53,049 nt of DNA from an uncultured Armatimonadota bacterium. GTDB taxonomy: Bacteria > Armatimonadota > Fimbriimonadia > Fimbriimonadales > Fimbriimonadaceae. Positions 1 through 53,049 of the stretch are shown here, piece by piece (the first letter of the stretch is position 1; every line of letters starts with the position of its first letter). The notes under the pieces were generated by a model that did no database searches, was not told where the DNA came from, and was given only the letters and a program-made list of their open reading frames with translations. The translations under genes and the position numbers were made by a program. The stretch is taken from contig CAIUHP010000014.1 in assembly GCA_903899015.1 (NCBI GenBank), forward strand, positions 1 through 53,049, written 5' to 3'.

Positions 1-136
1 CGGGGCACAATCCATCCCCGGTCTACCAGAATTTGAGGGGTTTGCGCTCGACGGTTTTACTCGCAAAGCTCGAAGCCAACCTACGGAGATTCATCCTTCC
101 GATAGCGAAACCGGGGCAAGAACCATCTCCGGTGTA
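1..136. repeat. REP-like hairpin pair at window edge
   Basis: Two short inverted repeats lie here. The first (1-21) is cut by the window edge: CGGGG, a 10-base loop CACAATCCAT, then CCCCGG. The second (111-132) is CCGGGG, loop CAAGAACCAT, CTCCGG, closing with one G-U pair. Between them lies a stretch (about 40-110) that recurs in diverged form near 45100-45170 and 52780-52850, so the unit is a pair of hairpins joined by a conserved spacer, like a bacterial interspersed mosaic element. No gene is visible in 1-261 apart from these repeats. Confidence 0.8.
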
Positions 137-261
137 CAAGAATTCGCGAGGTTTGCGCTCGACGGATTTGATCGGATAGACACGAAGAAACGGCGGATGG
201 CGTCGCAGATATTGAAATCCGCGAATCTGGGGAGGGATTACTTCCCCAGATTAGGCGGCGA

Positions 262-1371
262 CTAGACGAGAAGTTCTCGGAGCGGAGTCGCTCGAGATGG
301 ATGCTTAAGCTTTTTAAGCGCCTTCTGTTCGATTTGGCGAATGCGTTCGCGAGTTACCTGGAAGCAGCGGGCTACTTCTTCAAGCGTATGTGGCTGACCG
401 TCTTGGAGTCCGTACCGCATCGATATCACTTCCCTTTCGCGCTCACTGAGCGTGTCGAGGATGTCTTCGATTTTTCCGCGCATAACGGAGCGAAGGGCAG
501 CATCGGCTGGCGTTTCACCAGACCGATCGACGATGAACTCGCCGAGCGCAGCATCTTCACTTTCTCCAACCGGTGTATCCAATGACAAAGGCTCCGCAAT
601 CGCTCGATGAAAGTCTTCGACTTTCTCGGCTGCGATATTGAGGCTTCTTCCAACCTCCGCGGTGGTGACTTCCCTTCCAAGCTCTTGCTGGAGGTGGCTT
701 GTCGCCTTAATCATTCGGTTAACGGCTTCCAGTGTATGAACCGGGACACGAATGGTCCGTCCATGATCACTGATTGCTCGAGAAATTGCTTGACGGACCC
801 ACCACGTCGCGTAGGTGCTAAAGCGAAATCCCTTATCAGGATCGAACTTCTCTACCGCTCGGATGAGGCCCATGTTGCCTTCTTGAATGAGGTCTTGCAT
901 CGAAAGTCCACGGCCGATAAATCGCTTTGCAATACTTACGACTAACCGAAGGTTCGCTTCGATGAGAACCATCTTGCACTCGCTGCAACCCACACGGGAA
1001 TGCTTTGCAAGCGCGACTTCCTGATCAGGAGTTAAGAGTGGGATACGCCCAATGCGTTTGAGCCACATGCGGACAGAGTCCTCAATGTGCATCCCCTCAA
1101 CCTCAAGGATGGCAGGGGCTTCTTCCATCTCTAGTTCAGTCGCTTCCGACTCCTTAAAGATAGGTTTAACCGTCTTTCCATTCCCCTTTGACGAAAGCTG
1201 TTGGCGCGCAGGGCACGACGTATCGTACGTCATAGGAAATTCACTTTCCTTACTGCCCGGCATCAGCCTATTGAATTGCTGATTCGAATCTACTACCATA
1301 TTGTTCGCAAGGGACCCTCTCCCTGCAACCCAAGGCGCATTCACTATACAAAAGGTTTTAAGCAAAGCCAA
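262..1371 (-). CDS. rpoD: Primary (group 1/2) RNA polymerase sigma-70 factor
   Basis: Sigma subunit directing RNA polymerase to housekeeping promoters. Region 1.2 lies around residues 96-125 ([17 protein letters not shown]). Region 2, with the [12 protein letters not shown] and [13 protein letters not shown] motifs, is at about 139-200. Region 3 follows, and region 4 with the helix-turn-helix [18 protein letters not shown] is near 339-356. It lacks the long N-terminal 1.1/non-conserved regions of E. coli RpoD. It lies 41 bp downstream of dnaG on the same strand, the classical dnaG-rpoD macromolecular synthesis arrangement. The start shown is a TTG with no clear ribosome site. ATG codons at 1299, 1263 or 1233 are equally possible because the first ~90 residues carry no recognisable domain. 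A paralogous group 2 sigma cannot be excluded. Confidence 0.9.
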
Positions 1372-1412
1372 AGAAAACCGGTAAAGTTTGCCGTTTTTCG
1401 TTGAAATCGATC

Positions 1413-3182
1413 TCAGTTGAACAAGTTATCGTCATCCTGTTGCTTCTTAAGCGTGTCAGGGTTCAATTCCCTGAGTCTCATCAGAATTTCTTGACGCTTG
1501 GCGGTATCCAGCCCTCCTTTGCGGAATTCTGCCAATTTTCGTTTTTGTTGTTGTTGCCTTAACCGTTCGACGGTGTCAGCAATGTACTGTTCCGTCAAAT
1601 TATTGGCACGCAGATCCAGAAGCAAATCAGCCAGTATTTGGCGCAATTCTTCATCCTGAATCTTGTGCAACCACCTAGCAGGTTCGCCCTCCGGCGCTCC
1701 TAAAGCAAAGACGGTTGAAACGGCATCACTGATGCGTATTGCAAGCGGAGTGGCAAAAAGTTCTTTCGTGCGTGAAAACATCCAGCCGCTCACTCGAAAT
1801 TCGGTGCTGAGGAAAGCGAGAAAAATGACGAGTTCTGCGGGAGACAATTTCCCCTGCATTTGCTTGTGATCAAACGCGGTGGGTGTTAATGCTTCCTTCT
1901 TTTGCGAAACGGCTCGACGAATCTTGTTAACTTCGCGACGCAAGGACTTTTGCGCTTGCATCACGTCGGGTATGCCGGGCAGGATTCCTGCCAAGTGGAC
2001 AATGTGCCGGTCGAGGTCCATTTCGGTCGGAGCTTCCGCTAGGATTTGGACCGCGTGGATCCAGAACTCTTGACTAGACGCATCTTCTTTAAGCATGAGC
2101 GCCTGCATCTTATAGTCCATTGGACTTAATCCGGTCTCAACTGCTTGCTGCACAGCGGCTGGTCCTGCATTTCTCAGCAGTGTGTCGGGATCTTCCCCCT
2201 CCGGCATCAGGGCAACGCGGACGCGTAATCCTTCGGCCGTCAAGATTCCAACTGCTCGATCGGCAGCTTTCTGACCGGCAGGGTCACTATCGTAGAGGAT
2301 GACGACTTCCTCCACCCACCTTTTGAGTAGTTTTGCGTGGTCTTCCGACAGGGAGGTCCCTAGAGAAGCGAGAGCCGTTTCCACTCCTGCCCGATGGCAG
2401 GCAATGACGTCCAGATATCCTTCAACAAGAACAGCGCGTTTGGCTTTACCAAAATGGTTACGAGCACGGTTCATTCCATAGAGAACTCTGCTTTTTCGAT
2501 ACAGAGGCGTGTCGCTGCTGTTGATGTATTTTGGTTGCCCATCGCCGAGTAAACGGCCGCCAAAGGCAACTAGGGCCCCTTTCTCGTCACGTATGGGAAA
2601 GATAAGCCTTCCTTTAAACTTATCGTAGTAGCCGCCAAAGGAATCGGCATCCACCAAGAACAAGTTCTTGCAGTCAGCAAGTTGAAAGCCTTTCTTTTTA
2701 AGGTGGACAGCAAGCGCCCCTCCCCCTTCTGGGGCATATCCCATTTCCCAAGTATCGAGGATCTCTTGATTGAGTCCCCGCCTCTCGCAATACTCTCTGG
2801 CGACGGAATTTTTGCCAAGATGTTCTCGGAAGAAGGATAGAGCCTCCGCCATGACTTCTTCTTGTGCTTGGCGCACAGACGGCGGGGTGCTGTCTCCGCG
2901 ATTAGTGAGGGTTACACCGGCTTCTTTGGCGAGGATTCGGAGCGCCTCGACAAAGTCGACGTTTTGGCGCTTTTCCACCCAGGTGAAGATGTCACCTGCT
3001 TCTCCGCAAGACCAGCACTTGTAGCGCCCGGTCTGCCTATTTACAGTAAAAGAAGGGTTCCTGTCCTGGTGGAATGGACAGAGACCCTTCCAATCTTTGC
3101 CTCTTTGAGTGAGGCTTACTTCTCGGCCAACGAGCTCGACAATATCAATACGCGAACGTACTTCTTCTCGCTCGTCGGCCAA
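1413..3182 (-). CDS. dnaG: DNA primase DnaG
   Basis: Synthesises RNA primers for DNA replication, working with the replicative helicase. The N-terminal CHC2 zinc-binding domain has ligands C35, H38, C56 and C59. The catalytic core with the TOPRIM fold contains [11 protein letters not shown] followed by the acidic [14 protein letters not shown] segment (about residues 250-330). The C-terminal third (about 430-589) is the divergent helicase-binding region, rich in Gln and Lys. At 589 residues it has normal length for the family. It is followed 41 bp later by the sigma factor gene, so the two are probably co-transcribed. The gene upstream on the same strand ends only 9 bp before its start. Confidence 0.95.
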
Positions 3183-3191
3183 TGAACTCCC

Positions 3192-4085
3192 TTAGGACTT
3201 GCCTGCGGCAACGACGATGCCGGTGACAACCTGAGGCTTCTTTGTACCAAGGCGAGACAGTCGGAATGCTACGTTGTCATGAACGAGGTACTTCACCGTG
3301 AGGTTGTCGCCTGCGATTTCATAGCCGTCTGGCTGCTGATAGCCTTTCATAACGGAAGCGAACGTTGCACCGAAACCGATTCCGCGCTTGGTCTTTACCC
3401 GAGCATTGTCGAGACCGATTGCTTCGATCTGAACAACTCGACCTTGCTTATCGATAATGAAGCCGTACTTGCTTCCCTCTCGGTTGTAGACCCATCGAGT
3501 GAAAGTGACGCGATCAGCCGATCCGCCATTGGCTCCAGGAACACCTGCGCCACCAGCAGCCGGGCCTCCACGACCAGGACCACCAGAGCCGCCAGGGCCA
3601 GCGCCGGGACCACCTGCGCCCATTGCAGGAGGACCTTCAACACCGGGGGCACCCATCATGCCGCCGCCTGGTCTCTGCATGAGAACCGTGTCACCGAAGT
3701 CGAATGAGTCGCTCATTCTATTTGATGCTGAAGCAGGTGCACCGCCGCCGCCGCTCGTTTTGCCACGAGCGCCACCAGGAACTCCTGGCATACCGCCGGG
3801 CATTCCACCGCCAGCACCAGGACCACCATTGCCACCATTAGTGACCGATCCACCGCTTAGCGGCTCGATCTGGTCTGGGGTGCCATAAACGTCCAGAACT
3901 CGAAGTCCTGTGTCGTAAAGCTTAATGCCAATCAGGCCGTTCTCAGCGCCTGTCCACATCTTGGCTTTGGCTGCTGGCTTTGACTTGTGCTTAGGCTTGA
4001 CTGCCTGTGCATCTGTCGTAACGATTAGCGCCAATCCCAGCGCTAAAGCTAATCCTGTCCACCTCATATTCACCGGTTTCAACAT
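3192..4085 (-). CDS. Secreted Gly/Pro-rich protein with split repeated motif
   Basis: Family not recognised. The N-terminus is a signal peptide (WTGLALALGLALIVTTDAQA, cleavage near residue 28), so the protein is exported. A short block after it (about 47-75) contains GIKLYDTGLRVLDVYGTPDQIE. A low-complexity Gly/Pro/Ala/Met linker of roughly 110 residues follows. The C-terminal block (about 200-297) holds a second copy-like segment, GIGFGATFASVMKGYQQPDGYE. The pattern G-I-x5-T-x2-V-x3-Y-x2-P-D-x2-E appears in both, suggesting one small domain whose halves are separated by the linker, or two copies of it. The gene sits directly upstream of dnaG. The start could be Met7, which gives a more typical signal peptide. 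Confidence 0.75.
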   Translation of the reverse strand: MLKPVNMRWTGLALALGLALIVTTDAQAVKPKHKSKPAAKAKMWTGAENGLIGIKLYDTGLRVLDVYGTPDQIEPLSGGSVTNGGNGGPGAGGGMPGGMPGVPGGARGKTSGGGGAPASASNRMSDSFDFGDTVLMQRPGGGMMGAPGVEGPPAMGAGGPGAGPGGSGGPGRGGPAAGGAGVPGANGGSADRVTFTRWVYNREGSKYGFIIDKQGRVVQIEAIGLDNARVKTKRGIGFGATFASVMKGYQQPDGYEIAGDNLTVKYLVHDNVAFRLSRLGTKKPQVVTGIVVAAGKS

Positions 4086-4243
4086 TCCTCCTAAGGCTCG
4101 ATTTAATTTCGAGTTCAGACAGTATCAATAGACGACAGTCCATCCGCTGAACGTCACACAATTGTCACTCGACTTTCGAAACAAGCTGTGCTACTCCTTG
4201 AGGTATACCCCTCGTAGAGTTTTTCCTGGGAGACAATTTTAAT

Positions 4244-4567
4244 ATGGCAACAAATCTTGCGGTGACATCAAGCGAATTCGAGCAGAACGTGCTCAAGTCG
4301 GACGTACCTGTCCTAGTCGACTTCTGGGCAGAGTGGTGTGGCCCCTGCAAAGCAATTGGTCCTTCGATCGAAGCGCTTGCAACGGAATATGCTGGTAAGG
4401 CAAAAGTTTATAAGCTTGACGTTGACGCTGAAGGCGAGCTCGCCATGCAGTACGGAGTGATGAGCATTCCTGCCCTCTTGGTTTTCAAAGATGGCAAGGA
4501 AGTTGACCGTATGGTTGGCGCGGCTCCAAAAGCTCAGATCGCAGCTTTGATTGACCGAGCGATCTAA
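4244..4567 (+). CDS. trxA: Thioredoxin
   Basis: Small cytoplasmic thiol-disulfide oxidoreductase of 107 residues, the standard length. The redox site W-C-G-P-C has its cysteines at 32 and 35 inside VDFWAEWCGPCKAIGPS, and the cis-proline loop MSIPALLVF lies near residue 76. ATG is preceded by GGGAG about ten bases upstream. It is divergent from the Gly-rich protein gene across 158 bp and is followed by a strong hairpin and U-tract, so it is likely transcribed on its own. Confidence 0.95.
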   Translation: MATNLAVTSSEFEQNVLKSDVPVLVDFWAEWCGPCKAIGPSIEALATEYAGKAKVYKLDVDAEGELAMQYGVMSIPALLVFKDGKEVDRMVGAAPKAQIAALIDRAI

Positions 4568-4579
4568 GATTCCATTCAA

Positions 4580-4682
4580 TCAGGCAGAGGGTGTTGTTGC
4601 ATCCTATCGGTTCCATGAGACGTATGTGACTCATAGAACTTGTGGGACGAATGTTAACAGAGATCTCCTCTGCCTTTTTTAT
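4580..4682 (+). terminator. Long-range stem with U-tract after trxA; terminator or small RNA
   Basis: AGGCAGAGG (4582-4590) pairs perfectly with CCTCTGCCT (4667-4675), and a run of T follows directly, so this ends as an intrinsic terminator. The 76-base interior contains a second helix: GTTC/GAAC (4610-4613 with 4636-4639) continued by ATGAG/CTCAT (4615-4619 with 4630-4634). A simple terminator does not need this nested architecture. A ~100-nt structured RNA is possible. I do not see the SRP, 6S, tmRNA or RNase P signatures. Confidence 0.6.
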
Positions 4683-4788
4683 GTCTCGTTCCCGTAGCTT
4701 CGCACATTTATGAAATCAGACTTGGCACACTCGCCCATTCTTCCCTTCTGTTATCGATCGTCTTGCTCCAAGACAGTGAAGGGTATCC

Positions 4789-6408
4789 ATGTCTGATATC
4801 TCTGATTCAGAAACAACAACAAAGAATCGAGGAAATTCTGTCGCCAAAGCGGGCGGAATCATGATGGCGAGTTTGTTCCTCAGCCGTGTCCTTGGACTAC
4901 TGCGAGATACGGTCTTGGCAAGCAGATTTGGGCTGCAAATCGACGCGGACAGCTTCAAGCTCGCCTCAACAATTCCAGACATGATTTTCATGTTGATTGC
5001 GGGCGGTGGGCTCAGCTCTGCTTTTATCCCGGTCTTCAGTGAATTCATCTACACGGACCGCGAAAAGGACGCTTGGAAAGTATTTAGTGTCGTTGTCACG
5101 CTCTGTTCAATCGTAGCAGCAGCATTAATTGCGTTCGCTTGGATTTTTGCACCCCAGATTGCAGCGTTCATGAGTGCCGGGCATCAGAAATATATGCCGG
5201 ATGGTTCGCTTTTTGTTGACCATGTTGCCTACCTAGGCCGGATCATGCTGCCAGCACAATTTGCGTTTCTCGTTGGATCGATCTTGTTAGGCACGCTGTA
5301 CGCGAGGAAGCAATTTGCCGCACCCGGATTGGCGCCAAACGTTTATAACGTGGGAATTATTGTTGGAGCTCTAGTGGGCTCGGGCATATCTATTGGTATC
5401 GCCGGAATGGCTTGGGGCGCGCTTATCGGAGCTTGCGTTGGAAATATTCTTCTCCCAACAATCTTCATGATCGGCAAGGGTGGTTGGTTCCGACCTTCCC
5501 TCGATTTCCGTGCGCCAGGAGTCAAGAAGTTCTTTCTCCTTTTGTTGCCCGTCATCCTTGGATTTTCACTTCCTAGCGTCTGCCAACTTATCACCCAAAA
5601 GTTCGGATCTCACTATTCAACTGGAATCAATACCGTTCTTAACTCCGGCAATAACCTGATGATGGCTCCGCTCGGGATTTTTGGACACTCCTTGGCTTTG
5701 GCAGCATTCCCAGCTCTCGCGCAATTCTATGCGAACAAGAGAATGGATCTCTACCGAGCAGAGGTCTCCAAGACTTTGCGGACGACAATCTATCTAAGCG
5801 TCCCGGCAAGTGCGATCATGCTTGCCCTTGCACCTCAGATCGTGAATCTGATTTACGGTTACGGCAAAGCCGCCCACGAAATGCAACTCGGCGATCTTAC
5901 GCTCTGCTTACAGGTCTACTCGCTCGGAATCTGGGCTTGGTGTATGCAACCAGTTTTGATGCGTGGATTCTTCTCAATTCATCAAACAGCCCGTCCAGTA
6001 ATTATCGGGACCGTCATGACGGCGTTGTTTATTGGATTATGTTTCGGTGTCGAGCAGAGCTCGATCGGCTTCCTAGGGTTACCGGCAGTAACGAACTTGG
6101 CTGCCATTGCCTTGGTGATCTCGCTATTCATTGCACTTGAGAAGCAAGTTGGAACTCTTGATAAGGCAGGAATCATTTCCACGCTCATTAAAAGCGCTCT
6201 TGGTTCCGCAGTCATGGCAGGTACGGGTTACGGCATATTCCACTTCGTGCCCCAACACATTTCCAAGATCGGCTTATTCTTTACCTTCGGGTTCGTCTTC
6301 TGCGTGATTGGCTGGATTTACTTCTTCGTAACTCGAGCCCTAAAAATGCCGGAGACGGATTACTTGGACCGAGCCTTCAAGCGAATGGGAAGCCGATTCA
6401 AGCGATAA
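4789..6408 (+). CDS. murJ: Lipid II flippase MurJ (MviN family)
   Basis: Polytopic inner-membrane protein of 539 residues that moves lipid II across the membrane for peptidoglycan synthesis. The N-terminal segment SVAKAGGIMMASLFLSRVLG and the following RDTVLASRFG are family hallmarks, as is GGGLSSAFIPVF. About fourteen hydrophobic segments span the whole length, consistent with the MOP flippase fold. The start ATG is preceded by a GAAGGG-like site. The gene is followed after 48 bp by the ATP synthase cluster on the same strand; no terminator is evident between them. Confidence 0.93.
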   Translation: MSDISDSETTTKNRGNSVAKAGGIMMASLFLSRVLGLLRDTVLASRFGLQIDADSFKLASTIPDMIFMLIAGGGLSSAFIPVFSEFIYTDREKDAWKVFSVVVTLCSIVAAALIAFAWIFAPQIAAFMSAGHQKYMPDGSLFVDHVAYLGRIMLPAQFAFLVGSILLGTLYARKQFAAPGLAPNVYNVGIIVGALVGSGISIGIAGMAWGALIGACVGNILLPTIFMIGKGGWFRPSLDFRAPGVKKFFLLLLPVILGFSLPSVCQLITQKFGSHYSTGINTVLNSGNNLMMAPLGIFGHSLALAAFPALAQFYANKRMDLYRAEVSKTLRTTIYLSVPASAIMLALAPQIVNLIYGYGKAAHEMQLGDLTLCLQVYSLGIWAWCMQPVLMRGFFSIHQTARPVIIGTVMTALFIGLCFGVEQSSIGFLGLPAVTNLAAIALVISLFIALEKQVGTLDKAGIISTLIKSALGSAVMAGTGYGIFHFVPQHISKIGLFFTFGFVFCVIGWIYFFVTRALKMPETDYLDRAFKRMGSRFKR

Positions 6409-6456
6409 ACATTTCAACTTCCGAGAGGCAATTCCATCAGCAGGTACCCTGAGGGC

Positions 6457-6903
6457 ATGGCAAATGATTCAAGTCAGCCTGAAAAACCGAAATTACCGAG
6501 TGACGACGATATCCAGGCTCGTTTCTCTAAAATTCGGGACGACCTGAAGAATATGGAGCTACCGGAACTTCCAGACGACAAGGAACTGCGGGCCAAAATC
6601 GACAAAGTAACTCAGGGGCCCGTTGCGTCTCGAATGCCCGATGTTCCTGAGATGAACATAAACCGACCCGCGAAAAAGACGGTAACGGGTACACCCGGCT
6701 CTTATAATTACCGTGGGTTAGGAATTGGAATGAGCGCGGCTTACTCCCTTCTTGGCAGCATGGTCGTTGGCTTTGGCTTGGGCTGGGCGTTTGATAAATA
6801 CACCCACAACAACTATGGAATGGTTGTCGGATCTTTACTGGGATCCGTATTGGGAATTGTGTCCGCGATTTGGATGATCAACCAGGAGGGCCCGAAACAA
6901 TAA
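6457..6903 (+). CDS. AtpZ-like accessory protein of F-type ATP synthase
   Basis: 148 residues. The first ~85 are soluble, charged and proline-rich. The remainder contains two hydrophobic hairpin segments with the Gly-rich pattern LLGSMVVGFGLGWAFDKY and GMVVGSLLGSVLGIVSAIWM, which matches the AtpZ/AtpI type subunits encoded ahead of atpB in many bacteria. These small proteins are implicated in assembly of the c-ring or in ion supply. Its stop codon overlaps the region used to start the next gene. The soluble N-terminal extension is longer than in most AtpZ proteins. Function is inferred from position and membrane pattern. Confidence 0.75.
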   Translation: MANDSSQPEKPKLPSDDDIQARFSKIRDDLKNMELPELPDDKELRAKIDKVTQGPVASRMPDVPEMNINRPAKKTVTGTPGSYNYRGLGIGMSAAYSLLGSMVVGFGLGWAFDKYTHNNYGMVVGSLLGSVLGIVSAIWMINQEGPKQ

Positions 6904-7259
6904 CTCTCGGTCAACGCATAACCGTAGGATTGTTTGTCATGGCCATGACGCTCCTGATTGTCATCGGCGGTATTACCGGCGGGGGGCAGGCTTTGCTGGG
7001 GATTGCTCTCGGTGTTAGCCTCTCCGTTTTCAACCTCTATTCCTTGTGGAGGCTTACAAGTTCACTTCTTAAATTCAAACCCGAACCAAAGGAAGGAGTC
7101 CAGCGTACGTTACTTGTAGGGATTCTCAAATTCCCGTTATTCATTGTCTTTATTTTCTTCGGAACTCGCCTCTCGGGGGCGGGTATCGGTTGCTTTATCC
7201 TGTCCATTGGGATGGTATACTTTGCTTTAATAGGTTTCCGGTCGTTTTCTAACGCCTGA
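6870..7259 (+). CDS. AtpI-like membrane protein; start uncertain
   Basis: Small integral membrane protein with four hydrophobic segments (starting near RITVGLFVMAMTLLIVIGG), located between the AtpZ-like gene and atpB, the usual place of atpI. The longest frame begins with TTG at 6870, inside the upstream gene. However, a perfect AGGAGGG lies at 6884-6890, which would serve a start about ten bases on. The in-frame codon there is ATA (6900-6902), which overlaps the upstream TAA stop as ATAA. The next in-frame ATG codons are further away (6939 onward). Function is inferred from context. Confidence 0.7.
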   Translation: MDDQPGGPETITLGQRITVGLFVMAMTLLIVIGGITGGGQALLGIALGVSLSVFNLYSLWRLTSSLLKFKPEPKEGVQRTLLVGILKFPLFIVFIFFGTRLSGAGIGCFILSIGMVYFALIGFRSFSNA

Positions 7260-7274
7260 CCTCTTGAAGCATTC

Positions 7275-8033
7275 ATGGACTTACTTCAGCAATTAAACCT
7301 TCCGCTTGCCGAGGCCGCAGAGAAAGAAATTGGATGGAACATTTTCTTCTACAGTGGTCTGGTTTTTGCCATTGTTCTCGTCTTTGCAACATTGGCCAAG
7401 AAGGATCTTAAGAATCGAGTCTTCACCTCTTTACCGACTCGATTAGCCGAACACCTTTATCTCTTTCTTGAAGGAATGACGGTCAACGTGATCGGACCCA
7501 ATGGAAAGAAATATGTCCCCTTTCTTTTGGCGATCTGGACGTTCATTTTCACCGGCAACATTATGGGTTTGCTCCTTCAGGCAACTCCAACTGCTGACTG
7601 GAGCTTGAACATTGGAATGGCGGTTATAACCGTTGTCTACGTCCAATACGAAGGAATCAAGGCAAACGGCCTTCTGGGCCACATCAAGCATTTTTCTGGT
7701 CCCAAATTAGGCGGGTTCATGATCTTGGTGAGCGGCTTGATTTTTGTAGTCGAAATCGTTTCTGAGTGCATGAAGCTCGTTTCGCTCTCACTCAGGCTTT
7801 ACGGCAACATTGAAGGCGGCCACATCGTTCGAAGTAGCCTCGATTCAATCATCGCTGGCGTGCCGATCGGTGGCTTGCTCTTGCCGATCAAGTTCTTTAC
7901 GTGCCTTATCCAGGCTTTTGTCTGGACGATCCTAACTTGCACTTATCTGTCGATCGCTACCTCACACGGTCACGACGATGAGCACGAGGGAGACCATGGT
8001 CATCAACCCGCGTTGACAGAGGCCCACGCCTAA
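7275..8033 (+). CDS. atpB: F0 ATP synthase subunit a
   Basis: Stator membrane subunit that provides the proton half-channels. The essential arginine sits in SLSLRLYGNIEGGHIV in the fourth-fifth helix region, and the second half-channel helix follows near LIQAFVWTILTCTYLSIA. The C-terminus ends in a His/Asp/Glu-rich tail (HGHDDEHEGDHGHQ), which is unusual and could bind metal or simply be a soluble tail. 252 residues is normal. It lies 15 bp after the AtpI-like gene and 43 bp before atpE. Confidence 0.95.
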   Translation: MDLLQQLNLPLAEAAEKEIGWNIFFYSGLVFAIVLVFATLAKKDLKNRVFTSLPTRLAEHLYLFLEGMTVNVIGPNGKKYVPFLLAIWTFIFTGNIMGLLLQATPTADWSLNIGMAVITVVYVQYEGIKANGLLGHIKHFSGPKLGGFMILVSGLIFVVEIVSECMKLVSLSLRLYGNIEGGHIVRSSLDSIIAGVPIGGLLLPIKFFTCLIQAFVWTILTCTYLSIATSHGHDDEHEGDHGHQPALTEAHA

Positions 8034-8076
8034 GAATTAAATCTTTTCATCGCTCACTAGGAGAAACTTAAACTAA

Positions 8077-8301
8077 ATGGAAAACATCGCAATAGGAATT
8101 GGACTCGCAGTTGGTATAGCAGGTCTTGGTGTCGGTATCGGTCAGGGACTGGCCGCAAACGGCGGCTTGCAAGGAATGGCTCGACAGCCTGAAGCAGGAA
8201 AGCAGATCAACAACTCAATGTTGCTCGCGCTCGTCTTCCTTGAGCTCGTCTTCCTTCTCACCTTCGTTTTGGGCTTCCTGCTCATGGGCAAGATCCACTA
8301 A
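8077..8301 (+). CDS. atpE: F0 ATP synthase subunit c
   Basis: 74-residue proteolipid with two hydrophobic helices and the polar loop ARQPEAGKQI. Helix 1 carries the glycine-repeat packing motif (GIGLAVGIAGLGVGIGQG). The ion-binding carboxylate is the Glu in LALVFLELVFLLTF in helix 2. The residue after it is Leu, not the Ser/Thr seen in classic sodium-binding rings, so protons are the more likely ion (inference). The start has AGGAGA upstream. A perfect hairpin follows the gene. Confidence 0.95.
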   Translation: MENIAIGIGLAVGIAGLGVGIGQGLAANGGLQGMARQPEAGKQINNSMLLALVFLELVFLLTFVLGFLLMGKIH

Positions 8302-8313
8302 AAAGCAAATGTT

Positions 8314-8339
8314 GCTGATCAGGTTCAAGCCTGATCAGC
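8314..8339 (+). promoter_or_regulatory. Intercistronic hairpin between atpE and atpF
   Basis: GCTGATCAGG (8314-8323), loop TTCAAG, CCTGATCAGC (8330-8339): ten perfect base pairs. No T-run follows, so it should not be an efficient terminator. Its position right after atpE fits an RNA-stabilising or processing element that raises the yield of subunit c relative to the other subunits. The rest of the 112-bp gap shows nothing else. Confidence 0.7.
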
Positions 8340-8413
8340 CTCTCTGCTTGATCGGAATATCGAATGCAATCTTTGAATAACACCAACCCAGTTCAGGACC
8401 ATGAGGTGAACAT

Positions 8414-8998
8414 TTGAACAAATTCGCACTTTTAGGTCTCGGAGCAATCTTTATAATCATTGGCTTTGTGGTCAAGGATCAGTCTTGGACTCGTCCGGAG
8501 ATGTTCGCGGGCCTGCAATTGGACCTTGGAAAGACGATCACCAATATTGGCGTCTTCTTGTTGTTCATCCCCGTTATCAACATGTACTTCTATGTGCCCC
8601 TTAAAGAGGCCATGGATGCACGTAACCATGAATTGGAATCGACATTTACCGAAGCGGAACAGCTTCGAGTTCAGATGCAGACGTTGAAGTCGGACTATGA
8701 GGCTCGCCTCATCAAGACGGAAGCAGAGGCTCGAGAGACGATTCAGAATCAGATTAAGGAAGCTCAGAATTTGCGTCAGCAACTCATGAGCGAAGCCGCT
8801 GATCGAGCGGATGCCCTTATTCGATCAGCCCAAGCTGAAATCGAGCAGGAAAAGAATCAAACAATCGCTACTATTCGAACTCACGTGGTTGATTTGACGC
8901 TCGCGGCAGCGCAGAAAGTAATTGGCGAGAACATGGATTCTGAAAAGAATCGACGACTCATCGCAGAATTCATCGAGACCGTTGAGGTGGCTTCCTAA
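8414..8998 (+). CDS. atpF: F0 ATP synthase subunit b
   Basis: Peripheral stalk subunit of 194 residues. It has a hydrophobic N-terminus with an unusual first segment (FALLGLGAIFIIIGFVV) and the main anchor near ITNIGVFLLFIPVINMYFYVPL, and then a long charged coiled-coil arm of Ala, Glu, Gln and Arg up to the C-terminal DLTLAAAQKVIGE region that contacts subunit delta. The start is TTG with GAGGTGA just upstream. The second N-terminal hydrophobic segment is not typical of subunit b, which normally has one. Confidence 0.93.
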   Translation: MNKFALLGLGAIFIIIGFVVKDQSWTRPEMFAGLQLDLGKTITNIGVFLLFIPVINMYFYVPLKEAMDARNHELESTFTEAEQLRVQMQTLKSDYEARLIKTEAEARETIQNQIKEAQNLRQQLMSEAADRADALIRSAQAEIEQEKNQTIATIRTHVVDLTLAAAQKVIGENMDSEKNRRLIAEFIETVEVAS

Positions 8999-9000
8999 CC

Positions 9001-9555
9001 GTGGCCGATCATCGCGTTTGTCGTCGATATGCTCAGGCACTTTTCACGACTGCCCAGGCACACGACACGGTCTTAAGCGTCGAAGACGATTTGAACCTAA
9101 TCGTCGGACTTTTGAATTCCGACGATTCGTTCAACGACTTTGTCGTTGCTCCCTACACGGGACGAGACGAGAAGATCGCGACGTTGGAACGAATTTTCTC
9201 GGATCGAATCACCGCTTTAACCATGCAGGTCCTTAGGGTCATGTTGGTCAAGCGACGTGAGGAAGAGATCGCTGGCGTACGAGACGAATATGTTAAGTTG
9301 CGCCGCGAGCATGGCGGAGTCGTTTTTGCAACGGTAACATCCTCGGAAGCGATGAGCGATTCCCAGAGAAGCGCACTCACTAAGAAGCTCGAAACAGTTC
9401 TTGGTAAGAAGATTGAAGCCGAATTCAAAGTTGATTCCAACTTAATCGGTGGAGTCAAGGTCGCTTACGGCAACTATATTTTGGACGGAAGTATTCGCGG
9501 AGCATTGAGCAATCTGCGCGACAAACTCAGACATGACACGCTCAAACAGCAATAG
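9001..9555 (+). CDS. atpH: F1 ATP synthase subunit delta
   Basis: Links F1 to the stator arm. The N-terminal six-helix domain starts VCRRYAQALFTTAQ, the usual RYAxALF motif, and the C-terminal part ends with the conserved LIGGVKVAYGNYILDGSIRG stretch. 184 residues is standard. It starts with GTG two bases after the atpF stop and is followed by atpA after 37 bp. Confidence 0.95.
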   Translation: MADHRVCRRYAQALFTTAQAHDTVLSVEDDLNLIVGLLNSDDSFNDFVVAPYTGRDEKIATLERIFSDRITALTMQVLRVMLVKRREEEIAGVRDEYVKLRREHGGVVFATVTSSEAMSDSQRSALTKKLETVLGKKIEAEFKVDSNLIGGVKVAYGNYILDGSIRGALSNLRDKLRHDTLKQQ

Positions 9556-9592
9556 CTGAAACCCGGTAAAGGGAAATCACAGAGAGACCTAA

Positions 9593-11122
9593 ATGGCCAG
9601 CATCAGACCCGAAGAGATAACAGACATCCTCCGTCAGGAGCTCGAAAAGTTCGAGAAATCGATCGACAGCGAGCATGTCGGAACCGTTCTCCAAGTTGGA
9701 GACGGCATTGCCCGTGTGTACGGACTTCCCGACTGCCAAATGGGAGAATTGCTTGAGTTCCCCGGAAGCGTCATGGGGCTCGCACTCAACTTAGAGGAAG
9801 ACTCGGTTGGCGTCGTTTTGATTGGCGACGACACAAAGATCAAAGAAGGCGATTCTGTCAAACAGACCGGACGCATCATTGAGCTTCCTGTTGGAATGGG
9901 CCTGCTTGGTCGCGTTGTAAACGGACTAGGACAGCCGATTGACAACAAAGGGCCGATCGCCGGCGAGAGCTTCAGCCGAATTGAAATGAATGCTCCTGGC
10001 GTTGTCGATCGACAGCCAGTTACCGAGCCGCTTCAAACTGGTATTAAGGCTATCGACGCCATGATCCCGATCGGTCGCGGCCAGCGCGAGTTGATCATTG
10101 GCGATCGACAGACCGGTAAGACATCGATTTGTATCGACACGATCATCAACCAGAAATCCACCCACGAACCGGGCGGAGATCCGGTGTACTGCATCTACGT
10201 TGCCTGCGGCCAGAAGATGGCCAACGTGGCACGTGTTGTCCAGACTCTTACTGAGTTGGGCGCGATGGAGTACACAACAATCGTTGCCGCTTCAGCTGCC
10301 GACTCGAACGCGATGCAATATCTCGCACCGTTCGCAGGCGCTGCAATTGGCGAGTATTTCCGAGACAACGGCAAGCATGCATTGGTTATTTACGATGACC
10401 TTTCCAAGCACGCGCAAGCCTATCGTGCTCTTTCCCTACTCCTTCGACGTCCGCCAGGACGAGAAGCCTATCCAGGTGACGTTTTCTATCTTCACAGTCG
10501 CTTGCTCGAGCGTGCCGCTAAGCTTTCAGATGAGAAGGGTGGCGGTTCGCTTACTGCGCTACCAATCATCGAAACTCAGTCGGGCGACGTTTCGGCGTAT
10601 ATTCCAACGAACGTAATTTCGATTACGGACGGACAGATTTATCTCGTTCCTGACCTCTTCTTCGCCGGTGTCCGACCTGCTATCGACGTAGGTATCTCGG
10701 TTAGCCGCGTTGGTGGAAACGCCCAGATCAAGGCTATGAAGAGCGTCGCTGGAAAGCTGAAGCTCGAAATGGCTCAATACCGCGACGTTGCTGCCTTCAG
10801 TCAGTTTGCTTCTGACTTGGATAAAGCCACTCAGAATCAGCTCATTCGAGGTCAGCGTCTGACGGAGCTTCTCAAGCAGGACTTGGCTAGCCCGATGAGC
10901 GTTGTGGATCAGGTTCTATCGATCTACGCAGGAAGCCAGGGCGTACTTGACGTTTTGACAAACCAGCAAGTTAAGGCGTTTGAATCCGGTCTCCTCAAGT
11001 ACGTAAAGGATAAATATCCTGACGTGGTTGAAACCATTCGAACGACGAAGGCGCTTGGCAAGGACGTCGAAGAGACGCTTAAGAAGGCAGTCCAGGAGTT
11101 TGCCGGTCAGTTCAAGGGCTAG
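9593..11122 (+). CDS. atpA: F1 ATP synthase subunit alpha
   Basis: Non-catalytic nucleotide-binding subunit of the F1 hexamer, 509 residues. The P-loop is GDRQTGKT (170-177), followed by the DTIINQK motif. The region [16 protein letters not shown] and the alpha signature [22 protein letters not shown] are both present. No truncation or frameshift is visible. It is nine bases upstream of atpG. Confidence 0.97.
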
Positions 11123-11131
11123 TAGTTAAGC

Positions 11132-11986
11132 ATGGCGACACTAAAAGAGATCCGAGCGCGCATTAAGGCCGCTAAGAACATCCAGCAGATCACGAAAGCG
11201 ATGAAGCTGGTTGCGGCCGCTCGCCTTAAAAGGGCGACGGACCGTGTTCTTGAGGCTCGGCCGTACGCGGATAAGATGAAGGAATTGATGGGCTCGCTGG
11301 CGGCTGCTGGCGAGTTACCTTCCCACCCTCTCATGGAAAAGAGAGAGGTCAAGAAGGCTTGCATCATCGTCCTTACTTCGGACCGTGGTCTAGCTGGTGG
11401 CTATAACACGGCTCTCATCCGCAAGGCCACTGACTTCATTAAGGAAGCTCAATTCAACTGTGCACTGTTGACAGTCGGAAAGAAAGGAACTCAGTTCTTT
11501 GGAAAGAGGAACTACGAAGTCGTTCAATCACTTCAGGTTCCCAGCAGCGGCGCCCGAGTGCAAGACGCGGTTGAAGTGACTCGAATTTCGCGACAACTGT
11601 TTGAATCAGGTGAAGTAGACGCGATTTATGTCTGCTACTCCAAGTTCTATTCCGCGATCCGACAGGTTCCGCAGATTGTTCAGCTACTGCCAATCGAAGC
11701 TCCAGTAGTCGCAGGTGGGTCCAAGACGATTCCGTTTCAGTTCGAGCCGAATCCGGCCGAGCTTTTGAACTCACTCCTTCCCCGCTACTTCCAGACTTTG
11801 ATCTGGCAGTCGCTGCTTGAAGCAACTGCTAGTGAGTTTGGTTCGCGAATGACAGCAATGACATCTGCGACCGACAACGCGGGCAAAATGATTCAACAGT
11901 TGACTCTCAAGGCAAACCGCGAGCGTCAAGCATCGATTACCAAGGAGATCTTGGAAGTCGTTGGCGGCGCCGAAGCGCTCAAATAA
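11132..11986 (+). CDS. atpG: F1 ATP synthase subunit gamma
   Basis: Central rotor shaft. The N-terminal helix MATLKEIRARIKAAKNIQQ and the C-terminal helix with ASEFGSRMTAMTSATDNA and the conserved NRERQASITKEILEVVGGAEAL are diagnostic. 284 residues is normal. In most bacteria atpD (beta) and atpC (epsilon) come next. Here the cluster stops and a convergent unrelated gene begins five bases later, so the catalytic beta subunit must be encoded elsewhere. Confidence 0.96.
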   Translation: MATLKEIRARIKAAKNIQQITKAMKLVAAARLKRATDRVLEARPYADKMKELMGSLAAAGELPSHPLMEKREVKKACIIVLTSDRGLAGGYNTALIRKATDFIKEAQFNCALLTVGKKGTQFFGKRNYEVVQSLQVPSSGARVQDAVEVTRISRQLFESGEVDAIYVCYSKFYSAIRQVPQIVQLLPIEAPVVAGGSKTIPFQFEPNPAELLNSLLPRYFQTLIWQSLLEATASEFGSRMTAMTSATDNAGKMIQQLTLKANRERQASITKEILEVVGGAEALK

Positions 11987-11991
11987 GGCAC

Positions 11992-12567
11992 TTAAAGGTT
12001 GCTTAGGTCTGTTCTCGTCAGTTTCACACTCGAAAGAAACTGACGAAACTGATCCATATCCTTCTCAACATCAGAAACGTGGGTGTCTCGCCCCGAAAGT
12101 GAGATCAGAATAGTTGTGTTTCCCCTCACGGCGAATGCAGTTATGACCGTCAGCAGCTTTTGAGACCGCCGAACTAGGCGGAACTTGGCACCGTCCGCGG
12201 TAACTTCTCCCATCTTTTCGGCAGCCCAGCCGGGCATATTTCTACGTGTCATTTCAATCAAGCGGTCAGCCAATTGCTCGGTGCCTAGTTCGGGCGTTGG
12301 ATTTGCTTCCGCTACCATTTGATTGATCCCACCATTAATGAGCACCCTGGTGTCGGCCTGTCGGTATAGAAAAAGAGTCTGTGGGCCGTGAGGAATCTCT
12401 TTCCATCCCTTAGGAGGTTGCGGAAAGCCTAATACGTAGTTCGCACTGAGTTCATGCGAATTACGCTCCGCAATGGCCTTGTACTCGAATCCGACTAGCA
12501 TACAGATGACAAGTGCAAAGGAAAGTATTCCATATCGCATCGGACGAACTGGACGGGACGGTTCCAT
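11992..12567 (-). CDS. Putative secreted or membrane-anchored protein of unknown family
   Basis: 191 residues. One hydrophobic segment at residues 11-26 (RYGILSFALVICMLVGF) looks like an uncleaved anchor or signal peptide. The rest is a soluble alpha/beta domain beginning GFPQPPKGWKEIPHGPQTLFLYR, reminiscent of small periplasmic stress or lipoprotein-like domains, but no family is recognised. It converges on atpG, with 5 bp between the stops. Its promoter must share the 92 bp that also form the left flank of the CRISPR array. Confidence 0.7.
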   Translation of the reverse strand: MEPSRPVRPMRYGILSFALVICMLVGFEYKAIAERNSHELSANYVLGFPQPPKGWKEIPHGPQTLFLYRQADTRVLINGGINQMVAEANPTPELGTEQLADRLIEMTRRNMPGWAAEKMGEVTADGAKFRLVRRSQKLLTVITAFAVRGNTTILISLSGRDTHVSDVEKDMDQFRQFLSSVKLTRTDLSNL

Positions 12568-12659
12568 GCAACTATGATACGCCTACCTTCACTTTTTTGG
12601 GCGGTCATTCGAAAGAATAGCTCGAGCCACGTTTCTCATCGTAGTTAGACCGCCTGGCT
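12568..12659 (+). promoter_or_regulatory. Putative CRISPR leader
   Basis: The 92 bp left of the first repeat is the leader side if the array is transcribed rightwards, as the tracrRNA orientation requires. It contains an inverted repeat, GGCGGTC (12600-12606) and GACCGCC (12648-12654), the second copy ending five bases before the first CRISPR repeat. It is not AT-rich. No strong promoter is obvious on the plus strand. Confidence 0.5.
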
Positions 12660-14213
12660 GTTGGGGCAATCGGCCATTTTCTAATCCGGTAAACTTCGAT
12701 CGGCCAGAACCCAAAGTCGCTACCAGTTGGGGCAATCGGCCATTTTCTAATCCGGTAAACTCCAGCTGCACTAACATCCTGGCACGGGAAGGTTGGGGCA
12801 ATCGGCCATTTTCTAATCCGGTAAACTGCCGCCCTGGCCCGATCGTGCGAGTTCTAAGTTGGGGCAATCGGCCATTTTCTAATCCGGTAAACTCGATATA
12901 TGCGGCTTATACGCTAATTGCGTGTTAGGGCAATCGGCCATTTTCTAATCCGGTAAACTTTGTCCAGCCACCGTCCCAGTCAGCAGTCCGTTGGGGCAAT
13001 CGGCCATTTTCTAATCCGGTAAACTGTGTCCGAAATGCTTATTAGCCAATCCCAGGTTGGGGCAATCGGCCATTTTCTAATCCGGTAAACTCAAGAACCG
13101 AGAGAGGTAATGAAGGTGAATGTTGGGGCAATCGGCCATTTTCTAATCCGGTAAACTCCTGGCTTCCCAGCTTGCCTGCTTCGATCGGTTGGGGCAATCG
13201 GCCATTTTCTAATCCGGTAAACTCGGGGATGGAATTATCATCATTATCATCATGTTGGGGCAATCGGCCATTTTCTAATCCGGTAAACTTGAAACGGTTA
13301 AGTCCCTCGAAGTTCGTTTGTTGGGGCAATCGGCCATTTTCTAATCCGGTAAACTTCAAGTGGTAGATTTCCTCCTAACCGTCTGGTTGGGGCAATCGGC
13401 CATTTTCTAATCCGGTAAACTATTAGACTCCCGGCCATTGCCGAAGAGAACGTTGGGGCAATCGGCCATTTTCTAATCCGGTAAACTCGGTTGTCTAAGA
13501 TTAGCCGCCCGAATCCAGTTGGGGCAATCGGCCATTTTCTAATCCGGTAAACTCTCATGGAGCATGGCGCCTCATGGAGCATGGTTGGGGCAATCGGCCA
13601 TTTTCTAATCCGGTAAACTCCGACACGGGCAAATGTCGAGCCCATACATGTTGGGGCAATCGGCCATTTTCTAATCCGGTAAACTTAGGGAAAAGAGATA
13701 CATCGACTGTCATGTGTTGGGGCAATCGGCCATTTTCTAATCCGGTAAACTAGGGTCACACCTGCCAAGCGCTCAAGGGTCGTTGGGGCAATCGGCCATT
13801 TTCTAATCCGGTAAACTCTTAACCGTAACTAAGGATAGTATAACCGTGTTGGGGCAATCGGCCATTTTCTAATCCGGTAAACTTCAAACCGGTTTTGAGT
13901 AGGTTAAGAACCTGTTGGGGCAATCGGCCATTTTCTAATCCGGTAAACTTCCGAAGTGTTCGGCTGCGAGATCCCGTTGGTTGGGGCAATCGGCCATTTT
14001 CTAATCCGGTAAACTAAGTTTGCGTGGGGCCGTCGTAAGCTTGATGTTGGGGCAATCGGCCATTTTCTAATCCGGTAAACTTCGATATCGGGATCGTGAA
14101 CGCCTCTTTCCGTTGGGGCAATCGGCCATTTTCTAATCCGGTAAACTTACTTCATCCCTGACCAGGCTGCTCGGTGGGTTGGGGCAATCGGCCATTTTCT
14201 AATCCGGTAAACT
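12660..14213 (+). CRISPR. Type II-C CRISPR array, 24 repeats and 23 spacers
   Basis: The 36-bp repeat begins GTTGGGGCAA and ends CCGGTAAACT, and recurs at an exact 66-bp period from 12660 to 14178, so all 23 spacers are 30 bp. The only repeat variant I see is the fifth (12924-12959), which has A instead of G at position 4. The terminal repeats are both intact. Repeat bases 1-28 are complementary to the anti-repeat at 18801-18828 on the plus strand, which fixes the crRNA strand as plus, that is, towards the cas genes. The last six bases, TAAACT, resemble a -10 box, as in Neisseria and Campylobacter II-C repeats where every repeat carries its own promoter. Spacers are unrelated to each other and none matches this window by eye. 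Confidence 0.98.
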
Positions 14214-14266
14214 ACGCCCCCTTAGTCCAGCGAACCTGGGCCAAGGGACCCGCGTAGCGGCAATTT

Positions 14267-14659
14267 TTACCAAAAACTTAGCTGATTAGGAGCTTCCTCA
14301 GGTTCACTTCGCGAATTTCCAGAAAAAATCTTCATTCTTTGGAATTGGAGCTCCGTAAGCGTAATGACTCTCACTTGACCGTCGGCGGGGACCTTGGCTT
14401 CAATGCGGTTCGAGTGTATTTCGGCATTCTCACGATTCGGACAGAATCTTGCGTACACGCTGAATTGCATCATTATGAAACCGTCATTGAGTAGAAAGTC
14501 CCGGAATTTTCGATAACAACTTCGCATTTCCTTTGTTTCAACGGGGAGGTCAAACATGGCTACCACCCACATATTACGAACCCCGCCATAGCTCATTCGG
14601 TAGGCCTTGCGATCTACTTTGAAACCTTGATTGGAGTTGACGTTTACAGGGTCGGACAT
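14267..14659 (-). CDS. cas2: CRISPR-associated endonuclease Cas2
   Basis: Structural partner of Cas1 in spacer integration. 130 residues with the ferredoxin-like fold start MWVVAMFDLPVETKEMRSCYRKFRDFLL, where the Asp of FDLP is the conserved metal residue, followed by GFIMMQFSVYARFC. An N-terminal extension of about 28 residues precedes the usual start; Met22 or Met30 could be the true start. Its first 16 bp overlap the end of cas1, so the two are translationally linked. The stop is 54 bp from the last CRISPR repeat. Confidence 0.95.
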   Translation of the reverse strand: MSDPVNVNSNQGFKVDRKAYRMSYGGVRNMWVVAMFDLPVETKEMRSCYRKFRDFLLNDGFIMMQFSVYARFCPNRENAEIHSNRIEAKVPADGQVRVITLTELQFQRMKIFSGNSRSEPEEAPNQLSFW

Positions 14660-15531
14660 TGGACATCGACTCCTCCATCTACTAGCGCGTCTCGCACTTG
14701 AGCGCAGTAGCGCTGCAAAGCAGTATCAAGCGGAAATCGGTCACCGTCCCACCCGACTTCGGCGGCAAGGCAGTGTAGTAAGTATCGTTTGATCGTTGGC
14801 GTTAGTTCTGCCTCTTCCTCGGGAAACGCTTGCAGACTGGATATTACGTTTTGGTCAACCATTGGGCGGAGTGGTTCGATGAGGTCATCGGCCAAGGCGA
14901 ATGGATTGAATCGGTTGTGGTGCCAAATACCTACGCTCGGGTCCAGACCACTTAAGACCACGGCCCGAACTACCGCCGCCCGAAGAACGGCGTAGCCATA
15001 GTTCAGCCGAGAATTGATGCCAGCCGCGTCGGCGTCTCGAGTGAAATCAGCCCCGAATAGCGCCGGAAAATAGCGCGCGGCCGCAACGCCTTCCATATTT
15101 GTTGTGTCTCCACTCTTGATCTTTACTAGAACGGCTCGCACGGCCCGATCGTCCAGGTTATTGTCTCGAAGAACTTGAGCCTGTGCTTGGACTTTAGCCG
15201 TGATAACCGTTCGCCAAATCCGCTTTTTGGTGGGTAGCTTTGCTTCAAGCTGTTTGCGGTGGGTATAAGCCATCAGGTGATTCCCGACTGTCGGCACCAA
15301 GATGCCGGTCGGTAGATGCTTGGGGCCGCAGAATACGATTGCTATACCCTGATCTGCGCACTCTGAGAGCAAAGCACTCGTCCAACAAGCCTCGGGAGTG
15401 TCGACCACTATCAACGCGAGGTCTTCTAGCGGTGCGGTATTCACGACCTGCCTATCCCGCTCTTGCACGAGTTGGCGGTTCTTAATGCTTAAGAATCCTG
15501 GTGTACTAATAGCGACAGATCGCTTTACCAC
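14644..15531 (-). CDS. cas1: CRISPR-associated integrase Cas1 (type II)
   Basis: Integrates new spacers with Cas2. 295 residues, type II size. The N-terminus RSVAISTPGFLSIKNRQLV is the Cas1 beta-strand domain. The helical catalytic domain carries the Glu in AARYFPALFG, the His in GIWHHNRFNPFALADDLIEPLRP, and the acidic residues that follow. The start is GTG directly behind an in-frame TAG, so no earlier start is possible. The GTG lies inside an inverted repeat (15522-15547). It follows cas9 after 34 bp. Confidence 0.96.
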   Translation of the reverse strand: MVKRSVAISTPGFLSIKNRQLVQERDRQVVNTAPLEDLALIVVDTPEACWTSALLSECADQGIAIVFCGPKHLPTGILVPTVGNHLMAYTHRKQLEAKLPTKKRIWRTVITAKVQAQAQVLRDNNLDDRAVRAVLVKIKSGDTTNMEGVAAARYFPALFGADFTRDADAAGINSRLNYGYAVLRAAVVRAVVLSGLDPSVGIWHHNRFNPFALADDLIEPLRPMVDQNVISSLQAFPEEEAELTPTIKRYLLHCLAAEVGWDGDRFPLDTALQRYCAQVRDALVDGGVDVQCPTL

Positions 15532-15547
15532 CTATAGATGGTAAAGC
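15522..15547 (-). promoter_or_regulatory. Inverted repeat covering the cas1 start codon
   Basis: GCTTTACCA (15522-15530) and TGGTAAAGC (15539-15547) are perfect nine-base complements separated by eight bases. The cas1 GTG start (15529-15531) lies at the junction of one arm and the loop. In the cas mRNA this forms a hairpin that would hide the start. As DNA it could be an operator. No T-run follows on either strand. Confidence 0.6.
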
Positions 15548-15565
15548 AATATCAAAGCATTTAAC

Positions 15566-18500
15566 CTAGTGAAATTGCGGGTTTTCATTTGGATTGACCT
15601 CGTGGACCACTTCACCAAAAGCGTTGAGTCGGACTTTCCTTGTGATCTGCAAAACTCCTTTCAAACTTTGAAATCTCAAGATAGGCTCGTGACCATTCCA
15701 TTTCTGGTTTCTAAGGCCTGCATCCATTGTAGCGACTGAGAGTAGCTGGAACACAGCCTCAAAACTGGAGCCTGCAGACAATGCCGACACACGATAAAAT
15801 ACACCTGGTTTATCCTCAAACTCCACGACTTCACCCTTTTCAAGAGTTACCCACTTGGCATAGCCTCGGCGAAGCAAGTCTCCACTTGCTTGGTAAACTG
15901 GTTCTTTCTTGCGGAATCGCCGGGCAACTTCGATCATAGTCGTAATTTCGGCATGGAAGTCGTATTCACCTTTCTTATCTATCTCCAAACTGCGATAGAT
16001 AGTCAGGTGATGGTTGTTCCCTAGTGGATAAACCTGTGCCGCCTTTCCGTCACGGTCGTACCGAATCAGCTTGCCATTTGCAGTTATTGCAGACTTCGGC
16101 AACCCTACTTTCAGATGATCGGGCAGGTTCTTTAGGTCCTCTCTCTGTGGCATCTGCTTATGTAATTCGCCGGTCACCTTCTTGATGGTATGGCTTGTAA
16201 CAACAATATCATCTAAATGAGCTTTCATGAACTTGCGAAGCTCCCTGATGGGGCACGTCTGGTTCCAATCAACTTTATACTCACCGGGCGCCAAATCCCG
16301 ATGCGCCCTGCTAATCTGCTGAAAGGTGCTGATATCCGTCAAAGCAACCACCAAAGCGTCAATGGCATGGTGCCGGTGGTCGGATCGATTCTTCGTCCGG
16401 GAGTCCTGACGGAACTCCTCGTCTACTCCATCCTTCTTGTTTTTCTTGATATGCTTCGCGTAACCAATCCAGTCAGGGAACAACTTTTCTAAACCCCAAT
16501 GGTAGCGTAGCAATGCCGTCGCCTTACCCGAGCTGATCTCCACCTTGACACCAAGCTGAGTGAGAATCGAGGTGAGTTCTCTAGCGATGTAGCCGGTCGC
16601 CGCAAGCTGACTTGCCAACCACTCTTCATCTGGCTCCTCCGTCTTGCAGAGCCAGCTTTGCTTCCCTCGGCTCATGTTCTTACACTGTTTGACACGAGTT
16701 TGAAACCTCGCAAAATCGTCTCCCAGGAAGTCCCAGAGCAACTGGTTCCCCTTCGTTGCGTTGGTACTCTTTCGGCACAAAACGAGATTGCGGTTGTCGT
16801 TTACATATAGGCGTGACCGAGGATAAGCGTGGTCAATTTCAAGCTCGTCCAGATGGGCATACGAAGTCTTCTCATTTTCGTACAGAAGGGTATAGTCGCA
16901 TTCCTCCAATAGCCGTGCTTTCTTTACATTGATGTCTGTCGGCTCAATCCCTAAACCTTTGAGTCTCGTGATGGTCTTTTCCCGGCTCTGACGGTGCTTT
17001 TCTATTTCGTCTTCGATTTTCTTCTTTTTATCCGCCGATAGTGTTAAGTCTCGAGGAAGCTCGACTCGAATCTTCTCTGGAATCCCGTAGCGGTAAATCA
17101 ACTGATTAAGCACCCAAACTGCTCGTCGTATTCCACGTTCAACAATCGGGTTTCGGAGTCCGAGGTCCTTTGGAAGTTTGATGAGGCTGGACTTAATCTC
17201 CACATCGGCATCCGGGTTCAAATCCTGCTCCTTTAATCGCTTTGCGCGCTCTTCACGAATCGGAACAAATAGCTTTTGCTTCGCAATGGCCTCGTATTCG
17301 CCCGTCTGAATCATCCGCTCTGAAATCTTGTTAAGAAACTTAGTGCTGTATTCGCCGTAGCCGGCTGGAAACGGAGCAAGCGCAATCTTCGCGCAAGTGC
17401 GATCCTCCATGATTCCGAGCCTAACCAGCCCGTTATAAGCATCGTTTGGCCACGGCGCACTATTAATGATGTCCTGAACCTTTGCTTTATCCTCCGCTGA
17501 CCATTCGGAGTAAGCATCGTTCGTGAGTTCTCTTAACAGCCTCCGCGTCTGATGTCCAAACACCTTGCCCCGCTTCGCGACGCCCGATTTTTTCGTTACC
17601 GTCATTTCGCCCTCAGGAAGACCAACTCGTTTGAGGATCTCCTCAATCGTGAGATCAATTCCGTCCATAAGGTCTGGCAAAAGGTTTGCCAGTTGAGCTT
17701 CTGTAAACGTATTCTGAACTTCGAAGACAGGCCCATTTGCCTTCGACTTCTTTGGCCTTGTACCAACAACGAAGTTATTGAACAGGTCTTGAAGAATGCG
17801 GCTACGTTGGAACGCATCAGAAGTCTTGGGCGCGCAGTAGCTGCCTTCATATGCTGGGCAGGTTTTTCGAAGGCTTTCGGTGTCTTGGAGAGGCAATTGA
17901 CCAAAGATGATGCGTTCTAGTTTCACCCTTAGTTCCTGAGTCAAAATCCCAGGATGATAATGGGATTGCTTGTCGAAAATACGATGGAATTCGGCTTTGA
18001 TTAGCGCTCGATCGGATCGGTAAGGGAGCTTTTTGGTATCCGGCTCTGGAATTCGCCCGGTCTCATTCTTTGCCGGTTTGGAGAAGCGTTTGGTGTAGTG
18101 ACGTGTATACACACCATTTTCAGCCACTTTGGTCATAAGCTCGCCATAAGTTCTGGCTTCACCATCCCTTATGGCCTTGTAAGACGCCTTGATTCCTCCC
18201 AGCACGATGCCGAGTTTTTCACCATCTTCTTCATCTTGCTCGTCTTCTTCGTCCGCATCGGCATACTGCGATTCCTTGCGGTACGCCGCTGGAATGTCGT
18301 TTGCCATGAGATCACGCGTGCTTAAATAGCCACGACAACGATTCAGGTGGCAGATCGCTTTTGCAAATTCCTCCAAAGTAAGTGCTTCATCCAAAGCTCG
18401 GGTTCGCAAAACCAACGGTTGAACATTTCTACCCTGATGGGTGTGCCTGGTCAGGACCGCATCACGTTCGGCTTCGTCTGTTGGCAGTGCTTTGATGTTG

Positions 18501-18784
18501 GCGAAGATGGAATAGAGATCATCTCGTCGCTGAATTCGACGACGTAGAGTTCTTCTCCCAAGGCGATGCCTCCTTCTCTCCTGGTTGTTGAGGGTCCGCT
18601 TACCATTGTCGTCTTGACCCGCTTCTTCAAAAACATGACTACCCGTGAGGAAAATCCCAAATTTGGTGGGGTCTTCGAGTTGCTCCCAGCCTTGAGTCTG
18701 AACCGCACTGTAGCCAACGGAGTTACTTCCTAGGTCTAACCCAATGATATAAGGTGATAAGGACTTGACATTTGGTTTACCCAT
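15566..18784 (-). CDS. cas9: RNA-guided endonuclease Cas9, type II-C
   Basis: Cuts DNA matching the crRNA spacer, using the crRNA-tracrRNA duplex. 1072 residues, close to the compact II-C size. RuvC-I is IIGLDLGSNSVGYSAV with catalytic D17. The arginine-rich bridge helix NQERRRHRLGRRTLRRRIQRR follows near 68-88. RuvC-II is KIRVELPRDL. The HNH nuclease has LEIDHAYPRSRLYVNDNRNLVLC with the catalytic His. RuvC-III is DHRHHAIDALVVAL. An acidic segment (YADADEEDEQDEEDGEK, near residue 175) lies in the recognition lobe. All nuclease residues appear intact. There is no Shine-Dalgarno site and a TATAAT ends five bases before the ATG, so the mRNA is probably leaderless. No cas4 or csn2 is present. Confidence 0.97.
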   Translation of the reverse strand: MGKPNVKSLSPYIIGLDLGSNSVGYSAVQTQGWEQLEDPTKFGIFLTGSHVFEEAGQDDNGKRTLNNQERRRHRLGRRTLRRRIQRRDDLYSIFANIKALPTDEAERDAVLTRHTHQGRNVQPLVLRTRALDEALTLEEFAKAICHLNRCRGYLSTRDLMANDIPAAYRKESQYADADEEDEQDEEDGEKLGIVLGGIKASYKAIRDGEARTYGELMTKVAENGVYTRHYTKRFSKPAKNETGRIPEPDTKKLPYRSDRALIKAEFHRIFDKQSHYHPGILTQELRVKLERIIFGQLPLQDTESLRKTCPAYEGSYCAPKTSDAFQRSRILQDLFNNFVVGTRPKKSKANGPVFEVQNTFTEAQLANLLPDLMDGIDLTIEEILKRVGLPEGEMTVTKKSGVAKRGKVFGHQTRRLLRELTNDAYSEWSAEDKAKVQDIINSAPWPNDAYNGLVRLGIMEDRTCAKIALAPFPAGYGEYSTKFLNKISERMIQTGEYEAIAKQKLFVPIREERAKRLKEQDLNPDADVEIKSSLIKLPKDLGLRNPIVERGIRRAVWVLNQLIYRYGIPEKIRVELPRDLTLSADKKKKIEDEIEKHRQSREKTITRLKGLGIEPTDINVKKARLLEECDYTLLYENEKTSYAHLDELEIDHAYPRSRLYVNDNRNLVLCRKSTNATKGNQLLWDFLGDDFARFQTRVKQCKNMSRGKQSWLCKTEEPDEEWLASQLAATGYIARELTSILTQLGVKVEISSGKATALLRYHWGLEKLFPDWIGYAKHIKKNKKDGVDEEFRQDSRTKNRSDHRHHAIDALVVALTDISTFQQISRAHRDLAPGEYKVDWNQTCPIRELRKFMKAHLDDIVVTSHTIKKVTGELHKQMPQREDLKNLPDHLKVGLPKSAITANGKLIRYDRDGKAAQVYPLGNNHHLTIYRSLEIDKKGEYDFHAEITTMIEVARRFRKKEPVYQASGDLLRRGYAKWVTLEKGEVVEFEDKPGVFYRVSALSAGSSFEAVFQLLSVATMDAGLRNQKWNGHEPILRFQSLKGVLQITRKVRLNAFGEVVHEVNPNENPQFH

Positions 18785-18794
18785 GCAACATTAT
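18765..18794 (+). promoter_or_regulatory. Predicted tracrRNA promoter
   Basis: TTGACA (18765-18770, a perfect -35 inside the first codons of cas9), an 18-bp spacer, and CATTAT (18789-18794, four of six matches to -10). A start about seven bases on falls at 18801, exactly the first base of the anti-repeat. This agreement between predicted start and RNA boundary is the main support. Confidence 0.65.
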
Positions 18795-18818
18795 ATCCAT
18801 GGATTAGAAAATGGTCGA
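18790..18818 (-). promoter_or_regulatory. Predicted cas9 promoter, overlapping the tracrRNA gene
   Basis: On the minus strand, TATAAT (18795-18790, all six bases matching) lies 17 bp from TCGACC (four of six matches to -35, about 18813-18818). The -10 ends five bases before the cas9 ATG, so transcription would begin at or next to the start codon. Its -35 and spacer are the anti-repeat itself, and its -10 shares base pairs with the -10 of the divergent tracrRNA promoter. Confidence 0.6.
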
Positions 18819-18928
18819 CTGCTCCAACAAAAGCAGTTGAACAGCGGGTTTCCCCGCTTACTGTATAGTGGTCGGTAAAACGGTTGCGCTGAGTTGGTTC
18901 GTTCCTTGTGAACGGGCCATTTTAGTTT
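18801..18928 (+). ncRNA. tracrRNA
   Basis: The anti-repeat 18801-18828 matches the complement of CRISPR repeat bases 1-28 with three differences: two give G-U pairs and one an A-C mismatch. After it come AAAAGCAGTTGAAC, a hairpin AGCGGG-TTTC-CCCGCT (18843-18858), a linker, and a terminator of nine pairs (18896-18904 with 18910-18918) with loop CTTGT, ending in ATTTTAGTTT. The length of about 125 nt and the order anti-repeat, nexus-like stem, terminal hairpin are those of II-C tracrRNAs. It is transcribed divergently from cas9. Confidence 0.9.
18896..18928 (+). terminator. tracrRNA terminator hairpin
   Basis: GGTTCGTTC, loop CTTGT, GAACGGGCC (including two G-U pairs) followed by ATTTTAGTTT. 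Beyond it, 18930-19131 shows no gene or clear element. Confidence 0.75.
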
Positions 18929-19131
18929 ATGCTGAACCTATTTTCACTTTGATTAGCCTCATGCACCTGAGGACAAGAGGAAGCACGCCGTTTCAACCTA
19001 GTCCGTTCCCTTTCCTCACAATTAGCTCGACGTGCAGTGAAGCTCGTCAGCCTCACTGAATGCACTCATGGAGAGGGGCACGGCCATCAAATCTTTACCG
19101 CGTTCAGGGCGCAGAATGGTTGATGAACCGG

Positions 19132-19680
19132 CTAAGCGAGTTTCTCAAGTACGAGGAGTTGATCCAACTCTTCGTCAGTTGCTAGGTTGAACTGAGCGTA
19201 GATTTTTTTCCGCTCTTCGGTGTGTTTTGCCCGCAATTCTCGTCGAAGCTTGCCTTCTAAGAATCGGATTTTATCGTCGCGCGTCTCACAGAGCAAGCGT
19301 GGAACAACCGCTGACTTCCCTTCCTTCATTGCTACCATCGTGACCCTAGCGGTGTTAGTGTGCCTTCTTGTACCAAGCATCACATTCTCTGCGAAAATCT
19401 CGATGGTCACCTCGACGCTTGTGCGTCCGACAAACGAGACGAGTCCGACGAAAGTGACGAGTTCGCCAACTTCAATGGGCTCGTGGAAATCAACTCGATC
19501 AAAACTCGCAGTTACGCAGATCGTCCCCGCGAAACGGGAGGCCGTCGCATAAGCACAAAGGTCGATCTTAGAAAGGATCGCGCCTCCGAAGACCTTCCCC
19601 AGGAAGTTTGCGTCCTGGGGCTGCATGACTTCAGACATCTCTGTCCGAGTAGACGATACGCTCTTTGCGGAGCTATTCAA
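19132..19680 (-). CDS. Acyl-CoA thioesterase, hotdog fold
   Basis: Hydrolyses acyl-CoA thioesters. The single hotdog domain opens with EVMQPQDANFLGKVFGGAILSKIDL, matching the YciA/BACH-type motif with the active Asp near the end of that stretch, and continues with VTASFDRVDFHEPIEVGELV. A charged C-terminal tail of about 50 residues (KLRRELRAKHTEERKK) is extra. The reading frame opens with TTG six bases after the tpiA stop. The ATG at 19638 (Met15) fits the family better. It is probably co-transcribed with tpiA. Confidence 0.85.
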   Translation of the reverse strand: MNSSAKSVSSTRTEMSEVMQPQDANFLGKVFGGAILSKIDLCAYATASRFAGTICVTASFDRVDFHEPIEVGELVTFVGLVSFVGRTSVEVTIEIFAENVMLGTRRHTNTARVTMVAMKEGKSAVVPRLLCETRDDKIRFLEGKLRRELRAKHTEERKKIYAQFNLATDEELDQLLVLEKLA

Positions 19681-19686
19681 GAATGC

Positions 19687-20478
19687 TCACGCACTCCGTA
19701 CGACTTCACTGAACTCTTCTGGATCGAGGCTTGCGCCGCCCACCAGCCCGCCGTCAATGTCAGGCATGGTGAAGAGTTCTTTAGCGTTGGACGCCTTGAC
19801 GCTTCCGCCATATAAAATTCGGATGGAATCTGCTGCATCCGCGTCTAAGATCTCGCGAAGTTGGGCTCGAATGAATCCACAAACTCGGCTAGCTTCTGCA
19901 GAATCGCAAGTCTTACCCGTTCCAATCGCCCATACCGGTTCGTAAGCGACAACTCCGTTATAGAACTCGGCCCCTTCAATTCCTTCAAATGCACCCTTCA
20001 ACTGGGCAGCAATGACTGCGTCCGTTTGCTCAGCGTTGCGCTCGTCTAAAGTTTCGCCTACGCAGAGGATCGGGTGAATCGATTGGTATAGGAGAGCCTT
20101 AATTTTAAGGTTAACCGTTTCGTCTGTTTCGCTGAAGTAAGGGATCGTTGAAGCAGTCACTTCAAGTTTGCCAAAACGGCCTCTAGTTTCGCTGTGACCG
20201 ACGATGCAGAATGCGCACCCGGCGTCTGCCAACATAGAAGCGCTTACATTGCCAGTAAATGCGCCAGCACCCATCCAAAAGACATCTTGAGCACCGACTC
20301 GGAAATGGCTTTGGTGAAGGAGCCTCGTCACGGTCTCAATGGTGAGATACGGTGGGCAAATAGCAACATCGACTTCGGTTTTAGGGTCGACGAGTAGAAC
20401 AAGCGACTCAATTGCTGCAGTTGCCTGCGTGCGAGTCATATTCATCTTCCAGTTGCCGACAACAAGCTTTTTTCGCAT
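19687..20478 (-). CDS. tpiA: Triosephosphate isomerase
   Basis: Glycolytic interconversion of dihydroxyacetone phosphate and glyceraldehyde 3-phosphate. GNWKMN carries the catalytic Lys11, CIVGHSETR carries His95, VAYEPVWAIGTGK carries Glu180, and the phosphate-binding ILYGGSV and GLVGGASL are present. The GHSERR motif is altered to GHSETR, and about 14 extra residues (GRFGKLEVTASTIP) are inserted between it and YFSETDETV, lengthening one loop beside the active site. Length 263 is slightly above normal for that reason. Confidence 0.95.
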   Translation of the reverse strand: MRKKLVVGNWKMNMTRTQATAAIESLVLLVDPKTEVDVAICPPYLTIETVTRLLHQSHFRVGAQDVFWMGAGAFTGNVSASMLADAGCAFCIVGHSETRGRFGKLEVTASTIPYFSETDETVNLKIKALLYQSIHPILCVGETLDERNAEQTDAVIAAQLKGAFEGIEGAEFYNGVVAYEPVWAIGTGKTCDSAEASRVCGFIRAQLREILDADAADSIRILYGGSVKASNAKELFTMPDIDGGLVGGASLDPEEFSEVVRSA

Positions 20479-20556
20479 GAGTATAGGTTTTACCCGTCCG
20501 AGTAGTCTTGTGTCGGCAAACGTTTACACGTTGTTAAAAAACGCGCTTAAAGAACG

Positions 20557-21012
20557 CTATTCTCGTTCCACAGTAGGTTCGATAGTCACTTGGACTTTGC
20601 CTCGTACAGCATTGGTTACGATGCAATAGTTATCTGCCTTGTGCGCCATGTCCAACGTCGCCGCTACCTGAGCATCGGTTGCGTCAGCAGCCAATGTGAT
20701 GGCGGGCTTGATCGTAATTTGAGTGTAAATGAGCGACGCTCCGTTCTGCTCGACCGCTCCGGTTGCATTCACCTTGAGATTTGTAATCGGCAGTTTACGA
20801 TTGGCAGCAATGATTCCAAATGTGATGCTGTAGCAGCCTGCGATCGCACTTGTTAATAATTCCTCAGGGTTGGATGCGCCTCCTGGTCCTTGAAACTCAG
20901 GCGGGACTGCAATTGCGACCGATGTCCCGCTGTTGCCATAACTAATGGTTCCGTTGCCTTCTCTTCCGCCGCTCCAAGCGACTTCGACTGGATACTCGTG
21001 TAGGGTTGCCAT
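20557..21012 (-). CDS. OsmC/Ohr family peroxiredoxin
   Basis: Thiol-dependent reduction of organic hydroperoxides. The two family cysteines are in TSAIAGCYSITFG (about residue 60) and ADNYCIVTNAV (about residue 130). The OsmC-type N-terminal beta region includes WSGGREGNGTISYG. 151 residues, normal. It is divergent from the ferredoxin gene across 61 bp. Confidence 0.9.
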   Translation of the reverse strand: MATLHEYPVEVAWSGGREGNGTISYGNSGTSVAIAVPPEFQGPGGASNPEELLTSAIAGCYSITFGIIAANRKLPITNLKVNATGAVEQNGASLIYTQITIKPAITLAADATDAQVAATLDMAHKADNYCIVTNAVRGKVQVTIEPTVERE

Positions 21013-21073
21013 GATTCTAGTGTTTACTACGGAGAGCTTTAAAAACTCATTTGCTTCAAGTAACCTTGCCGAG

Positions 21074-21397
21074 ATGAAATCATTTAAGATTCAGGCAACC
21101 GGCTTTGAGGCCTTTGAAGTCCCAGAAGGAACCAAATTAGCACTTGCACTTGAGCAGAACGGCGTAGATGTCAGTCACCGCTGTGGCGGTCAAGCAAAGT
21201 GCACAACTTGTCGAGTCTCGATCAAAGGCGAAGAGCCGGCGATGGGTGAAACCGAACGACAGAGCCTAGATGAGGATGGAGTCCTTGGACAGTTCCGTCT
21301 TTCCTGCCAAATTCGAGTCGATCGAGATATGGAGTTGGAAGTGTTGATGCGTGCCAGCGAGAAAGGCTGGGATCCAGGCGCAGAACTCGAACCTTAG
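21074..21397 (+). CDS. 2Fe-2S ferredoxin
   Basis: Soluble one-electron carrier of 107 residues with a plant-type [2Fe-2S] cluster. Ligands are in RCGGQAKCTTC (Cys, four residues, Cys, two residues, Cys) and the fourth in RLSCQIRV. I chose the ATG at 21074 because upstream codons in this frame overlap the divergent osmC gene and carry no domain. The partner protein is not evident nearby. A long hairpin follows the stop. Confidence 0.9.
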   Translation: MKSFKIQATGFEAFEVPEGTKLALALEQNGVDVSHRCGGQAKCTTCRVSIKGEEPAMGETERQSLDEDGVLGQFRLSCQIRVDRDMELEVLMRASEKGWDPGAELEP

Positions 21398-21414
21398 GCG
21401 TAAATGAGACGGGC

Positions 21415-21469
21415 CGAGAGGACAAACGCACTCCGAGCATGGAATCACTTGTCCTCTCGCCAGCTTTTA
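21415..21469 (+). terminator. Terminator-like stem after ferredoxin
   Basis: CGAGAGGACAA (21415-21425) pairs perfectly with TTGTCCTCTCG (21449-21459), eleven pairs with a 23-base loop, then CCAGCTTTTAG. The stem is strong and the T-run short. Confidence 0.6.
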
Positions 21470-21528
21470 GTGGGTCTGAACTTTGATTTTTGCCACCCTT
21501 TGGGTTGGTTAAACGTTATAGAGATTGT

Positions 21529-21912
21529 ATGAGCACGGTTTTTCTTGTAATGGTTTTGATTTTTGTGGCACTTATTGCGCTGATAGTCTGGGCTGCCACG
21601 AATAACCGGCAGACTTATTACCAACCAGGACCGACCTATGTTGAGCCCGGTGTCGTTATTGTTGAAGATGACACTCCCCTCATTGCGGGCATGGTAGCGG
21701 CGGATATTGCCTCAGATATCGCTTTTGGCGCAGTTGAGGGTGCAATGATGTCCAATCAGGGCCAATACTTCGACAATCAAAATTCCGGATTTGGCGGTAA
21801 TGATTTCTCAAGCGGAAACGCTTTTGGCGGCGGCAACGATTTTATGGGTGGGGACTCTGGATTCGACAGCAGTTCAGGCGGATTTGATTCTGGCGGCGGT
21901 GGCGATTTCTAG
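21529..21912 (+). CDS. Small membrane protein with Gly-rich tail
   Basis: Family not recognised. The ATG at 21529 gives an N-terminal transmembrane helix (TVFLVMVLIFVALIALIVWAA), then about 40 polar residues with Tyr and Pro, an acidic/hydrophobic middle, and a tail of Gly, Ser, Asp, Asn and Phe ending SSSGGFDSGGGGDF. Such disordered aromatic-Gly tails occur in low-complexity envelope proteins. A TTG at 21490 would extend it by 13 residues but lacks a ribosome site. Confidence 0.65.
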   Translation: MSTVFLVMVLIFVALIALIVWAATNNRQTYYQPGPTYVEPGVVIVEDDTPLIAGMVAADIASDIAFGAVEGAMMSNQGQYFDNQNSGFGGNDFSSGNAFGGGNDFMGGDSGFDSSSGGFDSGGGGDF

Positions 21913-21969
21913 CCGCTAGCTCGATTACCAGCTTCGAGACTGCCTCCAGACGGGTATCCTCGCCCAGTC

Positions 21970-22491
21970 ATGAGCGATCTCCTTGCACGCGATTTAATTC
22001 GCGACGTACCTGATTTTCCGAAGCCGGGCATCCTTTTTAAGGACATTACACCGGTTTTGGAACACCCTGCTGCTTTCCAACAAGTCTGCGATTTGATTGC
22101 AGCCGATGCGAAAGCCAATGGGGCCGAAGCCATCGTCGGAATTGAAAGTCGAGGTTTCATTTTTGGGGTGCCCGTCGCTCTGGAACTGGGAGTTCCCTTT
22201 GTCATGGCGCGCAAACTTGGCAAGCTTCCCTACGACCGAATTACAGAGGAATATGCTCTGGAATACGGTACGAATACCGTCGAGATGCACGTCGATGCAC
22301 TCAAACCGGGTCAGAAGGCATACATCGTAGACGACCTACTCGCGACAGGCGGAACGGCCGCGGCAGCGGTTCGATTGGTCGAGCGACTAGGCGGCGTAGT
22401 CTGCGGATTTGGGTTTATGATCGAACTCGGATTCTTAGGGGGGCGAGAGAATCTTCTCGGCTATCCCATTCACGCCTTGCTCGAATTCTAA
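21970..22491 (+). CDS. apt: Adenine phosphoribosyltransferase
   Basis: Salvages adenine to AMP using PRPP. The PRPP-binding motif is YIVDDLLATGGTAAAAVRLV. The N-terminal part carries IRDVPDFPKPGILFKDITPVL and VGIESRGFIFG, all typical of Apt. 173 residues, normal. The last codons encode FGFMIELGFLGGRENL as in other Apt proteins. A clear terminator follows. Confidence 0.96.
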   Translation: MSDLLARDLIRDVPDFPKPGILFKDITPVLEHPAAFQQVCDLIAADAKANGAEAIVGIESRGFIFGVPVALELGVPFVMARKLGKLPYDRITEEYALEYGTNTVEMHVDALKPGQKAYIVDDLLATGGTAAAAVRLVERLGGVVCGFGFMIELGFLGGRENLLGYPIHALLEF

Positions 22492-22500
22492 ACCTCATCG

Positions 22501-22540
22501 ACTGCCTGTGTTCCCGGTGGAACGTGGGCAGTTTTGTTTT
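22501..22540 (+). terminator. Intrinsic terminator of apt
   Basis: ACTGCC (22501-22506) pairs with GGCAGT (22527-22532), with an inner TTCC/GGAA helix (22511-22514 with 22519-22522), followed by TTTGTTTT. Confidence 0.8.
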
Positions 22541-22599
22541 GAGGTCCCTGAAGCGCAAGTTTCGGGATTGTTGGCCGTATAAGCGGAATTCCTTTACTT

Positions 22600-23553
22600 T
22601 TGGAAGTTAGGTCGGTAGTAAATCTTTTGGCATCCCCTCCATCGAACCGAAAACCGTTTCTGTTGGCAGTCATGGGTCCAACAGCATCCGGCAAGACGAG
22701 TCTTGCAGAGGCTCTGGCAGACAAGTTTGACGCTTGCCTCATCAACGGAGATGCTTTCCAGGTCTACCGAGGGATGGACATTGGAACAGCCAAACCGGTC
22801 AACAAAGACCGCTACCACCTTATCGATATTAAGGACCCTTCGGAAGATTTTGGAGTCGGTGAATATGTGGCGCTCGCTCAGTCCGTGTTGGCTGAAATGT
22901 GGGAAAGCCAGCGGAACGTCATTGTTGTCGGAGGTTCAGGACTTTATGTTCGAGCTCTTTTCGAAGAGTATTCCGGGATGTCGGCAGCGCCCGATCCGAA
23001 TTTACGAACCGAGTTAAACCAAAGATCTCTCGAATCGTTACTTTCTGAGCTTGAACGGAGCGATTCAGACGCTTTCGCACGTATAGATCACAGAAATCGC
23101 GTTCGGGTACAGCGCGCAGTCGAACGGTTACATTGTCCAAGGCCGTCTGTGACGGTAGAACTTCCACCTTACTCAAAATTGAAACTTGCTGTGATTCCTG
23201 ATACTTTCGAAACGTCGGACCGAATTACACGTAGAGTTCATGAGATGATGCAAAATGGTTGGATCGACGAGGTCCAACGCCTCATCGAAGCTGGTTTTTC
23301 TCCAAATGATCCGGGAATGCGTGCACTTGGTTATAAGCCCATTTGGCAGTATCTGAACGGTGAAATGGAGTTAAGTGAAGTTGAAGCGACAACGATCGCT
23401 GATACGAGAAAATATGCAAAGAGACAGCGAACATGGCTTCGTTCGGAGCCGAATTTGGTTGTCCTCGATGCGAATGACGCTCTATTGGGAGCATCAAAAT
23501 TTGTAATGCAATGTTTTAAGGAAGTGATGATTAAGAATGGCAAAAGCGATTAA
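22600..23553 (+). CDS. miaA: tRNA dimethylallyltransferase MiaA
   Basis: Adds an isopentenyl group to A37 of tRNAs reading codons that begin with U. The P-loop is [16 protein letters not shown]. The family motifs [19 protein letters not shown] and [17 protein letters not shown] are present, and the C-terminal part has [17 protein letters not shown] and KRQRTWLR. The start is uncertain: TTG at 22600, or TTG at 22627, which leaves a shorter tail before the P-loop. The 3' end overlaps hfq by 17 bp, the familiar miaA-hfq pair. Confidence 0.95.
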
Positions 23554-23785
23554 CCTCCAGGACATGTTCCTGAATCAGGTTAGAAAAGAGGGGATCGGCG
23601 TGACGATCTACCTCACTAACAGTGTTCAGTTGAGGGGTCAAGTTCGGGGTTTTGATGCGTTCACAGTTCTGTTGGACGCACCTGGAAAACCTACTCAACT
23701 CGTTTACAAACATGCAGTCGCGAGTATCGTGCCCAACAAGCCGATTAGCTCCTATCGAGCACCAGACGGCACTGAAGAGCATTAG
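23537..23785 (+). CDS. hfq: RNA chaperone Hfq
   Basis: Hexameric Sm-like protein that matches small RNAs with mRNAs. 82 residues: [41 protein letters not shown] forms the Sm1 motif, and [10 protein letters not shown] is the Sm2 motif (YKHAIST in E. coli). It has a short tail rather than the long C-terminal extension of enterobacteria. It begins inside the end of miaA, so it is translationally coupled to it. Confidence 0.96.
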
Positions 23786-23833
23786 ACGAAAGGGGCGAGT
23801 TTCGCTGGCCGAGACTTGCCTAAGCAATTTGTC

Positions 23834-24035
23834 AACCGCGGATGGTTCATGCCGCGGTTTTGTTTTAAAATCTCGAAGCCAGATTACGAAGCAAAAGGTA
23901 GTCGGGAAAGTATCATATCCCCAAGTATTTGTAGACCGTGGATGGTTTGCGCCGCGGTTTTGTTTGTAAAGCTTGACGCCGATTTACGAAGTTTCAACAG
24001 ATCGCAAGCAAAATCGGGGCATGAACCATCCCCGG
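23834..24035. repeat. Three REP-like hairpins downstream of hfq
   Basis: Hairpins at 23836-23857 (CCGCGG, loop ATGGTTCATG, CCGCGG; the AA/TT flanks extend it to eight pairs), 23936-23957 (CCGTGG/CCGCGG, loop ATGGTTTGCG) and 24014-24035 (TCGGGG/CCCCGG, loop CATGAACCAT, reverse orientation). The last two face each other across a spacer resembling that at the window ends. No gene lies in 23786-24165. Confidence 0.85.
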
Positions 24036-24084
24036 TCTACAAAATAGTCGAAAGCTTTGTGGCTAAGTAAGGATTTTAATCCGA

Positions 24085-24155
24085 CACCTGGGTGGTTTCC
24101 GGAATGAATTCCGGGAGCCTTATGCGGAATAAATTCCGCGGACCCGGTGACAGGT
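24085..24155 (+). promoter_or_regulatory. Clover-like palindrome in the dapF leader
   Basis: Two adjacent hairpins with two-base loops: CCGGAAT-GA-ATTCCGG (24099-24114) and GCGGAAT-AA-ATTCCGC (24124-24139). They are bracketed by CACCTGGGT on the left and ACCCGGTG on the right, which pair with one bulge. The whole ends about ten bases before the dapF ATG. It may be a repeat relic or an RNA control element. Confidence 0.6.
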
Positions 24156-24165
24156 TATCGAAAAT

Positions 24166-24993
24166 ATGAGCACGATTCAATTTACTAAGATGCAGGGGAT
24201 TGGCAACGACTTCGTAGTCGTGGACTGCATTCAGGATTCTCAGTTGCCAGCTGACCTCGCCGCACTTTCGCAGAAAGTGAATGATCGCCGTTTTGGGATA
24301 GGCGGCGACGGATTGATTTTGCTTGAGAAAGGCGATGAAGCTCCTTTCCGGATGCGAATGTTTAACCCGGACGGTTCCGAAAGCGAGATGTGTGGCAACG
24401 GCATCCGATGTTTTGGAAGGCTGCTTCACGATCATGGTCACTTGGACGGCACGAGCGTAAAAGTTGAGACCGGAGCCGGCATTCTTCAACTTGATCTTGT
24501 GGGAGACGATAAGTTTCGAGTCGATATGGGCCACGCAAGGCTGACTCGTGGCACGATCGGAATGACAGGAAATGCGGATGAATCTTTTACCGAGCAGCCA
24601 GTCGCTGAAGGTTTCAAGGGGACCGCGGTCTCCATGGGTAATCCACACCTTGTAATCTTCGTTGACGATGTTAGCAAAGTGAATCTTGAGGTGGTGGGCC
24701 CCATACTGGAGCATTCGCCTGAATTTCCGAAGAAGACCAATGTTCACTTTATCCAAGTGGTTGATCGCAGTCATTTGATTCAGCGAACCTGGGAGCGAGG
24801 AGCAGGAATTACCCTCGCTTGCGGCACCGGAGCCTGTGCGAGCGCAGTAGCCGCCTTCGTTACGGGTCGATCTGACCGAAATGTGGAAATCAAGCTACCC
24901 GGTGGCATCCTCAACATCGAATATCAAGAAGATGGCAAAGTCATGATGACCGGCCCGGCCGAAACTGTCTTCGAAGGCACAATCGAAGCTTGA
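24166..24993 (+). CDS. dapF: Diaminopimelate epimerase
   Basis: Converts LL- to meso-diaminopimelate for peptidoglycan and lysine. The two catalytic cysteines are in SEMCGNGIRCFGR (about residue 73) and LACGTGACASAV (about residue 221). The N-terminal KMQGIGNDFVVVD motif is canonical. 275 residues, normal. It converges on smpB with a hairpin between them. Confidence 0.96.
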   Translation: MSTIQFTKMQGIGNDFVVVDCIQDSQLPADLAALSQKVNDRRFGIGGDGLILLEKGDEAPFRMRMFNPDGSESEMCGNGIRCFGRLLHDHGHLDGTSVKVETGAGILQLDLVGDDKFRVDMGHARLTRGTIGMTGNADESFTEQPVAEGFKGTAVSMGNPHLVIFVDDVSKVNLEVVGPILEHSPEFPKKTNVHFIQVVDRSHLIQRTWERGAGITLACGTGACASAVAAFVTGRSDRNVEIKLPGGILNIEYQEDGKVMMTGPAETVFEGTIEA

Positions 24994-25007
24994 TGTTTTC
25001 ATGGTTC

Positions 25008-25030
25008 ATTGGCCGCAGTTAGCGGCCAGT
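25008..25030. terminator. Hairpin between convergent dapF and smpB
   Basis: TGGCCGC (25010-25016), loop AGTTA, GCGGCCA (25022-25028). It serves both strands by position, but neither side has a T-run, so termination strength is unclear. Confidence 0.5.
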
Positions 25031-25036
25031 GAGTCT

Positions 25037-25516
25037 CTAGAATCGCAACGACTTTGCGCGCTCGATTTCTCGACGTTCGTCGTCTTTAGCGATTTTGTCT
25101 CGTTTATCGTAAGCGGCTTTACCTCGGCCCAATCCGACTTCAACCTTTACTCTCCCGGCTTTAAAATAGAGAGCAAGCGGGATGAGGGCTAGCCCCTTTT
25201 CGAGGGACTTCCTTTCCAAAACGTTGATCTCTTTTCTGTGCATCAGAAGCTTGCGATCTCGACGGCGTTCGTGCTGGAAAACGCTTGCTTTCTCGTAAGG
25301 TTCGATGTCGGCATTCATCAGCCAAAGCTCACCGTTTGTAACGCGGCAATAAGCATCGGTAAGGTGTCCCTTGCCTAAGTACAGGCTCTTAACTTCAGAA
25401 CCCAAGAGGGCGAGCCCGGCCTCATGAGATTCCAAGATGTTGTAGTCGAACCTCGCACGTCGATTCTGGATCGAGTGCGGAGCTTCACTTTTCTTTTTGT
25501 CTCCTTTAGCTGCCAT
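25037..25516 (-). CDS. smpB: SsrA-binding protein SmpB
   Basis: Carries tmRNA to stalled ribosomes. The oligonucleotide-binding core has NRRARFDYNILESHEAGLALLGSEVKSL, followed by the EPYEKASVFQHERRRDRKLLMHR motif, and the basic C-terminal tail ends KAAYDKRDKIAKDDERREIERAK. 159 residues, normal. No ssrA gene is recognised in the window. Confidence 0.96.
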   Translation of the reverse strand: MAAKGDKKKSEAPHSIQNRRARFDYNILESHEAGLALLGSEVKSLYLGKGHLTDAYCRVTNGELWLMNADIEPYEKASVFQHERRRDRKLLMHRKEINVLERKSLEKGLALIPLALYFKAGRVKVEVGLGRGKAAYDKRDKIAKDDERREIERAKSLRF

Positions 25517-25661
25517 CAGGATTTGAGTTTACCGTGACAAGGTTCTCCGAGCCGGTGATTCCACGGGGAACGACTGCTCGGGAACTTCTTTTCGCGGGAA
25601 CCTGTTGTCTGGCATGAGGCGAATAGTGCCTCAAATCACTTCAAAAAGGTAGATTTGAACA

Positions 25662-26429
25662 ATGCGATTTCAATTTGCGTTTCTGATCGCCGCGGCAGGG
25701 ATCGTTGCGGCAGGATGCAATTCTGGCTCCCAAGCTTCAGCAGATAATACATCAGGACCTAAAACGACCGTTAAACATCTCGAAAAGCTCGGGATCAAAG
25801 ACGTCGTCGCAGGCAAGGGCGAAACAGTTGGCCCAGGCGACGAAGTTTGGGTCCGGTACACCGGCAAACTTGCAGACGGCACCGTCTTCGATAGCAACGA
25901 AAAGAAGCCCGAAACCTTTCACGTAACCGTTGGAATGGGCAGTGTCATTAAAGGTTGGGATCAAGGACTGGTTGGGATGAAGCTCGGTGGTAAGCGCCAC
26001 CTAGAAATTCCATACAGCTTGGGTTATGCCGATCACGACATGGGCAAGATCAAGCCATATTCGGACCTGTTCTTTGATGTTGAACTCGTCGACATGCTCA
26101 AAGCCAAGGATGCCGACGTTGTTTCCGCTTCGGACGTGAAAGAGGGAACCGGCAGAGAGGCAAAGAAGGGCGACACCGTATCGGTTGAATACGAAGCGAA
26201 GGCAAACGGCGCGGTGCAAGAGACCACTAAAGACCTTGGAAAGCCTTTGTCGTTCAAGATTGGAGCGGACCAGACGAACGTCCGGGGCTTCGACCTTGCT
26301 CTGGTTGGTATGAAAGTGGGCGGTGAACGAACTGTTCGCGTTCCACCAGGCTTAACCATGACTTTGCAAAACGAGAAGCTTCGCGCGAACGTTGTGACTT
26401 ACAGCGTCCATCTAGTAAGTATCAAGTAG
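25662..26429 (+). CDS. FKBP-type peptidyl-prolyl isomerase lipoprotein, two domains
   Basis: Folding helper at the outer face of a membrane. The N-terminus is a lipoprotein signal with cysteine in IVAAGCNSGS. The first FKBP domain (about residues 50-145) carries the classic VRYTGKLADGTVFDSN, VIKGWDQGLVGMKLGGKRHLEIP and FDVELVDM motifs. The second (about 150-255) is degenerate but keeps GFDLALVGMKVGGERTVRVPPGL and VTYSVHLVSI, so it may be structural only. The ATG lies within a 145-bp gap from the divergent smpB. The next gene follows after 9 bp. Confidence 0.9.
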   Translation: MRFQFAFLIAAAGIVAAGCNSGSQASADNTSGPKTTVKHLEKLGIKDVVAGKGETVGPGDEVWVRYTGKLADGTVFDSNEKKPETFHVTVGMGSVIKGWDQGLVGMKLGGKRHLEIPYSLGYADHDMGKIKPYSDLFFDVELVDMLKAKDADVVSASDVKEGTGREAKKGDTVSVEYEAKANGAVQETTKDLGKPLSFKIGADQTNVRGFDLALVGMKVGGERTVRVPPGLTMTLQNEKLRANVVTYSVHLVSIK

Positions 26430-26438
26430 GAATTCCAT

Positions 26439-27095
26439 TTGAATCTCACAAAAATTGGTTACGCAATTGTCTTCGGAGTTGGTTTAGCCTCCATCTCTCA
26501 TGCGCAGATCACAAAAGTTGGCTCGGGATATAAGTTCCGAGTCAACTACCAAAAGGGGCAAGTGCTTCGGTTTTCAACCGTGAGCGGTGTTGACAACAAA
26601 GGCAATGCGGCCGCTGGTACGACGGTAAAGGTTCCTATTACCCTGGTTGTGTTAGACAAGAAGAAGGGTACTTCCTCGATCAAGTTGACCATGGGTGCGA
26701 TGAAAGTTGGATCCACGGTTGTTCAGCCTGAGCAGTCAACGCTTGTTAATCTAGACTCACGCAACCGGGGAGCAAGCGACCAGAAACAGAACATAGGGAC
26801 AACGCTTCCTGAGAATGCAATTCAGATAGGAACATCCTGGCACGATTCTCGCCCGTTCAATATTGGTGGTTCGATGGCAGTTTTGAACGGTGTTTACCGG
26901 TTCCAGGGCTTGAAGAATTCAAACGGAAATCAAGTTGCGGTGATCACCTACCAGCTCAGCGGTTTTGCTCAAGGTAGTGGAACGATGACTTTGCTGGTTA
27001 AAGATGGAACGCTCTACACCAACGACTTCAAGCTCAGCATGACTGGCGGCGAAAGAAGTCTCATTCGAATCTTTTCAAAGATGACTCGAAGTTGA
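26439..27095 (+). CDS. Secreted protein of unknown family
   Basis: 218 residues starting with TTG (TAGGAA upstream). A signal peptide, KIGYAIVFGVGLASISHAQ, is cleaved near residue 22. The rest is rich in Val, Thr, Ser and Lys with alternating hydrophobic residues, as expected for a mostly beta-sheet secreted domain. No family is recognised. It sits between the FKBP lipoprotein and the ArgC-like gene in what looks like one transcript, sharing a TTGA overlap with the latter. Confidence 0.7.
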   Translation: MNLTKIGYAIVFGVGLASISHAQITKVGSGYKFRVNYQKGQVLRFSTVSGVDNKGNAAAGTTVKVPITLVVLDKKKGTSSIKLTMGAMKVGSTVVQPEQSTLVNLDSRNRGASDQKQNIGTTLPENAIQIGTSWHDSRPFNIGGSMAVLNGVYRFQGLKNSNGNQVAVITYQLSGFAQGSGTMTLLVKDGTLYTNDFKLSMTGGERSLIRIFSKMTRS

Positions 27096-27817
27096 GCGAA
27101 TCGGCACCAGCAGTGATAGCGTCGAGCGGTTCCCCAGCCATCCTACGGTTACTGGAAAGCCACCCTCGGATTCAATCAGTCACCAAAAGTGACGAAACAG
27201 GGATCCAATTTAGCATTGGGGCCTGGAATCGTAGAGTCTTGGTGGGTGACGCTACCCAGGAGTTGTATGGCCTGGTTGAAATCATGGATAACAATCCGTT
27301 GGTTTGTGCTGACGCGTTGTCAATCCCAAGTCCGGCAGCCACCTTGGCGCTGATTGCACTGGCTCCTCTAGCTCAGGCAGGTTTGATCGCAGAATCTCCT
27401 GCAATCATAGTGAACACAGTCGCAGACGAAGCAGAATTAGAGTCTGCCTTGTTGCGGGTGGGTTGGTCAGGCGGCTTTGCTCTCCATTCTGAACCGGTGG
27501 AATTGGATGGAGTGCTCGCGGCAACCGTGATGGTGGCCATCCCCTCCTCCGTAGAACGTGAGGATTTGTTCGGTCTTTTTGACGAACGGTATGAGCGATC
27601 CTTTTACGTTCGAAAGGATCAAGGCTCGGTCTGGGATCGAAACTTGGTAATTGGCCAGCCGTTTGCCCTTTACCGGCTGGGACTTGCGATCGATGAACCG
27701 ACAAGTCTTTTGACTATTCGGGTTCTAGCATCCCAAGACGGGAAATGCGGGGCTGCCCAAGGGATCCACGCCATGAATGTGATGTGCGGATTCGAAGAGT
27801 CGCTCGGAATTAATTAA
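27092..27817 (+). CDS. Degenerate ArgC-like protein lacking catalytic Cys
   Basis: Resembles N-acetyl-gamma-glutamyl-phosphate reductase at both ends but is only 241 residues against about 340. Near the N-terminus, IASSGSPAILRLLESHP echoes the ArgC Rossmann start (GASGYTGAELLRLL..HP). The catalytic stretch PGCYPTAALLALAPLLKAGLI corresponds to IPSPAATLALIALAPLAQAGLI with Ser at the Cys position. The C-terminus DGKCGAAQGIHAMNVMCGFEESLGI is close to the ArgC DNLVKGAAGQAVQNMN..G..E..GL end. Roughly 90 residues of the N-terminal domain are missing. Reductase activity is unlikely. No other arginine or lysine genes are adjacent. It starts with TTG in a TTGA overlap. Confidence 0.7.
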   Translation: MSESAPAVIASSGSPAILRLLESHPRIQSVTKSDETGIQFSIGAWNRRVLVGDATQELYGLVEIMDNNPLVCADALSIPSPAATLALIALAPLAQAGLIAESPAIIVNTVADEAELESALLRVGWSGGFALHSEPVELDGVLAATVMVAIPSSVEREDLFGLFDERYERSFYVRKDQGSVWDRNLVIGQPFALYRLGLAIDEPTSLLTIRVLASQDGKCGAAQGIHAMNVMCGFEESLGIN

Positions 27818-28164
27818 TCGGGCAGATTGTCGAGATCCAGGACCTTTTTTGCGGGTGCCTTTTCGGCTTCAACAGCAGCGATATCTTCCTTGGTCCCGGC
27901 CAAGATATCAGGTCCTTCCCCGCCGACTTTTTCCCAAACCCCCTTCTCAGCCTTTCGGAAAGTAGTGAACCCTTTGCGACCTGCTTTGTCATTGGGAGTT
28001 GAACCAGACAATTTGAATGTGGCACGACTGATGACTCGGCGGACTTCTAGCCCGCAAGATGGGCAATAGATGAGCGGCTCATCGTGAACGCTTTGGATTA
28101 CGTCTACTCGACCATCACACATGAGACAGTCGTGGTTCTTTGGCTCGTATTCGTAAACCGGCAT
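27814..28164 (-). CDS. FmdB-family zinc ribbon protein
   Basis: 116 residues. It starts MPVYEYEPKNHDC with a paired-cysteine ribbon, CLMCDG at 13-18 and CPSCG at 34-38, typical of the FmdB/CxxC regulatory protein family of unknown role. The C-terminal half is charged and probably disordered (GEGPDILAGTKEDIAAVEAEKAP). The stop overlaps that of the convergent ArgC-like gene by 4 bp. Confidence 0.8.
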   Translation of the reverse strand: MPVYEYEPKNHDCLMCDGRVDVIQSVHDEPLIYCPSCGLEVRRVISRATFKLSGSTPNDKAGRKGFTTFRKAEKGVWEKVGGEGPDILAGTKEDIAAVEAEKAPAKKVLDLDNLPD

Positions 28165-28290
28165 AGCTGAAGTTTACATGGTGAAGAGTCGTTCACGATT
28201 CTTCATCCGAAGCCAGCGAAGCAGTGCCGATCGATTTCCATTTGATTCCCCTAAACAAGGCACAATCATGGCTTGAGCGAAAGGCGAACC

Positions 28291-28950
28291 ATGGACCGAA
28301 TTGAGACTTACAACCGAGAGATCATCGCATGCCGGCTCTGTCCCCGGCTGGTGGAATGGCGAGAGCTGATTGGACGTGAGAGGCGGAAGTCTTTTGCAGA
28401 TCAGGAGTATTGGGCCCGCGCGGTTCCCTATTTTGGCGATCATCAGGCAACGAGGCTCATTGTAGGTCTTGCACCGGCAGCTCACGGTGCCAATCGAACG
28501 GGAAGGATGTTCACGGGAGACCGGAGCGGAGACTGGCTCTTTGCCGCACTCCATCGAGCAGGAGTTGCCAATCAACCTCAATCAATCGACACCTCGGACG
28601 GTTTGAAGCTCACGGGCGCTTTGATGGCGGCTACCTGTCATTGCGCACCACCCGACAACAAACCCTTGCCTTCCGAGATCGAGAACTGTAACGCTTACTT
28701 GCTTCGAATTCTCAACGACCGTCCTTGGGAGTCCATTCTGTGTCTTGGTGGAATCGCTTGGGGGGCCGTTCACCGAACACTTGGTCAACGAGTGCCGAAG
28801 TTTGGGCATGGAGTCACGAATTGCTTGAGCAATGGTTCCGTGATTGTTGGTTCCTATCACCCTAGCCAGCAGAACACATTCACCGGCCGCCTAACCGAGG
28901 AGATGCTCGATCAGGCGATTAAGATTTGGCTCGAGGCGAATCGCACTTAG
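28291..28950 (+). CDS. Uracil-DNA glycosylase, family 5 (UDGb-like)
   Basis: Excises uracil and related damaged bases. Motif 1 is [24 protein letters not shown], lacking the polar water-activating residue of family 1, as in UDGb. Motif 3 is [16 protein letters not shown]. Cysteines near CRLCPR and CHCAPP fit the 4Fe-4S cluster of families 4-5. I start at the ATG at 28291 (AAAGGCG just upstream) rather than the earlier TTG. Its stop overlaps the convergent protease gene by 4 bp. Confidence 0.88.
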
Positions 28951-30110
28951 TCGTTAACAAGTGCTTTTCTTTCGAGTTCGTAGCGCTGCAGGTTTCCTTG
29001 ATGCGAAGTTGCCAATTTCACCTTCGATCCAGCCGGGCCGGCAAGCATTTTGCGCAGTTTCTTGAACGAGACAATTCCGCTCAGGTCCGTTGCATCGATA
29101 GAAAGCAACTCGTCCCCTTTCTTAATTCCCGCAATATCGGCAGGAGTTCCAGGAGAAACGTTGTAGATCACGACCTTCTTTCCTGCGCTCGAATATACAG
29201 CGGATAGTCCGAGGTCGCCAGGAGGGTCGTTGTCCACCTTGTTCGTCCAATTCTCTAGCCAGACCCTTCGTCGAGCGTAGTCGATGACGATATTGAAGTT
29301 CTTGAGGAACTGAAATCCAATCGTGCCATCTGAATCCGCCGAGCTAGATGGCAGATCGATGATGTCCCAGGTGCTGGTAGGGACTGGAACGCCAAAAATG
29401 GTCATGTCGTCCAACTTCTTATTCCAGCTCACGACGGCACCGGATGCAACTCCGGCGAGCGATGTGAATTTGGGTTCTTTATTCGTGTCCCAAAGCTCTA
29501 CCCGTTCGAGCGAGTCTCGGTGCGATGTCGCGAAGAATGAGTTGCCGGTGTCCAAGGCCATAATGAGCTTTTTACCGGCTTTCGTAGCAACCGACATCTC
29601 GACCGCGTTGTGCCCGATGGGTAACATCTTCACGAGGAACGTTTTCTTGTTGTCGGGCACTCGTTTGGTGATATCAAACGAGTTTGGATAGAAAATAAAC
29701 TTCTGCTTCTCGAAATTAATCTCGGTGATATTGTTCTTAATCACTTCAAAACCCATGATTCCGTCGCAATGGGTTCCGTAGATAAAGGAGTAGTCCTCGG
29801 GAGGAGACATGACCGCTTCCATGCCAGTTGGGTCCACTACCTTGTTTCCAATCTTGAGCGAATTGATTTTTACCGTTGGAGCTTGGATCTCTCCGACGAA
29901 GTCGCGAAGCGTAATTGAACCAGTGGGTTCCCCAACGTTGATCGTATTCGACAGGTCAACTGCGCCTCCAAACCCGGTGTCGAACATGACCGACACTTTG
30001 CGGCCATTTACGGCAGCATCCAGAATGAGGGCGTCTTCTCCAACCTTGAAGGGAACTTCAATCGGGGCTTGGAGAGCAGTGAATAGGATCAGTGAGGACA
30101 GTAAAGGCAT
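28947..30110 (-). CDS. Secreted retropepsin-like aspartic protease with PDZ domain
   Basis: 387 residues. A signal peptide ([13 protein letters not shown]) precedes two retropepsin-like lobes in one chain. The catalytic motif occurs twice, VMFDTGFGG near residue 41 and [10 protein letters not shown] near residue 187, so the active site may form within the monomer. A PDZ domain covers about 295-385 ([27 protein letters not shown]). Similar protease-PDZ proteins occur in several soil phyla with unknown substrates. It follows the TPR gene after 100 bp on the same strand. Confidence 0.85.
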
Positions 30111-30210
30111 GTTAGAAGGTCAAACCGACCTCGGACGCAAGGCTGCTCCGAAGGTGGATTTAGATTCTATACGCAATCGAATTGTCGGGTGTTGCCCTTT
30201 TCTGGCAAAT

Positions 30211-30999
30211 CTAGTCTTTTCTGCCCGCAAACATGTAGAAGGCTTGGGGTAGGAACGGCATGAACAGGAAGCAGCAGATCATCATCGGAACCATCCAGAT
30301 GGCTCGGCCCCGTCTATCGATGAGGTCAACGGAGGTCCATATCATGCTCGCGAGAATCATTGTTACGAAAAAGCCAATGGTTCCCGCTGCCATTGGGCTT
30401 CGAATTGGTTTGTAGCCGAGGAAGGGATTTTTGAAATCTGGACTCTTGGGGGCCGCAAACGGGAAATTGAACTTGATCAAGATCGTGGCCACGACGGACA
30501 GGCCAACGATCGTCCAGCCAAGCGCCATCCATTCTTTTTGGTGGTCGCCAATGTCTTTGAAAAGGTGTTTGCCCTTAAAGCCATAAAGCGTCGTACGCAA
30601 TGGCTTCGTGGGAGTTTGCCCGCCTTTGCCAACCGGCGCAGACGTTCCCCGAAGCTTTTTTATGAGTTCTTTTGACTTGACATGCTTAGGGTCAATTTTG
30701 AGCGCTTCGGTTGCCATATCCACCGATTGGCTCTGCTCACCCATTTCTGCAAGATGAAAGGCTAAGTTATAAAAATTCTTCGCCGTTGGAGCCAAAACGG
30801 TCGCTTTGCGAAGGGATTCAATGGCCGCCTCGGCACGGCCAAGCTTAGCATAGGCCACACCACGAATCTCGTAGATCTCAGAATTTTCGGGATTAAGCTC
30901 AGCCGCTTTATCCAAAATGGAGAGTGACTCAGAATAATCACCCTTTTTTAAGGCCTTAATGGCCTCATCAATTAACGGCTTGGAACGATCATTAGACAT
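30211..30999 (-). CDS. TPR-repeat membrane protein
   Basis: 262 residues. About three tetratricopeptide repeats occupy residues 5-115 (ALKKGDYSESLSILDKAAELNPENSEIYEIRGVAYAKLG). A Gly/Pro/Lys linker follows, then three hydrophobic segments near 160-180, 205-228 and 236-258. It is likely a protein-interaction scaffold anchored in the membrane. Partner unknown; the neighbouring secreted protease may belong to the same transcript. Confidence 0.8.
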   Translation of the reverse strand: MSNDRSKPLIDEAIKALKKGDYSESLSILDKAAELNPENSEIYEIRGVAYAKLGRAEAAIESLRKATVLAPTAKNFYNLAFHLAEMGEQSQSVDMATEALKIDPKHVKSKELIKKLRGTSAPVGKGGQTPTKPLRTTLYGFKGKHLFKDIGDHQKEWMALGWTIVGLSVVATILIKFNFPFAAPKSPDFKNPFLGYKPIRSPMAAGTIGFFVTMILASMIWTSVDLIDRRGRAIWMVPMMICCFLFMPFLPQAFYMFAGRKD

Positions 31000-31147
31000 A
31001 GATAAGGGGTAAGAGTGAGTTTACCGTGCTATCTAGTGGTCAGGAGAGCATCTTCAAGCGTGGCATCCGGGTTCCGTATTCTGTATACTACGTCCACCGC
31101 GAACCTCGTTCTCGGACAACTTTGATCGGGATGGTGGTGGGACCAAC

Positions 31148-32449
31148 ATGATGATTATTAAGAATAGGTTCTCCTTTAAATTTGGCATAGCAATTCTTGC
31201 CGCAGGTGCCGTTTTCGGCAGCGGATGCAATGGCGGAGACGATAAGACAGCAACTAATGCTCCAGCCGGTGGCACCACGCCAGCGGCCACGTCTACTGAT
31301 TCAACGAAAATCGCAGGCTGTACGCCTAATGCGACTCCCGCTCCAGACCCAGTGGTCAAGGACGGCATTCCTCTTGGCTTAGTTGCCAGCCAAAATGGCG
31401 ACCTTAAGCCATGGGGCGAAGACAGTGCTCGAGGCGCGAAGCTTGCAGTTGAAGAATTCAACGCAGCCGGTGGCGTGGACGGCAAGAAAGTCAGCCTCTT
31501 CATTGAGGACAGCAACTCGAAGCCAGAAGTTGGTAAGAGTGCGGCCGAGAAGCTCACTTCCGACGACAAGGTTATCTGCCTTATCGGCGAAGTTGCCTCA
31601 GGCATCACCGCCCAGATGGGTGCGGTTGCCAAAGAGAAGAATGTGCCTCTCATCGCAGTCGGCGCCACTCGAACGGACCTCACAAAGGGTCAGCCAAACC
31701 TCTTCCGAGTTTGCTACACAGACGCTTTCCAGGGTCCAGTTATGGCGAAGTTCGCTTACGAGCAACTCAAGCTAAAGAACGTCGCTCTTATGACCGACAA
31801 AAAGCAGCCCTACTCGACCGGATTGAGCGACAGCTTCCGTGCTTACTTCACCAAGCTTGGTGGAAAGATTGTTGACGAGCAGTTCTATGAGGGTGGTAAC
31901 ACGACCTTCACTGGCCAGCTCACCAACCTCAAGGCAAAGAATCCTGACGGTCTGTTCATGAGCGGTTACTTCAGCGAGACTGGTCCGATTGCTCGACAGG
32001 CTAAAGATGCCGGATTGAACGTGAAGATGCTCGGTGGCGACGGTTGGGACAGCAGCGAGATTCTGAAGTCTGGCGGCGACGCTATTCTTGGCAGCTTCTT
32101 CTGCAATCACTACAACAACAAGGAAGATCGACCGGAAGTTAAGACGTTCCTTCAGAAATGGGGCGCTCGATATGACTGTGCCTACCCTGCTACAACGATG
32201 GGCGCACTCGCATACGACGCAACCATGCTCGCCTGCGATGCTTTGAAGCGAGCTAAGACCAAGGATGCGAAGGGACTTCAAGAAGCGATCGAAAACACAG
32301 TTGACTTCAAGGGTGTATCGGGATCGATCACTTTGAAGGGCAAGGGCGGAAACCCTCCCAAGCGAGCATTGGTTGTCCAGCTGACAAAGAACGGTCAGGA
32401 ATTCGCCAAGGCTTACGACTACGACGAAGCTACAGGACTGCCCAAGTAA
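31148..32449 (+). CDS. livK: Branched-chain amino-acid type ABC transporter binding lipoprotein
   Basis: Periplasmic type I binding protein of the Liv/urea/amide class. Lipoprotein signal with cysteine in VFGSGCNGGD, then a Thr/Ala/Pro linker of about 40 residues, then the Peripla_BP_6 fold: IPLGLVASQNGDLKPWGED, GAKLAVEEFNAAGGVDGKKV, AVGATRTDLTKGQPNLFRVCYTD. The linker is longer than usual and holds an extra Cys. The ligand cannot be told from the sequence. The permease gene follows after 3 bp. Confidence 0.92.
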   Translation: MMIIKNRFSFKFGIAILAAGAVFGSGCNGGDDKTATNAPAGGTTPAATSTDSTKIAGCTPNATPAPDPVVKDGIPLGLVASQNGDLKPWGEDSARGAKLAVEEFNAAGGVDGKKVSLFIEDSNSKPEVGKSAAEKLTSDDKVICLIGEVASGITAQMGAVAKEKNVPLIAVGATRTDLTKGQPNLFRVCYTDAFQGPVMAKFAYEQLKLKNVALMTDKKQPYSTGLSDSFRAYFTKLGGKIVDEQFYEGGNTTFTGQLTNLKAKNPDGLFMSGYFSETGPIARQAKDAGLNVKMLGGDGWDSSEILKSGGDAILGSFFCNHYNNKEDRPEVKTFLQKWGARYDCAYPATTMGALAYDATMLACDALKRAKTKDAKGLQEAIENTVDFKGVSGSITLKGKGGNPPKRALVVQLTKNGQEFAKAYDYDEATGLPK

Positions 32450-32452
32450 CGA

Positions 32453-33808
32453 ATGGGATTACTTGAGCACTTACCTCTGGCAACGCTGAACTTTCAGACG
32501 TTGCCGGACCAGCTAGTAAATGGCCTCCTTTTGGGGGCCATCTACGCGCTTATGGCCTTAGGCTACACGATGGTCTATGGCATTTTGAGACTTATTAACT
32601 TCGCCCACGGCGAAGTCTATATGCTCGGAGCATACGTTGCTTTGTTCGGTTCGTACCTACTCGGTTATGGACCAGGAGCAGCTTTAGGAGCCGACCCTCA
32701 CCCGATCATCGCTGCCAATACTGTCTTTGCGATGGGCCTGGGTGGATTGATCATTGGCGCGATTATGGCAATCGCCGCCTTCAAAGTCCCTTCCCTTCCC
32801 GCAGTGGTGAAGGCGGTTGGTTGGGCACTTGTAGTTCTTGGGTTGTTAGCCGCACTCGTCGGTAAGTTTCAACCACAAGCACTCAACATTGTTATCATGC
32901 TGCTTGCCAGCATGACGATCTGTTCGGTCGTTGGCATTCTCATTGAACGATTCGCCTATCGGCCGATGCGTGCGCACTCACGTATTGCATCGCTGATTAC
33001 GGCGATCGGTGTTTCGATGCTTTTACAGAACGGTGGAGCTCTTTTCTTACCCAACAGCCCACCTCCAAGCATCGCCGAGAATATCAATCCGTATCGACAG
33101 ACGATTACGGCGCATCTTTGGCCCGCGCCTAAGGCTTTGCACTTAGCGGTTGCCCAAGCTGAACCAGCCTATCTCTCAACGAAGAAGACGTTTGACGACT
33201 ACATGGCTACAACCCATGCGTCAGAATTTAGTCTGCCACCTGAGGGCGAAAAGATTCGGGACGCGGCCCAAGCCGCGGCAGCAACCTATAACGACGCTAA
33301 GCGCAAGGAAGACTCAGCAGGCGTCAGCATTACGGTGCAGCAAAGCCGAATCATCATGTTGGTGATGGTCATCGTCCTCATGGGTGTCTTAACCTACTTG
33401 GTTATGTACACCAGCGCAGGGCGAGCCATGCGGGCGGTGTCTCACGACTTTGACTCGGCCGGATTGATGGGGATCAACGTCAATTCGATTATCACCTTCA
33501 CATTCGTTCTCGGATCGTCTCTTGCGGGTGCGGGAGCGATGATGATTGCAACGTTCCAAGGGACCCCGCTGACGACCTTCTACGGCCTTTTACCGGGCGT
33601 AAAGGCGTTTGTTGCAGCGGTTCTGGGTGGCATTGGAAACATTCCCGGAGCGGTGCTTGGTGGAATCTTGATGGGTGTTGCCGAGACACTCGTTATCTGG
33701 GCCGGCTACAGCGAATATAAGGACGCGATTGCGTTCGTCATTCTGATCATTGTTCTCCTGTTCAAGCCCGGTGGCTTGCTCGGTTCGTCGAAGGTGGAGA
33801 AGGTATGA
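32453..33808 (+). CDS. livH: LivH-type ABC permease with large insertion
   Basis: Inner-membrane channel half of the transporter. Family motifs include GLLLGAIYALMALGYTMVYGILRLINFAHGEVYMLGAY at the start and GRAMRAVSHDFDSAGLMGINVNSIITFTFVLGSSLAGAGAMM near the end. At 451 residues it is about 150 longer than typical LivH. It carries an additional membrane segment near 95-140 and a charged soluble stretch at about 215-290, rich in Ala, Lys and Thr, between membrane helices. It overlaps livM by 4 bp (ATGA). Confidence 0.92.
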   Translation: MGLLEHLPLATLNFQTLPDQLVNGLLLGAIYALMALGYTMVYGILRLINFAHGEVYMLGAYVALFGSYLLGYGPGAALGADPHPIIAANTVFAMGLGGLIIGAIMAIAAFKVPSLPAVVKAVGWALVVLGLLAALVGKFQPQALNIVIMLLASMTICSVVGILIERFAYRPMRAHSRIASLITAIGVSMLLQNGGALFLPNSPPPSIAENINPYRQTITAHLWPAPKALHLAVAQAEPAYLSTKKTFDDYMATTHASEFSLPPEGEKIRDAAQAAAATYNDAKRKEDSAGVSITVQQSRIIMLVMVIVLMGVLTYLVMYTSAGRAMRAVSHDFDSAGLMGINVNSIITFTFVLGSSLAGAGAMMIATFQGTPLTTFYGLLPGVKAFVAAVLGGIGNIPGAVLGGILMGVAETLVIWAGYSEYKDAIAFVILIIVLLFKPGGLLGSSKVEKV

Positions 33809-35007
33809 AGTTCTGGCTTATCCGACTCCTTTCCGTTGCGGTGGCCATTCTTGGCTGCGTTGGATTGCAGGTTGCCGCTGGCAGCCAGTCCGACTATGTG
33901 CAACGATTGTTGACTCTTGCGGGGCTCTACGTCACGCTCTCAGTCAGCCTGAACCTTATCAACGGTATTACCGGTCAGTTCTCGATTGGCCACGCGGCGT
34001 TTTATCAAGTTGGAGCCTATTTAGGAGGCTTCCTTTCGGTTCGCTTCTTCCACACCAGCGGGCTTCCACCGATTCCCTGGCTGATCGTCACGCTTATCGC
34101 CGGTGCGGCGGGAGCTGCGATTGCAGGGTTTGTTGTGGGTCTGCCATCTTTGCGATTGAAGGGAGATTATCTCGCGATCGTAACGCTTGGATTTGGAGAG
34201 ATCATCCGAATTCAGGTTCAGAACACACCCGCTCTCGGCGGTTCCTATGGAATGAACGTTGAGCCCAAGATCACCTCAATTGCGGTGGTTTGGTTGCTCG
34301 CCATTCTCTGCATCGCTATCTGCCGCAACCTGTTGAAGACGGCGACGGGTCTTTCCTTCCTTGCGGTTCGAGAAGACGAAGTCGCTAGTTCTGCGATGGG
34401 CGTCAACGTCACTCGTGCAAAGGTTTCTGCATTCGTCCTCGGTTCGGCTTTTGCGGGCGGCGCAGGTGCCCTTCTTGCGAGCTTTGAAGGCTTCATCACA
34501 CCAGCCACATTCGGCATGGACGTCAGCTTCATCATCTTAACAATGGTGGTTCTGGGTGGAACTGGATCGATTACAGGATCGGTTGTTTCGGCAATCTTCC
34601 TGTCGCTCTTGCCCGAATATCTTCGAGGCCTGAAGAGCGCTTCAGGCGGCCCTCTGACGCTAACTGGGGCAACGGTTGTCGCCTACATGGTCGCTGTCGT
34701 TGTCGCGGTAGCAGTTATTCGACATGTGTACCAAGACGGTGGTCGAACCAAGATAAATCGACTTCTCTGGACCTTTGGGGCTTTGATTGGCGCGGTGATC
34801 GTTCAGATTATTGCCAGCGTGGCGCTCAACAAAATTGGCCCTATGCATGAGAAGCAAATCGTTATCAACCAGCTTCGTATGGTCATCTTTGCAGTGACGC
34901 TGATCGTTCTGATGCTATTAAGACCTCAGGGTGTATTTGCTCACCACGAGTTCAGTTGGACCTGGCTTTCGAAACTTCGCGAGCCTAAAAAGGAGGTGGC
35001 AGCATGA
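33805..35007 (+). CDS. livM: LivM-type ABC permease
   Basis: Second permease, 400 residues. The core includes SVSLNLINGITGQFSIGHAAFYQVGAYLGG, SLRLKGDYLAIVTLGFGEIIR and TGLSFLAVREDEVASSAMGVNVTRAKVSAFVLGSAFAGGAGAL, all LivM signatures. A C-terminal extension adds further hydrophobic segments (about 290-385). Overlaps of 4 bp with both livH and livG show tight coupling. Confidence 0.93.
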   Translation: MKFWLIRLLSVAVAILGCVGLQVAAGSQSDYVQRLLTLAGLYVTLSVSLNLINGITGQFSIGHAAFYQVGAYLGGFLSVRFFHTSGLPPIPWLIVTLIAGAAGAAIAGFVVGLPSLRLKGDYLAIVTLGFGEIIRIQVQNTPALGGSYGMNVEPKITSIAVVWLLAILCIAICRNLLKTATGLSFLAVREDEVASSAMGVNVTRAKVSAFVLGSAFAGGAGALLASFEGFITPATFGMDVSFIILTMVVLGGTGSITGSVVSAIFLSLLPEYLRGLKSASGGPLTLTGATVVAYMVAVVVAVAVIRHVYQDGGRTKINRLLWTFGALIGAVIVQIIASVALNKIGPMHEKQIVINQLRMVIFAVTLIVLMLLRPQGVFAHHEFSWTWLSKLREPKKEVAA

Positions 35008-35768
35008 GCCTCCTTAAACTCGACGCAGCGACGATTAAGTTTGGTGGCTTGGTTGCCGTCAATGCGGTTTCGTTTGAGCTGAACAAGGGTGACCTGTTTG
35101 GACTCATTGGACCGAATGGTGCGGGAAAGACAACGACGTTTAACATTGTGACGGGCGTGTATAAACCAACGTCAGGAACAATCACCTTCAAAGGTCGAAG
35201 TATTGGAGGCACTCCTTCTAACAAGATCGCGTCGCTCGGAATCGCTCGTACGTTCCAGAACATTCGACTCTTCAAAGCCCTTTCGGTGCTGGAGAACGTC
35301 GTTGTCGGTGGTTATCTTCGACACAACACGGGCCTCATGAGCGCGCTCGCATACTTACCTCCTTCGATTAACGAAACCAATCGATTAAAAGCCGAAGCGA
35401 TGGAGCTTTTGAAGGTAGTTAATTTGGCTCACGTGGCAGACGTGCGTAGCGCAGATCTTTCATACGGCATGCAACGCCGGTTGGAAATCGCTCGTGCCAT
35501 GGCGACTCAGCCCGAGTTGCTGCTGCTTGACGAGCCAGCCGCCGGTATGAATCCGCTCGAAAAGGAAGAACTTCTGGTGATGGTCAAGAAGATCCGGGAC
35601 GAACACGGCATGACCGTTTTGCTCATTGAGCACGACATGCGGTTCGTGATGAACCTGTGTGAGAAGATCGTCGTTCTGGACCATGGCGAAGAAATCGCGT
35701 CTGGTCCACCAAGCGCCATTCGGAACGATCCGAAAGTCATCGCCGCGTATCTCGGCGAAGCCGTTTAG
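35004..35768 (+). CDS. livG: LivG-type ABC ATPase
   Basis: ATP-binding subunit, 254 residues. Walker A GPNGAGKTTT, Q-loop region ARTFQNIRLFK, signature SYGMQRRLEIARAMA, Walker B LLLLDEPAAGMN, and the LivG/BCA ATPase C-terminus VLDHGEEIASGPPSAIRNDPKVIAAYLGE. The partner ATPase livF normally comes next but is absent; a terminator and a repeat region follow instead. Confidence 0.95.
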   Translation: MSLLKLDAATIKFGGLVAVNAVSFELNKGDLFGLIGPNGAGKTTTFNIVTGVYKPTSGTITFKGRSIGGTPSNKIASLGIARTFQNIRLFKALSVLENVVVGGYLRHNTGLMSALAYLPPSINETNRLKAEAMELLKVVNLAHVADVRSADLSYGMQRRLEIARAMATQPELLLLDEPAAGMNPLEKEELLVMVKKIRDEHGMTVLLIEHDMRFVMNLCEKIVVLDHGEEIASGPPSAIRNDPKVIAAYLGEAV

Positions 35769-35778
35769 GGCCGTGAGT

Positions 35779-35820
35779 CGAAGGGAGCAGGTTTTTCGGA
35801 ACCTGCTCCCTTTCGTTTTT
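35779..35820 (+). terminator. Intrinsic terminator of the liv operon
   Basis: AAGGGAGCAGGTT (35781-35793), loop TTTCGG, AACCTGCTCCCTT (35800-35812), then TCGTTTTT. Thirteen perfect pairs. Confidence 0.9.
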
Positions 35821-35837
35821 GTCCAATCAAATCGGGT

Positions 35838-36045
35838 CGATGGTCACCTCCTTCCATCCACCAGAGCCCCTGTAGACGGAGGTGGTTCGTGCCTCCGCAT
35901 ACCCATTCGCAAACGATTACCTCCCGGAATTCAACGACGAAATTCGTCTTGAATTCCGGGTTTTGTGATGCCTACGGGGCTGCTCGGAGGCACGAACCAC
36001 CTCCGGCTACAGGGGCTACTTTTAACGGGGGAAGGAGGCCATCGG
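35838..36045. repeat. Composite palindromic repeat, left copy
   Basis: About 200 bp, nested palindrome. Outer arms are GATGG-CACCTCCTTCC and GGAAGGAGGCCATC. Next come AGCCCCTGTAG and CTACAGGGGCT, then REP-like hairpins at 35877-35897 (CGGAGG, loop TGGTTCGTG, CCTCCG) and its reverse at 35985-36005. The centre is a 12-pair hairpin, CCCGGAATTCAA (35923-35934) with TTGAATTCCGGG (35949-35960), extended by an inner six-pair helix. A near-identical unit lies beyond the transposase gene. A third, partial unit (36061-36128) ends in CGGAGGCACG, half a REP, just before the transposase gene. Confidence 0.85.
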
Positions 36046-36183
36046 CATAGGATCTACACGGAAATCAACGACCAAATTCGGGTTGATATCCGGGTTTTGT
36101 GGCACCTACCGGTCTGCTCGGAGGCACGGCTACGACATTGACATGAACCTTGTCGTGACGTTTTCGTATGTTAATATTCTCAT

Positions 36184-36681
36184 GTGGACCGTCCCCGCGC
36201 ACGTAAACATCGACTCTCACGCGAAGACTATGTTGGTCAAGTTAGGGTCGCGTTCACATGTTGCGTCGATGAGCGACGAAAGCTGTTTGTGGAACGCGAT
36301 ATCGTAAATGAATTCGTTGAAATACTTAAGGTTCAATGCCACCGCCACGAGTTGATCATTCCAATCTACTGCTTTATGCCGGACCATCTGCATGTGATTA
36401 CGGTTGGCCGATCGTATCGGTCTGATGCAAAGAGCGCGTTCGACGGATTCAAAAAGAAGAGCGGTGAGTTGCTTTGCGCCAAGAATTTGTCCGAATCAAT
36501 GCAGTTCAGCTATCACGATCATGTTATTCGCGCTTCGCATGATTGGCGAAACCAGGTCTTCTACATACTGCAAAACCCTAAAAGGGCTGGATTAGTAAAT
36601 GACGTTTGGGATTATCCATATACGGGCTCCATCGGATGCGATCTAAAAGAGATGGTGCTTGATACCGCATGGTGGGGTTAG
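36184..36681 (+). CDS. REP-associated tyrosine transposase (RAYT, Y1 family)
   Basis: 165 residues starting with GTG. The HUH motif is in IYCFMPDHLHVITVG, and the catalytic tyrosine region reads SYHDHVIRASHDWRNQVFYILQNPKRAGLV, as in RAYT proteins. It cuts and rejoins single-stranded DNA at folded REP hairpins. The flanking composite repeats carry such hairpins on both sides. The GTG choice rests on the family N-terminus; an out-of-frame ATG lies two bases upstream. The gene appears intact. Confidence 0.9.
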   Translation: MDRPRARKHRLSREDYVGQVRVAFTCCVDERRKLFVERDIVNEFVEILKVQCHRHELIIPIYCFMPDHLHVITVGRSYRSDAKSAFDGFKKKSGELLCAKNLSESMQFSYHDHVIRASHDWRNQVFYILQNPKRAGLVNDVWDYPYTGSIGCDLKEMVLDTAWWG

Positions 36682-36723
36682 GTTCAGGCAAAAATCCCGA
36701 AACAATGCCGTCGTGACCTTATG

Positions 36724-36930
36724 TATGGCCACCTCCTTTCTACCACCAGAGCTCCTGTTGCCGGAGGTGGTTCGTGCCTCCGCATACCCATTCGCGAGCG
36801 TTTACACCTCGGAAGTCAACGACCCAATTCGTGTTGAATTCCGGGTTTTGTGATGCCTGCGGGGCTGCTCGGAGGCACGAACCACCTCCGGTTACAGGGG
36901 CTTCTTTTAACGGGGGAAGGAGGCCATCGG
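36724..36930. repeat. Composite palindromic repeat, right copy
   Basis: Matches the left copy block by block: CACCTCC arm, REP hairpin 36762-36782, a diverged centre in which the 12-pair hairpin is broken (CTCGGAAGTCAA against TTGAATTCCGGG), reverse REP 36870-36890, then GGGGGAAGGAGGCCATCGG. The intact 12-pair centre of the left copy and the decayed one here suggest different ages. Confidence 0.85.
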
Positions 36931-36944
36931 CAAAGGCTCGACGG

Positions 36945-37055
36945 TCATGGTTGAATTCCGAGGCTCATGATGCCTACGAATTTGTTCGGAGGCACGAACC
37001 ACCTCCGGCTACAGGGGCTTTTTTGAACGGGGAAAGGAGGCCATCGGCAAAGGTT
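36945..37055. repeat. Partial third copy of the composite repeat
   Basis: Only the right half is present: reverse REP hairpin 36987-37007 (CGGAGG, loop CACGAACCA, CCTCCG), then CTACAGGGGCTT and GGAAAGGAGGCCATCGGCAAAGG. It ends about 55 bp before the pdhB stop. No gene is present in 36682-37110. Confidence 0.8.
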
Positions 37056-37110
37056 CGACGGGCATGGTTGAATACCGAGGCTGATGATGACTACGAATTA
37101 TCCGCGGCCC

Positions 37111-38124
37111 TCAGAATTTGACGGATTTGAGGGCAGCGTTTACGAGTTTCTCGACTGAGGGGAGGACGTGGAGTTCCAAGGGTTTGGCCCAAGGCACGGG
37201 GGTGTCGAGACGGGTGATGCGCATGGGAGGGGCGTCGAGGTATTCGAAGGCTTTCTCCGACACTCGAGCGACGATTTCTCCCGCGAATCCACATGTCATT
37301 GGGGCTTCGTTTACGACGATGAGTCGGCTTGTTTTGGCGATAGAGGTAAAGATGGTGTCTTCATCTAGTGGGACAAGCGTGCGAATATCGATAACTTCCG
37401 CTCTGACTCCGAGTTTCTCCAACTCGACGGCAGCTTGAAGGCAGTGGTAAACGTTTTGGCCGTAACTCACGAATGTGATGTCACTTCCCTCTCGTCGGAT
37501 AACGGCTTTACCAAGAGGAATCGCATAGTCTTCCTCGGGAAGGAATTCCATGATCTCACGCTTTCGGTACAACTCCTTGATCTCGAAGAAGATACACGGA
37601 TTCCCATCGCGCAAAGCAGCTTTGAGAAGGCCTTTGGCATCGTACGGGGTGCTCGGGCAGATGACTCGAAGACCGGGTGCGTTGCAGAACCATGCTTCAT
37701 TCATCTGACTGTGGTAGAGCGCACCACCACCATAGGCTCCGGCAGGACCTCGTACTACGATGGGCATGTTGACTTCGCCAGCGGTTCGGTAGTGGTAGGT
37801 CGCCATCATATTGACGATCTGGTCGAAACCACATGAAATGAAGTCGATAAACTGCATTTCGGCCATCACGGTTTTGCCGGCGAGGGCCATGCCAACCGCT
37901 GAACCCACGATGCAGGCTTCAGAGATCGGCATATCCACGACGCGCGCGTTTCCGTATTGAGCCTGGAGTCCTTCGGTTACGCCGAACGCGCCACCAAGGA
38001 TTCCAATATCTTCTCCCTGACAAATGAGGTCAGGGTTGCTTGCCATCTCTTCGAAAAGGGCTTCTTTCAGGGCGGTGACGTAATTCTTTTTCACCAGCAC
38101 ATTTGGATCGGCTACTGCGCTCAT
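37111..38124 (-). CDS. pdhB: 2-oxoacid dehydrogenase E1 component, beta subunit
   Basis: Forms with the alpha subunit the thiamine-diphosphate E1 of pyruvate or a related 2-oxoacid dehydrogenase. It starts MSAVADPNVLVKKNYVTALKEAL. Family stretches include CQGEDIGILGGAFGVTEGL, FIDFISCGFDQIVNMMATYHYRT and the C-terminal VVNEAPMTCGFAGEIVARV. I use the ATG at 38124, whose ATGA overlaps the alpha stop, rather than the longer frame inside alpha. Neither E2 nor E3 is adjacent. Confidence 0.92.
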   Translation of the reverse strand: MSAVADPNVLVKKNYVTALKEALFEEMASNPDLICQGEDIGILGGAFGVTEGLQAQYGNARVVDMPISEACIVGSAVGMALAGKTVMAEMQFIDFISCGFDQIVNMMATYHYRTAGEVNMPIVVRGPAGAYGGGALYHSQMNEAWFCNAPGLRVICPSTPYDAKGLLKAALRDGNPCIFFEIKELYRKREIMEFLPEEDYAIPLGKAVIRREGSDITFVSYGQNVYHCLQAAVELEKLGVRAEVIDIRTLVPLDEDTIFTSIAKTSRLIVVNEAPMTCGFAGEIVARVSEKAFEYLDAPPMRITRLDTPVPWAKPLELHVLPSVEKLVNAALKSVKF

Positions 38125-39269
38125 TGGGGCTCCCGGAATACCCATTTGGCACCTTCTTCAGCAGCGGGGAGCGGCGATTTCAAAGCGAAATCAATTCCTT
38201 TGCTGAGATAGGCAACCACTTCGGGTGGAAAATCTTCGTTCTTAGCTTCGGTGGCGTTCTTTCCATCGGCTCGATGCTTCTCGGCTTCTTCTGCACTGAG
38301 GTAGCCCAGCGCAACGAGGTTATTGCGACAGATGGAAATGGGGTCACGGGTACGGCCCGCCTCAATCTCTTCCTTGGGTCGATATCGATTAGCGCGATCA
38401 TCGTCGTGATCGCCATGGCCATAGGCTCGGAACGTCTTGCATTCGACGATACTTGGCCCTTTACCAGCGCGTGCATATTCGACTGCGGTCATGACTTTAT
38501 CGTAAACGTCGAACACGTCTTGACCGTCGGCCACAAGTCCTGGAATGCCAAAGCCTTTTGCACGATCCGCAACGTCGTTTGTCGGACACTCAAGGTCAAC
38601 GGGTGTTCCATAAGCCCACTGGTTGTTCTCGATGACAGTAACTACGGGCAGTTTGTGAACTGCGGCGTAGTTGATCGCTTCGTGGAAAATTCCTTGGGCG
38701 GTAGATCCCTCACCGTTAAAGGTGATGCAAACAGCGTCGCCACCATTTAATCGATCTGCATAAACCACACCTGCCGCTACCGGGATCGTGCCAGCGAGCA
38801 TCGATGTTGAGTGGATGATGTGCTTCGATTTGCTACCGATGTGAGACCAGTTGTCACGAGCACGGCCAGGTGAATCGACGCGACCCCACACTTGAGAACA
38901 CACTTGCTCAATGCTCATTCCCATTCGTTCAGGATTTTCCCAATCGAACTTGATGTCCTTCAGAAAGAAAGCAGGCATATCGCGATGGATAGGTGAAATC
39001 CAGTCGTTTGGTTTTAAGCCAAACAAGGATCCAACCAGAATCGCTTCTTGATTGTGGGAAGAATAAAGGGTTCCGGTGAGGTGCCCCAGTCGCTTCTCCT
39101 TGATGAGACGCACGTCAAAATATCGAGCGAGATAGAGTTGTCTGAATAATTCCAGACAATCATCCTTCGTTAGAAGATCACGTGGTCTCAATTGGGGGAC
39201 ATCCGAGGTTACCGTTGCCTTGTTAGCTGTTACCGTGCCAGAATTGCGGCTCAAAAATGAATTCTCCAA
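38121..39269 (-). CDS. pdhA: 2-oxoacid dehydrogenase E1 component, alpha subunit
   Basis: 382 residues. The thiamine-diphosphate motif starts GEGSTAQGIFHEAINYAAV and ends IENNQWAYGTP, with Glu where many E1 proteins have Asp (GDG). GSKSKHIIHSTSMLAGTIPVAAGVVYA is the substrate-channel region, and the phosphorylation-loop-like YGHGDHDDDRANRYR is present. The start is TTG, and about 35 extra N-terminal residues precede the usual domain. Pyruvate versus branched-chain oxoacid specificity cannot be settled from sequence alone. Confidence 0.92.
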   Translation of the reverse strand: MENSFLSRNSGTVTANKATVTSDVPQLRPRDLLTKDDCLELFRQLYLARYFDVRLIKEKRLGHLTGTLYSSHNQEAILVGSLFGLKPNDWISPIHRDMPAFFLKDIKFDWENPERMGMSIEQVCSQVWGRVDSPGRARDNWSHIGSKSKHIIHSTSMLAGTIPVAAGVVYADRLNGGDAVCITFNGEGSTAQGIFHEAINYAAVHKLPVVTVIENNQWAYGTPVDLECPTNDVADRAKGFGIPGLVADGQDVFDVYDKVMTAVEYARAGKGPSIVECKTFRAYGHGDHDDDRANRYRPKEEIEAGRTRDPISICRNNLVALGYLSAEEAEKHRADGKNATEAKNEDFPPEVVAYLSKGIDFALKSPLPAAEEGAKWVFREPQ

Positions 39270-39472
39270 ACTGGATTAATTGGTAAAGATTACCCGACGC
39301 AGAACGTCCCAACTGGCCCAAAGCGGTCGTTACAAGCCACCAATTTTAGACTCTTTTAAGATCACTGCCTCGAGTTTCAATACAGATGATCTACGTCGTG
39401 TAAAGATGAAAAGTTGTGTTCGGAGGATTGGATGCGCGAGGCATACGCCTAATCGTCCCCAATAATCTTTAG

Positions 39473-39578
39473 CCGGAGAAGGATTGTGCTCCGGATTTAC
39501 TGGCAGAGGCTGAGGTCGATCTACAATGCCCAAACCCACCAAAAGTAAAACCGGGGATGGGTGCAACCGATCCCCGGT
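39473..39578. repeat. REP-like hairpins between pdhA and the LolA-Trx gene
   Basis: Hairpin 39473-39494 is CCGGAG, loop AAGGATTGTG, CTCCGG, another stem version of the family. A larger variant at 39550-39578 pairs ACCGGGGA with TCCCCGGT around a 13-base loop containing GGTGCAACC. Nothing else is apparent in 39270-39620 apart from these and a stem at 39589-39613. Confidence 0.75.
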
Positions 39579-39588
39579 CTACAGAATT

Positions 39589-39613
39589 CTGGAATGGGTT
39601 ACACCCCATCCCA
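39589..39613 (-). terminator. Stem after the LolA-Trx gene
   Basis: CTGG-ATGGG pairs with CCCATCCCAG around TTACACC, about ten pairs with one mismatch, just beyond the stop of the minus-strand gene at 39621. No T-run is present. Confidence 0.4.
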
Positions 39614-39620
39614 GACCAAA

Positions 39621-40619
39621 TTAGCCGCCCGTTGAGCTTCGGAGGAAGCTGAAGAAGCTGGCTGGATCGCCGTAACCAACGGTCTGGTTGAGGACGGTGC
39701 CGTCCTTATCCAGAATGTCTTGAGTTGGCATCGCAGTGATGTTGTAGGCTTCTGCGACGGACTTTTGATCGTCAACATCAATTCGGCAGAAGACGAGTTT
39801 GCTTCCGAATTTCTTGAACTCTTCAGTTCCGAAGCAGTCGTGCTCTAGCTTCTTGCATGGACCGCACCATGTGGCGTAGAAGTCAACAAAGATCTTCTTG
39901 CCAGTGGCAGCGGCAATCTTCTTTGCCTGATCGAGATCGTAATACCACTTGGTGGCGTTCATCTCTTCGAGGGTCATTTCCTTGGCATCAGCTGGAGGCG
40001 TAAAGACAAATGCGTCTTTGCTGACGTCGCCGTTCAAAGTCAGGGACTTGGTGTCAATGACCATGGACATGCTGCGGCTTGGGTCCTTCTTATCAAGTTC
40101 AATCTGAGCCTTACGAGCAACTTTATCTTCTGGGTTCAGAAGGTAGGTCACTACTTTGCGGTCTTGCGCATCGTAGGCAGCTTCGACAGCGTTAAGCATG
40201 CCGCCCTTCACGGACTTGGTTCCGAGATCCTTGCTTCGATACGGCTTATAAGCATTGGCATCGAAGAATCCTGCCCAGAGATGCAGTTCCTCGGGAGCAA
40301 AGATTTGCTTTACGTCCGCCGCAGTTTGAGGCTTTTTGAAATAGGTCTTCTCTAGCTTGTCGAAGGTAGTGATGTCCTTACCATCGGCAACCACGATTTG
40401 AGTGGGAGTTTCAACGCGAACGAGGTTTGGCTTCTTCAGAGTGACTGAGTATTCTTCAGCTCCTCCGGCGTGAATGGTTTGGAACGTGTAGTCCGATTGA
40501 ACGGACTTAGCGTCATTGATTGCTTTTCCAAAGCTGGTTAATAGCGTGCTCGTGCTAACTTGAGCGAGAGCAACGGCAACGAGAGCGGTTCCGGCAAGAA
40601 ACAGGATGGGTTTGCGCAA
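39621..40619 (-). CDS. Exported LolA-like domain fused to thioredoxin
   Basis: 332 residues. A signal peptide (ILFLAGTALVAVALAQ) precedes a LolA/LolB-like beta domain of about 180 residues: YTFQTIHAGGAEEYSVTLKKPNLVRVETP, then VTYLLNPEDKVARKAQIELD. From about 215 on comes a thioredoxin domain with FVDFYATWCGPCKKLE and a cis-proline in ITAMPTQDI. The Trx end is complete, so this is a true two-domain protein. It may move reducing power in the periplasm or act on a lipid-binding partner; that is inference. It is divergent from the GT gene. Confidence 0.85.
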   Translation of the reverse strand: MRKPILFLAGTALVAVALAQVSTSTLLTSFGKAINDAKSVQSDYTFQTIHAGGAEEYSVTLKKPNLVRVETPTQIVVADGKDITTFDKLEKTYFKKPQTAADVKQIFAPEELHLWAGFFDANAYKPYRSKDLGTKSVKGGMLNAVEAAYDAQDRKVVTYLLNPEDKVARKAQIELDKKDPSRSMSMVIDTKSLTLNGDVSKDAFVFTPPADAKEMTLEEMNATKWYYDLDQAKKIAAATGKKIFVDFYATWCGPCKKLEHDCFGTEEFKKFGSKLVFCRIDVDDQKSVAEAYNITAMPTQDILDKDGTVLNQTVGYGDPASFFSFLRSSTGG

Positions 40620-40828
40620 TTCGAATCTCCTATAATTTCCGATTTACTGACCGTATTTTAACGGAGAAAGTTGGAAATCAAGATGAATATCTCTTGCGTT
40701 TTGCGCCTGAGCTTCAATTTACTTCGGACTCGGAACTTGATTTGCATCCTTGGTGTTTCGACAAGTGCATGTTGAGAAGTCCAAGGAATCAAGAATCGAA
40801 CTCTAGCTTGGTGGTAAGGTAGCCGCAA

Positions 40829-42250
40829 ATGTCGCGTAACGTGACGCTCGGAATTTTAATCGCGCTGATTGTTGCGCACATCGCTATCGCCGCTACTTTT
40901 GCTTCGATGACACCTTATTGTCAGTCAGGAGTATTGCTTGGGCTGGGGCAACCTCAGAAGGTTCTCGATATCGGCGCGCCTGACGAGCGCCAACATGTGA
41001 ACTACGTGATTCACCTCCTTGAGGGCAAGGGCTTCCCAGTTTTCTCCCCAACCGATCCGCACCTTGATGAAACCTATCAAAGCCACCAACCGCCGATTTT
41101 CTATCTGCTAGGAGCGGCATGGTCCAAGGCACTGGGAGTTTCTGACCTTACGAAGAAGGACGATGGATTGAAGCTTCGGGCTCTCAATGTTGTCTTGGGG
41201 GCAGGAACCGTTGCGGGCGTTTTCTTCCTTGCGTTCTGGGGTTTCCGAAAGCCTGAGGTGGCACTTACGGCAGCGGCTTTCACGGCATTTCTTCCGATGT
41301 TCACGGCTCTGGCCGGTGCCGTTAGCAACGACCCGCTTTTGATTTTGCTTTGCACTTGGGTTTTAGCCATTACGGCTCTTTGCTTGAAAGACGGTTGGAC
41401 TTGGAAGCGCGTCGCCGTAATCGGCATCCTAACTGGTTTAGCGTTCCTAACAAAAACAACTGCTCTCGCACTGGTACCTGTTCTGCTTGGTGCGGGCTTA
41501 CTTGCTAAAAAAATGCCTGCGAACCCTGATGGTACTCATCAAGCACTGCCCTTCCCCTCAATGGCTATGATCGGCGCGGCAGCCGTCATCGCTTGTGGAA
41601 TGGCGGGACCTTGGTGGGCGCGTAACCAGAGCCTGTACCATGATCCTTTTGCGATTAAGGCATTCAACGATGCCTTCAAAGGTTCAGCCCAAAAAGCTCA
41701 GATCGTAGCTGGAATTGAAGCAACTGATCCGGGTGGTTCCAGCGAGATGACTTACTGGAAGGACTGGGTGGGTTGGTGGACCGCTCGCTCGTTCTTCGGG
41801 GTTTTTGGCTACATGGACATTTGGATGAATGAACGTGGCACGTCGTTTACGGGTGTGTCATCCAAAGGCGCGGCCCCGAACACTCTTTACCGACTATTGT
41901 TGGCTGGAACGGCACTTTGTTTCCTTGGGTGGGTTCTAGCCCTTAGCAAGCCAGACTGGTCAGAAGGCAAAGCGGTCCAAATTGTGAATACGGCTTTCTT
42001 TGTTGTGGTCTTAGCTTTGTTCATCCGTTTCAACATGCAGTATTTCCAGGCCCAAGCTCGGTACCTGTTCCCTGCGATGGGTCCGATTGCATGCGGTTTC
42101 GGGGTTGGGCTCCACCAGTTACTGAGTAAGCGTAGCCAGTTTGCATTGCCAGCGCTTGCGATTATCCTGTTGGGAGTGAATGTGATGGCGCTTTCTAAGT
42201 TGCCTGATGAATTTGCGAAACGAATTGAAGCGGCAAGCCAAATGCCTTAG
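40829..42250 (+). CDS. GT-C fold membrane glycosyltransferase-like protein
   Basis: 473 residues with about eleven hydrophobic segments. The first extracytoplasmic loop has IGAPDERQHVNYVIHLLEGKGFPVF with the acidic DE pair of GT-C enzymes, and SHQPPIFYLLGAAW follows, resembling DUF2142/PMT-type proteins that transfer sugars from polyprenyl phosphates. Acceptor and donor are unknown. A perfect stem (TTAGCCCGT with ACGGGCTAA, 42247-42270) embraces the stop codon. Confidence 0.8.
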   Translation: MSRNVTLGILIALIVAHIAIAATFASMTPYCQSGVLLGLGQPQKVLDIGAPDERQHVNYVIHLLEGKGFPVFSPTDPHLDETYQSHQPPIFYLLGAAWSKALGVSDLTKKDDGLKLRALNVVLGAGTVAGVFFLAFWGFRKPEVALTAAAFTAFLPMFTALAGAVSNDPLLILLCTWVLAITALCLKDGWTWKRVAVIGILTGLAFLTKTTALALVPVLLGAGLLAKKMPANPDGTHQALPFPSMAMIGAAAVIACGMAGPWWARNQSLYHDPFAIKAFNDAFKGSAQKAQIVAGIEATDPGGSSEMTYWKDWVGWWTARSFFGVFGYMDIWMNERGTSFTGVSSKGAAPNTLYRLLLAGTALCFLGWVLALSKPDWSEGKAVQIVNTAFFVVVLALFIRFNMQYFQAQARYLFPAMGPIACGFGVGLHQLLSKRSQFALPALAIILLGVNVMALSKLPDEFAKRIEAASQMP

Positions 42251-42270
42251 CCCGTATTCTTACGGGCTAA
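42247..42270 (+). terminator. Stem overlapping the GT gene stop codon
   Basis: TTAGCCCGT, loop ATTCTT, ACGGGCTAA: nine perfect pairs with no T-run. The rest of the 341-bp gap holds an orphan terminator (42518-42544) and no gene I can identify. Confidence 0.55.
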
Positions 42271-42517
42271 ACCTCAAGTCGTCGTAACCACGTTTGCAAG
42301 TTGAAGAGCACCATTCATACACTTATTAGGAGCGAGTGCTTTACCGACCCATAAGAGAGACCTTGCGGTGGAACATCTTTCTGGAAGTTGTATCTAGTTA
42401 GGCGTGAGCCAACTGATTCTGGTTCGAATGAATTCTAAGCGCGTTCCCTCGACAGGATAATTCGGTTCTGTTTACCAAGAAACCATCTGTAGAGTGAACA
42501 TTCTGAGATACGATGAC

Positions 42518-42544
42518 GGTCTGCATCAATTAGGCAGACCTTTT
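42518..42544 (+). terminator. Orphan intrinsic terminator upstream of the ECF sigma gene
   Basis: GGTCTGC (42518-42524), loop ATCAATTAG, GCAGACC (42534-42540), then TTTTG. It lies 48 bp before the sigma start and 270 bp after the last gene, so it ends either a small RNA or a leader of the sigma gene. Confidence 0.75.
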
Positions 42545-42591
42545 GCTAAGTGAGTAACGGGAGACGTTTACTTCGCGTCCAATAAATTTGA

Positions 42592-43152
42592 GTGGTGTCG
42601 GCGGTTATAGATAAGACTAAAAGCGGATCGTTTGACGAGGACCTAGTTGTTGTAGAAAGGTTTCTTGCTGGCGATAGACGCGCATTTGAAGACTTGTACT
42701 CGAAGTATTACGAGAAGGTCTTTGCCATTGCGCGCGGTGTTTTGATGGATTCGGACGAGGCCGCCGATGCGGTTCAAGAGATTTTCACCCTGGTCTATCG
42801 GCACTTGGGTCGATTTGACCGACGCTCGAGGTTCAGCACGTGGCTTTTTCGCGTCGCAGTAAATCGCAGTATTCAGGAGGCTAGACGCACCCGATACCGC
42901 TCCCGAACCGTAGAACTTACGGAAGCAACATCGAAAGCGGCTCCCGAGGAAACGGATACCACCGATCCTAAGGTTCACGCGATCATGCTGAAACTTGCGC
43001 CCGCTGATCGAGCGTTACTGGTGTTGTTCTACTGGGAAGAATTAAGTTTGCAGGATATCGCGGACAGCATTGGTTGCGGCGTCAATGCTGCAAAAACGCG
43101 ACTATATCGAGCGCGCGAAAGATTTCGTGTCTTGTATGAGGCTCAACCATGA
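42592..43152 (+). CDS. ECF-type RNA polymerase sigma factor
   Basis: Alternative sigma factor, 186 residues. Region 2 (about 22-90) has FEDLYSKYYEKVFAIARGVLMDSDEAADAVQEIFTLVYRHL and STWLFRVAVNRSIQEARR. Region 4 (about 120-178) has LAPADRALLVLFYWEELSLQDIADSIGCGVNAAKTRLYRARERFR. The start is GTG, with a second GTG adjacent. The stop overlaps the start of the next gene (ATGA), the usual sigma/anti-sigma pairing. GGAAC occurs upstream at about 42371, possibly part of an ECF-type -35. Confidence 0.93.
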   Translation: MVSAVIDKTKSGSFDEDLVVVERFLAGDRRAFEDLYSKYYEKVFAIARGVLMDSDEAADAVQEIFTLVYRHLGRFDRRSRFSTWLFRVAVNRSIQEARRTRYRSRTVELTEATSKAAPEETDTTDPKVHAIMLKLAPADRALLVLFYWEELSLQDIADSIGCGVNAAKTRLYRARERFRVLYEAQP

Positions 43153-43916
43153 AGCAGCGCATTGCACCTGAGTTGGAAAGCCTAATGTGGACACTTGCCG
43201 AAGAAGGCAATGAGCGCGCAATCGATGAATTCGGATCGCGCCACCCTGAAATGCGCACCGAGTTGGTTCACCGAATCAATATGGTGAAAGGGCTTCGAAG
43301 TGAGAAAGGGGTGGGGACTGCGCCGACGGCCAGTATTCCACGTTTTGTACCTCGCGAGCCCAAGACGACCCCGATTCAAAGTCGTGGACCGATGGTATTG
43401 GTAGGGGGACTGGTTCTTGCTGCGATTGCGGCGGCGGCTTTCACTGTCACCACATTTATGGCCCCCGAGCCGAGATTGCACAAGGAAGACCTTCCTGCGA
43501 TCCGGCATAATGACCCGCCCAAACCTCAGACGACGGTCGAGCAAACACCCACTGTGATTGCACCTCAAGCGACCGAGAGTGATCCGGTCGTAAAAGGGCT
43601 GAAGAGTGAAGCAGCGTTAAAACCGACGATTCTTCGAGTTGACGGCTCTCCGCTTCTCACGGTCTTGCAGATGATGGCGGAAATTACGGGAACCAAGATC
43701 GTTCCTGCTCCTGGAATGCCTAATCCAAACGTCGAAGTGAATTATCAGAACATGACTGCGATGGACATGCTAAGAGACCTTGGTCGCAAGTATGCCTTTA
43801 CGCCGATTGACCAAAACGACGGCAGCATTTTAGTGGTGCCAGCCGTCGATAAATCAGGAGTCGGAACTGGAACGGGTACCGGCGGCGGTATTAGAGATCA
43901 AAAAATAGGTGGATAG
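43149..43916 (+). CDS. Membrane-anchored STN-domain protein, probable sigma partner
   Basis: 255 residues. A cytoplasmic part of about 75 residues (ELESLMWTLAEEGNERAIDEF, ELVHRINMVKGLRSEK) could hold the sigma factor. One transmembrane helix follows at about 81-101 (MVLVGGLVLAAIAAAAFTVTT), then a Pro/Thr-rich linker. The extracytoplasmic domain (about 155-235) resembles the secretin/TonB short N-terminal domain: LLTVLQMMAEITGTKIVPAPGMPNPNVEVNYQNMTAMDMLRDLGRKY. The order suggests a one-protein anti-sigma sensor. That role is inferred from the 4-bp overlap with the sigma gene. Confidence 0.78.
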   Translation: MKQRIAPELESLMWTLAEEGNERAIDEFGSRHPEMRTELVHRINMVKGLRSEKGVGTAPTASIPRFVPREPKTTPIQSRGPMVLVGGLVLAAIAAAAFTVTTFMAPEPRLHKEDLPAIRHNDPPKPQTTVEQTPTVIAPQATESDPVVKGLKSEAALKPTILRVDGSPLLTVLQMMAEITGTKIVPAPGMPNPNVEVNYQNMTAMDMLRDLGRKYAFTPIDQNDGSILVVPAVDKSGVGTGTGTGGGIRDQKIGG

Positions 43917-44002
43917 CACGCTATTTAACAATCCGTGTGACTGTAGGATAGGATTGCTAGTTCGTCCTTGTTATACTTATCAAGAACTGGAGTACAGATT
44001 TA

Positions 44003-44743
44003 ATGCCAAGGGTTCCGCGAGCTTCCGACGTTATCGAAATATTCTCTGAGAGGTCGATCTCCTACGCTTTTGCGGGGATCGTCTCGCTAGCGTTTGCGGG
44101 ACTTCTTTGGAGATACCGCGGAGACGGCATGCTTTCCGGCCTTGCGATCACTTTGATGGTTGCTGGAGTTGGCTGTATCATTTTCGCCATTTTCTGCGGA
44201 CTTCAAGTAAGAAAGGTAACGACTCACGACCTGAAATGTCCTTACTGCGAATCTCCGAACGTTCTGGTCGCTGCTCCAACCGAAGATCTTCCGTGTACAA
44301 CCTGTAATCGTATGATTCCCGTCATCGACGGCAAGACAGTTCCGGTTTCCCAGGTCCGATGCGGATTCTGCAACGAGTTGAACTTCTATTCTGAGAAGAC
44401 GGAAGTTTTGCTTTGCGAAAGCTGCAATCACGAGATTCCCATCGCCCATGACGAATCGGGCGCGCCTCGCAAAACGATTCCCGCCGCGTTTGTGGTGGTG
44501 GATGACGAGGCCATGTACGAGTTGCAACTCACGGGTCACGGAAAGCACAAGGAAGAAGAGCTCATCGGTGCCCTTCAGCACATCTTGGCTCTCAACCGAG
44601 GTCAGGTCAAGCAGATGTTGGCTGAGTTGCCGGTAACGGTTCTAACCGGCATCACTCGAAAGAAAGCCGAGATGCTCAAAGCACAGCTTGGTCTGTACGA
44701 AGGTGAAGTCGAATTCCATCCGATGGAAGAAGTTCGACGCTAG
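44003..44743 (+). CDS. Membrane protein with two zinc ribbons and L7/L12-like C-terminus
   Basis: 246 residues. Two hydrophobic helices (about 16-32 and 41-65) are followed by four CxxC pairs in two ribbons: CPYC/CTTC, then CGFC/CESC (about 75-150). The C-terminal segment (ELIGALQHILALNRGQVKQMLAELPVTVLTGITRKKAEMLKAQLG) resembles the C-terminal domain of ribosomal protein L7/L12 in pattern (AKxLVExxPxxVxxGxxxxxAExxKxxLE). No known family matches the whole. It stands alone between noncoding regions. Confidence 0.72.
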   Translation: MPRVPRASDVIEIFSERSISYAFAGIVSLAFAGLLWRYRGDGMLSGLAITLMVAGVGCIIFAIFCGLQVRKVTTHDLKCPYCESPNVLVAAPTEDLPCTTCNRMIPVIDGKTVPVSQVRCGFCNELNFYSEKTEVLLCESCNHEIPIAHDESGAPRKTIPAAFVVVDDEAMYELQLTGHGKHKEEELIGALQHILALNRGQVKQMLAELPVTVLTGITRKKAEMLKAQLGLYEGEVEFHPMEEVRR

Positions 44744-44773
44744 GTTTCTGAGTGCCGAGACCGTCCAAACATT

Positions 44774-44807
44774 TTTAGACCGCGGATGGTTTGTGCCGCG
44801 GTCTAAA
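44774..44807 (+). terminator. REP-like hairpin, extended stem, after the zinc-ribbon gene
   Basis: TTTAGACCGCGG (44774-44785), loop ATGGTTTGTG, CCGCGGTCTAAA (44796-44807): twelve perfect pairs, the longest stem of the family. It lies 30 bp after the stop and may double as a terminator. Confidence 0.7.
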
Positions 44808-44854
44808 TTGTCGTATTTTGTGCCAACCTACCGAGATTCGGGCCTTGGAAGCGA

Positions 44855-45195
44855 AACCGGAGCACAAGAATTTACGAGTTGGCACTTACTCGCACCAATT
44901 TCAAACCGCCGGGTTTGCATCCTTTCACCAAGCTCTCGTAGACCGTGGATGGGTTGTGCCGAGGTTTTACTTGTCGTGGTTTGTGCCAACCTACCGAGAT
45001 TCGGGCTTTGGAAGCGAAACCGGAGCACAAACTATCTCCGGCCTACAAGAAATTACGAGAGGGTTATTACTGACGAAAATTTCAAACCGCCGGGTTTGCA
45101 TCCTTTCCCCAAGGTTTTACTTGTAAAGCCGTGAGCCTATCTACCGAGATTCACCCATCCAAAAGCGAAACCGGAGCACAATCCATCTCCGGTCT
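44855..45195. repeat. REP-like hairpin cluster between convergent genes
   Basis: Hairpins at 44943-44964 (CCGTGG/CCGAGG, imperfect), 45020-45041 (CCGGAG, loop CACAAACTAT, CTCCGG) and 45171-45192 (CCGGAG, loop CACAATCCAT, CTCCGG). A left half only (ACCGGAGCACAAGAA) occurs near 44855. The connecting text (GTGCCAACCTACCGAGATTCGGG and AATTTCAAACCGCCGGGTT-like) is repeated at about 150-bp intervals. The 549-bp region 44744-45292 contains no gene. Confidence 0.8.
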
Positions 45196-45292
45196 GCAAC
45201 TTCCAAGTCAACAACGGCACGGAACCGTCGGCTACGGGGTGTGGTGGTGTTTGGAAATTGGACGTCAACCAACAACTTTATTACCTCCCGTC

Positions 45293-47830
45293 TTATTCGT
45301 ATCCAATGCTCTCGAGAATCGGAAGTTTGGCGGCATGAAGGGCTGGTAGCAATCCGGCGAGGACTCCGAGGACGATTGCCATGCATCCGACGACGATCAC
45401 GTGAACCCACGGCACCGCGATTGGATAAAGGTATCCGGTGACGTCAAAGCTGAAGGATCTTAGGGGCACCCACCCGCCATACAGCCCGCCAATGGTTCCG
45501 ATTAAGCCGGCCACTACTGAAACGAAGAAGCCTTCGTAGAGGATGATTTTGACAATTTGCTGGCGTGTGACACCGATTGATCGCCACAAGGCGATCTCTT
45601 TTCTTCGGTTCATCACGCCGATCCAGATCGCGTTGACGATGCCGAGCAAGCCGATGAATACCGCGATTGCGGCTTGCAAGTTTGCCATTTGCACCGCTTG
45701 CTCTAAGACGGAGTCGGTTACGTCTCGAATCTCTTGCCGATCAAAGGCGAAGGCAGAGCGGTCTTTTCCAACCTTTGCGATAACGGCTTGCTTCACTTCT
45801 GCCAGCTTGAAACCAGGTTTGACCGACATATCCACATAGCTGACCATGTTGTCTTTCCAGGCGGACTGAATCAGTTCACGATTAACAATGAGCGCACCAT
45901 GTGGCCAGGAGAGGTCGTCTACCGCACCTAAGACTTGAACTTGAACCGTCGTCAAAGGAGCTTGCATGGAGATGGTGTCTCCGGGGTGGACTTGGTAGAG
46001 GCTTTCGAAATTCGTCGAGATGTAGATGCCCTTCCCTTCCTTAAATTTCGAATACTTGCTCGGGTCGGAAAAATGAGGCGGCCAATCCCCCATGTACTTG
46101 CCCTTTCTGGCCGCTTGATACCGTTCAATGTCGAAGCCAATCATCATCACGTCGCTCCCTTTGAACGGAGTGAGCAATTTTCGGACACCGTACGCGTTTT
46201 GGACTCCGGGAATGGATTCCACCTGCTGGACAACGGAGGTTGGGAGAACCTGATTGCCGTAAACATTGGCAGCCAAGTCGTTACCCATGACGGAGATATC
46301 GAAGGGAAAAGCTGAGTTCATCCACTGGCCAGTAGTGACTCGAAAGCCTTCGACCAGCGTTTCAGTTGCGACCGTCATTGCTAATGCGCAACCAAAGGTC
46401 ATCATCGTGAAGGCAGTGCGATGAGGAGTTTTGATGAGTCCATCGAGCGCTAAGTACGGTTCGGGCTTCTTTAGTTTTCTCAGTAGCGGACGCCCCAGAT
46501 TCGCGACCACTAAAACGATTTGAGGGAACAGGAGTGCGACACCTAGAAAGACGATGCCGGTCACGCAGAGCCCGAGCGCGATCGAAAGGCTTAGCTTGGC
46601 GATCGCGAAATTGCCGACGATGCAGAGGACGACTCCGACGATGAAGGCAACGTGATAGCGGTGAGCCCTCCGAAATGTGTAGGGGCGTAGGATTTCTAAG
46701 GGGCGGACTCGGGACGCAGTTTGGACGGGGAAATAGGCAGCAACGAGTGTCGTCGTGACCCCGACGAGGAGTCCGGCGAGCAACAATAGTGGAGTCGCGC
46801 TTACGTGGGCTTCCCCCATCAATGGGAGCATGGTGTTGATCGTTCGTTTGGTGTACTCCAGCAAGGCATAGGCAAGAAGTAGACCTAGACCCAACCCGAG
46901 TGAGGAGCCAAGGATGCCAATAACAAGCCATTCGGCGAGAAGGAAGCTGAAAACTTGAATGCGAGTTGCGCCGATAGCTCGGATAATCGCGATATCTTTG
47001 AGTCGCTCAAGAACGGATACTTGGACGGAATTGTAGATGAGCAAGACACCTACGAGGAGAGCGATTACGGACACCCCGAGAAGTGAGTGTATGCGTCCCA
47101 AGGCGTCTTGCGCGGCGGAGCTTAGCTTGCCGGGCGCCTCCACCTCACAGGAAGGGCAGATTGTCGCTAAGTCCGACTTTGAGACTCCGGACACATCAAT
47201 TCGGTCCACCAATCCGGGGGTTTCTAGAATTGCCTGAGCGGCATGTAACTCCATGAATCCCACGTATCCCGATCCGGCAGCAGAAATTCGGGGATCTTGA
47301 GTGATGGCGGCGATGGGCACTTTCACTACACTGGATCGGGCTTGGAGAGGAATGGATTGCCCAACCTTGAGTCCGTGTCTTTCGGCGAAGGTTTTCGAGA
47401 CAACGATGCCGCCGTTCGAGAATTTGAGTGCAAGGAAGGTTCCTAAATCTTTTCCAACGTCACCGCCATAAAGTTTTGCAGTCGCGTCGGAGTCGAGATC
47501 TAAACCGAAAAGAAGGAAACTATGGCTTTCTGGAGGTCCGGTTGTGACGGTTGACTCTACAATCGGGGCGGCGATGGCATTGGGGAGTTTGCGAATCGCA
47601 CCCACTAACGTCTCAGGAACGGCTTGGCTACTTCCCCGCGAGACTTGCCACTGGGTCTTTCCCACCATCGTTTTGGCGCTGGCGGTAATGGAATCTTGCG
47701 CGGCAATGACAGATTCGTAAGAGGAAACAAATATGGCGACGCCAAGGGCAAGCGACAAGACAACCATCGCCAAACGGAAGCGATGAACGAGGTGATGTTT
47801 GAGGGAGTAGCGAAACAGAAGTGCCCTCAA
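45293..47830 (-). CDS. ABC transporter permease with two FtsX domains
   Basis: 845 residues. Membrane segments occur at the N-terminus (LAMVVLSLALGVAIFVSS), then a periplasmic domain of about 220 residues, a first FtsX block near 260-375, two further helices near 410-460, a second periplasmic domain, and the last FtsX block near 720-840 with GLLGIVNAIWIGVMNRRKEIALWRSIGV. This is the layout of DUF214/LolE-type exporters with ten helices. It moves substrates, often lipoproteins or peptides, out of the inner membrane. It overlaps the ATPase gene by 4 bp. Confidence 0.9.
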   Translation of the reverse strand: MRALLFRYSLKHHLVHRFRLAMVVLSLALGVAIFVSSYESVIAAQDSITASAKTMVGKTQWQVSRGSSQAVPETLVGAIRKLPNAIAAPIVESTVTTGPPESHSFLLFGLDLDSDATAKLYGGDVGKDLGTFLALKFSNGGIVVSKTFAERHGLKVGQSIPLQARSSVVKVPIAAITQDPRISAAGSGYVGFMELHAAQAILETPGLVDRIDVSGVSKSDLATICPSCEVEAPGKLSSAAQDALGRIHSLLGVSVIALLVGVLLIYNSVQVSVLERLKDIAIIRAIGATRIQVFSFLLAEWLVIGILGSSLGLGLGLLLAYALLEYTKRTINTMLPLMGEAHVSATPLLLLAGLLVGVTTTLVAAYFPVQTASRVRPLEILRPYTFRRAHRYHVAFIVGVVLCIVGNFAIAKLSLSIALGLCVTGIVFLGVALLFPQIVLVVANLGRPLLRKLKKPEPYLALDGLIKTPHRTAFTMMTFGCALAMTVATETLVEGFRVTTGQWMNSAFPFDISVMGNDLAANVYGNQVLPTSVVQQVESIPGVQNAYGVRKLLTPFKGSDVMMIGFDIERYQAARKGKYMGDWPPHFSDPSKYSKFKEGKGIYISTNFESLYQVHPGDTISMQAPLTTVQVQVLGAVDDLSWPHGALIVNRELIQSAWKDNMVSYVDMSVKPGFKLAEVKQAVIAKVGKDRSAFAFDRQEIRDVTDSVLEQAVQMANLQAAIAVFIGLLGIVNAIWIGVMNRRKEIALWRSIGVTRQQIVKIILYEGFFVSVVAGLIGTIGGLYGGWVPLRSFSFDVTGYLYPIAVPWVHVIVVGCMAIVLGVLAGLLPALHAAKLPILESIGYE

Positions 47831-48513
47831 AGGATCTTGCCATCCTTCAGCCGAATGCGCCGTCTTGCTCGATTGGCAATTCCTTCGTCGTGCGTCACGA
47901 TCAGGGTGGTCCGCTTCACGGGGCCATTCGAAGTGACGATTTCTTGATTGCCGAATTCCATCAGGAGGTCCATAATCGATTGGCCACTTTCGCTATCGAG
48001 GTTGCCAGTCGGTTCGTCGGCAAGCAAGATCGTGGGCTCCATGATGAGGGACCGAGCAATCGCTACCCTCTGTGCTTCTCCACCGGATAACTGGTCGGGG
48101 TAGTGATCTTCACGTCCTGCAAGTTTCACTTGCTTGAGTAGTTCTCGGCCTCGGTCTTGCAGAGAGGCAAAACTTCGTCCTTCGAGAGTTGAGGGCAAGA
48201 CGATATTCTCAAGTGCCGTTAACGTTGGAATAAGGTTGAAGGATTGAAACACGAGCCCGATTTCGTGTCGACGCATGATGGTGAGGTTGTCATCCGACAT
48301 CTCAAGTGTTTTGCGTCCGTTAACGTTTACGGTTCCGGATGTTGGCAGATCGAGTCCGCAAGCAAGGTGGAGGAGCGTGGATTTGCCGCATCCGCTTGGA
48401 CCGGTGATCGCGATAAACTCGCCGGCATCTACTTCTAAGTCGATGCCTCTTAGGGCTGAAACCCGCTGTTCCCCTTCGCCGTAAACCTTAGTAACGTTTT
48501 GAAATTGGAGCAT
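47827..48513 (-). CDS. ABC transporter ATPase, LolD/MacB type
   Basis: Energises the adjacent FtsX-type permease. Walker [15 protein letters not shown], signature [15 protein letters not shown], Walker [18 protein letters not shown]-loop [18 protein letters not shown] start at the ATG at 48513 ([15 protein letters not shown]), the family norm; a TTG at 48540 would add nine residues. An eight-pair inverted repeat lies immediately upstream. Confidence 0.92.
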
Positions 48514-48519
48514 TCTGTT

Positions 48520-48540
48520 TTGGAATCTCCCCGATTCCAA
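48520..48540 (-). promoter_or_regulatory. Inverted repeat just upstream of the exporter ATPase
   Basis: TTGGAATC (48520-48527), TCCCC, GATTCCAA (48533-48540). In the transcript the loop reads GGGGA, a possible ribosome site displayed at the top of an eight-pair stem, seven bases from the ATG. As DNA it could instead be a repressor operator. Confidence 0.5.
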
Positions 48541-48633
48541 CTTACCTTTACTACATAGTTAGGTGGATTTACAGCATAGTTTGCTGTTAGGTTGGTCGTT
48601 TACCTCCCGTCATTTCGGATTCAGCTTCGAACC

Positions 48634-48642
48634 TGTTATAAT
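48634..48642 (+). promoter_or_regulatory. Extended -10 promoter of hppA
   Basis: TGTTATAAT carries a perfect TATAAT (48637-48642) with the extended TG. The -35 region (TTCGGA at 17 bp) is poor, as is common with extended -10 promoters. Confidence 0.7.
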
Positions 48643-48645
48643 TTA

Positions 48646-48717
48646 GGCCGTTAGCCAAGCGGCCAAGTGCACCATTGCACGGAAGCGTGAAACACCTCAG
48701 GGGGTTGTCCACACAAC
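48646..48717 (+). promoter_or_regulatory. Structured 5' leader of hppA
   Basis: The predicted leader of about 70 nt folds into GGCCG (48646-48650) with CGGCC (48660-48664), then GTGCA (48667-48671) with TGCAC (48676-48680), and then a CCTCAGGGGG tract containing the likely ribosome site. I cannot assign it to a riboswitch class. Confidence 0.45.
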
Positions 48718-51700
48718 ATGAAGTTGCTTCAGCACGCGACGATGCAGGCTAGGAGCCTGATGTCGCTCCGAGCCATACGATTGCTAGTAATAGCAGTTGT
48801 TGCGAGTCTTATTCCTACAGCGGCATTTGCGGCCGAAGGAGACAACGTCAAACTGGCGTTTACTTCTGGCGACCGCATCTATCTCTATGTCTCTCTATTC
48901 CTCGGTTTTGTTGCCTTAGCCTTCGGCTACTTCTTACGCACCAATGTCATGGCTCAATCGCCTGGCAGCGAAAAGATGCAAAGCGTCGGCAAAGCAATTA
49001 AGGAAGGCGCACTTGCCTACCTTAGTCAGCAAGTCCGAACGATGCTTTACTTTGTAGTCGTTCTTGCGATTGGCTTGATGGCACTGAAGTGGACTGAAGG
49101 TCCACAAACCGCCATTGCCGTTGCAGTCTGTTTTATTTTCGGCGTGGCTGCATCGTATGCTGCGGGTTACGCGGGCATGCTCACAGCCGTTGATGGCAAC
49201 ATGAGAACGGCAAATGCGGCTCTAACGAGCTACAAGCGATCTCTTGAAGTTGCCTTCCGAAGCGGTGCGGTGGCCGGTATGGTCACAGTTGCCATGGGAC
49301 TTATCGGCGCTTCGCTGATTCTTCTCTTCGCCGGCGACAAGGCGATGACGTTGCTCATCGGATTTGGCTTCGGTGGTTCGCTTGCGGCACTCTTTATGCG
49401 TGTCGGTGGTGGAATCTTCACCAAAGCTGCTGACGTTGGAGCCGACCTCGTTGGTAAGGTTGAAGCAGGCATCCCTGAAGATGACCCTCGCAACCCGGCG
49501 ACGATTGCGGACAACGTCGGAGACAACGTTGGTGACTGTGCCGGTATGGCCGCAGACATCTTCGAGTCTTACGAAGTCACTCTTGTTGCTGCGATCGTTC
49601 TCGGCGCGGCAACGGCTCAGATTTTTGACCAATCCACTTGGATGAGATTGGTTCTCTTCGCCTTGATGGCACGTGGTGTCGGCGTTGTTGCTTCCATTTA
49701 CGGAATTCTATCCGTCAAGGGCAACGACGATATCGATGCAGATCCATTGGCCTGTATTCGACAAGGATTCTATAAGTCAGCTGCAATCGCAGCTATCGGA
49801 ACCTTCGCTCTTGCTTATATCACGATGGGTGGATCATCCAACAAGATTAAGGCAACGAACCTCGTTCCTCAGGCGAACATTTTCCGAAAGGATGTGGTCG
49901 TTCTGCAGGGCGTTCGAGACGAAATCGCGAAGAACAAAAAGATCCCTTACTATGAGGTCAAGCCAGAAGATCTCGTCGCAGACAGCCGAGTCATTGAACT
50001 CGGTTTCAAGGATGCGAAGGATCAGCTTCTTCCTCAAATCATTTCATCGAAGTCAGGCGACATTCCTGAGACGAAGGCACCGAAGGGTTACTCTCCGGTT
50101 ACCAACTTTACGGATACCAATAACCCGATTCTGAGCTATGCCGTTCAGCCAGGGTTTGCATCTGATTCTCAGAATCCTAACCTTCCTCCTCCTCGCTACT
50201 CTGTCGGTTCACTGTTTGGCGGTGGCGGCAAAGATAAGCTGATGATGGCCAAGTTCCATGTCGTTACCGACATTCCGGGCGCGCCAGAGCAGCCAGCTAC
50301 TCCGACGACTCCTGCTCGACCAGCAACTCCTCCAACCCATGAAGACATCGTGGCTTGGCAGGGTCCGAACAAGGAATCTCAATTCGACACCGACATCACG
50401 AACTTCAAAGCTCGTATGCCAGCTGGTTCCAAGATTGAAATCTTGGAGAAAGAGCCGGTTACTCTTTATGCGAACGCCGATGGCGATTTGATTTTGGGTC
50501 TGCCTGAGCAGATGGACCGAGTCGACCAAATCTCCAAGCAGGGCTTCAGCTATCAGAAATTGTCTAATAAGCAGATTGACGATTTGCTTGCCAAGCAAGC
50601 AAAGCTTCCTCCCGCCGAGACGATGCAGATGGCAGTTGCCAAGCAGCAGGATGTTCCCTGGTACTTATTCGCTATCGCAATCTCATTTGGAATCGTGATG
50701 GCATTCGCAATCGAGATGCTGACCGACTACTACGTATCGACTCACAAAAAGCCGACTCAAGAAGTCGCTGGTGTTTCGAACGCAGGTCCTGCGCCAATGA
50801 TCATTCAAGGCTTCGCTTACGCAGCTGAGTCTAGCGTGTTCATGGTGGTTGCTATCGTACTCGCGCTGATGGTGCCGCTGGCACTCTTCAATCCCGCGAC
50901 TTACGGCGGATACATTCTGAGCTTCTACGGCATCGCACTCGTTGGTTTGGGACTTCTTACAACCACTGGTTACGTGCTTGCGATGGACACGTTCGGTCCG
51001 ATCTCTGACAACGCTCAAGGCGTTTACGAGATGAGCGGCGAGGGCCACGACAACGAGTACGGAATGAAGGCTGTTCAGCGCTTGGATGCGGCTGGCAATA
51101 CGACTAAGGCTCTCACGAAGGGCTTTGCGATTGCGACCGCGGTTGTTGCTGCAGTTGCTCTATTCCACAGCTACCTGGAAAGCGCGAAGCTTGACACAAT
51201 TGGTCTGCGACTCGACGTTCCGGAGATCTTCCTCGGAATGCTCATCGGTGCAGCCGCTCCTTACCTGTTCGCTTCATCCACGATCAATGCGGTTGGACGC
51301 GCGTCCTTCCAGTTGATCAACGAAGTGCGACGACAGTTCCGAGAAGATCCGGGCATCATGGCTGGCACAAGCAAGCCGGACTATGCTCGCTGCGTGGCAA
51401 TCGTCACCGCAGCCGCTCAGAAGGAACTGCTCGCCCCAGGAATCTTGGCAATCGCGCTTCCGGCAGCAGTTGCCTTCGGCTTCTCGATTGGCAAGCCGAC
51501 GACGATGATTGGAGGTCACGAGTACAACCTGGTGGGTGCGGAAGCACTTGGCGGATTCCTCGCGGGCACCATTGCTAGTGGTCAGCTACTCGCTGTTCTG
51601 CTTGCGAACTCTGGCGGAATGTGGGACAACGCGAAGAAGCTCATCGAAGATGGACTCTATGGTGGAAAGGGAACGGACGCTCACAAGGCGGGCGTTGTCT

Positions 51701-52062
51701 GCGATACCGTTGGCGACCCATTCAAGGACACGGCTGGTCCGGCACTGAACCCGCTGATCAAGGTTATGAACCTCGTCGCGCTTCTGTTGGCGGGCGTGGT
51801 TATCCTCCCGCTCAAGGCACCCACACTGATCATGATCACGCTGGTTGCGGTTGGCGCACTCGCCATCTCAATCTACATCTCCAAGCAAGGATCGATGTCT
51901 TCTGAGTTGAGCAAAGCGACCAGTCAGCAAGCCGAGTTCGATGCTCGAAAGGCGTCTGAAGCTGCGGCCGCTATTCCTGCTCCTTCGAGCAAGAAGCGAC
52001 TGACGGTTGACGAGCCAGAATCGGATGCTGTGGTAGAAACCGAAGAACCTAACGAAAGTTAA
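48718..52062 (+). CDS. hppA: Membrane H+-pumping pyrophosphatase with giant insertion
   Basis: Couples pyrophosphate hydrolysis to ion transport. Catalytic loops are intact: DVGADLVGKVEAGIPEDDPRNPA, DNVGDNVGDCAGMAADIFESY, DTFGPISDNAQG and the C-terminal DTVGDPFKDTAGPALNPLIK. The motif GNTTKALTKG has Lys where K+-dependent enzymes have Ala, marking the K+-independent, proton-pumping class. The protein is 1114 residues, against about 650-800 usually. About 265 residues (376-641), Pro/Lys-rich and hydrophilic, sit between the membrane helices ending GTFALAYITMG and starting YLFAIAISFGIVMAF. By helix counting this loop faces away from the catalytic side. A signal-like helix precedes TM1. Confidence 0.94.
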   Translation: MKLLQHATMQARSLMSLRAIRLLVIAVVASLIPTAAFAAEGDNVKLAFTSGDRIYLYVSLFLGFVALAFGYFLRTNVMAQSPGSEKMQSVGKAIKEGALAYLSQQVRTMLYFVVVLAIGLMALKWTEGPQTAIAVAVCFIFGVAASYAAGYAGMLTAVDGNMRTANAALTSYKRSLEVAFRSGAVAGMVTVAMGLIGASLILLFAGDKAMTLLIGFGFGGSLAALFMRVGGGIFTKAADVGADLVGKVEAGIPEDDPRNPATIADNVGDNVGDCAGMAADIFESYEVTLVAAIVLGAATAQIFDQSTWMRLVLFALMARGVGVVASIYGILSVKGNDDIDADPLACIRQGFYKSAAIAAIGTFALAYITMGGSSNKIKATNLVPQANIFRKDVVVLQGVRDEIAKNKKIPYYEVKPEDLVADSRVIELGFKDAKDQLLPQIISSKSGDIPETKAPKGYSPVTNFTDTNNPILSYAVQPGFASDSQNPNLPPPRYSVGSLFGGGGKDKLMMAKFHVVTDIPGAPEQPATPTTPARPATPPTHEDIVAWQGPNKESQFDTDITNFKARMPAGSKIEILEKEPVTLYANADGDLILGLPEQMDRVDQISKQGFSYQKLSNKQIDDLLAKQAKLPPAETMQMAVAKQQDVPWYLFAIAISFGIVMAFAIEMLTDYYVSTHKKPTQEVAGVSNAGPAPMIIQGFAYAAESSVFMVVAIVLALMVPLALFNPATYGGYILSFYGIALVGLGLLTTTGYVLAMDTFGPISDNAQGVYEMSGEGHDNEYGMKAVQRLDAAGNTTKALTKGFAIATAVVAAVALFHSYLESAKLDTIGLRLDVPEIFLGMLIGAAAPYLFASSTINAVGRASFQLINEVRRQFREDPGIMAGTSKPDYARCVAIVTAAAQKELLAPGILAIALPAAVAFGFSIGKPTTMIGGHEYNLVGAEALGGFLAGTIASGQLLAVLLANSGGMWDNAKKLIEDGLYGGKGTDAHKAGVVCDTVGDPFKDTAGPALNPLIKVMNLVALLLAGVVILPLKAPTLIMITLVAVGALAISIYISKQGSMSSELSKATSQQAEFDARKASEAAAAIPAPSSKKRLTVDEPESDAVVETEEPNES

Positions 52063-52078
52063 GTTCCCTGCCTCGACA

Positions 52079-52119
52079 AGCCTGGTCTTTAAGGAAACTT
52101 GGAGACCAGGCTTTTTTTG
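52079..52119 (+). terminator. Intrinsic terminator of hppA
   Basis: AGCCTGGTCT (52079-52088) pairs perfectly with AGACCAGGCT (52103-52112), followed by seven T. Confidence 0.95.
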
Positions 52120-52243
52120 TTTGTCGATCGAGTCGTTTGAACCTTGAATAGCGAGATTCGTCCTATGCGTAAAGATAATCCACTTTTCCCCTATGGTTAT
52201 TCCTCAAGTAGGACTACACTGGGGGAACAGGACAGGTGAATAA

Positions 52244-52489
52244 TTGGCCGACATCAAAGACGTACGTGGGCTAAAAATGGCTCGGACTGAGTTGGGTAAG
52301 CGAGGCGTGGATACGACTCGCTGTGATGTGCGAATGCATCACGGGGTTCTCTATATCAAAGGAGCCGTTTCCATCGCTCGAGGCGCGGTTATCAAGGACC
52401 TCCGAACCGAGATGGAACACATCGGCCGCATCCTCAAGCAGAAGTCAGACATCAAAGATGTCGTGATCGATTGCCAATTTATGGGATGA
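52244..52489 (+). CDS. Small BON-like domain protein
   Basis: 81 residues from TTG with AGGTGA upstream. The pattern MARTELGKRGVDTTRCDVRMHHGVLYIKGAVSIARG and VIKDLRTEMEHIGRILKQKSDIKDVVIDC matches the alpha-beta-beta-alpha-beta order of BON domains (helix, V..G.V.L.G.V, helix, V..V). There is no signal peptide, so it is probably cytoplasmic. Function unknown. Confidence 0.75.
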   Translation: MADIKDVRGLKMARTELGKRGVDTTRCDVRMHHGVLYIKGAVSIARGAVIKDLRTEMEHIGRILKQKSDIKDVVIDCQFMG

Positions 52490-52547
52490 ATTTGGGGACA
52501 AGTGTTTCGCTCGGAGGAATCGCACGACCCGTCCAAAATACTGTAGA

Positions 52548-52991
52548 CCGGGGATGGGTTGTGCCCCGGTTTTGTTTGTTGTGGTTTGTGCCAACCTACG
52601 AAGAGTCCGGCTTTGGAAGATTCGTGCTCGGTGGATTGGCACGACCCGTCCAAAATACTGTAGACCGGGGATGGGTTGTGCCCCGGTTTTACTTGTCTTG
52701 GTTTGTGCCAACCAACGGAGAGTCCGGCTTTAGAAGCGAAACCGGGGCACAAACCATCCCCGGTCTACAGGTAATCGCGAGGTTTGCGCTCGACGGATTT
52801 ACTCGTAAAGCACGAAGCATAACTACGGAGATTCATCTTCCCAAAGCCTCGTGCTCGGCGGATTGGCACGGACCGTCCAAATTACTGTAGACCGGGGATG
52901 GGTTGTGCCCCGGTTTTAATCGTAAAGCCCGAAGCCGATCTACGGAGATTCAGCCTCCCGAAAGCAAAACCGGGGCACAAACCATCCCCGG
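52548..52991. repeat. Cluster of five REP-like hairpins
   Basis: Forward hairpins 52548-52569, 52665-52686 and 52892-52913 (CCGGGG, loop ATGGGTTGTG, CCCCGG) and reverse hairpins 52742-52763 and 52970-52991 (CCGGGG, loop CACAAACCAT, CCCCGG). Between a forward and the following reverse copy lies a 56-bp spacer, and the two spacers resemble each other: in each, a TACGGAG- or AACGGAG-like block is followed by AGAAGCGA or AAAGCAAA. The outer text GCTCGGYGGATTGGCACGRCCGTCCAAA precedes forward copies. The 560-bp end of the window has no gene. Confidence 0.9.
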
Positions 52992-53049
52992 TCTACGGGT
53001 ACACGGGAGGTTTGAACTCGACGGTTTTACTCGTAAAGCCCGAAGCTGA

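What the first reader, a model, noticed from the sequence alone, without database searches (positions are those of the whole stretch)
18765..18818. tracrRNA and cas9 promoters collide on the same base pairs, with a leaderless cas9 mRNA
On the plus strand TTGACA (18765-18770) and CATTAT (18789-18794) place a start at 18801, the first base of the anti-repeat. On the minus strand TATAAT (18795-18790) and TCGACC 17 bp upstream place a start at the cas9 ATG (18784). The two -10 boxes share base pairs 18790-18794, so RNA polymerase can serve only one at a time. The cas9 -35 and spacer are the anti-repeat itself, so the sequence that defines guide pairing also defines cas9 expression. This would couple the ratio of guide scaffold to nuclease, and a guide carrying anti-repeat-like sequence could silence cas9. 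Autoregulation through tracrRNA is known in Streptococcus pyogenes by a different layout; the overlap here is read directly from the sequence.
Basis: partly seen in the sequence, partly recalled or inferred. Interest (0 to 1): 0.8.

Follow-up and report, generated by a model that had tools for sequence, protein, structure and literature searches.

The report
Shared tracrRNA–cas9 divergent promoter, leaderless cas9
In an uncultured Armatimonadota bacterium, the guide-scaffold RNA and the Cas9 nuclease of a type II CRISPR system appear to be read in opposite directions from one two-way promoter, with the Cas9 message starting at its own start codon; relatives keep this layout across very divergent Cas9 proteins, but nobody has yet mapped the RNAs.

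Summary
A sigma70-type promoter for the tracrRNA (TTGACA-18-CATTAT, + strand) and one for cas9 (TATAAT ending 5 nt before the only usable ATG, - strand) share 18790-18794. This is the known 18-bp "bidirectional promoter" geometry, in which the -7T and -11A of the two strands pair with each other. It is not chance. In 26 related armatimonad loci, the best promoter on the tracrRNA strand puts its start within 2 nt of the anti-repeat's first base in 22 (shuffles: mean 3.3, maximum 9). Six loci forming one well-supported Cas9 clade, down to about 30% protein identity, have a -10 box 5-8 nt before the cas9 start (exactly 6 nt in four) and no Shine-Dalgarno sequence. The host genome shows the genome-wide signature of leaderless genes. 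The further inferences are weaker. The cas9 -35 inside the anti-repeat is not kept at usable spacing in the closest relative. Published E. coli bidirectional promoters do not compete at basal strength. No spacer matches the promoter. I call it a new variant of known kinds: a conserved bidirectional tracrRNA/leaderless-cas9 promoter. Shown: sequence, geometry, conservation. Inferred: transcription starts and any coupling.

The parts
18765..18770 (+). -35 hexamer TTGACA of the tracrRNA promoter, inside cas9 codons 5-7 (N-V-K)
   Evidence: TTGACT at the equivalent codons in G023 (L017, 16-nt spacer); TTGACA-17-TATxxT in several more distant loci (L016, L028, L068, L072).
18789..18794 (+). -10 hexamer CATTAT of the tracrRNA promoter (18-nt spacer), predicted start 18801
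   Evidence: Best tracr-strand promoter start lies within 2 nt of the anti-repeat in 22/26 loci; in this window it is 4 nt inside the alignment-defined boundary.
18790..18795 (-). -10 hexamer TATAAT of the cas9 promoter, sharing 18790-18794 with the tracrRNA -10
   Evidence: TATTAT/TATGAT/TATAAT 6-8 nt before the start codon in L017, L021, L022, L023, L025.
18813..18818 (-). Weak -35-like TCGACC (4/6) within the anti-repeat; probably not a conserved promoter element
   Evidence: 17 nt from TATAAT here, but 20 nt from TATTAT in L017, where the hexamer at 17 nt does not resemble a -35 (sequence).
18801..18828 (+). tracrRNA anti-repeat, pairs with repeat positions 1-28
   Evidence: 28-29 nt inverted match, 89-90%, to nearly all array repeats; local alignment to the repeat.
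18801..18928 (+). tracrRNA (predicted): anti-repeat, hairpins, terminator hairpin (stem-loop 18895-18919 plus T-rich tail)
   Evidence: MFE -45.1 kcal/mol, z -3.27 against shuffles; terminator-like site; tracr of G023 printed alongside, with a paired change in the terminator stem (GTTC/GAAC to GCTC/GAGC).
15566..18784 (-). cas9 (1072 aa); predicted leaderless mRNA beginning at or within 1 nt of the ATG
   Evidence: (TIGR01865 E 3e-118, HNH_4, RuvC_III); no Shine-Dalgarno.
14644..15531 (-). cas1 (type II), downstream of cas9, same strand
   Evidence: TIGR03639 E 3.6e-80; Cas1_II.
14267..14659 (-). cas2, overlapping the end of cas1
   Evidence: TIGR01573; Cas2_II.
12660..14213 (+). CRISPR array, 24 repeats of 36 nt (GTTGGGGCAATCGGCCATTTTCTAATCCGGTAAACT), 66-nt period, crRNA sense on +

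Best explanation
The 54-bp interval is one bidirectional sigma70-type promoter. RNA polymerase bound in one orientation uses TTGACA/CATTAT and starts the tracrRNA at about 18801, the first base of the anti-repeat. Bound in the other orientation it uses TATAAT (with little or no -35) and starts a leaderless cas9-cas1-cas2 mRNA at about 18784. The -10 boxes are offset by one base, so -11A and -7T of the two directions are the same base pairs. The two RNAs therefore diverge without overlapping, so the cas9 mRNA carries no antisense copy of the anti-repeat. Polymerases exclude each other sterically at any instant, but a measurable trade-off is expected only if one direction is strong. Shown: sequence elements, geometry, conservation, absence of a ribosome-binding site. 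Inferred: the actual start sites, translation of the leaderless mRNA, and any regulatory consequence.
For: Exact elements; only such double site in 565 kb of the same genome. Best tracr-strand promoter start within 2 nt of the anti-repeat in 22/26 loci, against a mean of 3.3 (max 9) in 300 shuffles; mean score 10.3 against 4.4 +- 0.4. The leaderless clade (window, L017, L021, L022, L023, L025; support 99/96) has -10 to start gaps of 5, 6, 6, 6, 6, 8 nt and no SD, while its sister group (L016, L018-L020) has SD leaders. The base giving the cas9 -10 its first T is present in 6/6 of the clade against 6/20 elsewhere (p = 0.004). Own-genome TANNNT peaks sharply 6 nt before starts (18 against about 4 per position) and only 63 of 321 genes show an SD-like motif. 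The geometry matches published bidirectional promoters (PMC10268837).
Against: No RNA data exist for this organism. A -10 box is partly symmetric, so a tracr -10 automatically makes a weak opposite -10. The E. coli-based matrix may not fit Armatimonadota. The cas9-side gap is 5 nt here, one short of the usual. The tracr -35 lies in codons and is weak or missing in L021, L022, L023 and L025. Anti-repeat edges in a few loci and the start codons in leadered loci were set by eye, and loci are not fully independent.
Confidence: 0.75

Rival explanations
1. Distal cas9 promoter. [quoted passage not shown] TATAAT at 18790-18795 is only the mirror image of the tracrRNA -10.
For: One search lists GTGAAA-17-TAAAAT at 18947-18919 (-), 9/12. 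Group B Streptococcus has a distal cas promoter P2cas at the 3' end of tracrRNA (PMC12216829). Upstream genes lie on the same strand.
Against: The TAAAAT is the complement of the tracrRNA terminator tail, and no matching -35 is present in L017 (sequence). It would leave unexplained the precise -10-to-start geometry and lack of SD across a divergent clade and the 6/6 -12T. A long leader would lack an SD and be fully antisense to tracrRNA.
Confidence: 0.13
2. Functional switch. The shared -10 forces polymerase to choose, so tracrRNA and Cas9 levels are inversely coupled and the overlap is selected for that control.
For: Overlap conserved; steric exclusion and repression of the divergent RNA occur when one direction is strongly active (PMC12825309).
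Against: The same study finds no competition at basal activity for all five promoters tested. Where cas9 has a leader (e.g. L066, L019), the cas9-side -10 is poor or displaced, so strict overlap is not universal. No regulator site is known.
Confidence: 0.2
3. Repeat-derived promoter. The anti-repeat descends from a CRISPR repeat that carried its own -10 at its 3' end, and the cas9 promoter is that repeat promoter, kept in place.
For: In 23 of 24 armatimonad arrays the repeat's last six bases fit TANNNT; type II-C repeats carry promoters (PMC12080349). L020 and L071 keep TACAAT at the repeat position on the cas9 strand.
Against: In the leaderless clade the cas9 -10 sits 3 (window) to about 8-10 nt beyond the repeat position, so it is not the same element.
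Confidence: 0.12
4. Chance: two AT-rich hexamers that happen to overlap in a short intergenic region.
For: Single promoter-like sites are only slightly above chance in the region.
Against:: conservation and shuffle controls.
Confidence: 0.03

Closest known systems
Bidirectional bacterial promoters (starts about 18 bp apart; PMC10268837, PMC12825309)
   Same: Opposite-strand -10 boxes offset by one base, with reciprocal -11A/-7T pairs; predicted starts 17-18 bp apart.
   Different: Here the pair is tracrRNA and cas9, the cas9 side is leaderless, and the layout is kept across a phylum's Cas9 loci; start sites are predicted, not mapped.
Type II-C CRISPR-Cas with divergent tracrRNA upstream of cas9 (e.g. 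Bordetella pseudohinzii, PMC4624362)
   Same: tracrRNA divergent upstream of cas9, with cas9-cas1-cas2 and the array downstream.
   Different: That paper predicts a tracrRNA promoter; the passages I read do not describe shared -10 base pairs or a leaderless cas9.
Streptococcus pyogenes tracr-L autoregulation of Pcas (PMC11417352)
   Same: Links tracrRNA to cas9 expression in the region upstream of cas9.
   Different: tracr-L acts as a natural single guide that takes Cas9 to Pcas; no long tracr form or guide to the promoter was found here.
Leaderless (TA-led) bacterial genes (PMC3160421; Deinococcus, PMC12340547)
   Same: TANNNT about 11-12 bp upstream of the start codon, no Shine-Dalgarno.
   Different: The -10 is shared with a divergent non-coding RNA promoter.

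Membership tests
[quoted passage not shown]
   D17, D651-H652, N675, H805/D809 conserved with G023.
[quoted passage not shown]
   Only cas9, cas1 and cas2 between the array and the thioesterase gene.
[quoted passage not shown]
Bidirectional promoter (18-bp class) | -10 elements on opposite strands sharing reciprocal -11A/-7T | tested here: met
   Coordinates; the only double site at this score in 565 kb.
Bidirectional promoter (18-bp class) | Observed transcription starts 7-25 bp apart on opposite strands | not testable with these tools
   Predicted 17-18 bp apart; no RNA data.
Leaderless gene | TANNNT about 10-12 bp upstream of the start codon and no SD | tested here: met
   genome-wide peak.
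Leaderless gene | mRNA 5' end at the start codon | not testable with these tools
   Needs 5'-end mapping.
tracr-L type autoregulation | Long tracrRNA or guide with sequence matching the cas promoter | tested here: inconclusive
   Only one + strand promoter-like site in 18000-20000; no spacer with a match of 9 nt or more; shorter or imperfect matches not excluded.

The most novel reading that the evidence does not exclude
The shared -10 is a selected, mutually exclusive switch that fixes the tracrRNA to Cas9 ratio without any protein regulator, conserved across the Cas9 loci of Armatimonadota, with leaderless translation making cas9 output depend only on promoter choice.
Probability: 0.17. Interest if true: 0.7.

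Novelty: new variant of a known kind. Interest (0 to 1): 0.5.

Why it matters
Cas9 is costly to a cell and needs a matched amount of tracrRNA. A single two-way promoter kept over deep divergence would be the simplest possible way to keep the two in step. It also offers a clean test of whether polymerase competition at bidirectional promoters is ever used for control, because synonymous changes in cas9 codons can alter one direction alone. It also suggests annotating tracrRNA 5' ends and cas9 starts together.

Tried and rejected
Chance: rejected by genome, shuffle and comparative controls. cas9 -35 in the anti-repeat: spacing not kept in L017. Spacer-guided silencing: no match of 9 nt or more. 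Close relatives in viral contigs: none; in genome contigs only G023. Repeat-derived cas9 promoter: position mismatch in the leaderless clade, so kept only as a rival. Upstream promoter 18947-18919: overlaps the terminator tail and its -35 is not conserved. A literature search for tracrRNA with overlapping or bidirectional promoters found nothing relevant; most subscription papers are not in that library.

Full report
WHAT IS THERE. The window is contig C14 of a 4.94-Mb genome. Its closest Cas9 relative in named records (68-69% identity) lies in CAIYMO010000026.1, "uncultured Armatimonadetes bacterium", which is the same-genus genome G023. The locus is a compact type II-C-like system: cas9 (15566-18784, -), cas1 and cas2 on the same strand, then a 24-repeat array whose crRNA sense is the opposite strand. 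A 28-nt anti-repeat (18801-18828, +) heads a predicted tracrRNA that folds much better than shuffles (z -3.27) and ends in a terminator-like hairpin. The closest relative preserves the RNA, with a paired change in the terminator stem.

THE OBSERVATION. The + strand -10 (18789-18794) and - strand -10 (18795-18790) are offset by one base, so the -11A of each direction pairs with the -7T of the other. That is the arrangement described for the commonest bidirectional promoters, with starts 18 bp apart (PMC10268837). A double site of this strength occurs nowhere else in 565,589 bases of the same genome that I could read.

CONSERVATION, tracrRNA SIDE. Type II Cas9 occurs in 32 of 291 armatimonad genomes searched. 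In 26 of the loci I fetched, an anti-repeat lies directly upstream of cas9 on the opposite strand. Scoring a sigma70-type promoter on the tracrRNA strand, the best site puts its start within 2 nt of the first anti-repeat base in 22 of 26. Shuffling the flanking DNA gives 3.3 on average and never more than 9, and mean scores are 10.3 against 4.4 +- 0.4. Examples are L016 TTGACA-17-TATACT, L028 TTGACA-17-TATATT, L068 TTGACA-17-TATTAT and L072 TTGACA-17-TATAGT. This is strong evidence that tracrRNA starts at the anti-repeat edge throughout this group, and that its promoter lies in the cas9 leader or first codons.

CONSERVATION, cas9 SIDE. In the window, L017, L021, L022, L023 and L025 a good -10 lies 5, 6, 6, 6, 6 and 8 nt before the cas9 start codon, with no Shine-Dalgarno sequence. 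In the window, L017, L023 and L025 the start codon is the only in-frame candidate, so the geometry was not chosen by me. These six form one supported clade (99/96) whose members are as little as about 30% identical in Cas9. Its sister group (L016, L018, L019, L020) has longer leaders with Shine-Dalgarno motifs. The base that supplies the first T of the cas9 -10 is present in 6/6 of the clade but 6/20 of the others (Fisher p 0.004), which argues that the cas9 -10 is more than the mirror image of the tracr -10. The sample is small and related.

LEADERLESS EXPRESSION IS NORMAL HERE. Over 321 gene starts in this genome, TANNNT peaks sharply at 6 nt before the start codon (18 against about 4 per position, Poisson p about 7e-7), and only 63 starts have an SD-like motif. 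This is the published signature of leaderless genes (PMC3160421; PMC12340547).

WHAT DOES NOT HOLD UP. The proposed cas9 -35 (TCGACC) is 4/6. The same anti-repeat hexamer in G023 is 20 nt from its -10, so its conservation is explained by anti-repeat pairing. The claim that guide pairing and cas9 expression are written in one sequence is therefore only loosely true: the -10 is shared, the -35 probably is not. Steric exclusion is certain in principle, but all five E. coli bidirectional promoters tested were too weak at basal level to interfere, and interference appeared when one side was activated (PMC12825309). Guide-mediated silencing has no support: no spacer shares 9 nt with 18651-18990, and no long tracrRNA form is evident as in S. 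pyogenes (PMC11417352).

HOW IT MOST LIKELY WORKS. One bidirectional promoter starts tracrRNA and a leaderless cas9-cas1-cas2 mRNA from the same melted region, about 17-18 bp apart and without overlap of the two RNAs. The starts and any coupling are inferred. The main rival is a distal cas9 promoter at the 3' end of tracrRNA, for which Group B Streptococcus offers a precedent (PMC12216829).

RELATION TO KNOWN SYSTEMS. Divergent tracrRNA upstream of cas9 in II-C is known (PMC4624362); bidirectional promoters and leaderless genes are known. I found no description of their combination, within an open-access library only. I rate it a new variant of known kinds.

Noticed in passing
window 12660-14213; arrays in L017, L020-L026, L028, L058, L060-L068, L071-L073: The last six bases of the crRNA-sense repeat fit a -10 box (TANNNT: TACACT, TACAAT, TATAAT, TAAACT, TATACT) in 23 of 24 armatimonad type II arrays examined, which suggests per-repeat promoters as reported for II-C.
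   Followed up: partly
L058, L060, L061: A distinct Cas9 group in the phylum has its anti-repeat in cas9-sense orientation upstream of cas9, with repeats ending GCTATAAT; L059 groups with it in the tree, but no array was found there.
   Followed up: partly
L071 (G020): A species of the same genus carries a Cas9 from a different, distant clade, suggesting separate acquisition of type II systems within the genus.
   Followed up: no
L068, oriented coordinates about 12486-12520 and 13374-13404: Two further repeat-like copies lie outside the main array of this locus.
   Followed up: no
L069, cas9 upstream region: cas9 there has a TACAGT exactly 6 nt before its ATG, well apart from the tracrRNA -10: possibly a leaderless cas9 promoter that does not share base pairs, a useful natural comparison.
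   Followed up: no
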